Made by a program: the position numbers and the translations under genes. The notes below the pieces were generated by a model. It was not told the DNA's origin. It was given only the letters and a program-made list of their open reading frames with translations, and did not search any database. From contig JAPKZO010000012.1 in the NCBI GenBank assembly GCA_026393755.1, positions 1 through 45,439 of the forward strand: a stretch of 45,439 nucleotides of DNA, in the 5' to 3' direction. Of the stretch, positions 1-45,439 are shown one piece after another (the first letter of the stretch is position 1; every line of letters begins with the position of its first letter). The DNA comes from Acidobacteriota bacterium. Its GTDB lineage: Bacteria; Acidobacteriota; Vicinamibacteria; Vicinamibacterales; JAKQTR01.

Positions 1-1377
<1,377 letters not shown>

Positions 1378-1665
1378 CTACTCAATCACCCCGAGAACCT
1401 CATCCTCACGCATGATGAGGAACTCCTCGCCATCCAGCTTGATTTCCTGTCCCGAGTACTTGCCGAACAGGATCCGGTCGCCGTCCTTGACGTCGAGAGG
1501 CGTCCGCTTGCCCTTGTCGTCGATCTTGCCGGCGCCGACGGCAATCACTTTGCCCTGCTGGGGCTTTTCCTTGGCGCTGTCGGGAATGATGATTCCGCCG
1601 ACAACCTGTTCGCCTTCCTCGATGCGCTTGACGATGATGCGGTCGTGAAGTGGCTTGACCTTCAT
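1378..1665 (-). CDS. groES: Co-chaperonin GroES
   Basis: Heptameric lid of the GroEL chamber in the cytosol. The 95-residue product has the normal family length and begins [20 protein letters not shown]. It has the mobile-loop segment [18 protein letters not shown] (about residues 21-38) and the C-terminal EDEVLGVIE. The start at 1665 is preceded by GGAGGAG about 9 nt upstream; a longer alternative frame in the same region is a shadow. It is first gene of groES-groEL. Upstream lie two CIRCE inverted repeats and a near-consensus promoter, so HrcA-type heat-shock repression is expected. Confidence 0.98.
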
Positions 1666-1723
1666 AATGTTTCAACTCCTCCTGCGAGAATGATCCATGT
1701 CCTGCGCGCAGGTCCTCTGCGCG

Positions 1724-1750
1724 CTGGCACTCAGACTCATGGACTGCTAA
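1724..1750 (-). promoter_or_regulatory. CIRCE-like operator, proximal copy
   Basis: Inverted repeat CTGGCACTC-N9-GACTGCTAA, with the exact 9-nt spacer of the CIRCE/HrcA operator (consensus TTAGCACTC-N9-GAGTGCTAA). The left arm matches 7 of 9 positions and the right arm 8 of 9. It abuts the -10 box at 1750-1755 and covers the expected transcription start of groES, which is the usual repressor position. It is less perfect than the distal copy. Confidence 0.75.
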
Positions 1751-1778
1751 TTATCGCTGGAACCCCGGGACCTGTCAA
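1750..1778 (-). promoter_or_regulatory. Sigma70-type promoter of groES-groEL
   Basis: Read on the minus strand: TTGACA (1778-1773), a 17-nt spacer, then GATAAT (1755-1750). This is a consensus -35 with optimal spacing and a -10 with one mismatch. The start point should fall near 1743, inside the proximal CIRCE, giving a leader of about 78 nt before groES. Confidence 0.82.
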
Positions 1779-1788
1779 ATCAGCAGGA

Positions 1789-1815
1789 TTGGCACTCACA
1801 TTTATTGAGTGCTAG
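1789..1815 (-). promoter_or_regulatory. CIRCE operator, distal copy
   Basis: TTGGCACTC-N9-GAGTGCTAG. Both arms closely match the HrcA operator consensus (8 of 9 each) and the spacer is exactly 9 nt. It lies just upstream of the -35 box of the groES promoter, so the promoter is bracketed by two operators. No hrcA gene is present in this window. Confidence 0.9.
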
Positions 1816-1839
1816 ACGGGACAGGGATGAAGGTGGGTG

Positions 1840-2075
1840 TTCATCATTCCGGCGACTTGTCCCGCCGTATCCTTGACGCGGAGGTCGCGGCGAAGGCGGA
1901 ATGCCGGAATCCCCGACTTCGCTCCTTGAGCTACGGTCGAGGTCTCGCCGTAGCGCTTCGCGCGGAGGCGGACAGCCGTGCACCTCTCTGGATGCCGGCT
2001 TCCGCCGGCATGACGATCTCGATATGAGATCCGGCTTCCGCCGGGGTAACGGGGATTTGCTTCATCCGGCAAGAT
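1840..2075. repeat. Intergenic REP-like hairpin region between purC and groES
   Basis: This non-coding stretch has no convincing gene; the small frames over it have no homology I recognise. It contains a perfect hairpin at 1992-2011, ATGCCGGC / GCCGGCAT around a 4-nt loop. Transcribed from the minus strand the loop reads GGAA, a GNRA tetraloop. A degenerate second copy follows at about 2031-2048 (CCGGC TTCC GCCGG core), and CCGGAAT-type fragments lie near 1850 and 1905. Such elements resemble the dispersed intergenic hairpins (REP-like) of many genomes. It lies 3' of purC and may also end or stabilise the purC transcript. There is no U-tract. Confidence 0.55.
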
Positions 2076-2092
2076 GACGCACAGAGAAACTG

Positions 2093-2998
2093 CTACTCCA
2101 GTTCCCGCCCCGAGAGCCGCTGGTAGGCTTCGACGTACTTCGCGCGCGTGTTCGAGACGACGTCGGCCGGGAGGGCTGGCGCCGGCGGCTGTTTGTTCCA
2201 GCCGATCGCCTCGAGGTAGTCCCGGACGAACTGCTTGTCGTAGCTTGGCTGGGGGCCCCCGGGCCGGTACGCGTTCAACGGCCAGAACCGGGACGAATCG
2301 GGCGTCAGGACCTCGTCAATCAGAATCAGGTGTTCGCGGCCGTCGGGAGTGTTGATCGTGCCAAATTCGAACTTCGTATCCGCGATCAGGATCCCGCATG
2401 TCTCGGCGTGCTGCGCGCCGCGGCTGTAGACCCGCAGCGACAGATCGCGCACTTGCGTGAAATGCTCGCGACCGATCAGCGCGATCGTCTCCGCTTCTGT
2501 GATGTTGATGTCGTGCCCGCTGTCCGCCTTCGTCGACGGCGTGAACATCGGGGCCGGCAGCCGGCTGGATGCCAGCAGGCCCTTGGGCAGGGAAATGCCG
2601 CACACGGCCCCCGTCTTTTCGTATTCCTTCAAGCCCGACCCCGAGAGATACCCGCGGACCACACACTCAATCGGCAGAGGCCTGGTGCGCCTCACCAGCA
2701 TCGATCGCCCGCGCAGTACGTCGGCGTGGCGGCGCGCCGGCTCAGGGAACCGCAGCGGGTCCGTCGTGATGACGTGATTGGGGACGATATCGGTCATCAG
2801 GTTGAACCAGAAGGCCGAGAGCTGGTTGAGGACCTTGCCTTTGTCGGGGATGCCAGACCCGAGGACATAGTCAAACGCCGAAATTCGATCCGTGACCACA
2901 ATCAGGAGGTCATCACCCAGTTCATACAGGTCCCGCACCTTGCCGCGGCGAAATGGGGTCAGGCCTTCGAGCGCGGACTCAATCATGACGGTGGACAT
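2093..2998 (-). CDS. purC: SAICAR synthase (PurC)
   Basis: Phosphoribosylaminoimidazole-succinocarboxamide synthase: joins CAIR and aspartate using ATP in de novo purine synthesis. From the ATG at 2998 (MSTVMIESALEGLTP) the product is 301 residues, the length of the longer PurC type. Visible motifs are GKVRDLYELGDDLLIVVTDR near the N-terminus, the family core RRTRPLPIECVVRGYLSGSG, a LADTKFEFG-type segment (IADTKFEFGTI), and DEVLTPDSSRFWP. The frame extends to 3022, but the 2998 start has a GCGAGG Shine-Dalgarno about 8 nt away. It is a single gene; its upstream region carries a phased array of three palindromes at 3031-3120. Confidence 0.96.
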   Translation of the reverse strand: MSTVMIESALEGLTPFRRGKVRDLYELGDDLLIVVTDRISAFDYVLGSGIPDKGKVLNQLSAFWFNLMTDIVPNHVITTDPLRFPEPARRHADVLRGRSMLVRRTRPLPIECVVRGYLSGSGLKEYEKTGAVCGISLPKGLLASSRLPAPMFTPSTKADSGHDINITEAETIALIGREHFTQVRDLSLRVYSRGAQHAETCGILIADTKFEFGTINTPDGREHLILIDEVLTPDSSRFWPLNAYRPGGPQPSYDKQFVRDYLEAIGWNKQPPAPALPADVVSNTRAKYVEAYQRLSGRELE

Positions 2999-3030
2999 CG
3001 GTGGACCTCGCCGGACTGGCAAACCGCAGA

Positions 3031-3120
3031 GCTAATTACTCCCGGAGTAATTGACTCCCCGCTAATTACTCCGGGAGCGATTGAGTTGTCGCTAATTACT
3101 CCGGGAGTGACTAACCACGC
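3031..3120. repeat. Three palindromes phased at 30 bp (type A array)
   Basis: Three consecutive 30-bp units (3031-3060, 3061-3090, 3091-3120), each beginning GCTAATTACTCC. In the first unit AATTACTCCCGGAGTAATT (3034-3052) is a perfect 19-nt palindrome with one central base; the second and third (3064-3082, 3094-3112) keep the left arm and diverge slightly in the right. The rest of each unit differs. The array lies 33 bp upstream of purC (minus) and about 95 bp upstream of the plus-strand gene at 3216. A related pair is found at 12591-12636. Operator array or repeat element; function unknown. Confidence 0.85.
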
Positions 3121-3200
3121 GTCATGTTACCGGCGTCTTCCGCCGGGCGCAAGAGAGGCGTAACTTACTGCGGACCAGAGGCTTGCCGCCGTGCTTGTAG

Positions 3201-3206
3201 TAGAAT
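3201..3206 (+). promoter_or_regulatory. Possible -10 box, leaderless transcript
   Basis: TAGAAT followed 9 nt later by the ATG at 3216. A start point 6-8 nt after the box would fall at about 3213, leaving almost no leader. No convincing -35 box. The same TAGAATGCG string occurs in front of ftsY. Confidence 0.45.
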
Positions 3207-3215
3207 GCGGGGCGG

Positions 3216-4244
3216 ATGCGCGCCCATCTCCGTACCGTGTTCGTTGTAGGGCTGGCCCTGGCTCTGCTGGTGTGGTTTCTTCGACACGCTAACCTGTCTT
3301 CGGTGTGGGGCGAAGTCCAGCACGGGCGGGTCGACTTGCTCCTGCTCGCGCTGCTGGCCACCGGATCGACCTACGTCCTGCGTGCGTTCCGATGGCAGTA
3401 TCTGCTCCTCCCGCTCGGCCGGCCGCACTTTGCCGAGTGCCTGAAGACCACCGTGATTGGATTTGCCGCGTCGACGCTGTTGCCGGCGCGAGCCGGGGAA
3501 GTGATCCGCCCCTATCTGCTTGCCAAGCACGAGGGCTTCAGCCCGACGGCGACGTTCGCCTCGATCGTGATCGAGCGGATGCTCGACATGGTGGCCGTCT
3601 TGTTCCTGTTCGCGACGTTCGTCGTCTTCTTCTCGTCCGGATTGCGTCCGACCGCCCCCGCGGTCTACTCGACTCTGAAGGTGGGTGGCCTGGCTGCGTT
3701 CGCGGCGACGTTGGTGGGCTTGGTGGTCATGATGGTGGTCGCGGGGCACCCGGATCGTCTCGAACGGTGGGCGCTCAAGATCGAACGGATCCTGCCGGCG
3801 CGCCTGGCCCGAGCGGTGGCGGGTTTTGTCCGGGCCTTCGTCGAGGGCCTGGCGGTCGTCCGTCAACCGGGCCGGATGGCCGTGGCTCTGGTGCTGTCGT
3901 TTCCGCTGTGGCTGTCGATCGCGCTTGGCATCTGGGCAACCAGCCGGGCGTTCCACATCGAGATGTCGTACCCAGGCGCGTTTCTCATGATGACCATTCT
4001 CGTCGTTGGTGTGGCGGTGCCGACACCGGGAGCGGTCGGCGGCTTCCACGAGGCGTTTCGCATTGGCGCGACCGCTTTTTTTGCGACGCCCAACGATCGC
4101 GCGGTCGGGGCGGCCATCGTGCTGCACGCGATGTCGTTTGTGCCGGTGACGATTGCCGGCGCGATCCTGATGGCGCGGGAGGGCCTCAGCCTGAGCGGGG
4201 CCAGCGGCATCGCCGCCGAGCGTGCCGCCGAGGAGGTCCCGTGA
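3216..4244 (+). CDS. LPTM/flippase-like integral membrane protein
   Basis: A 342-residue polytopic membrane protein of the lysylphosphatidylglycerol synthase transmembrane (UPF0104, AglD/MprF flippase-like) family. Hydrophobic segments occur at about residues 5-22, 42-60, 80-95, 125-145, 160-185, 225-245, 255-280 and 300-320. Family features include RAFRWQYLL, the Arg/Glu-bearing loop LLPARAGEVIRPYLL, and GAVGGFHEAF. Members without the MprF catalytic domain are usually assigned to lipid or polyprenyl-carrier handling; the substrate cannot be read from sequence. The gene heads a run of coupled plus-strand genes, and nrdR overlaps its stop by 4 nt. Confidence 0.85.
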   Translation: MRAHLRTVFVVGLALALLVWFLRHANLSSVWGEVQHGRVDLLLLALLATGSTYVLRAFRWQYLLLPLGRPHFAECLKTTVIGFAASTLLPARAGEVIRPYLLAKHEGFSPTATFASIVIERMLDMVAVLFLFATFVVFFSSGLRPTAPAVYSTLKVGGLAAFAATLVGLVVMMVVAGHPDRLERWALKIERILPARLARAVAGFVRAFVEGLAVVRQPGRMAVALVLSFPLWLSIALGIWATSRAFHIEMSYPGAFLMMTILVVGVAVPTPGAVGGFHEAFRIGATAFFATPNDRAVGAAIVLHAMSFVPVTIAGAILMAREGLSLSGASGIAAERAAEEVP

Positions 4245-4699
4245 AGTGCGCGTACTGCGGCCACATGGGTGACAAGGTCGTGGATTCGCGCGAGAGCCGC
4301 GAAGGCGACGTGATCCGCCGCCGCCGCGAGTGCCTGGAGTGCGGGCGCCGGTTTACCAGCTACGAGCGCGTCGACGAAGTGCCGTACATGGTGATCAAGA
4401 AGGATGGGCGGCGCGAGCGGTTCGAGCGTCAGAAGCTGATTGCCGGCCTGCTCAAAGCGTGCGAGAAGCGACCGGTCACGGTGTCGGCGCTCGAGGCGAT
4501 TGCCGACCGCGTCGAGGCCACGCTGCAGGACCGCCCGGAAAAGGAAATCTCGACCGACGAAATCGGGACGTTGCTGATGCTGGAACTCAAGCAGCTCGAC
4601 AAGGTCGCCTACGTCCGATTCGCCTCGGTCTACCGCGACTTCCGCGACATCGGTGAGTTCATGGCCGAACTCAAGGATCTGGTCAGCGCCAAGGAATGA
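4241..4699 (+). CDS. nrdR: Transcriptional repressor NrdR
   Basis: Zinc-ribbon/ATP-cone repressor of ribonucleotide reductase genes. From the GTG at 4241, which overlaps the previous stop (GTGA) and follows a perfect AGGAGGT at 4231-4237, the product is 152 residues, the normal length. The zinc ribbon uses C3, C6, C31 and C34 and includes the basic RRRRECLECGRRFTSYER; the ATP-cone follows from about residue 49 (VIKKDGRRERFERQKL) to about 139. No reductase gene is in the window, so targets are elsewhere. Longer frames that extend upstream are antisense-like artefacts. Confidence 0.96.
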   Translation: MKCAYCGHMGDKVVDSRESREGDVIRRRRECLECGRRFTSYERVDEVPYMVIKKDGRRERFERQKLIAGLLKACEKRPVTVSALEAIADRVEATLQDRPEKEISTDEIGTLLMLELKQLDKVAYVRFASVYRDFRDIGEFMAELKDLVSAKE

Positions 4700-5229
4700 C
4701 ACCCGTACGGCTGCTTGCCTTCGTGCTGGCTCTGCTCGTGCTGGAGCCGGCTGATGCCCCGCGCAGCAGCGAGGTGTCGGTCGTCGCACGCGACGGCCGC
4801 GTCTACGTATCGTGCACTTTTGCGGCCGGCACCCTGGACGAACTCGGCGAGGCCATTCATGCCGGACTCACGACCTCGATTACGTATGACGTCGATCTTC
4901 GGCGTCCGCTCTGGTGGTTCAGTCGGACGCTGGCCTCCGCCACGGTGGTCGCCTCGGTGCAGCACGACACGCTTACGGGCCGCTACCAGCTGACCCGCAC
5001 CATCGATGGCCGCAACGAGGACACGCTGGTCACCGACGATCAGAACGCGGTCAAAAAGTTCATGACCGCGTTCGCCAGACTGCCGCTGTTCAGCAGCGCG
5101 GAGCTCGAGGCCAACGTGGAGTACGTGGTTCGCCTCCGGGTCCGCACACGACCCCGTGTGACGTGGTTCGTCTGGCCGTGGGAAACGAGCACCGCAACCG
5201 GAACCGCGCGGTTCACGTACATTCCTTGA
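4696..5229 (+). CDS. DUF4390 domain protein, exported
   Basis: A 177-residue protein starting at the ATGA overlap with nrdR. The N-terminus MTPVRLLAFVLALLVLEPADA is a probable signal peptide, so the product is likely periplasmic. The rest matches the DUF4390 pattern: a beta-rich domain with TYDVDLRRPLWWF, a LTGRYQLTR segment, and the C-terminal VWPWETSTATGTARFTYIP. In other phyla DUF4390 genes also sit directly before ntrY-ntrX, which supports a functional link to that two-component system, though its role is unknown. Confidence 0.85.
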   Translation: MTPVRLLAFVLALLVLEPADAPRSSEVSVVARDGRVYVSCTFAAGTLDELGEAIHAGLTTSITYDVDLRRPLWWFSRTLASATVVASVQHDTLTGRYQLTRTIDGRNEDTLVTDDQNAVKKFMTAFARLPLFSSAELEANVEYVVRLRVRTRPRVTWFVWPWETSTATGTARFTYIP

Positions 5230-5252
5230 CCCCTGAGGAGCCGAGAGACTGC

Positions 5253-7570
5253 ATGGCCGAGGCCCGCCGGTCTCACACGTCGCTTCGCCTGACGGTGCCG
5301 CCGGTGCCGCCGCCGGCGCAGCCTGGACGGCGGCGCCCGATGCGTGATAACCCGTGGCTGGTGCTGCTGGGCATCGCAGGCCTGATCGCGCTGCTGGCCG
5401 GCACGATGACGCTGGCCAACCGGTCGAGTCGCCTCGCCCCGGACTTCCTCAGCGAATTCGTCCTCTATGCGCTGTCCGTGGTGGACCTCACCATGCTGGT
5501 GGCGCTCGGGTTCGTGCTCGCCCGCAGCGTGATCAAGCTGCTGGTCGAACGCCGCCGCGCGCTGCCGTTCGCCAGATTCCGCGCGAAGCTGGTCACCGTC
5601 CTGCTGGCGATGACGCTCGTTCCGGCCGTGCTCGTGCTGCTGGTGGGCAGCGAACTCATCCGGAACAACGTGGACCGCTGGTTCACGGCGCAGATGGACG
5701 AGACGCTCTCGTCGGCGCAGCGGATCGCCAGCGACTACTACCATGAACGCCAGCGACAGGTGAGCGATGAGGCCGCCCGCGTCGCCCGCTCTCTGGCCAC
5801 TCTTGATCTTGCCCAGCCCGACGTGCGGCCGGTGCGCGATGTGGTGGCCCCGGTGGTCAACGAGCAGCGCGCGGGCCTGATCGAGGTCTATCGGCTGCCG
5901 CGTGCGACCGAGCCAGCTGGCACGGTGGTGGCGGTGGTCGACGTCGCCTCGCCCACGATGCCGATTGGAGCGACGCGGGTGTCGTCGGACCGGCTGGCGG
6001 TGCGCGCCACATCGGACCCGCCCGACGTGTGGCTGCGTGAGCCGCTCGAGAGCGGAGGTGAACTGATCCGCGCCGCCTCGCCCGTGCGCAAGCCAGACGG
6101 CACGATCTCCGGCGTGGTCGTTGCCAGCGTTCACTTGACCGGCGACATGGCGGTCCGGGCGCGCCGGATGACCAAGGCGTACGAGTCCTACAGCCAGTTG
6201 CGCGTGCTCAAGCAGCCTCTGACCGGCGTGTACCTCTCGTTCTTTCTTCTGGTCACTTTGATGATTCTGGTCGGGGCGACGTGGATGGGACTCTACCTGG
6301 CCAAGCGGATCACGCGGCCCGTCCAGGCCCTCGCCGCGGCGGCCCGAGAGATCGGCGCGGGTCATTTCGAACACCACGTGGAGCGGGAGACCGCCGACGA
6401 GTTCGGCTCGCTGGTCGACGCGTTCAACAGCATGGCCGACGAACTGGCCATCAACCGGCGCCGGCTGGAGCGCTCCACGGTCGATCTCCAGCAGAAGCAC
6501 ACGGAGGTCGAGGAACGGCGGTGCTTTACGGAAGCCATCCTCGAACGGGTGGCCACCGGCGTGGTGACCGTCGACGAGACCGGATTCATCACGACCATCA
6601 ATCCGGCGGCGTGTCGACTGCTGGGCCTAGGGGCCTCGGTGGTCGGTCAGGCGGCCGCCGTCGCGTTCAACGATCCCGACCTGCAGCCGCTCGCCGTGTT
6701 CGCGCAGCCCCGTGGCGTCGGTGTCAAGGACCCTCCAGCCCAGGAACTCTCGCTGACGCGCGACGGCAGGGAGACGGTGCTCGCCGTCGCCTCCACCCGG
6801 TTGCACGGTGACGACAGCGGATCGGATGGCCGCGTTCTGGTGGTGGACGACATCACGCCGCTCATCCGCGCTCAGAAGGTGGCGGCGTGGCGGGAAGTGG
6901 CGCGCCGACTCGCGCACGAGATCAAGAACCCGCTGACGCCGATCCAACTCTGCGCGCAGCGTCTGCAGCGGCAATTTTCCACCGCGCCCGATCACGTCAA
7001 GGCCCTCGTCGACGAGTGCACCACCACGATCGTCGGCGAAGTCGAGTCGCTCAAGGCTCTGGTCGACGAGTTCTCGCAATTTGCGCGGATGCCGGCTCCA
7101 CGTCGGGAGTCCACCGACGTGCACGACTTGCTGCGCCGCATTCTGATCCTCTATGACGGGTTGTTCGAGCACGTGCGCCTCGACACGCTGTTCGCCGTCG
7201 ATCTGCCGCGCGTCAGGCTTGACCCGGACCAGATTCGTCGGGTGATCATCAACCTGATCGACAATGCCATCGAGGCGATCAATCAGCAGGGGCACGTCGT
7301 CATCGAAACGCATCACGATCCGGGGACCCACCTCGTGCGAATCGTGCTGGCCGACGATGGTCCGGGCATCGCGCCGGCGGATCGGGAGAAGCTGTTCATG
7401 CCGTACTACTCGACCAAGAAGCGGGGCAGCGGGCTCGGGCTTGCCATCGTGCGTCGCATCGTCGCCGAGCACGGGGGCACCATTGAGGTGGGGGAGAATC
7501 AGCCTCGGGGCACGCGCTTCACCATCGAGTTGCCGTGTGAACCCGAAGGCGTGATCGGGACGGGAGCCGC

Positions 7571-7574
<4 letters not shown>
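5253..7574 (+). CDS. ntrY: NtrY-like sensor histidine kinase
   Basis: Membrane histidine kinase of 773 residues. The ATG at 5253 has GAGGAG 12 nt upstream; a frame extending back to 4914 is only antisense read-through of the DUF4390 gene. Order: N-terminal transmembrane segments (about 33-53, 70-92, 113-135), a periplasmic sensor region (about 136-322), a further membrane segment (about 323-348), HAMP (about 349-402), PAS (about 420-540), and the kinase core. The H-box RRLAHEIKNPLTP puts the phosphorylated His at 555. N-box (INLIDNAIEAI), G1 (DDGPGI) and G2 (GSGLGLAIV) are present, so it should be active. The topology matches NtrY. ntrX follows with an ATGA overlap. Confidence 0.93.
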
Positions 7575-8956
<1,382 letters not shown>

Positions 8957-8959
8957 GGG

Positions 8960-8984
8960 CTCCGCCCGGAATGGACGGGCGGAG
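8960..8984 (+). terminator. Hairpin after ntrX
   Basis: CTCCGCCCG and CGGGCGGAG form a perfect 9-bp stem around a 7-nt loop, 3 nt after the ntrX stop. No U-run follows, so it is either a weak or factor-assisted terminator or an mRNA 3'-end stabiliser. A new promoter-like box lies just downstream. Confidence 0.5.
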
Positions 8985-9011
8985 GCGGGAATCGGAGCAT
9001 CCCGCTTGTCG

Positions 9012-9017
9012 TATAAT
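9012..9017 (+). promoter_or_regulatory. -10 box before the TPR gene at 9042
   Basis: Consensus TATAAT, 24 nt before the ATG at 9042 and downstream of the ntrX hairpin. The start point should be near 9024, giving a leader of about 18 nt. No clear -35. Confidence 0.55.
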
Positions 9018-9041
9018 CACGACACCGATGTTCGTGCACCC

Positions 9042-9917
9042 ATGACCGATCCGCGATCCACATCAACCGCGCTCCCCGGTGGCCCTGACGCCATCGCTGA
9101 TCGCGATGCCCGGATCGACGAGTTGCTGCTCGCCGGCCTCGATCACTATTTCGCCGGGCGATATCAGGACGCCATCAACGTCTGGGAACGAGTGCTGTTT
9201 CTCGATCGGAGTCACGCGAGGGCCCGGGCGTATATCGAGCGTGCCCGCGGCGCGATCGCCGAGCGCCAGCGAAAATCGGAACAGCTCGTGCAGGAAGGCG
9301 TGGAAGCGCTCAGCCGAGGCGACGAGGGCGTCGCCCGGGAGTTGCTCAGTTCGGCGGTCGATCACGGTGACGCACACGAGACAGCGCAGGCGTACCTCGA
9401 CCGGATCGAGCGTCTCTCGGCCGAGCGGGCCGCGCAGGTGCGTGAATCGCGCACGAAACGCCTGCGGGCCTCGGGCACGGCGGCCTCTGCCACAGAGTTG
9501 CTGACCGTATCGCGGCGCCCGGTGAGGGCTCTGCCAATCATCGGGCTGGCTCTGGCGGCGGCGGCGATCATCCTGTTTGCCACCTCGAAGGACCCGCTCA
9601 AGCCTTTTCTGGATCTGGAGCTCTCCCGTCCTGCCGGCCTGAGCCCAGTGGCCCGGCCGCCAGAACCGCTGCCGGTGCCGCGGGCGGCCGAACTGGCCCT
9701 TTCACGGGCCCGATCGATGTTCGGGTCCGGTCAGTTGAAGGCCGCGCTGGCAGAACTCGATCTGATTGCGGACGCCGATCCGCTCTCGGGTGAGGCCGAC
9801 CGCCTGCGTGCCACGGTCCAACGGGTGTTGCTCGGACTGCCGCAGTCGCCTGGCCAGGGAACAGACGCCGCGGTGACCGCGGAACCGCCAGGGTCCACGA
9901 GCGAGCGCCGGGAATGA
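9042..9917 (+). CDS. TPR protein with one membrane segment
   Basis: A 291-residue protein. The ATG at 9042 is chosen because it follows the consensus -10 at 9012; the frame can extend to 8931 within ntrX. Residues 25-110 look like TPR helices (AGLDHYFAGRYQDAINVWER; EALSRGDEGVARELLSSAV). A single transmembrane helix lies at about 163-182 (PIIGLALAAAAIILFA). A further TPR-like helical pair follows the membrane (ALSRARSMFGSGQLKAALAEL). No enzymatic motif. It overlaps the zinc-ribbon/RDD gene (ATGA). Probably a membrane-anchored scaffold; function unknown. Confidence 0.8.
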   Translation: MTDPRSTSTALPGGPDAIADRDARIDELLLAGLDHYFAGRYQDAINVWERVLFLDRSHARARAYIERARGAIAERQRKSEQLVQEGVEALSRGDEGVARELLSSAVDHGDAHETAQAYLDRIERLSAERAAQVRESRTKRLRASGTAASATELLTVSRRPVRALPIIGLALAAAAIILFATSKDPLKPFLDLELSRPAGLSPVARPPEPLPVPRAAELALSRARSMFGSGQLKAALAELDLIADADPLSGEADRLRATVQRVLLGLPQSPGQGTDAAVTAEPPGSTSERRE

Positions 9918-10777
9918 AGTGTCCCAAGTGCGGCTACATCGGATTCGACAGCGGTGAGCGCTGCAGGAACTGTGGCTACGAATTTTCCCTGATCAACCAG
10001 GACACGGTGGCGTCGGCTGTGCCGGATGCCCACCTGACGCGAGGAGCGCGGTTCCGAAAGACACCAGAGGGCACTCCGCCTGCTTCGGGCGTCGATCGCC
10101 GGCTGGCGTCGCTTCCCGAAGGCACGCCGATGGATTTGCCGCTCTTTGGCGAGGGTTTCCTTCCCCCTCCTCGCGCGCCGCTCGCCGTGAGGCGATCCAC
10201 ACCCACGCCGTCCCGCGTGCGCGTGCGAACCGAAGGCCGCAGGCCCGTTCCACTGGAATTGGATCTTGAAGCGCCCGCGCCCGCGTCCCAGGCACAGACC
10301 CGAGATGTGTCCCCGGCGCCAGACTCGGTCACCACTGGAGGGGCCGACGCCGTCGCCCCTCTCGCGTCGCCGCGGCGACGCCTCGCGGCCGCGGCCATTG
10401 ACGCGTCGCTGGTGGGCGTCATCGACGCCGTGGTGCTGTCATTCACGCTCCGGTTGTGCGGATTGACGCCGTCGGAACTCGCCGTGCTGCCGCTGGTGCC
10501 ACTCCTGGCGTTCTTCGCCCTGCTCAACGGCGGCTATCTCGTCCTGTTTACCGGGACACTCGGTCAGACTCCCGGGAAGATGGCGGTCGACATTCGCGTC
10601 GTTCCCGTCAGACGGGAGGCCATGGATCTGCAGCGGGCGGTCTGGCGCACCATCGCGATGCTGCTCTCAATTGGCCCCGCCGGTCTCGGATTCCTGCCGG
10701 CCGTGTTCGGCGATTTTCGCACCCTGCACGATCGGCTCGCGGGGACGCGCGTGATTCAGCACACGGCTTCGTCGTGA
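9914..10777 (+). CDS. Zinc-ribbon RDD-family membrane protein
   Basis: A 287-residue protein with an N-terminal zinc ribbon (C3, C6, C17, C20), a low-complexity Pro/Ala/Arg linker (about 40-145), and a C-terminal RDD domain from about residue 152 (PRRRLAAAAIDASLVGVIDA) containing three hydrophobic helices, GQTPGKMAVDIRVV and LHDRLAGTRV. RDD proteins are small membrane proteins, some linked to ion exchange or stress; the substrate is unknown. Translationally coupled to the TPR gene upstream. The ribbon-plus-RDD architecture is known elsewhere. Confidence 0.85.
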   Translation: MKCPKCGYIGFDSGERCRNCGYEFSLINQDTVASAVPDAHLTRGARFRKTPEGTPPASGVDRRLASLPEGTPMDLPLFGEGFLPPPRAPLAVRRSTPTPSRVRVRTEGRRPVPLELDLEAPAPASQAQTRDVSPAPDSVTTGGADAVAPLASPRRRLAAAAIDASLVGVIDAVVLSFTLRLCGLTPSELAVLPLVPLLAFFALLNGGYLVLFTGTLGQTPGKMAVDIRVVPVRREAMDLQRAVWRTIAMLLSIGPAGLGFLPAVFGDFRTLHDRLAGTRVIQHTASS

Positions 10778-10795
10778 CGCGGCTGACCTGATCGC

Positions 10796-11278
10796 ATGAA
10801 GCCACACACCCTTGGTTCCCGCATCGCCCTGACTGTGGCCACGTTCGGATATGCCGGGTACGCGCCGATCGCGCCGGGTACGGCCGGGTCAGCCGCAGCG
10901 TTGTTCCTGATCGTACCGCTGCGGCTGCTCGGATTCCCCTGGCTCGACCTCGCGGTCGCCTTCAGTCTGTTTGCGATCGGCGTGTGGAGTGCGACGCTCG
11001 TCGAGCGCCACCTGGGCGTCGAGGATCCCGGTCTGGTCGTGATCGACGAAGTGCTCGGCACGCTCGTCAGCCTGCTGTGGCTGCCGATGTCCTGGCCGGT
11101 GGTGCTGGCCGCGTTTCTGGTGTTCCGGGTGTTCGACATCATCAAGCCGTGGCCTGCCGGCCGGTTCGAGCATCTTGGAGGCGGCCTCGGCATCATGGCC
11201 GACGATGCGATGGCCGGAGTGTACGCAAACCTGGTCGTGCAGGTCCTCGTCTGGTGGCTTCCCCAGTGGATGCGATGA
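10796..11278 (+). CDS. pgpA: Phosphatidylglycerophosphatase A
   Basis: Membrane phosphatase that converts phosphatidylglycerophosphate to phosphatidylglycerol. The 160-residue product has the normal length and the family signatures FGYAGYAPIAPGTAGS, the acidic DPGLVVIDEVLGTLVS, FRVFDIIKPWPAGRFE and the C-terminal GGLGIMADDAMAGVYANLV. Conserved Asp/Glu residues expected for metal binding are present. It shares a coupled operon with cinA, plsY and gpsA; three of these four act in phospholipid synthesis. cinA starts within its stop codon. Confidence 0.95.
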   Translation: MKPHTLGSRIALTVATFGYAGYAPIAPGTAGSAAALFLIVPLRLLGFPWLDLAVAFSLFAIGVWSATLVERHLGVEDPGLVVIDEVLGTLVSLLWLPMSWPVVLAAFLVFRVFDIIKPWPAGRFEHLGGGLGIMADDAMAGVYANLVVQVLVWWLPQWMR

Positions 11279-12606
11279 CACGAGCCGCGCGTACGACGGA
11301 TCGCCGATGGGCGGAGATCATTGCCGTCGGATCCGAATTGCTGGTGCCCCCGCGCCTCGATACGAACTCCCTCTTCATCACCGAACGTCTCAACCAGCTG
11401 GGCATCGAGGTGCGCGCCAAGACGGTGGTCGGTGACCGGATCGACGACGTGGCCGCTGCGCTGCGCGGGGCTCTGGATCGGGTCGGCCTCGTCGTGATGT
11501 GCGGCGGACTCGGGCCGACAGACGACGACCTGACGCGCGATGCGGCAGCCCGACTGCTGGACATGACGCTGGTCGAAGACGAGGCGGTGCTCGATCGTAT
11601 CCGCCAGCGCTTCGCGGCGCGCGGCGCGCGCATGCCTGAGATCAATCAACGGCAGGCCCTCGTGCCCGTCGGGGCAGAGGTGCTGCCCAATGCGAACGGG
11701 ACGGCCCCGGGACTCTGGATCGAACGCGATGGACGAATCCTGATTCTGCTGCCGGGACCTCCCGCTGAGCTCGAGCCGATGTTCGCGCGGGTGGCCGAGG
11801 AGCGGCTCGCGCCGCGGACCGGCGGCTGGAAGCTGTGCCGGAAGGTTCTGAAGATGTGCGGCCGCACCGAGTCGGAGGTCGAGGAACTGGTCTTCCCGAC
11901 ATACTCCCGCTGGGCGAGCGAGGCGCTGCCCATCGAGACCACGGTGCTGACCGCGCAGGCGCAAATCGAACTGCACCTGTCGGTGCGCGCCGCCACGGAA
12001 GCCATCGGCCGCGAGAGGCTCGACGAGGCCGCCGGGCAGATCGCGGCGATCGCGGGTGCCGATGTCTTCAGCGCCGATAACAGGACGCTCGAACAGGTGG
12101 TCGGCGAGGCGCTGCGCCAGAGGGGCTGGCGGATCGCGGTAGCAGAATCCTGTACGGGAGGACTGATCTCCTCGCGACTGACCGACGTGCCCGGCAGCTC
12201 AGACTATGTGCTCGTGAACGCCGTGTGCTACAACAACGACGCGAAGACCTCGTGGCTCGGGGTGCCGGCAGCCCTGATTCAGGCGCACGGCGCGGTCAGC
12301 GAAGAAGTGGCCCTGGCTATGGCGGATGGCATCGGCGAGAGGGCCCGTGTCGAGGTCGGCGTCGGCGTCACCGGGATTGCCGGTCCGACCGGAGGCAGCG
12401 ATCGCAAACCGGTGGGGACGGTAGTGATCGCAGTCGTGACGCCGGATGCCCGCATCGTGCGGGCGTTCCGGTTCCCAGGGGACAGGATGCGCGTGAAGCA
12501 ATTCGCCGCCCAGATGGCGCTCGATCTGATCCGCCGGGTGTTGATCGGCGCCGACAGCGTCGCGGGCTTCGTCGTCACGCCCGGTCTCCAATCACTCCCG
12601 GAGTGA
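11275..12606 (+). CDS. cinA: CinA family protein (NMN amidase/ADP-ribose pyrophosphatase type)
   Basis: A 443-residue cytosolic protein with an N-terminal COG1058 (MoCF-like) domain at about 10-180 (EIIAVGSELL; VVMCGGLGPTDDDLTRDA; LLPGPPAELEPMF) and a C-terminal nicotinamide-nucleotide amidase domain at about 280-430 (AVAESCTGGLISSRLTDVPG; VGVTGIAGPTGGSDRKPVGT). This is the full-length CinA seen in pyridine-nucleotide salvage. The ATG at 11275 overlaps the pgpA stop; earlier frame extensions are read-through of pgpA. The stop codon lies inside a perfect 17-nt palindrome (12591-12607), an unusual 3' end. Confidence 0.94.
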   Translation: MTRAARTTDRRWAEIIAVGSELLVPPRLDTNSLFITERLNQLGIEVRAKTVVGDRIDDVAAALRGALDRVGLVVMCGGLGPTDDDLTRDAAARLLDMTLVEDEAVLDRIRQRFAARGARMPEINQRQALVPVGAEVLPNANGTAPGLWIERDGRILILLPGPPAELEPMFARVAEERLAPRTGGWKLCRKVLKMCGRTESEVEELVFPTYSRWASEALPIETTVLTAQAQIELHLSVRAATEAIGRERLDEAAGQIAAIAGADVFSADNRTLEQVVGEALRQRGWRIAVAESCTGGLISSRLTDVPGSSDYVLVNAVCYNNDAKTSWLGVPAALIQAHGAVSEEVALAMADGIGERARVEVGVGVTGIAGPTGGSDRKPVGTVVIAVVTPDARIVRAFRFPGDRMRVKQFAAQMALDLIRRVLIGADSVAGFVVTPGLQSLPE

Positions 12607-12636
12607 TCACGTCGACATCATCACTCCCGGAGTGAT
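12591..12636. repeat. Two perfect palindromes before plsY (type B pair)
   Basis: ATCACTCCCGGAGTGAT occurs at 12591-12607 and again at 12620-12636, a 29-bp period. Each copy is two 8-nt arms around one base. The first copy contains the cinA stop codon, and the second ends 11 nt before the plsY ATG. The sequence is related to the array at 3031-3120 (T-A-C-T-C-C core with G-G-A-G-T-A partner). Confidence 0.85.
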
Positions 12637-12647
12637 TAACTCTCAAG

Positions 12648-13268
12648 ATGCAGATGCCGGAGACCGTCCTGTTCGTCGCGCTTGCCTACCTGATCGGGTC
12701 GGTGCCGTTCGCGTTCCTGTTTGCGAAGCGCAAAGGCTATCGTGATCTCCGGCTCGTCGGCAGCGGCAACGTCGGAGCGACCAACGCGTTCCGCGTCGCT
12801 GGGTCGGGGGCAGGTCTGCTGACGGTGCTGTTCGACATCGCGAAGGGGGCGACCGCCGTCGTGGCGGCGCAGCGCCTCGGTGCTGGCCAGAGCCTCTCGG
12901 CCGTTGCGGGCGTGGCGGCCGTTGCCGGTCATATCTATCCGGTGTGGCTGGGCTTTCGCGGCGGAAAAGGCGTCGCAGCCACATGCGGGGCGTTTGCCGT
13001 GCTCGCTCCCGTGGCGACCGCGCTGGCGGCGGCAGTGTTTGGCATCGTCGCGGGCCTCACCCGGACGATCTCTCTGGGATCGATGACCGCCGCGGTCTGT
13101 CTCGGGCCTGTCGCGTACGCCGTTGGCGCGCCGGTCCAGGTGGTGCGCGCGGCCTTCTTTGCAGGGTGCCTTGTGCTGTTCAATCACCGTAGCAATCTCA
13201 GCCGGCTGGTCGGCGGCGTCGAACGTCAGGCCGAAGGGCAGGACGCGAAGTCGGGAGACCGATCATGA
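12648..13268 (+). CDS. plsY: Acyl-phosphate glycerol-3-phosphate acyltransferase
   Basis: Membrane enzyme that transfers acyl groups from acyl-phosphate to glycerol-3-phosphate, the first step of phospholipid synthesis in most bacteria. The 206-residue product shows the three PlsY motifs: SGNVGATNAFRV near residue 40, GHIYPVWLGFRGGKGVA near 95-110, and LVLFNHRSNLSRL near the C-terminus, with about five membrane helices. An in-frame second ATG lies two codons later, and neither has a clear Shine-Dalgarno. The palindrome at 12620-12636 sits where a ribosome or repressor would act. gpsA, which makes the G3P substrate, follows with an ATGA overlap. Confidence 0.95.
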   Translation: MQMPETVLFVALAYLIGSVPFAFLFAKRKGYRDLRLVGSGNVGATNAFRVAGSGAGLLTVLFDIAKGATAVVAAQRLGAGQSLSAVAGVAAVAGHIYPVWLGFRGGKGVAATCGAFAVLAPVATALAAAVFGIVAGLTRTISLGSMTAAVCLGPVAYAVGAPVQVVRAAFFAGCLVLFNHRSNLSRLVGGVERQAEGQDAKSGDRS

Positions 13269-14269
13269 CGGATGTCGCCATTCTCGGAGCGGGAAGTTGG
13301 GGCACTGCGCTTGCGGTCCATCTGGCACGGATCGGGCACCAGGTTCGCCTGTGGTCGATTGAGCCTGATGTCGTGGAGGCGGTGACAGTCCGACGCTCGA
13401 ACGCGGTGTATCTGCCCGACATCTCGTTGCCCCCGGGTATCGACGCCACGCTTTCGCTTGCGGAGGCGGTTCACGGGGTCGGCGTCGTCGTGGCCGCCGT
13501 GCCGTCACACGCGCTGCGTGCCGTCCTGGTCGACGCGAAGGGCCTGCTCAGGCCCGACGCCGTGATCGTCAGCGTAGTGAAAGGCCTCGAAATCGGCACG
13601 CTGCTTCGCATGTCCCAGGTGGTCGAGCAGGAGCTGCCGGTCGGCCACCCGGTTGTCGTGCTCTCGGGACCCAGCTTCGCCCTCGAGGTCGCGCGCGAGT
13701 TGCCCACGGCAGTGTCGGTGGCGAGTGCGGACATGCAGGCGGCGGAGCGTGTGCAGCGGGAGTTCCGAGGGAAGTTCTTCCGGATCTACACGACGCCGGA
13801 TGTTCCAGGCGTCGAGATCGGCGGGGCCCTCAAGAACGTCATCGCGATTGCCGCCGGAGTGGTCGAGGGCCAGGGTCTTGGTCACAATGCCAGCGCCGCG
13901 CTGATGACACGCGGTCTGGCGGAGATCTCTCGTCTGGCGATTGCTCAGGGGGGGCGGCGTGAGACGCTGGCTGGATTGTCCGGGCTGGGCGATCTGGTCC
14001 TGACGTGCATGGGCTCCTACAGCCGCAATCGGCACGTCGGGATGGAACTGGCGAAGGGGCGTCGCCTCGCCGAAATCCTGGCGGGCATGAAGATGGTGGC
14101 CGAAGGCGTGAAGACCACCGAAGCGGCTCTGGCGCTTGGCGCTCGCTGCGGCGTCGAGCTGCCGATCACTGCGCAGATGGCCGAACTGCTGGCCGGGCGC
14201 ACGACGCCGGACCACGCGGTCGCCGGTCTGATGCTCCGTCCGCAGCGAATCGAGGTCGAAACCGAATGA
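13265..14269 (+). CDS. gpsA: NAD(P)-dependent glycerol-3-phosphate dehydrogenase
   Basis: Reduces dihydroxyacetone phosphate to sn-glycerol-3-phosphate for phospholipid synthesis. The 334-residue product is standard length. N-terminal Rossmann fold VAILGAGSWGTALAVHLA; signature LSGPSFALEVARELPT; the catalytic/GPDH motif GGALKNVIAIAAGVVEG; and SGLGDLVLTCMGSYSRNRHVG. GGGAGA precedes the start, which overlaps the plsY stop, so PlsY and its substrate-forming enzyme are made together. Confidence 0.97.
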   Translation: MTDVAILGAGSWGTALAVHLARIGHQVRLWSIEPDVVEAVTVRRSNAVYLPDISLPPGIDATLSLAEAVHGVGVVVAAVPSHALRAVLVDAKGLLRPDAVIVSVVKGLEIGTLLRMSQVVEQELPVGHPVVVLSGPSFALEVARELPTAVSVASADMQAAERVQREFRGKFFRIYTTPDVPGVEIGGALKNVIAIAAGVVEGQGLGHNASAALMTRGLAEISRLAIAQGGRRETLAGLSGLGDLVLTCMGSYSRNRHVGMELAKGRRLAEILAGMKMVAEGVKTTEAALALGARCGVELPITAQMAELLAGRTTPDHAVAGLMLRPQRIEVETE

Positions 14270-14275
14270 TAGAAT
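14270..14275 (+). promoter_or_regulatory. -10-like box immediately before ftsY
   Basis: TAGAAT ends 6 nt before the ATG at 14282 and just after the gpsA stop. If used, transcription would begin at or beside the start codon (leaderless ftsY mRNA). The string TAGAATGCG is shared with the box at 3201. No -35 recognised. Confidence 0.45.
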
Positions 14276-14281
14276 GCGCGG

Positions 14282-15205
14282 ATGGGATTTCTCAGCCGCG
14301 TCCGTGACGGCCTGCGCCGCACGGCGCAACAGCTTCTCGGACGTTTCGACGAAATCGCCACCCGGGCAGATGCTCCCGAGCGACGCTTTGCGCCGGTGGA
14401 TGCCGAGACAGCCGAAGCGCTCGAGGAGGTCCTGATCGGGGCCGATGTCGGCGCGGCCGCGGCCGCGCGGATCGTCGGCGCCGTCACCGCCCGCGCTCGA
14501 CACGGCGAATCACTCCAGACCCTGGTCAAGAACGAACTGCTTGCCATTCTTTCCGGCGCCGATGCCGCTGCCGCCAGATCCGGGACGCCGACGGTCATCC
14601 TGATGGTGGGCGTGAACGGTACGGGCAAGACGACGACGGTCGCCAAACTGGCCAGCCTGTACAAGACGCAAGGCGCCGATCCTCTGGTGTGCGCAGCCGA
14701 TACGTTTCGCGCGGCGGCGGTCGAGCAGCTGGAAATCTGGGCGGCCCGCGCCGGCGTCGATGTCGTGCGGGCCAGGGAGGGGGCGGACCCGGCCTCGGTC
14801 GTGTTCGACGCGCTCGCGGCCGGCAAGGCGAGGCACCGGAATCCGATCATTGTCGATACGGCCGGGAGGCTCCACACCAGGGCCAACCTCATGCAGGAGT
14901 TGGAAAAGATCCGTCGTATTGCTGCGCGCGAGGTCGAGGGAGCCCCCCACGAGGTGCTGCTCGTCCTCGACGCGACGGTGGGCCAGAACGGGCTCGTACA
15001 GGCCCGCGAGTTCATGGCCGCCGCCGGCGTCAGCGGCATCGTGCTGGCCAAGCTCGACGGAACGGCGCGAGGCGGCGTCGCGGTCGGCATCGCGCACGAC
15101 CTGAAGCTGCCCATTCGGTACATTGGCGTCGGCGAAGGCATCGGCGACCTGGTGCCGTTTTCGGCACGGGAGTACGTCGACGCGTTGTTCAGCGAGAGTT
15201 GGTAG
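14282..15205 (+). CDS. ftsY: Signal recognition particle receptor FtsY
   Basis: SRP receptor GTPase at the inner membrane that docks Ffh-ribosome complexes at the translocon. The 307-residue product is a short FtsY lacking a long acidic A domain; a basic amphipathic N-terminus (MGFLSRVRDGLRRTAQQLLG) may bind membrane. The N domain covers about 20-95 and the G domain about 98-307: G1 GVNGTGKTTTVAKLA, DTFRAAAVEQLE, G3 DTAGRLHTRANLM, and G4 as AKLDGTARGG (Ala where Thr is common). The start ATG follows a TAGAAT box by 6 nt and lacks a clear Shine-Dalgarno. ffh, its partner, lies 3 kb downstream beyond the riboflavin genes. Confidence 0.96.
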   Translation: MGFLSRVRDGLRRTAQQLLGRFDEIATRADAPERRFAPVDAETAEALEEVLIGADVGAAAAARIVGAVTARARHGESLQTLVKNELLAILSGADAAAARSGTPTVILMVGVNGTGKTTTVAKLASLYKTQGADPLVCAADTFRAAAVEQLEIWAARAGVDVVRAREGADPASVVFDALAAGKARHRNPIIVDTAGRLHTRANLMQELEKIRRIAAREVEGAPHEVLLVLDATVGQNGLVQAREFMAAAGVSGIVLAKLDGTARGGVAVGIAHDLKLPIRYIGVGEGIGDLVPFSAREYVDALFSESW

Positions 15206-15207
15206 CC

Positions 15208-16299
15208 GTGAGGCCACGCGACGCGGAGTACATGGACCGCGCCCTGACACTGGCCGCACGTGCCCGGGGGTGCACGACGCCGAATCCGCTGGTTGGCGCG
15301 GTCGTCGTGTCCCATGATGGGGTGGTGGTCGGGGCTGGATGCCACGCTCGGGCGGGCGAGCCGCACGCAGAAGTGCACGCGCTCCGCGCGGCGGGAAAGG
15401 CCGCGCGGGGAGCGACGCTCTACTGCACGCTGGAGCCGTGTTGCCACACCGGCAGGACGCCCCCGTGCGTCGATGCGATTCTCGAGGCCGGGATCGCGCG
15501 CGTCGTCATCGCGGTCGACGATCCGAATCCGCAGGTGGCTGGCGGCGGAAGACGACGGCTGCAGGAGCGCGGCGTACAGGTGCACACCGGCGTCGGCCGC
15601 GATCAGGCCGTGCGGCTGAATCAGCCGTTCTTCTGCGCAATGCTGCGGCAGCGCCCGTTTGTGACGGCGAAGATCGCCACGAGCCTGGATGGCCGGGTGG
15701 CTTCCGGCCCGGGCGCGCGCACGCACATGACGGGTGCGGCCGCCGACCGCCGCAGCCAGCTGCTGCGAGCGGAAGTGGACGCAGTCGGCGTTGGTTCTGG
15801 AACCGTGCTGGCGGACGATCCGCTGCTGACGGCCCGCGACGTGTATCGTGGCCGGCCGCTGACGCGGGTCGTCTTCGACCGGCGGCTCCGGACGCCCGTG
15901 ACGGCGCGGCTGTTCGGCACGCTGTCGTCAGGACCCGTCTTGATCGTCACCACCACTGCGATGGCCGACGCCCGATCATCGCGAGTGCGGGATCTGGAAC
16001 GCGCGGGCGCCACACTGGTTCGCGTGCAGACGGCCTCGATCGGGGCAGCCGTCGCCGCTCTGCTGCCGTTCAGCGTCCAGTCCCTGCTCGTTGAGGGGGG
16101 AACAACACTGCACGAAGCCGCCCTCGCCGACGACGTGGTCGATGCCGTGCGGGTCGTGGTGACCCCTAGCGCGCTGGGGCCGTCCGGACTACCATGGGTG
16201 GGCTGGTCGCGGCTCTCGATCTCATCGTTATTCAATCTCCGCGTGCGACCGTGCGGCGCTGATGTCATCATGGAGGGCGATGTTCACAGGTTTGATTGA
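15208..16299 (+). CDS. ribD: Bifunctional pyrimidine deaminase/reductase RibD
   Basis: Catalyses steps two and three of riboflavin synthesis. The 363-residue product has an N-terminal zinc deaminase (HAEVHAL, then PCCHTGRTPPC supplying Cys ligands; substrate loop TTPNPLVGAVVV) and a C-terminal reductase from about residue 150 (VTAKIATSLDGRVA; LLVEGGTTLHEAAL). The GTG at 15208, 2 nt after the ftsY stop, is favoured; an in-frame ATG lies 8 codons later. Its 3' end overlaps ribE by 20 nt. No FMN riboswitch is seen upstream. Confidence 0.94.
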   Translation: MRPRDAEYMDRALTLAARARGCTTPNPLVGAVVVSHDGVVVGAGCHARAGEPHAEVHALRAAGKAARGATLYCTLEPCCHTGRTPPCVDAILEAGIARVVIAVDDPNPQVAGGGRRRLQERGVQVHTGVGRDQAVRLNQPFFCAMLRQRPFVTAKIATSLDGRVASGPGARTHMTGAAADRRSQLLRAEVDAVGVGSGTVLADDPLLTARDVYRGRPLTRVVFDRRLRTPVTARLFGTLSSGPVLIVTTTAMADARSSRVRDLERAGATLVRVQTASIGAAVAALLPFSVQSLLVEGGTTLHEAALADDVVDAVRVVVTPSALGPSGLPWVGWSRLSISSLFNLRVRPCGADVIMEGDVHRFD

Positions 16300-16909
16300 A
16301 CAGGTCGGCGTGGTCGCCGCGCTCGAGCCGATCGAGAGCGGATTTCGGCTCGTCGTCGATTCCGATCTCGCGGCCGACCTCAAAGCGGGCGACAGTGTCG
16401 CCGTCAATGGGGTGTGCCTGACGGTGACCAGCCGATTCGGACGCCGCGTGTCGACCGAGATCGGTCCGGAGACCGCGCGCGTGACGACGCTCGGCGCCTG
16501 CAGGCCGGGCACGCTCGTCAATCTGGCGCGGCCCATGCGCCCGGACGGCCACATGGGCGGACATTTCGTCCTGGGCCACGTGGATGCGACCGGCGTGCTG
16601 ACGGAGGTGACGCCCGATGGCGAGTTCTTCTGGATTCGGGTCGCTTTCGATGCCGCGTTCAGTCCGTACTTCATTCCGAAAGGGTCCGTGGCGGTTGACG
16701 GCATCAGCCTGACGGTGGCCAGCTTGGAGGAGCACGACTTCACGGTGCAGATCATTCCATTCACGTGGGAACACACGAACCTTCGAGCGCTTCACCCGGG
16801 CGACCGCGTGAATCTCGAGGTCGACGTGATCGGCAAGTATGTCGTTCGGGTGGCCCAACTGTCAGGCGCCTGGTCAGACGCCGTGGCGCTGCCGCCGATG
16901 CCGTTATGA
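16280..16909 (+). CDS. ribE: Riboflavin synthase alpha subunit
   Basis: Converts two molecules of dimethyl-ribityllumazine into riboflavin plus a pyrimidinedione. The 209-residue product starts with the invariant MFTGLIEQ and contains two lumazine-binding barrels (about 1-95 and 96-195), each with a VNGVCLTV / VDGISLTV signature, plus GGHFVLGHVD. GGAGGG at 16272-16277 supports the ATG at 16280 inside the end of ribD. The ribBA start overlaps its stop (ATGA). Confidence 0.96.
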   Translation: MFTGLIEQVGVVAALEPIESGFRLVVDSDLAADLKAGDSVAVNGVCLTVTSRFGRRVSTEIGPETARVTTLGACRPGTLVNLARPMRPDGHMGGHFVLGHVDATGVLTEVTPDGEFFWIRVAFDAAFSPYFIPKGSVAVDGISLTVASLEEHDFTVQIIPFTWEHTNLRALHPGDRVNLEVDVIGKYVVRVAQLSGAWSDAVALPPMPL

Positions 16910-18165
16910 AGACACAACCGGGGCGGGCCAATCGACAGCGACCAGGGCGCCGGGCGCCGCTCGGTCCGTTCGCGCCGATTGAAGAGGCGGTTGCCGCCAT
17001 CCGCGCCGGCCAGATGATCATCGTGGTCGATGACAAGGACCGCGAAAACGAAGGCGACTTGACGATTGCCGCGTCGGCCGTCACGCCCGATCTGATCAAC
17101 TTCATGGCGACGCACGGGCGCGGACTGATCTGCATGTCCATGACCGGGCAACGTCTCGACGAACTCGAGATTCCGTTGATGGTCACGCAGAACACGGCCC
17201 TGTTCAATACGGCCTTTTGCGTCACCATCGAGGCGCGTCACCGGACAAGTACGGGGATTTCCGCCGCTGACCGGGCGAACACCGTGATGGCCGCGATCGA
17301 CCCGTCGACGGTGCCCGCGGACCTGGCGCGGCCGGGCCACATGTTTCCGCTTCGGGCGCGCGACGGCGGCGTCCTGGTACGCGCGGGGCAGACCGAGGCG
17401 GCGGGCGATCTGGCTCGCATCGCCGGGCTCTACCCGGCCGGTGTCATCTGCGAGATCATGAACGCCGACGGATCGATGGCGCGAGTGACGCAGCTGACCC
17501 GGTTCGCCCGGCGGCACGGGCTGCTGATGATTACGATCGCCGATCTGATCAAGTACCGCATGCGGACCGAACGCTTGGTCAGGAAGGTGGCCGATGCCGA
17601 CCTGCCGACCCGCTACGGTCAGTTCCGGGTGTTTGCGTACGAGAGTGTGCTCGACAAGGAAACGCACGTCGCCCTGGTGCTGGGAGACCTTGGCGATGGC
17701 CATGACGTGCTCGTGCGCGTGCACTCCCGCTGCCTCACCGGTGACGTGTTCCATTCCGCGCGCTGCGACTGCGGCGAGCAGCTCGAGAAGGCCCTTCGGC
17801 GCATTTCCACCGAAAAGCGGGGCGTGTTCCTGTATCTGAATCAGGAAGGGCGCGGGATTGGCCTCGCCAACAAAATCAAGGCATACGCGCTGCAAGACCA
17901 GGGTCTTGACACGGTCGAGGCGAACGAACGGCTCGGGTTCATGCCTGACCAGCGCGACTACGGCATCGGCGCGCAGATCTTGCGCGATCTGGGCGTGACC
18001 TCGATGCGCCTGCTGACCAACAATCCGCGGAAATTCGTCGGACTCGAAGGGTACGGCCTCTCGGTGTCCGAGACGCTGCCGCTCGAAATCCCCGCCTCCG
18101 ATTCGACCCGTCGCTATCTCAAGACGAAGAAGGAGAAGCTGGGTCACCGTCTGACGTCGGTCTGA
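16906..18165 (+). CDS. ribBA: Bifunctional DHBP synthase/GTP cyclohydrolase II
   Basis: Supplies both precursors of riboflavin: 3,4-dihydroxy-2-butanone 4-phosphate from ribulose 5-phosphate, and the pyrimidine from GTP. 419 residues. The RibB half (about 20-215) has the acidic loop VDDKDRENEGDL, GLICMSMTGQRLDEL, the TGISAADRANT segment and ARPGHMFPLRARDGGVL. The RibA half (about 220-419) has RVHSRCLTGDVFHSARCDCG with the three zinc Cys residues, EGRGIGLANKIKAYALQD and LLTNNPRKFVGLEGYGL. Both halves look catalytically complete. ribH is absent from the window. Confidence 0.96.
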   Translation: MKTQPGRANRQRPGRRAPLGPFAPIEEAVAAIRAGQMIIVVDDKDRENEGDLTIAASAVTPDLINFMATHGRGLICMSMTGQRLDELEIPLMVTQNTALFNTAFCVTIEARHRTSTGISAADRANTVMAAIDPSTVPADLARPGHMFPLRARDGGVLVRAGQTEAAGDLARIAGLYPAGVICEIMNADGSMARVTQLTRFARRHGLLMITIADLIKYRMRTERLVRKVADADLPTRYGQFRVFAYESVLDKETHVALVLGDLGDGHDVLVRVHSRCLTGDVFHSARCDCGEQLEKALRRISTEKRGVFLYLNQEGRGIGLANKIKAYALQDQGLDTVEANERLGFMPDQRDYGIGAQILRDLGVTSMRLLTNNPRKFVGLEGYGLSVSETLPLEIPASDSTRRYLKTKKEKLGHRLTSV

Positions 18166-18167
18166 CA

Positions 18168-18186
18168 GGGGGTCGGGCCCCCGACG
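18168..18186 (+). terminator. Weak GC hairpin between ribBA and ffh
   Basis: GTCGGG and CCCGAC form a 6-bp stem with only 2 nt between arms, or an alternative GGGGG/CCCCC pairing with a 5-nt loop. There is no T-run after it. Its position, between the ribBA stop and a near-consensus promoter, suits partial termination. Confidence 0.35.
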
Positions 18187-18191
18187 ACGCG

Positions 18192-18221
18192 TTGACAGTT
18201 TCTGACAACTGACGCTACGAT
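18192..18221 (+). promoter_or_regulatory. Promoter of the ffh-rpsP operon
   Basis: TTGACA (18192-18197), an 18-nt spacer, TACGAT (18216-18221). The start point would be about 18228. It separates the riboflavin genes from the SRP/ribosomal operon and leaves a leader of about 85 nt before the preferred ffh start. Confidence 0.7.
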
Positions 18222-18314
18222 AAGGGTTTGCGCCACAGGATGTTACGCGATCCTGCGGGTGCCATGTCGGCGCCCGGGTTGTCGGACCTGACGTCACGCG
18301 AATCGACTGTACGC

Positions 18315-19685
18315 ATGCTCGACGCTCTCAGCCATCGACTCCAGGATGTATTCCGCACGCTGCGCGGTGAAGCGCGGCTGTCAGAATCCATTGTCGAAAC
18401 GGCGCTGCGCGAAATCCGCATCGCACTGCTCGAAGCCGACGTCAATTTCAAGGTGGTCAAGGCCTTCGTCGACCGCGTCCGCGTACGGGCCGTGGGGCAG
18501 GACGTGCTCCGCAGCCTCACGCCGTCACAGCAGGTCGTCAAGATCGTGCGCGACGAACTGGTCGCGCTCTTTGGCGACAGGCCAGGCGGGCTGGGCCCCG
18601 ATCAGGGCGGATCGCCGAGAGTCATCCTGCTGCTGGGGCTGCAGGGATCGGGCAAGACGACCACGGCGGCCAAGCTGGGCCGCTGGCTGACCAGGCAGGG
18701 TCGCCACCCGTTGCTGGTGTCGACCGACGTTCGTCGTCCGGCCGCCATCCAGCAGTTGAATGTGCTGGGTCGTCAGGCCGAGTTGAGAGTGTACGACCCA
18801 GCCGGGGAAATCGATCCCGTGAGGCGCGCGGCCGACTCGCTGACCGAGGCGCGGAATCTCGGGTTTGATGTCGTGATCGTCGACACTGCGGGTCGGCTGC
18901 ATATCGACGACGAGCTGATGGGGGAGTTGACGGCGATCCGGGACGCGGTCGGACCAACCGACGCGCTCTATGTCGCCGACGCGATGACCGGGCAGGACGC
19001 GATTAAGAGCGCCGGCGAGTTCAACCGGCAGATCGGCGTGAGCGGGGTCGTGCTGACCAAGCTCGACGGTGACGCTCGCGGAGGCGCGGCGCTGTCGGTG
19101 GTGGCCGTGGTGGGTGTGCCGATCGCGTTCGTCGGTCTGGGTGAGCGGCTCGACGATCTCGAATTGTTCCAGGCCGAGCGGCTCGTGTCGCGGCTGCTCG
19201 GGATGGGCGATGTGCTGTCGCTGATCGAACGGGTCGAATCGGTGATCGACCACGACGATGCCGCGCGCATGGAACAGCAGGTGCGCGGCGAGGACTTTAC
19301 GCTCGAGGACTTCCGGGCTCAGTTGCGGATGCTCAAGAAGATGGGCCCGCTCGAGCAGGTGCTCGGGATGATCCCCGGCCTGGGCAACCTGAAGCAACTC
19401 GGGGCCGCACAGCCCGACGAGAAGGAAATGAATCGCGTCGAGGCGATCATCGGATCGATGACGACAGGCGAGCGCCGGAACTACAAGGTAATTGACGGCA
19501 GCCGGCGTCGGCGCATCAGTCGGGGGAGCGGGACCAGCGTGGAGGACGTCAACCGGCTGCTTCGCCAGTTTACCCAGATGCGGAAGATGTTGAAGGCGGT
19601 CGGCGGAATGGGCGGGGGCACCGGCAACCGCAAGCGGATGCGACAGACCATGGCGATGCTCAAGGGACGAAGCCTGAGAGCGTGA
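18315..19685 (+). CDS. ffh: Signal recognition particle protein Ffh
   Basis: SRP54 homologue that binds signal peptides and 4.5S RNA and targets ribosomes to FtsY. From the ATG at 18315 (MLDALSHRLQDVFRTLRG, the usual Ffh N-terminus) the product is 456 residues. NG domain: GLQGSGKTTTAAKLG, DVRRPAAIQQL, DTAGRLHIDDELM, TKLDGDARGGAAL. The Met-rich M domain from about 315 has LKKMGPLEQVLGMIPGLGNL and the RNA-binding SRRRRISRGSG. In-frame starts at 18264 (ATG) and 18228 (TTG) would add residues not typical of the family. The 4.5S RNA gene is not found here. Confidence 0.95.
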   Translation: MLDALSHRLQDVFRTLRGEARLSESIVETALREIRIALLEADVNFKVVKAFVDRVRVRAVGQDVLRSLTPSQQVVKIVRDELVALFGDRPGGLGPDQGGSPRVILLLGLQGSGKTTTAAKLGRWLTRQGRHPLLVSTDVRRPAAIQQLNVLGRQAELRVYDPAGEIDPVRRAADSLTEARNLGFDVVIVDTAGRLHIDDELMGELTAIRDAVGPTDALYVADAMTGQDAIKSAGEFNRQIGVSGVVLTKLDGDARGGAALSVVAVVGVPIAFVGLGERLDDLELFQAERLVSRLLGMGDVLSLIERVESVIDHDDAARMEQQVRGEDFTLEDFRAQLRMLKKMGPLEQVLGMIPGLGNLKQLGAAQPDEKEMNRVEAIIGSMTTGERRNYKVIDGSRRRRISRGSGTSVEDVNRLLRQFTQMRKMLKAVGGMGGGTGNRKRMRQTMAMLKGRSLRA

Positions 19686-19724
19686 ACTGAGAGGGGCCGA
19701 TCCGGCTCCGGGTGAAGGAGAGAC

Positions 19725-20003
19725 ATGTTAGCGATTCGTATGACCAGAATTGGCTCGAACAAACGACCGACGTTCCGCGTGGTCGTCACTGAGGCGCGTT
19801 CGCCCCGCGACGGCCGGGTGGTGGAGACCCTGGGGTTCTACAACCCCAAGACCAAGCCCGCCACGCTCAAGGTGGATCGTGAGCGGCTGACGCACTGGCT
19901 GACCGTCGGCGCGCAGCCAAGCAGCACGGTCAAGAGCCTGATGAAGAAGTACCAGGAGCCGCCGGTCGAGGCGAAGGCCGCGGCCGCGCCGACCGCGCTG
20001 TGA
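19725..20003 (+). CDS. rpsP: 30S ribosomal protein S16
   Basis: Small-subunit assembly protein, 92 residues with the canonical start MLAIRMTRIGSNKRPTFRVV and the VETLGFYNPKT segment; the Ala-rich tail is variable in the family. AAGGAG lies 7 nt before the ATG. It opens the widespread rpsP-khpA-rimM-trmD-rplS order and overlaps khpA through a GTGA. Confidence 0.97.
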   Translation: MLAIRMTRIGSNKRPTFRVVVTEARSPRDGRVVETLGFYNPKTKPATLKVDRERLTHWLTVGAQPSSTVKSLMKKYQEPPVEAKAAAAPTAL

Positions 20004-20254
20004 GCCACGCGCGCGACGTCGCCGAAGTCCTGCTCAAGGCGCTCGTCGATGAGCCTGACCAGGTGCGTGTCACCGAAACCGACCAGCGGGGCACCGCCGT
20101 CGTCGAGGTGTTCGTGGCCGACGGCGACATGGGGCGCGTCATCGGCCGGCAGGGCCGGACCGCGACCGCCATCCGCACGCTCGTGACCGCGACGGCCGAT
20201 CGCGACGCGCAGCGCGTCTCGGTGGAGTTTCGCGACCCGCACGGTCGCCGGTAG
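20000..20254 (+). CDS. khpA: KH-domain RNA-binding protein KhpA
   Basis: An 84-residue single KH-domain protein (YlqC/KhpA) that binds RNA, usually as a partner of KhpB/Jag. The KH signature GRVIGRQGRTATAIRTLV is at about residues 45-62. The GTG start at 20000 overlaps the rpsP stop. Its place between rpsP and rimM is conserved in many phyla. Confidence 0.94.
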   Translation: MSHARDVAEVLLKALVDEPDQVRVTETDQRGTAVVEVFVADGDMGRVIGRQGRTATAIRTLVTATADRDAQRVSVEFRDPHGRR

Positions 20255-20260
20255 GCCGGG

Positions 20261-20833
20261 ATGGCTGCCGCCGGATGGGACAGCCTGGTCGTCGTCGCCC
20301 GTGTGGCCCGTCCCCATGGCCTCCGCGGCGAGGTGGTCCTGTTCTCTGAAACCGACTTCCCGGAGGAGCGGTTTCGGCGGGGCGGGCACGTGCTGGTGGA
20401 GGATGGCGGCGGTGTCCGGACGTTGACGGTTCGTTCGGCGAGGTTCTACAAGGGACGTCCGATTGTCGGGTTCGAGGGAATCGACTCGATCGAAGCGGTG
20501 GAGACGCTTGTCGGACACGAATTGCGAATCGAGCCAGGCGACATGGTGGCGCTTCCACCGGGGTGTTTCTACCATCACGATCTGGTGGGATGCCGCGTCG
20601 AGACGGTCGAGGGAAACGAGGTTGGCACGGTGACTCGGGTCGATGGCGCGGGTGGCGCGAGCCGGCTGACCGTGGAGGGACCGGCGGGGGAGCAACTGGT
20701 TCCGCTGGTCGATGCGATCTGCAGGCAGATCGATCCTGAGGCCAGACGGATCGTGATTGCGCCGCCCGAGGGACTGCTGGACCTCAACCGGGTCCGCGGG
20801 CACCGGCGGGCGCGGCGGGGCGGCCGGACGTGA
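20261..20833 (+). CDS. rimM: 16S rRNA processing protein RimM
   Basis: 30S maturation factor that binds S19 and the 16S 3' domain. 190 residues: N-terminal RimM barrel (about 8-90: [35 protein letters not shown]) and C-terminal PRC-barrel (about 100-175: [18 protein letters not shown] near the end). The basic tail RRARRGGRT overlaps trmD. Standard operon position. Confidence 0.95.
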
Positions 20834-21585
20834 GATTCGACCTCGTCACGATCTTCCCGCGCCTGTGCGACGGGCCGCTCGGTGCGGGGATCGTTGGACG
20901 CGCGATCGAGCGGGGCCTGGTCGATGTGCGGGTGCACGATCTGCGCGATCACACGACTGATCGGCATCGGAGCGTGGACGATGTGCCGTACGGCGGCGGT
21001 CCGGGGATGGTGTTCAAGCCCGAACCGTTGTTTGCCGCCGTCGACGCCATCCGGGCGCAGGGCGGCGAACCCGACGCGGTGATTCTGACCTCGCCCCAGG
21101 GGAAGACGTTCACCCAGGCCGAGGCGGCGAGGCTGGCGGGGATGCGCCACGTGGTGCTGTTGTGCGGGAGGTACGAGGGCGTCGACGATCGGGTGCGCGA
21201 GGGCCTGGCCACCGAGGAGTTGTCGATCGGCGATTACGTGCTCTCGGGTGGCGAACTGCCCGCCCTGGTGATCGTCGATGCGGTGGTGCGGCTGCTGCCG
21301 GGTGCGGTGGGCGACGAGGAGTCTGTCGAGGCCGATTCGTTTACGCGGGGACTGCTGGATTTTCCCGTGTTTACGCGGCCGGCGGAGTGTCGAGGGATGG
21401 CGGTGCCCGACGTGCTGATGTCGGGTCATCATGCCGAGATCAAGCGTTGGCGCAAGCGCGAGGCGCTGCGACGGACGCTGGTGTCGCGGCCAGAGCTGCT
21501 GGCGGGCGCCGAGTTGGACAGCGAAGAGCGCGAGATGCTGCGCGCGTTGATGGAAGAGAGAGGAGCCGAGTATGGGCGCGATTGA
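20830..21585 (+). CDS. trmD: tRNA (guanine-N1)-methyltransferase TrmD
   Basis: SPOUT methyltransferase forming m1G37 in tRNAs. The 251-residue product starts at a GTG overlapping rimM. Motifs: [42 protein letters not shown], the knot residues [12 protein letters not shown] and [13 protein letters not shown], and the C-terminal [18 protein letters not shown]. All look intact. The end overlaps rplS by 14 nt. Confidence 0.97.
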
Positions 21586-21919
21586 AACGGTGGAACAGAA
21601 GCAGCTGGTGGAGCGGCCGAAGCTGCGGACCGGCGATACGGTGCGCGTGCACGTCAAGGTGCGTGAAGGCGACAAGGAACGTATCCAGATCTTCGAGGGG
21701 CTCGTGATTGGGCAACATCGCGGCGGCACACGTGCGACCTTCACGGTGCGCAAGGTGTCGTTCAGCCAGGGCGTCGAGCGGATCTTCCCGATCCACTCCC
21801 CGATCATCGACCGAGTCGACGTCGTCCGCTCCGCTAAGGTCAGGCGGTCGAAGCTGTACTTCCTCCGCCAGTTGAAGGGCAAGGCTGCCCGGATGAAAGA
21901 GGCCAAGCGGTCGTCCTGA
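21572..21919 (+). CDS. rplS: 50S ribosomal protein L19
   Basis: Large-subunit protein at the 30S-50S interface. 115 residues with [13 protein letters not shown]-type segment ([20 protein letters not shown]), IQIFEGLVI, the [21 protein letters not shown] signature region and the RRSKLYFLR tail. AGAGAGGAG upstream of 21572, inside the trmD 3' end, serves as ribosome-binding site. Confidence 0.97.
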
Positions 21920-21943
21920 GATCGTCATCGGCAGGAGCAGGTG

Positions 21944-22591
21944 ATGCGGCGGACTCGGGCCAGACGGACTCTCGAGAACGCGCTGAGGCGGGTCGGCTTC
22001 GTGCACGTGGCCGGAGTCGATGAGGTCGGGCGCGGCTGTCTGGCAGGCCCGGTCGTCGCGGCCGCGGTTCTGCTCGATCCCGCCCGGCACATTGCCGATC
22101 TGGCCGATTCGAAGCTGGTGCCCCCTGCCGAGCGCGAACGGCTGGCCGTCCGCGTCAAGCGGGACGCGATCGGTTGGGCGCTTGGCGAAGTGGGGCCTGC
22201 CGACATCGATCGCCTGAATATTCGGCGCGCCTCGTTTGAGGCGATGAGGCGTGCCATCGCGGGGCTCGTGCCGCAGCCCGACGTCGTCCTGGTGGACGGC
22301 TTCCGCGTGCCCGGTCTGGAGATGGCCCAGCGCGGCGTCATTCACGGCGACCGGCTGGTGGCCTCGATTGCCGCGGCCTCCATCATCGCGAAGGTCTATC
22401 GCGATGGCCTCATGAACGACCTGCACGCCGCGGACCCGCGGTACGGATACGATCGGCACAAAGGCTACGCGACGCCGCAGCACCTGGCGGCCGTCGCGCG
22501 CCACGGATATTCATCCACCCATCGGCGCTCATTCCGTCCGCGCAGTCTGTTTGATAACATGGACCCCGCCACCATGGACCAGTCCCACTAG
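21944..22591 (+). CDS. rnhB: Ribonuclease HII
   Basis: Cleaves RNA in RNA-DNA hybrids and at single ribonucleotides in DNA. The ATG at 21944 is preferred over the GTG at 21941 because AGGAG then has 6-nt spacing; the product is 215 residues. Catalytic residues are visible in VAGVDEVGRGCLAGPVVAAA (Asp-Glu), VLVDGFRVPG (Asp) and ASIIAKVYRD (Asp). GYDRHKGYATPQH is the usual RNase HII segment. The last residues run directly into the next gene, whose ATG follows the stop codon with no gap. Confidence 0.95.
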   Translation: MRRTRARRTLENALRRVGFVHVAGVDEVGRGCLAGPVVAAAVLLDPARHIADLADSKLVPPAERERLAVRVKRDAIGWALGEVGPADIDRLNIRRASFEAMRRAIAGLVPQPDVVLVDGFRVPGLEMAQRGVIHGDRLVASIAAASIIAKVYRDGLMNDLHAADPRYGYDRHKGYATPQHLAAVARHGYSSTHRRSFRPRSLFDNMDPATMDQSH

Positions 22592-24727
22592 ATGGACCGC
22601 GACGACACGCTCAGAAGGGCCGAGAAACTGCTGCGTCAGGGGCGGCTCGACGCGGCGATCGAGGCATATGCCGCGGTGGTCGAGGCGCATCCAAAGGACT
22701 GGGCCACCGCCAATCTGCTGGGCGACCTGTACATCAGGGCCGGCCGCACCGACCGGGCGGTCGCGCAGTACAGCCGGATTGCCGATCGGCTGGCGGCCGA
22801 AGGATTCCTGTCGAAGGCCGCGGCGCTCTACAAGAAGATCGTCAAGATCACACCCGATGACGAGGAGGCGCTCCTGCGCACGGCCGAGATGGCCTCCCAG
22901 CAGGGCCTGTTCGCGGATGCACGCCACGTGCTCCATACGCTGTTCCAGCGCCGCTTGAGCGCAGGCGACCGCGCAGGCGCTGCGGGTATCGCGGGTCGGC
23001 TGGCGGCGCTCGATCCGGGAGACGTGGTGGGCCGGTTGGACGCCTCGCGGATGTTCGCCGAGATCGGCGACCCGTCAGGGGCCGCCGACCAACTGCGGCA
23101 GGCCGGCGACACGCTGGTTGAGCAGGGGCGCGACGCCGAAGCGCTGCGAGCCTGGCGCGAAGCCATGCGGCTGGATCCAGGCAACGCGGCCCTGCAGAAA
23201 CGCGTGACCAGCGGCCTGGTCCGGCAGGGCGAGCTGGACGAAGCGATGGCATCCGCGCAGTCGGTGACCGAGCGACGGGTCGTCGCGCACGCCATGATCA
23301 AGGCTGGCCGCGACGAGGACGGGATGCGCGTGCTCGAGCAGGTGCTCGATGCCGAGCCAGACCATCTGGACACGAGGCTCCAGTTGGCCAGGATGCTGAT
23401 GGCGCGCCAGCAGTACCTTTCGGCGCGCGACCTGCTGACGCCCGGTCTCCAGTCCGGGGATTCCCGAGTCGAATTGGCGTTGGCCGAAACAGATCTGCGA
23501 TCCGGGATGTTGCCCGCTGCTGCGGACATGCTGAGGCACGTGCTGGAGCACGACCCCGCCAGTGTCGACCACGTCGCGGCACTCGGTGCGTCGCTGACCG
23601 CCGACCAGCCCGACGTCGCCTTTGTCGCGATCGACTGCGCGCTGGAGCACCTCGTCGGGCGCGGCGAGTTCGACGTGGCTCTGAAGATGGTCGAGCGGTT
23701 CGTGGCGGCCGAACCAGGTCACGTGCCGGCGTTGGAGCGATTCGCGCAGTTGTGCCGGGACGGGAGCTACGAAGACACCCTGTACCGGATCGAAGGGGAG
23801 CTCACGGAAGCGTACCTGGCGCGACAGCGCTTCGCCGACGCGCTCCCGGTTGCCAGGCGGCTGGCCGGGCTTCGGCCCGACGTCGCTCGCCACGTCGAGC
23901 AGGTGCAGGAGGCTCTGGCGGGGATGGGCGAGCCGATCCCGGTGACACCCGCTGAGTCCGACGGCGTCCCATCGGTGGCCGAGCCGATCCCGACTGAATC
24001 TGGCGGCCCGCTCGACGCGCTCGATGCTCCGGTCCCTTGCGGCGCCGACATCGAGGAAGAAGATCCGCTGGCCGCACCGCCCCTCGCGCCAGACGCCAAG
24101 CGCGAGCCTTCGCCCGACGACGACGTGATTGAGATCGAGCTGGCCGACCTGCTTGACGCGCTGACTGGTGCGGACATGAACGGGACCGCGCTGATCAACG
24201 CATCGGCTGGCGTGGACGCCGCCGGCGGGAAAGGCGGCGAGGACGCCGCGCGCCAGGCCACGCCGTCCCGCGAGGAGGCCGACTCGGCGGCCGGCGACCT
24301 TGACGATCTGTTTCGCCGGATGCGCGAACAGTCGGGTCGCGGGCAGGCGGAAGCCGACGCGACGCGCGCGTACGACGAAGCCAGCGTACACTACAGGCAG
24401 GGACGGTTCGACCAGGCCATTGCCTGCCTGCGTCGCGCCGGCCGTGATCCGATCGTGCGGTTCCGAGCGACGGTGATGCTGGCGCGGATCGCGACCGATC
24501 GCGGCCATGTCGACGAAGCGATCACGTGGTTCGAGCGCGCCGCAGAGTCTCCGGCACCATCGGACCGCGCGGAACGGTCGCTGCTCTATGAACTGGGTGT
24601 CGCCCTCGAACGGGCGGGAGAGCCCGTGCGTGCGCAGGCGGTGTTTCTGGAATTGAGTGCGATCGAACCAGGCTATCGGAACGTGGCAGCGCGGCTTCAG
24701 GCGCTGGCGGCCCGCCTGGTAATCTGA
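22592..24727 (+). CDS. Long TPR protein of unknown function
   Basis: A 711-residue soluble protein starting at the base after the rnhB stop. Residues 1-440 form many degenerate TPR units (AEKLLRQGRLDAAIEAYAAV, DLYIRAGRTDRAVAQYSRIA, EQGRDAEALRAWREAMRLDP). Residues 450-590 are an acidic low-complexity linker containing two near-identical segments with EPIP (GEPIPVTPAESDGVPS / AEPIPTESGG). The C-terminus (about 595-711) is a second TPR block (YDEASVHYRQGRFDQAIACLRRA). No signal peptide, membrane helix or enzymatic motif. Two TPR modules joined by a disordered linker suggest a scaffold. Confidence 0.85.
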   Translation: MDRDDTLRRAEKLLRQGRLDAAIEAYAAVVEAHPKDWATANLLGDLYIRAGRTDRAVAQYSRIADRLAAEGFLSKAAALYKKIVKITPDDEEALLRTAEMASQQGLFADARHVLHTLFQRRLSAGDRAGAAGIAGRLAALDPGDVVGRLDASRMFAEIGDPSGAADQLRQAGDTLVEQGRDAEALRAWREAMRLDPGNAALQKRVTSGLVRQGELDEAMASAQSVTERRVVAHAMIKAGRDEDGMRVLEQVLDAEPDHLDTRLQLARMLMARQQYLSARDLLTPGLQSGDSRVELALAETDLRSGMLPAAADMLRHVLEHDPASVDHVAALGASLTADQPDVAFVAIDCALEHLVGRGEFDVALKMVERFVAAEPGHVPALERFAQLCRDGSYEDTLYRIEGELTEAYLARQRFADALPVARRLAGLRPDVARHVEQVQEALAGMGEPIPVTPAESDGVPSVAEPIPTESGGPLDALDAPVPCGADIEEEDPLAAPPLAPDAKREPSPDDDVIEIELADLLDALTGADMNGTALINASAGVDAAGGKGGEDAARQATPSREEADSAAGDLDDLFRRMREQSGRGQAEADATRAYDEASVHYRQGRFDQAIACLRRAGRDPIVRFRATVMLARIATDRGHVDEAITWFERAAESPAPSDRAERSLLYELGVALERAGEPVRAQAVFLELSAIEPGYRNVAARLQALAARLVI

Positions 24728-24851
24728 TCGCCAGCATCGCATTCCCCGAAGCTCACGTGGGCCGTGGACAGCGGCGCGACGCCGGGGGCGCAAATCGCCG
24801 CGGCGAACGCACTCTCTGGTGCGTCACACGACTCGAGTCGAAAGGACCGGC

Positions 24852-25106
24852 ATGCGCGTCGTCTCTCGCGTGATCGTGATTGCGTATTTTCTGGACGTCG
24901 GCGTCCTCCTGACGCTCGCGCCGTGGTCTGCGCTCTGGGAGCACAACTACTTCATTCTGGCGTGGCCGGCCGTCGCCGTCGTCGCCGGCAACGACTACGT
25001 TCGAGGAGCCATTTCAGGGCTCGGCCTGATCAATCTGGGAGCCGCGTGCGCCGAAGTAGTGGGTTTGATCAGACGTGGGGCAGGGCCCGGTCACCCCGTC
25101 GTTTGA
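24852..25106 (+). CDS. Small membrane protein, hypothetical
   Basis: An 84-residue frame starting MRVVSRVIVIAYFLDVGVLL, with AAAGGAC about 6 nt before the ATG. Two or three hydrophobic segments (about 3-22, 33-50, 58-76) suggest a small integral membrane protein with a short tail. I recognise no family. An upstream in-frame start at 24819 would add 11 polar residues. It precedes the RodZ-like gene by 78 bp; the 124 bp between the TPR gene and this gene show no feature. Confidence 0.55.
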   Translation: MRVVSRVIVIAYFLDVGVLLTLAPWSALWEHNYFILAWPAVAVVAGNDYVRGAISGLGLINLGAACAEVVGLIRRGAGPGHPVV

Positions 25107-25184
25107 CACCGGTGATATCGTTTCCTACCAGTGGGGGCCGCCAAGGCGCCCCGCAATTGCTGCAGGGACTTTCGGGATCAAATC

Positions 25185-25979
25185 ATGCCAGAGGAATCTC
25201 CCGTCGACTTCGGCACGATGTTCCGGCAGGCGCGGGAGCGACGCGGCATGTCGCTTCAGCAGATCGCCGGCGTGACGAAGATCTCGGCTCGCGTACTCGA
25301 GGCGATGGAGCGCAACGACGTGTCGAAGCTGCCTGGGGGCATCTTCTCGCGCGCGTTCGTGCGGTCGTACGCCCGCGAAGTCGGACTCGATCCCGACATG
25401 GCCATCGAGCGGCTGATCACCGAATTTCCTGACGAGTCAGGCAAGGAGCGGCTGCCCTCTACTCGAGAGGCTGAGGACATCGAGGCGTTTGCGAGTGGCC
25501 GCCGCGTGGCGACCACAGTGCTTCAGTTGGTCGTCCTCGCGGTTCTCGTCGTCCTCGCAGTGGTTGCTGTGGTGGAGTGGCGCGCCTGCCGCGGGCCGGC
25601 GGCCTCGACGCCGACAGCGTCGACACCTGCCCAGCCCGCGTCGACGCCCGCCCCGTCCGCGTCGATGCCAGTCAGCCCGTTGCCCGTGGCAGATCTGCCA
25701 CCACGCGCTGACAAGACGGCCGCGCCTATTCAACTTGCGATTGCCGCGCGGGACGAGTGCTGGCTGTGGGTGAAGGTCGACCAGGACGTCGTCTTCGGAC
25801 GGATCCTGCGCGCCGGCGAACGCCTCTTCTACGAGGCCTACGCCAGCGTGACCCTCAAAGCCGGCAATGCGGGTAGCTTGTCGCTGACCATCAATGGCAG
25901 GCCGGCCCGTCCCCTCGGCATGCCGGGCCAGGTCGTGACCGCCACGATTACGCCCGACACGCTTGCCAGCTTTCTCTAG
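25185..25979 (+). CDS. RodZ-like helix-turn-helix membrane protein
   Basis: A 264-residue bitopic protein with the RodZ plan: N-terminal Cro-type HTH_25 domain at about 8-78 (GTMFRQARERRGMSLQQIAG; LPGGIFSRAFVRSYAREVGL), one transmembrane helix at about 108-132, a Pro/Ser/Thr-rich linker (139-165), and a C-terminal DUF4115 beta domain (about 180-264, ECWLWVKVDQDVVFGRILRAGE). RodZ links MreB filaments to the elongasome at the inner membrane. The ATG at 25185 is chosen as the first giving the typical short N-terminus; the frame extends to 25131. A TTGACA lies at 25103-25108 but its -10 is poor. Confidence 0.85.
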   Translation: MPEESPVDFGTMFRQARERRGMSLQQIAGVTKISARVLEAMERNDVSKLPGGIFSRAFVRSYAREVGLDPDMAIERLITEFPDESGKERLPSTREAEDIEAFASGRRVATTVLQLVVLAVLVVLAVVAVVEWRACRGPAASTPTASTPAQPASTPAPSASMPVSPLPVADLPPRADKTAAPIQLAIAARDECWLWVKVDQDVVFGRILRAGERLFYEAYASVTLKAGNAGSLSLTINGRPARPLGMPGQVVTATITPDTLASFL

Positions 25980-25989
25980 CCGCAGCGAG

Positions 25990-26877
25990 ATGGACGCGCT
26001 CTATCAGACGCCTCTGCTCGATTGCGTGCGGCGAGGCGAGGTGGCCGCCGACATCCGCATGCTGGCCGCGCAGGGAGTGCTGGCGCCTCGGCCACTGGAG
26101 CAACTGGCGCTGCTGGCGTGGCTCGTGCGCGACACGGACCCAGCCATTCGCCACGCGGCCGAGACAACCCTCAGCCGCATCCCGCTCTCAATGCTGGCCA
26201 GGTTTCTCACCAACCCGGACATGCCCGACGACCTGCTGGACTTCTTTGCCGGGCGCGGCATCGTTCCGGATGAGTCAGCAAGCGGCGTCGAAGATCCTGA
26301 GCTATTTGCGGCTGAGGATCGGTACGAGCTGGAGAAAGACGCGGCTCTCGATGAGCGAGAAGAGCCTGAACTGTTTGCGGTTGAGGCTCGGGACGAACCG
26401 CAGGAAGACCCCGTTCTCGACGAGCGAAATGAAGCCGCAACCGGCGAGGGCGCACAACGGCTCTCGACGATACAGCGGCTGTCCGCGATGTCGGTCACGG
26501 AGAAGATGAAGGCCGCGATGCGCGGCAACCGGGAGGCGCGATCGCTGCTCATCCGCGATTCCAACAAGCTCGTGTCGATTGCCGTGCTCGCCAGCCCCCG
26601 CCTCACCGAGCAGGAAGTGGAGACCTACGCCAGGATGGCCAGCATGTCGGAGGACGTCCTGCGGGTGATCGGCACGACGCGCGCGTGGATAAAGAACTAC
26701 GTGATCGTCCGAGCGCTGACGTCCAATCCAAAGACGCCGATTGCCCTGTCGATGGGAATGGTCAACCGGCTACTCGAGAAGGATGTGAAGGCGCTGGCCG
26801 CCGATCGCAATATCGCGGAACCGGTGAAGGCGCTGGCAAGGAAGATGATGCAAGCCGGCCAGTCGAGAAAGCGTTAG
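25990..26877 (+). CDS. Unrecognised helical protein with internal duplication
   Basis: A 295-residue soluble, largely helical protein. The N-terminal part (about 1-90) looks HEAT-like (LEQLALLAWLVRDTDPAIRHA; LARFLTNPDMPDDLLDFFA). Residues 101-147 are two tandem 23-residue acidic units with core PELFA and LDER. The C-terminal part (about 165-290) has further repeats (VSIAVLASPRLTEQEVETYA; SNPKTPIALSMGMVNRLLEK) ending in KALARKMM. No catalytic motif. The ATG at 25990 is 10 nt after the RodZ-like stop, so they are probably cotranscribed. Confidence 0.75.
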   Translation: MDALYQTPLLDCVRRGEVAADIRMLAAQGVLAPRPLEQLALLAWLVRDTDPAIRHAAETTLSRIPLSMLARFLTNPDMPDDLLDFFAGRGIVPDESASGVEDPELFAAEDRYELEKDAALDEREEPELFAVEARDEPQEDPVLDERNEAATGEGAQRLSTIQRLSAMSVTEKMKAAMRGNREARSLLIRDSNKLVSIAVLASPRLTEQEVETYARMASMSEDVLRVIGTTRAWIKNYVIVRALTSNPKTPIALSMGMVNRLLEKDVKALAADRNIAEPVKALARKMMQAGQSRKR

Positions 26878-26890
26878 GCGGAAGCGGCCA

Positions 26891-26907
26891 GACCCGGCGA
26901 TCGGGTC
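26891..26907. terminator. Short hairpin between convergent genes
   Basis: GACCCG and CGGGTC form a perfect 6-bp stem around a 5-nt loop, lying between two convergent genes and overlapping the GHMP kinase stop codon. It could end transcripts from both sides, but no U-tract is present. Confidence 0.35.
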
Positions 26908-27895
26908 ACTGGATCAGCAGCCCATCCGTTTCAATGTGGTAGTCGAGGATCCGCGCGCCGCCTGCCGAGAGAGCGGCTCGCACGCGGTCGGTGGCGTCGG
27001 GCTCCGCGAAGCAGAACAGGCATCCGCCTCCGCCGGCGCCGCAGACCTTCGCGGCGGCCGCGCCCGCCCGCCCAGCTGCGGCCATCAGGTCGTCAATCTG
27101 GGGAGTGGTCACGCCCGGCGCGAGGCGCTTGCGGTTGTCCCATTCCTGCGCGATGGCCCGCCCGACCTCGGGCCAGTCCTCGCGCTCGAGTGCCGCCCGC
27201 ATCCGCACTGCGGTGTCGCGGATGCGATCGAAGCAGTCGATCACCTCGCGATCGCCGTCCAGATGCCGTTTGGTCATCTCCCAGTTGTTGGTGCCAGAGT
27301 TGCGCGGCGCACCCGTGTACGCGAGCACGATGCGGCGTTCCAGCTCGGCCGGATCCACGCTCAACCCGACCCGGTGCACACCTTCGACACCAAGCTCCAC
27401 GGCGGCAACGCCGCCATACATGGCGGGCCGGTAATCCTGAGCGCCGGTTGGACATGCGATGGCCTGGGCCTCGATGTTCTGCGCGATGCTGAGCAGTGCC
27501 TCGGGCTCGTAGGTCACACCCTTCCACCGGGCCATCAGGCCGCAGACGGCCACATTCAGCGCCGACGATCCGGCGATGCCGGCGCCGGCCGGCGACTTGG
27601 CGGTGGTAGTCAACGTGAGGTTGTCGGCCTGGAAGAAGTGGAGCAGCCGGCCCAGCAGATCGAGTTCGCCTGGTTTGCCAAGTTCAGACCAGCGCGCCAC
27701 GTTCGTGACGCGGCCCGTGTCGGTCGAGTGGATCGCGACGCGCCCGTCGTCTCTCGCCTCAACCATCGCCTGCGCCCGCAGGCTGATCGCGGCATTCAGC
27801 GTCACCGCGCCGGGGTGAAATAGATACAACGGCCAGATGTCGATCGTGCCGCCGGCCAGGTCAATTCGCGTCGGAGCGGAGGATGTGAGACGCAC
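26906..27895 (-). CDS. GHMP-family sugar kinase
   Basis: ATP-dependent small-molecule kinase of the GHMP superfamily, 329 residues from the GTG at 27895. The N-terminal substrate motif is APTRIDLAGGTIDIWP, motif 2 (the ATP loop) is SPAGAGIAGSSAL at residues 101-113, LAYTGAPRNSGTNNWEM follows, and motif 3 is VCGAGGGGCLFCF. The pattern is nearest the heptose-phosphate/fucose kinase branch, but the substrate cannot be read. It is divergent from nagZ with only 22 bp between start codons, which suggests a sugar from peptidoglycan recycling as a candidate substrate (inference). The frame extends upstream into nagZ antisense; the GTG start is preferred because a TATAAT sits 6 nt upstream. Confidence 0.85.
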   Translation of the reverse strand: MRLTSSAPTRIDLAGGTIDIWPLYLFHPGAVTLNAAISLRAQAMVEARDDGRVAIHSTDTGRVTNVARWSELGKPGELDLLGRLLHFFQADNLTLTTTAKSPAGAGIAGSSALNVAVCGLMARWKGVTYEPEALLSIAQNIEAQAIACPTGAQDYRPAMYGGVAAVELGVEGVHRVGLSVDPAELERRIVLAYTGAPRNSGTNNWEMTKRHLDGDREVIDCFDRIRDTAVRMRAALEREDWPEVGRAIAQEWDNRKRLAPGVTTPQIDDLMAAAGRAGAAAAKVCGAGGGGCLFCFAEPDATDRVRAALSAGGARILDYHIETDGLLIQ

Positions 27896-27901
27896 GCGGC
27901 C

Positions 27902-27909
27902 ATTATAAT
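27902..27909. promoter_or_regulatory. Symmetric bidirectional -10 element
   Basis: CATTATAATG (27901-27910) is a perfect 10-bp palindrome containing TATAAT on both strands: plus strand 27904-27909, minus strand 27907-27902. It lies 8 nt from the nagZ ATG (27918) and 6 nt from the GHMP kinase GTG (27895). Both transcripts would be leaderless or nearly so. No consensus -35 on either side; the minus side has a 3 of 6 match at normal spacing. Confidence 0.65.
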
Positions 27910-27917
27910 GGGATTCG

Positions 27918-29012
27918 ATGTCGCCTTCAGGACTCCGTCGCCAGATTGGGCAGCTCGCGTTCCTTGGTTTCGCGGGCACCACCATCCCGGTCGAGTTGCG
28001 ATCGCTTGCGCGCGAATTCGCCATCGGTGGCGTTGTCCTGTTCGCGAGAAACGTCGAGGGCCCGGAACAGGTGGCCGAACTCGCGTTTGACGCCGCGCGG
28101 CTGGTGCCGGACACGCCTCTGTGGGTGGCGGTCGATCAGGAGGGGGGCCGCGTCGCTCGGATGAGGCGGCCGTTCACCGAGTGGCCGCCAATGGCCACGC
28201 TCGGGCGATCCGGCAGCGCCGATCTGGCGCGGCGCTTCGGCCAGGCGCTGGCGCGAGAGATGCGCGCGGTCGGCGTCTCGCTCGATTTCGCTCCCGTCGT
28301 CGATGTGCTCACGCGAGAGAGAAACCCCGCCATAGGGGATCGGGCGCTTTCGGGCGTCCCCGACGTGGTGGCCACACTCGGCGTCGCGATCATCGAGGCG
28401 CTGCAGGGGGAAGGTGTGGCTGGCTGCGCCAAACACTTCCCCGGTCATGGCGATACGTCGGTCGATTCGCACCACGACCTGCCAGTCGTCGACCATCCGC
28501 CGGACCGATTCGAACAGATCGACTTCGTACCGTTCCGCGCGGCCATCAGCGCCGGAGTCGCTGCGATCATGGTCGCGCACCTGCTGGTGCCGGCGTTTGA
28601 CGAGGACGTTCCAGCGAGCCTGTCGAGACGGGTGGTGACGACGGAACTCCGAACCCGGCTCGGTTTTGAAAACCTGATTCTCACGGACGACCTGGGGATG
28701 AAGGCCTGCTCCGCGAGATTCTCAGCAACGGTCGCCGCGGTCAAGGCGGTGGCGGCCGGCCACGACGGGATCCTGCTGTGTGATCCGAATCCGGAACAGC
28801 AGGCCGCCGCGCTCGAAGCCCTGGTTCACGCCCTCGAAGACGGGACGCTCCCGCATGGGCAGGTGGAAGCCTCTGTGGCGAGGCACGCGCGGTTGAAGGC
28901 GACATTTGCGCGACAGGGCGATGAGGCCCGCAGGCCAAGCGCGGGTTGGCGCGAGGTCGTCGGATGCGAAGCGCATCAGCGCCTTGCCAGCGAGATGAGA
29001 GCGTTTGCATGA
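27918..29012 (+). CDS. nagZ: Beta-N-acetylhexosaminidase, GH3 (NagZ)
   Basis: Removes N-acetylglucosamine from anhydro-muropeptides in cytosolic peptidoglycan recycling. 364 residues without signal peptide. GH3 NagZ signatures: AVDQEGGRVARM (72-82), LDFAPVVDV, KHFPGHGDTSVDSH (172-185, including the acid/base His185) and the nucleophile motif LTDDLGM (256-261). It opens the coupled nagZ-ldcA-mpl operon, a complete set for trimming and re-using muropeptides. The TATAAT 8 nt before the ATG suggests a leaderless mRNA. Confidence 0.94.
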   Translation: MSPSGLRRQIGQLAFLGFAGTTIPVELRSLAREFAIGGVVLFARNVEGPEQVAELAFDAARLVPDTPLWVAVDQEGGRVARMRRPFTEWPPMATLGRSGSADLARRFGQALAREMRAVGVSLDFAPVVDVLTRERNPAIGDRALSGVPDVVATLGVAIIEALQGEGVAGCAKHFPGHGDTSVDSHHDLPVVDHPPDRFEQIDFVPFRAAISAGVAAIMVAHLLVPAFDEDVPASLSRRVVTTELRTRLGFENLILTDDLGMKACSARFSATVAAVKAVAAGHDGILLCDPNPEQQAAALEALVHALEDGTLPHGQVEASVARHARLKATFARQGDEARRPSAGWREVVGCEAHQRLASEMRAFA

Positions 29013-29944
29013 AGACGATCAAACCACCAGCGCTCAAGCGCGGCGACCGTGTTGCCGTCCTGGCGCCCGCCAGTCCCTTTTCGCGCGAGGAGTTCGAGGA
29101 CGGACTCGCCGAGGTGCGACGGATTGGCTTCGAGCCTGTCTACGATGACCGGGTGTTTGAGCGTGACGCCTACCTGGCCGGGAGCGCCGAGACGCGGGCC
29201 CGTGCCTTTATCGACGCGTGGACCGACCCCAGCGTGCGGGCGGTCCTGACGGCACGCGGGGGGTACGGCAGCGTTCAGATTCTGCCGTTCCTCTCCCGCG
29301 ACATGCTGCGAGGTTCTCCCAAGGTGCTCGTCGGTTACAGCGATATTTCGGCACTGCTGAGCTACCTCACGACGCATTGCGGAATGACGGCCGTGCACGG
29401 TCCGACCGTGACTGGCCGGTTCGCGCGAGGCGCGGAGGGGTACGACCTGCCGTCGTTTCTGCGGACGATATGCGAGGCGGAACCGCTCGGCGAACTCACA
29501 TCGCCCGGCCTCGACTCGATGCGGGCCGGAGAAGCCGAAGGCGTCCTGGTGGGAGGCAATCTCACGCAACTGGCGGCCACGCTCGGCACGCCCTTCGCCT
29601 TTGATCCTCCCGACCGATGTGTGCTCTTTCTTGAAGACGTGAACGAGCGTCCGTATCGAGTCGATCGCCTGCTGACCCAGTTGAGCCAGGCCGGGGTGTT
29701 GTCGCGGGCGGCGGCTCTCGTCTTCGGTGAGATGGCGGGTTGCGACGAGCCGGATGGGTCGCTCGTGGCGAGAGACGCGATCGCCAGGTGCGTGCGGGAT
29801 GTTGCGGGTCCCGTGCTCGTCGGGCTGGCGTCCGGCCATACGCTTCGCCCGGCCCTCACGCTCCCGCTGGGTGTGCACGCCAGAGTGCTGGGCGGGGCGC
29901 GACCGGCGTTGATCATTACAGATGCTGCGGTGTTGCCGCGATGA
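29009..29944 (+). CDS. ldcA: LD-carboxypeptidase (peptidase S66)
   Basis: Cytosolic enzyme cleaving the terminal D-Ala from recycled tetrapeptides. 311 residues starting in the ATGA overlap with nagZ. S66 features: KRGDRVAVLAPASPF, ARGGYGSVQILPFL, the nucleophile elbow VGYSDISALLSYL, the Glu-bearing LFLEDVNERPYRVDRLL and the C-terminal His motif GLASGHT. MccF-type immunity proteins share this fold, but the context favours recycling. Confidence 0.92.
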   Translation: MKTIKPPALKRGDRVAVLAPASPFSREEFEDGLAEVRRIGFEPVYDDRVFERDAYLAGSAETRARAFIDAWTDPSVRAVLTARGGYGSVQILPFLSRDMLRGSPKVLVGYSDISALLSYLTTHCGMTAVHGPTVTGRFARGAEGYDLPSFLRTICEAEPLGELTSPGLDSMRAGEAEGVLVGGNLTQLAATLGTPFAFDPPDRCVLFLEDVNERPYRVDRLLTQLSQAGVLSRAAALVFGEMAGCDEPDGSLVARDAIARCVRDVAGPVLVGLASGHTLRPALTLPLGVHARVLGGARPALIITDAAVLPR

Positions 29945-31275
29945 GGCGAATACATCTGGTTGGGATCTGCGGCACTGCCATGGCCACACTCGCGGCCACG
30001 TTTCTGGAGCGGGAGGGAATTCCAATCCTCGCTGGATACAAACCGGAACACATTACCGGTGATCTCGACATGGTCGTCGTCGGCAACGTCATTTCGAGGG
30101 GCAATCCCGAACTCGAAGAAGTGCTCGACCGCAAGATCAGGTATTGCTCGCTCCCCGAGGCGGTGCGCGAGCACTTTCTCTGGGGGGCGCGGCCGATTGT
30201 GGTGGCCGGCACGCACGGCAAGACGACCACGACCGCACTGGCCGGCTGGCTGCTCATCCATGCCGGTCGTGACCCGAGCGTCCTGGTGGGCGGCGTCGTC
30301 GGCAACCTGGCGCCGGACGGATCAAGCTACCGGCTCGGCAGCGGACGGGAATTCGTCGTCGAGGGCGACGAGTACGACAGCGCGTTCTTCGACAAGACGG
30401 CGAAGTTCCTCAAGTACCTCCCCGACATCGCCATCATCGGCAACATCGAGTTCGATCATGCTGACATTTACAGCGACCTCGACGCCGTCAGACTGGCCTT
30501 CAGGCGCCTGGTCAACCTGGTGCCGCGGCGGGGTTTGCTCGTGCTGGGTGCCGACAGTGCCGACGCGATGGCGCTGAAGAGCCTGGCCCGGTCGCGCGTC
30601 GAGACGGTCGGGCTCAGCGAGTCCGCGGACTGGCACGGGTACGACGTGAAACCGGTCGACGGCGGAACCAGTTTCCGCGTGCAGCACCATGGTGTCGGCG
30701 TCGGGACGTTCGAGGTGCCGCTGGTCGGCTGGTACAACGTGAGAAACGCCCTCGCAGCCATGGCGGTGGCCGCCGAGGTGGGCGTCGATCCCGAAGTCAT
30801 GCGCGAGGGGCTGGCAACGTTCAAGGGAGTCCGCCGACGCCTGGAGGTCGTAGGATCGGCGCGAGGGGTGACGGTGTACGACGATTTCGCGCACCACCCG
30901 ACGGCGGTACGCGAGACGCTTGACGGCGTGCGAGCGGCCCATCCCTCGAGCCGGATCTGGGCGGTGTTCGAGCCGCGATCGGCGTCCTCGTGTCGGAGCG
31001 TGTTTCAACGGGAATTCGCTCAATCGTTCGGATCGGCAGACGAGACGATCATAGCCGGTGTGTATCGATCGAGTCTGCCACCGGAAGAGCGGCTATCGAC
31101 CGACGCACTCATCGCCGATCTCCATTCGGCCGGGCAACAGGCGCGCTGCATTCCGACCGTCGACGGAATTGTCAGCGCGCTCGCACACGAGTCCCGCCCA
31201 GGCGACCTCGTGGTCATCATGTCGAACGGGGGATTCGGCGGCATCCACGCGAAGCTGCTGGCGGCGCTGACGTAG
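29941..31275 (+). CDS. mpl: UDP-MurNAc:tripeptide ligase Mpl
   Basis: Ligates recycled L-Ala-D-Glu-mDAP tripeptide to UDP-MurNAc, feeding it back to wall synthesis. The 444-residue product starts at the ATGA overlap with ldcA. Motifs: MRRIHLVGICGTAMATLA (N-terminal Rossmann), GTHGKTTTTALAGWLL (ATP loop), EGDEYDSAFFDK, NIEFDHADIYSDLDAV and the C-terminal VYDDFAHHPTAVRETL. It resembles MurC, but GICGTAMATLA and gene context mark it as Mpl. Its stop codon lies inside a 28-nt perfect palindrome. Confidence 0.93.
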   Translation: MRRIHLVGICGTAMATLAATFLEREGIPILAGYKPEHITGDLDMVVVGNVISRGNPELEEVLDRKIRYCSLPEAVREHFLWGARPIVVAGTHGKTTTTALAGWLLIHAGRDPSVLVGGVVGNLAPDGSSYRLGSGREFVVEGDEYDSAFFDKTAKFLKYLPDIAIIGNIEFDHADIYSDLDAVRLAFRRLVNLVPRRGLLVLGADSADAMALKSLARSRVETVGLSESADWHGYDVKPVDGGTSFRVQHHGVGVGTFEVPLVGWYNVRNALAAMAVAAEVGVDPEVMREGLATFKGVRRRLEVVGSARGVTVYDDFAHHPTAVRETLDGVRAAHPSSRIWAVFEPRSASSCRSVFQREFAQSFGSADETIIAGVYRSSLPPEERLSTDALIADLHSAGQQARCIPTVDGIVSALAHESRPGDLVVIMSNGGFGGIHAKLLAALT

Positions 31276-31299
31276 GGGCACGGCATGCCGTGCCCCTAC
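31272..31299. repeat. 28-nt perfect palindrome at the mpl stop
   Basis: Two 14-nt arms meet without a spacer: the first arm is GTAGGGGCACGGCA and the second is its exact reverse complement. The mpl stop codon is inside. It lies between the converging mpl and lolA, so a bidirectional terminator is possible although no T-run follows. Similar GTAGGGGC palindromes are dispersed in several phyla as REP or MITE ends. Confidence 0.7.
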
Positions 31300-31340
31300 A
31301 TCGTGCGAGTCACGGTGGTCACCAGGACGATCGGCCGCCG

Positions 31341-31997
31341 TCAGGGAGTCCGGTTGATGACGTCGACGCCGCGTGGGACGGTGAACTGGAACCGCGAGTC
31401 GGGAATCCCGGCGTTCTGACGGATGTTCGAAAAGACGAACGTCGACTGACCGCCCTGCGAGTCGACGGTGATCAGCGTCCGGATCTGAAGCGTGGCTCGA
31501 TCGACCACGAGGATCATCCAGTCGTACTCCGCCTCCTGTCGCCGTGGCGTGAACTTCAGCGTGTGCGTGTTGGGCGTCGGGTCGGCGACAGCGGGAATCG
31601 AGACCACGAAATCGCGTGTCAAGTGTCCTTTGCCGGTAAGGAAGAGCGCCGGCGTCGTCGCATCATCCGCCGATGGAACGTCGCTGATGATGACCTGCCG
31701 GTCCTCGGGAATGTACGAGTAGATGCGGCGCCCATCAGCCACGAACACCTTGCGTTCGGGACTGACATACGTCCAGCGCATGCGGCCGGGCTTCTTGATA
31801 AGCACCGTCCCACGTTCGACCGCCTCCTTCTTCAGCAGGCCCCCGCGGTAGGTGTGGACGAAGTCCGCCGAGAAGTCCGTCACCGCGGCGTATTTGGTCT
31901 GCAACGCCGCGGCGAGTCCGTCGGCCGATGGTCCGACCTGTGGCCCCGGGGCCAGCGCCGTCGCGGCGAGCAGGAAGGGGAGGAGTCTGGCGCGCAC
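31341..31997 (-). CDS. lolA: Outer-membrane lipoprotein carrier LolA
   Basis: Periplasmic chaperone that moves lipoproteins from LolCDE to the outer membrane, implying a diderm cell. From the GTG at 31997 (VRARLLPFLLAATALAPG, a signal peptide) the product is 218 residues. The LolA domain has the hydrophobic half-barrel pattern VTDFSADFVHTY, KPGRMRWTYVSPERKVFVADGRRIYSY, LDVTLIT-type strands and STFVFSNIRQNAGIPDSRFQF near the end. AAGGACGG lies about 13 nt upstream. The frame runs on through the rhodanese gene in antisense register, which is not meaningful. It lies 20 bp after the rhodanese gene. Confidence 0.9.
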   Translation of the reverse strand: MRARLLPFLLAATALAPGPQVGPSADGLAAALQTKYAAVTDFSADFVHTYRGGLLKKEAVERGTVLIKKPGRMRWTYVSPERKVFVADGRRIYSYIPEDRQVIISDVPSADDATTPALFLTGKGHLTRDFVVSIPAVADPTPNTHTLKFTPRRQEAEYDWMILVVDRATLQIRTLITVDSQGGQSTFVFSNIRQNAGIPDSRFQFTVPRGVDVINRTP

Positions 31998-32017
31998 CGG
32001 AATGGCGTCCGTCCTTG

Positions 32018-32425
32018 CTATGACTTCGCCGCCGGGGCGGGTGGAGCCGCTGGCGCACGAGTCGGCGCGGGTGGCGGTGCCGGACGGATGGCCGCTTTCG
32101 ACTCCGTCGGGAGATTGGCTCCCGTCCACTCGGCCAGTCCGCCTGTCAGCACGCGGACCCGATGCCCCGCTTTGATGAGGATCGCCGCGACGCTGACAGC
32201 CGTGACCTCGCCGGGGTCGGAATCGTACACCACCAGACTCCGATTGTTCGGCAGCGCAGGCGGCCGGTCGCCGGAAGGCGCGAACCGAACCGCGCCAGGC
32301 AGCCGCACCGTGCTGTGCTCGAACGGGTACTTCAGGCGCGCGTCGACCAGCAGGGGCCGGGCCGACTCGTCGGCCGCTTCGATTTCCTGTTTGAGTTCTT
32401 CCTTCGCAATTCTCTGTACAGCCAT
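32018..32425 (-). CDS. Rhodanese-like protein lacking the catalytic Cys
   Basis: A 135-residue protein whose first 110 residues follow the rhodanese fold: LLVDARLKYPFEHSTVRLPGAVRF (the usual DVR...HIPGA region) and LTGGLAEWTGANLP. Where active rhodaneses have VVYC, it reads VVYDSDPGEV, with Asp at 68 in place of the nucleophilic Cys. It should therefore not transfer sulfur; such domains often serve as binding or regulatory modules. The C-terminus is a Pro/Ala-rich tail. The ATG at 32425 lies 6 nt after a CACAAT -10 box. It is upstream of lolA in the same direction. Confidence 0.85.
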   Translation of the reverse strand: MAVQRIAKEELKQEIEAADESARPLLVDARLKYPFEHSTVRLPGAVRFAPSGDRPPALPNNRSLVVYDSDPGEVTAVSVAAILIKAGHRVRVLTGGLAEWTGANLPTESKAAIRPAPPPAPTRAPAAPPAPAAKS

Positions 32426-32431
32426 TCACGT

Positions 32432-32461
32432 ATTGTGGTCGGGCATCCGGAAAGGTGTCAA
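32432..32461 (-). promoter_or_regulatory. Promoter of the rhodanese-lolA pair
   Basis: Minus strand: TTGACA (32461-32456), an 18-nt spacer, CACAAT (32437-32432). The -10 ends 6 nt before the ATG at 32425, so the mRNA should be leaderless or nearly so. A TTGACG on the plus strand at 32474-32479 may belong to the murB promoter, but its -10 is unclear. Confidence 0.6.
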
Positions 32462-32515
32462 CCCGATCGCGCGTTGACGCCTTGCGCGGAATCGTGGCCA
32501 AATGTCTCTTTGCCC

Positions 32516-33457
32516 ATGACCATAAGCCTCGATCGATTGCGCGTAGCGACAGGTGCCGACCGGGTGCGTGCCAACGTCATGCTCGCGGCGCTGACCAGCT
32601 TCGGCATCGGCGGGCCGGCAGATTATCTGTTCGACGCGCAGACGACAGAGGAACTCCTGTTGGCCGTGACGATCGCTCGCGAAGACGGGGTGCCCGTGAC
32701 GCTGGTCGGGGGCGGCTCGAATATCCTGGTTGCCGACCGGGGAATTCGAGGACTGGTCATTCGCGTAAGGACTGCGCGAATCGAACGGGTTGGAGACGGC
32801 CGCGTGTCGGCCGATGCCGGCGTGACGAGCAATGGCTTGGTCAGATGGACGATCGCCCGCGGCCTCGGCGGCCTCGAGTCGTGGGCCGGCCTGCCCGGCA
32901 CGATCGGGGGCGCCATCTGGGGAAATGCCCACTATGCGGGCCGCGTGATCAGCGAATCGGTGTGCTCGGTGTCGGTGCTGGGACTCGGTGGGTCGGTGAC
33001 GGATGTGGCACCGGGCGACATGATGTTCGGGTACGGCACCAGTCGCCTTCAGACCTCCGGCGAGATTCTGCTCGGAGCTGCGGTTCGCGTTGTGCCCGAC
33101 CGCGATCCGTCCGCTCTTCGCACGGCGGCCCGGCAGTCACTCCTGCACCGGAAGCAGACGCAGCCGCTCCACATGAGGAGCGCCGGATGCGTGTTCCAGA
33201 ACCCGGATCCGGCGCGCGACGACATTCCCGGAGAGATGCCGTGGTCGGCTGGAGCCCTGATCGATCGAGCGGGACTCAAGGGCAGGACGGTTGGCGGCGC
33301 CTGCGTCTCTCCAGTGCACGCGAACTTCATCGTCAATCAACGTGGAGCGACTGCCGCCGATGTTCGGCAGCTAATCGAGATGTGCCGCCGCGCCGTCTTT
33401 GCGCGGTTCGGCGTCCAACTGCGGGAAGAGATTCGGTATCTGGGCGATTTTCAGTGA
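32516..33457 (+). CDS. murB: UDP-N-acetylenolpyruvoylglucosamine reductase MurB, atypical residues
   Basis: FAD/NADPH enzyme of peptidoglycan precursor synthesis, 313 residues from the ATG at 32516. FAD domain: TSFGIGGPADYLF, VGGGSNILVADRG, SWAGLPGTIGGAIWGNAHY. The substrate domain differs from the usual pattern. The proton-donor Ser position reads SAGCVFQNP (Cys225 for Ser), which I believe also occurs in other MurB lineages. The YR-x-S motif reads FGYGTSRL (Gly174 for the catalytic-site Arg). The C-terminal LREEIRYLGDF keeps the Glu. murA follows, so a MurB role is very likely despite the changes. Confidence 0.88.
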   Translation: MTISLDRLRVATGADRVRANVMLAALTSFGIGGPADYLFDAQTTEELLLAVTIAREDGVPVTLVGGGSNILVADRGIRGLVIRVRTARIERVGDGRVSADAGVTSNGLVRWTIARGLGGLESWAGLPGTIGGAIWGNAHYAGRVISESVCSVSVLGLGGSVTDVAPGDMMFGYGTSRLQTSGEILLGAAVRVVPDRDPSALRTAARQSLLHRKQTQPLHMRSAGCVFQNPDPARDDIPGEMPWSAGALIDRAGLKGRTVGGACVSPVHANFIVNQRGATAADVRQLIEMCRRAVFARFGVQLREEIRYLGDFQ

Positions 33458-33523
33458 CGGCTCGTTGCGAGCCGCTCGACAGCATGACCGCATGCAAGAT
33501 GCGTAGTCAGGAAGGTGCACGCC

Positions 33524-34783
33524 GTGTCCACGTTGCTTGTTGAAGGGGGTCATCGTCTCGAAGGTCGGGTCACGGTCGAGGGCAACAAGAACGCCGCGTT
33601 GCCGCTGCTGGCGGCATGCCTGCTGACCGAGCAGGAGTGCCTGCTCACCAACATGCCCCGCATTCGCGACGTCGAGGTCATGGCGGCCCTCCTCGTTGAC
33701 CTCGGCGCCGAGGTCAACGGTATCGGCACGTCGACTCTGCGGGTGCGGTGCCGGAATGTCAGCAAGGATGCGCCCGGTGCGGATCTGGTGGGGCGGCTCC
33801 GCGGATCTGTGCTGCTGCTCGGGCCGTTGCTGGCCCGGCGCGGTTCGGCTCGACTGGCGGATCCGGGCGGCGATTTCCCCAGTCGCCGCACGTTGTCCAC
33901 GCACCTGCAGGCCCTGACAGCGATGGGCGCGCACGTGGTGGACGTTCCGGGGAATGCGCTCGAGGCGCCGAACGGTCTGAAACCGGCCTCGCTGTATCTC
34001 GAAGAAGCCTCGGTGACGGGTACCGAAACGGCCCTGCTCGCGGCGGCGGCGGCCCCGGGTCGCACCCAACTGCGGCACGCGGCCTGCGAACCGCACGTGG
34101 TCGAGTTGTGCCGCTTCCTTCAGAAATTGGGCGCTGGCATCGATGGAGCCGGCACGTCAACGATCAGCGTCGAGGGCGGTATGCGGCTTGGAGGCGCTGC
34201 GCATCAGCTCAGCGGCGACTACCTCGAGGCCGGGAGTTGGGCCGTGGTGACAGCTGTCACAGGCGGGGCAGCCGAGATTACCGGGGCCACGCCAGACGAT
34301 CTTGAGCCCGTCACGTCCGTGCTGGAGCGGATGCAGGTGCAGTGCCGGCTCGACAGCGACGTGCTGCACATCCTGCCATCGACCCCGGTCGGCCTTGGCC
34401 GGCTGACGACAGGACTCTGGCCGGGCTTTCCCAGCGACTTTGTCAGCCTCCTTGCCGTCCTGGCCACCCAGGCGAAGGGACGGACGCTCATCCACGATTG
34501 GATGTACGAATTGCGCCTCTTCGCGCTCGAGCAATTGAGCGGGATGGGAGCCGACTTCTTCCTCTGCGATCCCCATCGCATCATCGTCACCGGACCGACC
34601 CGGCTGCGAGGTCGACAGCTCGACGGGCGTGATCTGCGTTCTGGCATGGCGTTGATCGCGGCCGCGCTGGCAGCTGATGGTGAGAGCCGCGTCAGACCCC
34701 TTGAAACCGTCGAGCGCGGCTACTCGTCGGTCGTGGAACACCTGAAGGCGCTCGGGGCGAAGGTGGAGCGGCTGGCGGAGTAG
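33524..34783 (+). CDS. murA: UDP-GlcNAc enolpyruvyl transferase MurA, Asp in place of catalytic Cys
   Basis: First committed enzyme of peptidoglycan synthesis, joining PEP to UDP-GlcNAc. From the GTG at 33524, which has AGGAAGG at suitable spacing (another GTG at 33515 is too close), the product is 419 residues. N21-K22-N23, FPSDFVS (the Asp305 region), ELR (Arg331) and DLRSGMALIAAAL (Arg397) match MurA. At the position of Cys115 in GGC-IGxRP, this protein has D117 in PGGDFPSRRTLSTHL; R122 and H127 fit R120 and H125. Cys-to-Asp MurA enzymes are known to be active and intrinsically fosfomycin resistant. Confidence 0.88.
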   Translation: MSTLLVEGGHRLEGRVTVEGNKNAALPLLAACLLTEQECLLTNMPRIRDVEVMAALLVDLGAEVNGIGTSTLRVRCRNVSKDAPGADLVGRLRGSVLLLGPLLARRGSARLADPGGDFPSRRTLSTHLQALTAMGAHVVDVPGNALEAPNGLKPASLYLEEASVTGTETALLAAAAAPGRTQLRHAACEPHVVELCRFLQKLGAGIDGAGTSTISVEGGMRLGGAAHQLSGDYLEAGSWAVVTAVTGGAAEITGATPDDLEPVTSVLERMQVQCRLDSDVLHILPSTPVGLGRLTTGLWPGFPSDFVSLLAVLATQAKGRTLIHDWMYELRLFALEQLSGMGADFFLCDPHRIIVTGPTRLRGRQLDGRDLRSGMALIAAALAADGESRVRPLETVERGYSSVVEHLKALGAKVERLAE

Positions 34784-34836
34784 GGGACGCGGAGGAACCG
34801 CTGTCCCGCCGGCGCGTCTCGGCCACCAGCAACCCC

Positions 34837-36042
34837 TCACACCCGCTCGATGATCATCGCGATGCCCTGGCCGACGCCGATGCACATGCTGCACAGTGCA
34901 TAGCGGCCGCCGGTGCGCTGCAGCTGGTACAGGGCCGTCGTGACCAGTCGCGCCCCGCTCATGCCAAGCGGATGACCGATGGCAATCGCCCCTCCGTTGG
35001 GATTGACGCGCGCGTCTTCGTCTGCGAGCCCGAGTTCGCGCGTCACCGCCAACGCCTGGGCGGCGAACGCCTCGTTGAGCTCGATCACGTCCATCTGTGC
35101 CAGCGTCAGCCCCGTTCTTGTGAGAAGCGTTCTGGTAGCGGGGACGGGCCCGATGCCCATCAGGCGCGGGGCCACACCGGCGGTGGCAGTCCCGATGACG
35201 CGAGCTCGAGGCGTAAGACCCTGAGCCCGCGCCGCGCTCTCTGAGGCCACAAGCATCGCGCATGCGCCGTCGTTGATACCGGACGAGTTGCCCGCGGTGA
35301 CGGCGCCATCCTTGCGGAAGAGCGCGGGGAGCTTACTCAGCTTCTCGAACGTCGTGCCCGGGCGGGGATGCTCATCCCGATCGACCGTCAGCGGATCCTG
35401 TTTGTGACGCGCGACGACCACCGGCGTGAGTTCGTCGCGAAAGAGTCCCTTTTCCTGCGCGGCGGCCGTCTTGGACTGGCTCCACGCCGCGAACCGGTCC
35501 TGGTCCTCGCGCGAAATGTGAAACTCGGCAGCCACGTTTTCGGCCGTCTCGGGCATCGACTCGGTGCCGTACTGCTTGTGCATCAACTCGTTGACGAATC
35601 GCCAGCCAATCGTGGTGTCGAAGATCTCGGCCTTCCGGCTGAAAGGCGTCGTGGCCTTGGCCATCGCAAAGGGCGCACGCGACATTGATTCCACCCCACC
35701 TGCGACGATCAGGTCTTGTTCACCCGCGATGATGGCCCTGGCCGCGACTCCGATGGCGTCCATGCCCGATCCGCACAGCCTGTTGACCGTCGCGCCTGGG
35801 ACGCCGGCCGGCAGTCCCGCCAGCAGCAACGCCATCCGCGCCACATTGCGGTTGTCCTCCCCGGCCTGGTTCGCGCACCCGAGGATCACATCGTCGATCC
35901 GCGCGACATCCAGGTCGGGATGCCGCTGAATCAACGCGCGAATCGGAATCGCCGCCAGATCGTCAGTGCGGATCTGCGCGAGGGCGCCCCCGTAAGAGCC
36001 GATCGGCGTCCGGACGGCATCACAGATAAAAGCAAATGGCAT
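34837..36042 (-). CDS. Thiolase, 3-oxoadipyl-CoA/acetyl-CoA type
   Basis: Cytosolic beta-ketoacyl-CoA thiolase, 401 residues from the ATG at 36042. Catalytic residues: nucleophile Cys in NRLCGSGMDAIG, His in GGAIAIGHPLGMSGARL, second Cys in CSMCIGVGQGIAMI. Length and the segments GGVESMSRAPFAMAKA, DTTIGWRFVNELM and ESMPETAENVA are closest to PcaF/PaaJ (beta-ketoadipyl-CoA thiolase), but no other aromatic-degradation genes are nearby, so acetoacetyl-CoA is equally possible. It starts 5 nt after the S9 peptidase stop and is probably cotranscribed. Confidence 0.9.
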   Translation of the reverse strand: MPFAFICDAVRTPIGSYGGALAQIRTDDLAAIPIRALIQRHPDLDVARIDDVILGCANQAGEDNRNVARMALLLAGLPAGVPGATVNRLCGSGMDAIGVAARAIIAGEQDLIVAGGVESMSRAPFAMAKATTPFSRKAEIFDTTIGWRFVNELMHKQYGTESMPETAENVAAEFHISREDQDRFAAWSQSKTAAAQEKGLFRDELTPVVVARHKQDPLTVDRDEHPRPGTTFEKLSKLPALFRKDGAVTAGNSSGINDGACAMLVASESAARAQGLTPRARVIGTATAGVAPRLMGIGPVPATRTLLTRTGLTLAQMDVIELNEAFAAQALAVTRELGLADEDARVNPNGGAIAIGHPLGMSGARLVTTALYQLQRTGGRYALCSMCIGVGQGIAMIIERV

Positions 36043-36047
36043 TGCCC

Positions 36048-38342
<2,295 letters not shown>

Positions 38343-38372
38343 CTCATCCCCCGTCAAATCATCCAGGCGGGC

Positions 38373-38378
38373 ATTCTA
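38373..38378 (-). promoter_or_regulatory. -10 box of the S9 peptidase gene
   Basis: TAGAAT followed by GC on the minus strand, 30 nt before the ATG at 38342. It is a third copy of the TAGAATGC string seen at 3201 and 14270, here with a normal leader. No -35 recognised. Confidence 0.4.
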
Positions 38379-38412
38379 TTCCCCGGTCTGGCACGCCGCG
38401 CGGGAATTCTTT

Positions 38413-40050
38413 CTACCCGTGCACGCCGGGTGCTTCGTGGCCCGTCCGCTCCACGTACTCGACGTACGAACCCGGGTAGAGATGCGGGTGCGTGTCGTGA
38501 CCGCTCTCGCCGCCCAGTTCGAGCACGCGGTTGCTCAGGCCCCGCAAGAACGTGCGGTCGTGCGAGACGAAGAGCATCGTGCCGTCGAAGTCCTTGAGCG
38601 CCTCTACCAGCATCTCCTTGGTCGCCAGGTCCAGGTGGTTGGTAGGCTCGTCGAGGACCAGGAAATTCGGGGGATTGAGCAGCATGCGGGCCATGACGAG
38701 CCGGGTCTTCTCCCCGCCCGACAGCGACCGGATCCGCTTGTCGATGTCATCGCCGGAGAACTGGAACGCGCCAGCCAGGTTCCGCAGCGCGCCGATCGAC
38801 TCCTGCGGAAAGTCCTTCTGCAGCTGCTCGTCGATCGTCAGGTCCGGATCGAGGATGTCGAGCGCGGCCTGCGCAAAATAGCCCATCTTCAGGCTGGCAC
38901 CCAGGCGGACGGCGCCGGAGTCCGCGTCGAGCACGCCGGCGACCATCTTCAGGAGCGTGGTCTTGCCGGCGCCGTTGCGGCCCATCACCGACCACCGCTC
39001 ACCGCGTCGAATCGTCATGTTGAGGCCGTCGTAGATCACGTGACGGCCATACGCCTTCGACACGTCTTCCAGCGTGACGACCTGTTCCCCGGAGCGGGGC
39101 GGTGTGCGGAAGTCGAAGCGCACGACTTTCCGCTTCTTGGGCAGCGTAATCTTCTCGATCTTGTCAAGGGCCTTCACCCGGCTCTGTACCTGCGCCGCCT
39201 TGGCCGCATGCGTCGAGAACCGCTCGATGAAGCGGCGCTCCTTGGCCAGCATCGACTGCTGGCGCGCGTACGCGGCCTCCCGGTTCGCGTCGCGGATGGC
39301 CCGCTCGCGCTCGTAGAAGTCGTAGTTGCCCGAGTAGACGGTGATCTCCCCATCGTCAATCTCCGCGATCTTCGTGACGATGCGGTTCATGAATTCCCTG
39401 TCGTGCGACGTCATCAGCAGCGCGCCGGCCCTGGACTTCAGGAACGCTTCGAGCCAGATGATCGATTCGATGTCCAGGTGGTTGGTCGGCTCGTCCATCA
39501 GCAGGATGTCCGGGTTCCCGAGCAGCACCCGCGCCATCGCCACGCGCATTTTCCATCCGCCGGAGAGCGCCGCGACGTCACCGTCGATGCGGTCGTCCTC
39601 GAAGCCCAGGCCATGAAGCACCTCGCGTGCCTGCGCCTCGAGCGCGTAGCCCCCCAGGTGGTCGTACTCTTCCTGGACTTCGCCGAAGCGCGACAGGATG
39701 TCTTCCATCCGGTCCGCCTGCGCCGCATCGCCCATCGCGTGCTGCAACGCCTCGAGTTCGTGGTGGAGATCGCCGGCGCGGCCGCTGCCCGCGATGGTTT
39801 CGTCAAGCACGGATCGACCGGCCATCTCCTCGACGTCCTGCCGGAAGTAGCCGATCGTCATCCGCTTCGGCACCGTTAGATCGCCCTCATCGGGCGCCTC
39901 TTCGCCGACAATCATCCGAAAGAGCGTCGTCTTGCCGGAGCCGTTCGGGCCGACCAGGCCGACCTTTTCGCCGGGGTTGATCTGAAACGAGGCCTCAACA
40001 AAGAGAATCTGGCGGCCGTACTGCTTGCTGATGTTCGAAAATGAAATCAT
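38413..40050 (-). CDS. ABC-F family ATPase
   Basis: A 545-residue cytosolic protein with two ABC domains and no membrane helices, typical of ribosome-acting ABC-F factors. First domain: GPNGSGKTT, LSGGWKMRVAMARVLLGNPD, LLMDEPTNHLDIES. The linker is basic and helical, rich in Arg/Lys/Glu. Second domain: GRNGAGKTT, LSGGEKTRLVMARMLLNPPN, VLDEPTNHLDLATK. The ATG at 40050 (MISFSNISKQYG) is the natural start. A CACAAT box 12 nt upstream (minus, 40068-40063) may be its -10. Best guess YbiT/Uup-like; antibiotic resistance cannot be claimed. Confidence 0.93.
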   Translation of the reverse strand: MISFSNISKQYGRQILFVEASFQINPGEKVGLVGPNGSGKTTLFRMIVGEEAPDEGDLTVPKRMTIGYFRQDVEEMAGRSVLDETIAGSGRAGDLHHELEALQHAMGDAAQADRMEDILSRFGEVQEEYDHLGGYALEAQAREVLHGLGFEDDRIDGDVAALSGGWKMRVAMARVLLGNPDILLMDEPTNHLDIESIIWLEAFLKSRAGALLMTSHDREFMNRIVTKIAEIDDGEITVYSGNYDFYERERAIRDANREAAYARQQSMLAKERRFIERFSTHAAKAAQVQSRVKALDKIEKITLPKKRKVVRFDFRTPPRSGEQVVTLEDVSKAYGRHVIYDGLNMTIRRGERWSVMGRNGAGKTTLLKMVAGVLDADSGAVRLGASLKMGYFAQAALDILDPDLTIDEQLQKDFPQESIGALRNLAGAFQFSGDDIDKRIRSLSGGEKTRLVMARMLLNPPNFLVLDEPTNHLDLATKEMLVEALKDFDGTMLFVSHDRTFLRGLSNRVLELGGESGHDTHPHLYPGSYVEYVERTGHEAPGVHG

Positions 40051-40100
40051 GGGGTTCCAGACATTGTGACAGGAATCCCGTCCGTGTCCGGCCAGGCCAT

Positions 40101-40925
40101 TCAAAACAGTGTCGCGCAGGCTCGGCCCCAGTCCGCCCACACACGTTCGTAGTCGGGCGCGGCGCTCATCATCGGCGAGAGCTGGTTGCTCCACGCCTCA
40201 CGATTCCACTCCCTGAGCGTTTCTGACGTCAACCGAGACCGGTCGGGCTCGATGTGTCTGACCTGGCATTTCCGCTCGAACAGAGCGCGCAACTCCCTGC
40301 CGGCGACGGGTTCCGATCGGTGACAGAGGATGAACCACAGGTCGTAGAGGTCGCGAGGGCGGGGCCACTTGTCCTGCTGTTGCAGCAGCGAACGGAGTTT
40401 CTCGGCGACGATTTCCTGCAAACTGTACACGATGATGCGGAACGGATCGATCTCGGGATACGGCGATTCCACCGCGCGAATCTCTGGCGGCGTCAGCACC
40501 GGCTCATCGAATGTGAGATGAACCCGGACCGCTGGCAGGGCCTGCCTGCGTACGGTCCCGCGCGAATAGTGGAGGGGAATCTCCAGTTGTTCCTGCCCGG
40601 ACGAATGCACCGCCGTCCGCACGTCAATGGCGACGCCAGTCGCATCGTGTACGAGCCCGGCGGTCCTTTCGAGGAGCGCCACCGCGCCCGCGAGATGACT
40701 ATCGCCGTCGGGCCGACACGAAAAGTCGATATCCTCTGAAAACCGGTAGCCCGCGTAGTAGCAGTGGCGCAGGCAGGTTCCCCCCTTGAACGTCCACCCC
40801 GCGTTCAGAAGCCCTGCCTTTCCAAGCCCAGACAGCACGCATAGAATGACGTAGTCCTTCTCGACCTGGTCGAAGCGCAGTCCCTCACGCTGGGCGGCCG
40901 CGTGCAATTCGGCCGTCGTGATCAC
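40101..40925 (-). CDS. abiEii: AbiEii-family nucleotidyltransferase toxin
   Basis: Toxin of a type IV toxin-antitoxin system; AbiEii proteins are GTP/nucleotide-binding transferases that arrest growth and abort phage infection. 274 residues from the GTG at 40925, which overlaps the antitoxin stop by 4 nt (GTGA). The nucleotidyltransferase core is FKGGTCLRHCYYAGYRFSED followed by IDFS (G48-G49-T50 motif and the acidic pair D65, D67); later motifs are EIVAEKLRSLL and RPRDLYDLWFIL. All catalytic elements appear intact. A start further upstream is excluded by the antitoxin. Confidence 0.88.
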   Translation of the reverse strand: MITTAELHAAAQREGLRFDQVEKDYVILCVLSGLGKAGLLNAGWTFKGGTCLRHCYYAGYRFSEDIDFSCRPDGDSHLAGAVALLERTAGLVHDATGVAIDVRTAVHSSGQEQLEIPLHYSRGTVRRQALPAVRVHLTFDEPVLTPPEIRAVESPYPEIDPFRIIVYSLQEIVAEKLRSLLQQQDKWPRPRDLYDLWFILCHRSEPVAGRELRALFERKCQVRHIEPDRSRLTSETLREWNREAWSNQLSPMMSAAPDYERVWADWGRACATLF

Positions 40926-41728
40926 CGGTTCATCCTGACGTTGACAAGGAGTCCCCACCGTCGATTGTGGATGCCCTTCGGCGGAAGCGTCGGGTCGAGA
41001 CACGGGTACCCCGTCGCGAGTGTCGCCGTCTCCCGCAGCGCCTCCACGTCGCCGACGCCCAGCGTCTCCATCAGGAACCCGAGCCGTTTGGCCACCGCCG
41101 AATTGCCAATCCGTGTGACGTACTCCCGCAGGCGCGCCTCGTCGAGTTGATGCCACGACGTTCGCAGAGCCTCGGTCACAATGCCGAGCCCGCCAACATT
41201 TCTGGGCAAGTCGAGTGCGTCGACAATCGTCTTCTCCCGATCGGTGACGAAGAAGGGCCGCTCGTCGATCCACGCCTTCACGAGGCCGAAGAATCGTGGC
41301 TTCCGGAGCGAGACGACTCGGAACGTGAAGCCGAGTGCTCGCCGTTCCGGCCGAGCGGTCCGGTGATCGGTCGCGACAAACACGGTGCGAGGCAGCTGGT
41401 CGGTAAAGCCGTGGTGGCTCATCGCAGAGAAGTACGCGATGGCGGCAGGAGTCACCAATTCCATCGCGACAAGGAACTCGTGGATCTGAGGATTCCTGGA
41501 TGAAGACGACAACGGAATGGCCGCGAACCGACCGGGCTTGATCCGCTGGACCCAGCCTTTACGCTGGAGGCGATCGACGAATTGCCGAACCTGATCCACG
41601 CGATGCGCGTCGAGCAGCCTGCGGCCATCCGCTAGTGAGAAGCTTGGCAAACGGCCGGCCTGTGTCAGGAATCGTGCTTCTTCCCGCCCCAGAGTTCCTC
41701 GTATGATAGTTCGTTCAGTGTTTGTCAT
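40922..41728 (-). CDS. abiEi: AbiEi-family antitoxin
   Basis: Antitoxin and autorepressor of the AbiE system, 268 residues from the ATG at 41728. An N-terminal winged-helix-like region (about 25-75: VDQVRQFVDRLQRKGWVQRI) is followed by the C-terminal AbiEi domain (LVTPAAIAYFSAMSHHGFTDQLPRTVFVAT; FGLVKAWIDERPFFVTDREKTIVDALDLP). AbiEi proteins bind inverted repeats at their own promoter, and a matching inverted repeat surrounds this start codon (41703-41764). Confidence 0.88.
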   Translation of the reverse strand: MTNTERTIIRGTLGREEARFLTQAGRLPSFSLADGRRLLDAHRVDQVRQFVDRLQRKGWVQRIKPGRFAAIPLSSSSRNPQIHEFLVAMELVTPAAIAYFSAMSHHGFTDQLPRTVFVATDHRTARPERRALGFTFRVVSLRKPRFFGLVKAWIDERPFFVTDREKTIVDALDLPRNVGGLGIVTEALRTSWHQLDEARLREYVTRIGNSAVAKRLGFLMETLGVGDVEALRETATLATGYPCLDPTLPPKGIHNRRWGLLVNVRMNR

Positions 41729-41764
41729 CTGAGCAGCCTACATATGATGAACAAACTATATCAT
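41703..41764. promoter_or_regulatory. Inverted repeat/operator of the AbiE module
   Basis: Left arm ATGATAGTTCGTTCA (41703-41717), right arm TGAACAAACTATATCAT (41748-41764). The right arm reversed reads ATGATA-TA-GTTTGTTCA, so the arms match apart from a 2-nt insertion and one mismatch. The arms flank the antitoxin ATG; TATAGT in the right arm (41760-41755, minus) could be the -10. Fits AbiEi autoregulation. Confidence 0.7.
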
Positions 41765-41784
41765 TAGTGCTGTGCGAATTGAGA

Positions 41785-42207
41785 CTATCGCTCGCGGGGC
41801 AATGCCACCTCCGGAGTCAGGCCCAGGCGGCGGGCACGGCGTACGAACCTGCGGTCGTCGAAGCTCACGAAGCGTGTGCAGGCGCCACTACAGGTCCAGT
41901 GCAGCGCATCGGCGAAGTCGAGCCCGCGGCGGTGCAGATCCAACGCGTCTTTCACGGCTTCCCAGCGTTCAACCGTGACGTGCGGCATGCCCAGCAGATG
42001 CTCGACCACTCGGCAGAAGGACGATGAACCGGTCTGGTAGAACCCGCGCATCACCCACTCGAACTCGAGCACGACCGTCAGAGGCACGAACACCGCCGGG
42101 GATTCGAGCATCACGCGACGCGCCAGCGGCCGCTGGCGCGCCGCCTCGGGGTCGTCTGGATCGTCGCAGTAGAAGCGAGCGAGGACGTTCGTGTCGACGG
42201 CGATCAT
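41785..42207 (-). CDS. PIN-domain toxin (VapC)
   Basis: A 140-residue PIN ribonuclease. Acidic active-site residues are visible: D5 in MIAVDTNVLARF, Glu in VVLEFEWVMRGF, Asp in GLDFADALHW and Asp in FVSFDDRRF. It likely cleaves a specific tRNA or rRNA when freed from its antitoxin. The ATG at 42207 overlaps the antitoxin stop by 4 nt. Confidence 0.9.
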   Translation of the reverse strand: MIAVDTNVLARFYCDDPDDPEAARQRPLARRVMLESPAVFVPLTVVLEFEWVMRGFYQTGSSSFCRVVEHLLGMPHVTVERWEAVKDALDLHRRGLDFADALHWTCSGACTRFVSFDDRRFVRRARRLGLTPEVALPRER

Positions 42208-42473
42208 GCCTTGCTCCGACTACTGCCGAGCAGGACAGCCGGATCGAACGTTGACAGCCGGCGCGGTTCGCGACCGGGAGCTCTCGGCTCGACCTTGACC
42301 ATGCCGAACCCGGCCGCCGGTTCGGAGGGGACCACCCGCCGCCGGATCACCAGCCGGATGGCGCCGCCTTCATCGACAAACTCCACCTGGGTACCGGGCG
42401 TCAATTCGTAGCGCGCCCGGATCTCAGCCGGAATGATGACTTGACCCTTTTCGGTGAGCGTCGCCGCTGCCAT
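42204..42473 (-). CDS. AbrB/MazE-type antitoxin (VapB)
   Basis: An 89-residue antitoxin from the ATG at 42473, with GGGGAGG 6 nt upstream. The N-terminal swapped-hairpin AbrB domain is clear (ATLTEKGQVIIPAEIRARYE; PGTQVEFVDEGGAIRLVIRR, residues 3-47), and the C-terminal half should wrap the toxin. An earlier in-frame start at 42506 lacks a ribosome-binding site. It precedes the PIN toxin. Confidence 0.88.
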   Translation of the reverse strand: MAAATLTEKGQVIIPAEIRARYELTPGTQVEFVDEGGAIRLVIRRRVVPSEPAAGFGMVKVEPRAPGREPRRLSTFDPAVLLGSSRSKA

Positions 42474-42519
42474 CACGTTCCTCCCCACGTCAGAGTGACC
42501 GTGCACAGGATATCACGAA

Positions 42520-42534
42520 GCTTACATCGTAAGC
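42520..42534. promoter_or_regulatory. Palindromic operator/-10 of first VapBC module
   Basis: GCTTAC-ATC-GTAAGC, a palindrome with 6-nt arms, 46 bp before the VapB start. On the minus strand it contains TACGAT (42531-42526), a plausible -10, so AbrB-type binding here would block transcription. No -35 was recognised. Confidence 0.5.
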
Positions 42535-42635
42535 GACTTATTGACCGTCCGGGAGCTTGCGGGAAGCGTGAAACAGGCACGACGGCTGCGGACAACGCCC
42601 ATGACGTGGGCCGCCTGCGGCCGCGTCCGGAACGT

Positions 42636-43070
42636 TCACGGCCCGGTGAGTGGATTGGTGTACAGCAGTCCAGGGAAGCGTCCGTAGTCGTTGTCGGTGG
42701 AGCACACGGTCGCGCCACGTTCGATCGCCATCGCGGCCAGATGCGCGTCCGAGGTGAGGTTGCCCGCGGTGCCCGAGGCCAGGATCAGCCCGCGGAACAG
42801 CGGCCAGAAGTGCGGGCCAGGCGTCACCAGTTCGACGTTCGGCTGCGCCAGCCACGAGTCCACATACCCGATCGCGGCTGCCAGCGTCAGCGTGCGGGCC
42901 AAAATGCCCTCCCGCGTGGTGATGCGGAGAAACGCCAGCAGCACGATCCACGCGAGCCCCACCCGATCGGTGCCCGACAGCGTCTCTTCCAACCAGGCCT
43001 TCGCCACGCCGTGGTGATGCGAGTCCGCATCAATGGCGTAGATCAGGAGATTCGCATCGATCAGGATCAC
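42636..43070 (-). CDS. PIN-domain toxin (second VapC)
   Basis: A 144-residue PIN protein of the VLLAFLR type: MILIDANLLIYAIDADS (D5), WIVLLAFLRITT, LTSDAHLAAMAIERG and VCSTDNDYGRFPGL supply the acidic site. Probably an RNase toxin. The ATG at 43070 overlaps the antitoxin stop by 4 nt. The 162 bp between its end and the first VapB start carry only the operator at 42520-42534. Confidence 0.9.
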   Translation of the reverse strand: MILIDANLLIYAIDADSHHHGVAKAWLEETLSGTDRVGLAWIVLLAFLRITTREGILARTLTLAAAIGYVDSWLAQPNVELVTPGPHFWPLFRGLILASGTAGNLTSDAHLAAMAIERGATVCSTDNDYGRFPGLLYTNPLTGP

Positions 43071-43336
43071 TTGCGCAGCTCCAGCTTTCGGGCGATCTCG
43101 GCGTCTTCGAGCGCAGCGGCGAGCTGCAGGGCCTTGTCGAGGTCGATGCCGGGACGTACACCTCCGAGGTGCTGCGCCTTCAGGCGATAGCGACGCCGGC
43201 GCGGCTGTCGAGCGACGGACAGCCCGGCGCGAAGGGTCTCGTTGACGACGTCCTTGAACGAGCGGGTGCTGTCGTGCGCCCGTTGCCGCAATGCCCGGGC
43301 CAGATCGGGCTCAAGGGTGAGGGTGGTCCGTTCCAT
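43067..43336 (-). CDS. Ribbon-helix-helix antitoxin (second VapB)
   Basis: An 89-residue antitoxin from the ATG at 43336 (MERTTLTLEPDLARALRQRA). The N-terminus is a ribbon-helix-helix DNA-binding fold (about 3-45, RSFKDVVNETLRAGL) and the basic/acidic C-terminus should bind the toxin. A TATGAT -10 lies 6 nt upstream. The frame extends to 43357, but this start matches the family. Confidence 0.85.
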   Translation of the reverse strand: MERTTLTLEPDLARALRQRAHDSTRSFKDVVNETLRAGLSVARQPRRRRYRLKAQHLGGVRPGIDLDKALQLAAALEDAEIARKLELRK

Positions 43337-43342
43337 GCAGGC

Positions 43343-43370
43343 ATCATAGCACGCCAATAAGACGCATCAA
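43343..43370 (-). promoter_or_regulatory. Promoter of second VapBC module
   Basis: Minus strand TTGATG (43370-43365), 16-nt spacer, TATGAT (43348-43343), ending 6 nt before the ATG at 43336. Short repeats of GCATCA (43341, 43364, 43372) overlap the promoter and could be operator half-sites. Confidence 0.5.
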
Positions 43371-43457
43371 CGCATCATATGGGCCGCCCTTCTGCCGCAG
43401 GGAGGATGTCCCACGCGACCACGTCAACCACGACGACAATCGGAACTGTCGCTCGAG

Positions 43458-43862
43458 TTAGGCCTTTTCGTCTTCCTCCCGTTTGCGCGCGGTGATGTCG
43501 CTCAGCACGACCCGGCCCACGCGCACGCCGCTGGCATCCCGCGCGCTGGTCGCCGTCAGATGCACCCAGAATGCGGTTCCGTCCATCTTCACCATCCGCA
43601 GGTCGTACGCCTGTGGCTCATCAGCCTCGAGGATCTGTTTGTGGTGCAGGTAGTAGAGGTCCTGGTCCGCTTTGAAGATAAACCGGCTGAACGGCTTCTT
43701 CTGTAGCGCGTTCCGGGTCATGCCCAACAGCGTGGCGGCCATGAGGTTGGCTTCCAGGATCAGCCCCTGTTCGCTGAGGGTGCAGTAGCCGACTGGCGCC
43801 AGATCGTACAGTTCGAAATAGCGCGCCCGAGCGGCTTCCAGTTCCACCTGCGTGCGGCGCGG
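43458..43862 (-). pseudogene. PAS-domain gene remnant, 5' end lost
   Basis: The minus strand encodes a clean PAS domain of about 120 residues: ARYFELYDLAPVGYCTLSEQ, LEANLMAATLLGMTR, DLYYLHHKQILEADEPQAYD, DGTAFWVHLTATSA, VLSDITARKREEDEKA. Upstream of about 43862 the frame stays open to 44894, but that part is merely the complement of a plus-strand surface-domain gene. No start codon or ribosome-binding site lies at the boundary, so this looks like a fragment of a larger sensor protein. Confidence 0.65.
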
Positions 43863-43886
43863 AGCTGCACAGCGACGTTCCAGCCG

Positions 43887-45413
43887 GTGGTCGGCGTGCC
43901 CCACATGTGGGTCGACATCCCCAGTGCCGGCGCGCACGTCCAGCCGCTCACGATTGCCGGCTGGGCGATCGACCAGGCCGCGGCGACGGGAACCGGCGTG
44001 GACACGGTGCACGTCTGGGCGTATCCGAATCCGGGCTCGGGCACGCCGCCGATCTTCCTCGGGGCGGCGACGTATGGCGGCGACCGCCCTGACATTGCGG
44101 CGGCATTTGGGGAGACGCGCTTCCGGTATTCGAGCTTCACGCGGGTGGCCACGGGCTTGGCGCCCAACACCTATCAGATCGTGGTCTTCGCGCACAGTAC
44201 CTTCACGGGCACGTTCAATCTGGCCCAGACCGTCGACATTCAGATCCCGACCACCAACCCAGCGATGTCCATTGACATCCCTGGCAACAACGCGCAGGTT
44301 GGGGCGACATTCACGATCGCCGGCTGGGCGATCGACCGGAACGCACCGAGCGGCGTGGGGGTGGATGTGCTGCACGTTTATGCGTATCTCAATGGTGGCG
44401 GCACCCCGACCTTCCTCGGGGCGGCGCCCACCGGCGGCGTGCGGCCGGACATTGGGGCCTACTTTGGCAGTCAGTTCACCAACAGCGGCTGGGGACTCAC
44501 CGCGACGGGGTTGTCGCCGGGCACGTATATGCTGGTCGTCTTTCCGCACGACACGATCACCGGCGCCTTCACGGGGGCCAGCACGGTCTGGGTCACGGTG
44601 AGCGGCGGGCTGTCGGCGGCGTTGGGGCCGAGCGGCGGCGCCCGGCCGACGGGAGGCGCGCGTCCGCTCTGGCCCGACCGGCCCGCGTGGCCGTGGTGGC
44701 TGGTGGCCGCGCTGGTTGGCCTGACGCTCACGGGCCTGCGCCTCGTCCTGGGTCAGGGTCGGACCGTCGGAGGTCGGATGCCTGCACGACAGACGTGGAC
44801 CGTCCTGATCCTCGCGTCGCTGCTCGGCGTGACGGGCGTACGCGCCCAGGAGGTCGCGCCTGCGCCCCCGTCGTCGGCGCTGCAGGCCGTGCATGAACTA
44901 CTTTCGCTGAGTTATCCCGAACTGCGCGCGTCGGGGCTGGAACTCCGGGCGGTGCCGACGCCGGACGGGGTGGTGATGGAGTTTGCGGAACGGGGCCCGG
45001 CGGTGGCGGACCTGGTGGCGCGCACGGCGCCGCGGCCCGCGCAACTGACGGCGACGGTGACGCTGGATGGGGCGGGACGGGTGCGGCACGTGGTGTGTCG
45101 CGGGGCGTGGACGGGGCTGGAGCGGAGTCGTGCCGTGATCGGGACGTCGCGCGAGGGGGTCGCGACACGGCTGGCCGCCGCGCAGGCGCGGTTCGGCGGC
45201 GGACAGGACGAGGCGGTCAAGACGGAGGCGCGGCGTCTGCTCCGGCTGCACGGCGTAACCGGCGCCCGGATTGATACGGCCGCGCTTGAGGACGTCGGTG
45301 ACCATGTGGTCTGGGTGACGCACGGCGCCACGGAGGCCGGCGCGGCGGTGGCCGTTCATCTGGAGCCGCTGACGGGTAAACTGCTGGCGTGGCACGTGGG
45401 AGGTGAGCGATGA
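43887..45413 (+). CDS. Surface-domain protein, N-truncated, fused to a second secreted module
   Basis: A 508-residue frame. Two tandem domains of about 115 residues (43900-44265 and 44266-44610) share IAGWAID, TGVDxxHVxAY, FLGAA, RPDI and GTFN/GAFT motifs, as found at the C-termini of surface proteins in Vicinamibacteria. A membrane helix follows (WPWWLVAALVGLTLTGLRLV). In the same frame a second module starts at 44778 with its own signal peptide (MPARQTWTVLILASLLGVTG) and continues about 190 residues with no family I recognise. The annotated start is a GTG inside a domain and the frame is open upstream, so the N-terminus is probably lost. Confidence 0.6.
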   Translation: MVGVPHMWVDIPSAGAHVQPLTIAGWAIDQAAATGTGVDTVHVWAYPNPGSGTPPIFLGAATYGGDRPDIAAAFGETRFRYSSFTRVATGLAPNTYQIVVFAHSTFTGTFNLAQTVDIQIPTTNPAMSIDIPGNNAQVGATFTIAGWAIDRNAPSGVGVDVLHVYAYLNGGGTPTFLGAAPTGGVRPDIGAYFGSQFTNSGWGLTATGLSPGTYMLVVFPHDTITGAFTGASTVWVTVSGGLSAALGPSGGARPTGGARPLWPDRPAWPWWLVAALVGLTLTGLRLVLGQGRTVGGRMPARQTWTVLILASLLGVTGVRAQEVAPAPPSSALQAVHELLSLSYPELRASGLELRAVPTPDGVVMEFAERGPAVADLVARTAPRPAQLTATVTLDGAGRVRHVVCRGAWTGLERSRAVIGTSREGVATRLAAAQARFGGGQDEAVKTEARRLLRLHGVTGARIDTAALEDVGDHVVWVTHGATEAGAAVAVHLEPLTGKLLAWHVGGER

Positions 45414-45439
45414 ACCGCCGACCACTCGCAGCGACAACG
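45410..45439 (+). CDS. Start of a gene cut by the window end
   Basis: The ATG at 45410 overlaps the previous stop (ATGA) after GGGAGGTG. Only ten codons (MNRRPLAATT) are visible. The basic N-terminus could begin a signal peptide, but nothing more can be said. Confidence 0.5.
   Translation, partial: MNRRPLAATT

Follow-up and report, generated by a model that had tools for sequence, protein, structure and literature searches.

A perfectly symmetric -10 element between divergent GHMP kinase and nagZ genes, a predicted bidirectional promoter conserved in Vicinamibacterales

Analysis of the window, the whole stretch of 45,439 nucleotides, revealed that a GHMP-family sugar kinase gene and nagZ diverge from a single symmetric box. 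As judged from the sequence of this locus and its relatives, the box is very probably a conserved bidirectional sigma-70-type promoter, in which one perfect symmetric -10 element serves two genes with near-zero leaders on both sides.

The kinase gene (26906-27895, minus strand; Pfam PF00288/PF08544) has a GTG start codon at 27893-27895 and is predicted to be leaderless. Its best NCBIfam model is HddA (heptose-7-phosphate kinase), with a score far below the model cut-off. On the plus strand, nagZ (27918-29012) encodes a beta-N-acetylhexosaminidase that matches NF003740 above the cut-off in addition to Glyco_hydro_3, and starts at an ATG with a predicted leader of 0-2 nt. An LD-carboxypeptidase gene (Peptidase_S66; 29009-29944, plus strand, start inferred from the sequence) lies directly 3' of nagZ and is followed by an mpl-like ligase gene scoring just below its NCBIfam cut-off; the three genes form a set compatible with peptidoglycan recycling. 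An in-frame TAA (27906-27908) within the box leaves no possibility of an earlier nagZ start. The kinase frame is open further upstream (a 402-aa ORF), and thus the GTG assignment rests on homologues, where the kinase start is called GTG in 124 of 125 loci of the order. This near-invariance is unusually strict for a start codon, and a possible reason is the +1 base of a leaderless transcript.

The distance between the kinase GTG and the nagZ ATG had been given as 22 bp by the first-pass annotation, which is borne out by the coordinates 27895 (minus strand) and 27918 (plus strand). The gap (27896-27917) reads GCGGCCATTATAATGGGATTCG and contains the palindrome CATTATAATG at 27901-27910, which has no strand of its own and is proposed to be a shared symmetric -10 element, conserved in relatives. 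The same annotation had described the palindrome as its own reverse complement with a TATAAT on both strands; this is correct, and even the enclosing 12-mer CCATTATAATGG (27900-27911) equals its own reverse complement. The 8-bp core of the palindrome, ATTATAAT, consists of exactly two overlapping TATAAT hexamers. The predicted -10 of nagZ (27904-27909, plus strand), assigned from the sequence and its relatives, ends 8 nt before the ATG, and the predicted -10 of the kinase (27907-27902, minus strand) ends 6 nt before the GTG. The G+C content of the window is 66%, and the 10-mer CATTATAATG occurred in none of 100 shuffles of the window. In the 4.43-Mb genome to which the window belongs, ATTATAAT is present at a single site, compared to 2.9 copies expected by composition, and the chance of finding it in one given 22-bp gap is ~1e-5 by composition; thus the unlikely thing is the place of the core and not its single copy. 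A genome-wide habit of symmetric promoters in this genome was considered and rejected, as ATTATAAT occurs at one site versus 105 occurrences of TATAAT.

The canonical +1, located 7 nt beyond the last T of the hexamer, would be 27895 on the minus strand, which is the G of the GTG, and 27916 on the plus strand, so that the leader of nagZ would be 0-2 nt. The predicted start sites (27895 and 27916-27918) are 21-23 bp apart. Similar to leaderless genes, which have a TANNNT ~12 bp before the start codon and lack a Shine-Dalgarno sequence, the first T is found 12 bp before the kinase start and 14 bp before the nagZ start, and the nagZ side has no Shine-Dalgarno sequence. Motifs resembling it (4-mers, 16-5 nt before nagZ, counted on the nagZ side only) occur in 1 of 49 compact loci, defined by gaps of ≤30 bp, and not in the window.

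Regarding the -35 region, the window has GGATGT and CTGAAG at a spacer of 17, neither of which is -35-like, and a promoter scan of the window gave no match. In compact loci, the mean best match to TTGACA at spacers 15-19 is 2.38 on the plus strand, versus 2.09-3.04 at six control spacings, and 2.87 on the minus strand, marginally above the 2.30-2.70 of the controls. At longer gaps, the corresponding means are 2.10 (plus strand) versus 2.28-3.03, and 2.54 (minus strand) versus 2.49-2.74. The best single spacing on the plus strand is 13 (means 2.51 and 3.00), which is too short for a usual -35. A -35 element within the opposite gene was rejected, as these means give no convincing signal on either strand. 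The idea that -35 contacts fall inside the opposite genes thus holds for the positions at -35 spacing, which do lie there, but not for the sequence, which is not -35-like. In the same genome, TATAAT-to-ATG distances of 5-9 nt account for 18 of 51 matches versus 8.2 expected if uniform (p=7e-4); three boxes are counted twice in this set, and distinct boxes give 18 of 48. This excess close to the ATG suggests that the genome makes use of leaderless promoters. The position of the box close to both genes, the absence of a convincing -35 and, at nagZ in compact loci, the scarcity of Shine-Dalgarno sequences together suggest that leaderless transcripts are made in both directions from a promoter that has a -10 only.

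A search for nagZ in 162 genomes of the order gave 151 matches, and 149 upstream regions were read, one locus per genome. G060, in which the N-terminus is absent, and G110 were left out, and G039 was represented by the N-terminal contig L154 instead of L022. The same GHMP kinase is divergent to nagZ in 125 of the 149 loci, distributed over 12 of 15 families, and the core ATTATAAT is kept in 86 of these 125 loci, in addition to 10 of the 24 loci without an adjacent kinase. According to the first-pass annotation, a non-palindromic -10 in close relatives of the same layout would speak against the shared box; the comparison instead showed that 47 of the 49 compact gaps, from 8 families, retain ATTATAAT, at nagZ identities down to 52%. 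In one of the two exceptions, L056, the kinase start is mis-called, and the gap as judged by eye is ~41 bp with two boxes, although the locus is counted in our tables as called; the other, L067, has two overlapping separate boxes. Within the family of the window, both relatives that possess the kinase-nagZ pair (G001 and G004) have a 22-bp gap and the palindrome, and the gap bases outside the core are variable among relatives.

Outside the order, none of 64 scanned non-acidobacterial nagZ loci (66 minus L177 and L192) has ATTATAAT within 300 nt upstream, and the 10-mer was found in 0 of 31 genomes of the same class that belong to other orders and families. A kinase match is present in 25 of these 31 genomes, with identities of 28-50% that may not indicate orthologues. 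Moreover, in 28 kinase loci from these genomes, among them the partial L261 with no usable kinase start, nagZ was absent from the flanks and ATTATAAT from the 60 nt that precede the called kinase start.

The loss of symmetry goes with a private -10 element of nagZ. The 76 loci with gaps of >30 bp comprise 39 symmetric and 37 asymmetric ones. By a strict rule (TANNNT matching in no fewer than 5 of 6 positions, located 5-9 nt ahead of the called nagZ start), a private nagZ -10 was detected in 0 of 39 symmetric and 27 of 37 asymmetric loci. The rule was widened post hoc to 5-12 nt and alternative starts after the strict version had missed 10 of the 37 asymmetric loci, nine of which were seen on inspection to have a box either 10-12 nt from the start or upstream of an alternative one. 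The widened rule gave 0 of 39 versus 36 of 37, and was positive in 47 of 3800 shuffled gaps. The lone asymmetric exception, L015, has a TATAATG and a GGAGG leader, and by appearance possesses a leadered promoter of its own. In the asymmetric loci the bases completing the nagZ-strand hexamer are gone, and the kinase-strand TATAAT near the kinase start is kept in 30 of 37 and lost in 7.

To place these states on a phylogeny, we used 122 of the 125 kinase proteins, which were long enough, in a quick tree with long-branch warnings, on which the symmetry state changes 8 times by parsimony. Among 7 independent pairs on starred branches, the private box is opposite in 6 and tied in 1 (sign p=0.031); because a private box hardly fits into a compact gap, this test is partly geometric. 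The long gaps (>30 bp) alone gave 4 independent pairs, 3 opposite and 1 tied (p=0.25). That relatives are mostly symmetric unless they have a private promoter suggests that the symmetry is held by selection and not by chance.

The symmetric box is also found opposite other partners. In G002, G003 and G042 (L007, L008 and L139), which belong to two families, a small EIKRLYY gene (91 aa in L007) lies opposite nagZ on the other side of a symmetric box; elsewhere, among 34 kinase loci in which this gene was recognised, it lies behind the kinase on the same strand in 32. The partner in five f4 genomes, G012 and G089 has an N-terminus resembling that of a PolX-type DNA polymerase, an assignment that Pfam confirmed in one case (L021). 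Where both the adjacent kinase and the symmetry are absent (14 loci), nagZ has a -10 at a distance of 5-12 nt in 12 cases.

Beyond this locus, CATTATAATG is present in 74 of the 162 genomes of the order at 90 sites, compared to 13 for reversed controls. These sites comprise 54 at nagZ, 31 off-locus sites that were examined and 5 that were left out (G157, G158, G159, G161 and G038). An ORF start at a distance of 5-13 nt is seen on both sides of 6 of the 31 off-locus sites and on one side of 19, and 6 sites lack one altogether; the corresponding frequencies at random positions are 1.0%, 18.5% and 80.5%. Five off-locus sites were checked by Pfam, and three of them are compact divergent pairs with the palindrome in between, 8-11 nt away, and matches above the cut-off on both sides: aminotransferase/amidohydrolase (L271), DsbH-type thioredoxin/GAF (L281) and VWA/DHH (L284). 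In the remaining two, DUF4149 is opposite a DsbH-type match just below the Pfam cut-off (L282), and a GntR regulator at 12 nt is opposite an outer-membrane protein whose start is unsure, at 3 or 33 nt (L266).

Alternatively, the palindrome might be an operator through which a dimeric transcription factor regulates the kinase, and perhaps nagZ as well, with the TATAAT being incidental or secondary. An operator fits the perfect dyad as well as the pinning of the box to the kinase start, from which it is separated by 6 nt in 71 of the 86 symmetric loci, 5 nt in 11 and 7 nt in 4. It also fits the bases just outside the core, which are symmetric in 62 of the 86 loci versus 43.8 expected (uncorrected), mainly as CATTATAATG (45 loci) and AATTATAATT (17 loci); on the tree, this flank symmetry is not significant (5 pairs, same way 2.0, p=0.5). 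However, the next base pair further out is symmetric in 14 of 86 loci, and the core corresponds exactly to two overlapping TATAATs. An operator should be kept independently of the neighbour's promoter, yet the symmetry is absent where nagZ owns a -10 (36/37 versus 0/39), even though 30 of 37 such loci keep the kinase-strand TATAAT. Moreover, 25 of the 31 off-locus copies are 5-13 nt from an ORF start, with unrelated genes among them. We therefore consider an operator improbable.

It is similarly hard to believe that the box has one real direction, towards a leaderless kinase, with the symmetric half a by-product and nagZ transcribed from elsewhere. The anchoring of the box to the kinase agrees with this, as do families f8 and f14, in which the box is symmetric although nagZ is 17-316 nt distant. 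In these two families nagZ would need a leadered start, and Shine-Dalgarno-like motifs precede it in 3 of 24 loci of f8 and 0 of 8 of f14. However, the 30 asymmetric loci with an intact kinase box dispense with the extra half, which the kinase thus does not need. None of the 39 symmetric long-gap loci has another -10 at 5-12 nt from its nagZ, and the symmetry survives with three different partners. In addition, AT precedes two weaker private boxes (L011 and L154) but none of the 14 exact nagZ-strand TATAATs in asymmetric gaps. That chance or common ancestry would explain the box, with no selection involved, may be argued from the descent of the locus within the order and the non-independence of related rows, but is scarcely credible given an 8-bp core in 47 of 49 compact gaps whose other bases vary, state changes that follow the presence of a private box (6 of 7 independent pairs, one tie), and the absence of ATTATAAT within 300 nt of the 64 scanned non-acidobacterial nagZ loci.

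We thus favor a bidirectional promoter, and propose that ATTATAAT would present a perfect TATAAT to RNA polymerase in either orientation. Bound one way, the polymerase would start at or next to the kinase GTG on the minus strand; bound the other way, it would start 0-2 nt before the nagZ ATG on the plus strand. As no -35 was found on either side, the box and the discriminators would carry the signal. Two polymerases on the box would presumably exclude each other sterically, and selection may hold this architecture in much of the order and release it where nagZ has its own -10. A broader proposal can be made only tentatively, and we are inclined to doubt it: the perfectly symmetric leaderless promoter might be a recurrent selected architecture in the order, of which the kinase/nagZ box would be the most conserved case, outlasting the loss or replacement of its partner. 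It might be kept since a shared box locks both genes into mutually exclusive, ratio-controlled expression, and other gene pairs might use the 10-mer likewise.

Prokaryotic bidirectional promoters are reportedly the subject of work by Warman et al. in 2021. In the available portions of two later papers (Middlemiss et al. 2023, PMC10268837; Warman et al. 2026, PMC12825309), symmetric -10 elements that can be bound in two orientations and give divergent transcription are described, in agreement with the first-pass annotation, which had treated such elements as known; the present box is alike in having a symmetric -10, here a perfect palindrome. The definition of the Grainger laboratory requires divergent starts 7-25 bp apart on opposite strands (PMC10268837, as far as excerpted), and the separation of 21-23 bp predicted here is inside this range. 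According to the same excerpts, the commonest form, which is the most frequent but not a required one, is near-symmetric, with starts 18 bp apart and coinciding -7 and -11 positions (PMC10268837). Our box departs from this geometry of paired -7T and -11A, as the plus-strand -11 is 27905 and the minus-strand -7 is 27902, 3 bp apart; the two hexamers overlap by 4 bp, so that both are perfect TATAATs and the -7 and -11 do not coincide. Also unlike the common form, the start codons of both genes here coincide with the predicted transcript start or are no more than a few nt away from it, and the symmetry is retained in much of an order.

In the accessible part of PMC12825309, bidirectional promoters are called ubiquitous, the competition between two polymerases is said to depend on promoter strength, and 24% of those in E. 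coli are located in the space between two divergent genes, each of which is transcribed into an mRNA. The use of a single symmetric box by two coding genes is therefore not new in itself; what the annotation called unusually compact is its combination with near-zero leaders.

Leaderless genes have been inferred in 3 of 3 Acidobacteria genomes, at 13.3% of genes on average (Zheng et al. 2011, PMC3160421, portion available), and most leaderless genes of Deinococcus radiodurans have no classical -35 upstream (Zhong et al. 2025, PMC12340547, likewise in part). Similar to the leaderless TANNNT/TATAAT genes in these portions (PMC3160421, PMC12340547), the present pair has a -10 ~12 bp before the start codon and no Shine-Dalgarno sequence; unlike them, two genes share one box on opposite strands. 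The word 'divergent' does not occur in the main text of PMC3160421, nor do 'divergent' and 'bidirectional' in that of PMC12340547. A partial search of the open-licence literature found no description of a perfectly symmetric -10 common to two near-leaderless genes and retained across an order. Thus, near-zero leaders on both sides, perfect consensus and order-wide retention are what set this predicted promoter apart as a new form of a known type. Relatives with and without a private nagZ promoter provide a natural experiment on what maintains promoter symmetry, and a gap of 22 bp, with near-zero leaders and nothing recognisable as a -35, represents a minimal construct for two-way polymerase competition.

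Two further observations concern other genes. The 10-mer has a second recurrent site, 6-7 nt before DUF4149-like genes of several families (L276, L279, L280, L282, L291 and L292), with Pfam run on three of these six loci for the assignment. In the window, a 304-aa ORF (25963-26877) is convergent to the kinase and matched neither Pfam nor NCBIfam models at E 0.001, and an N-terminus similar to that of this ORF occurs near nagZ in G002.
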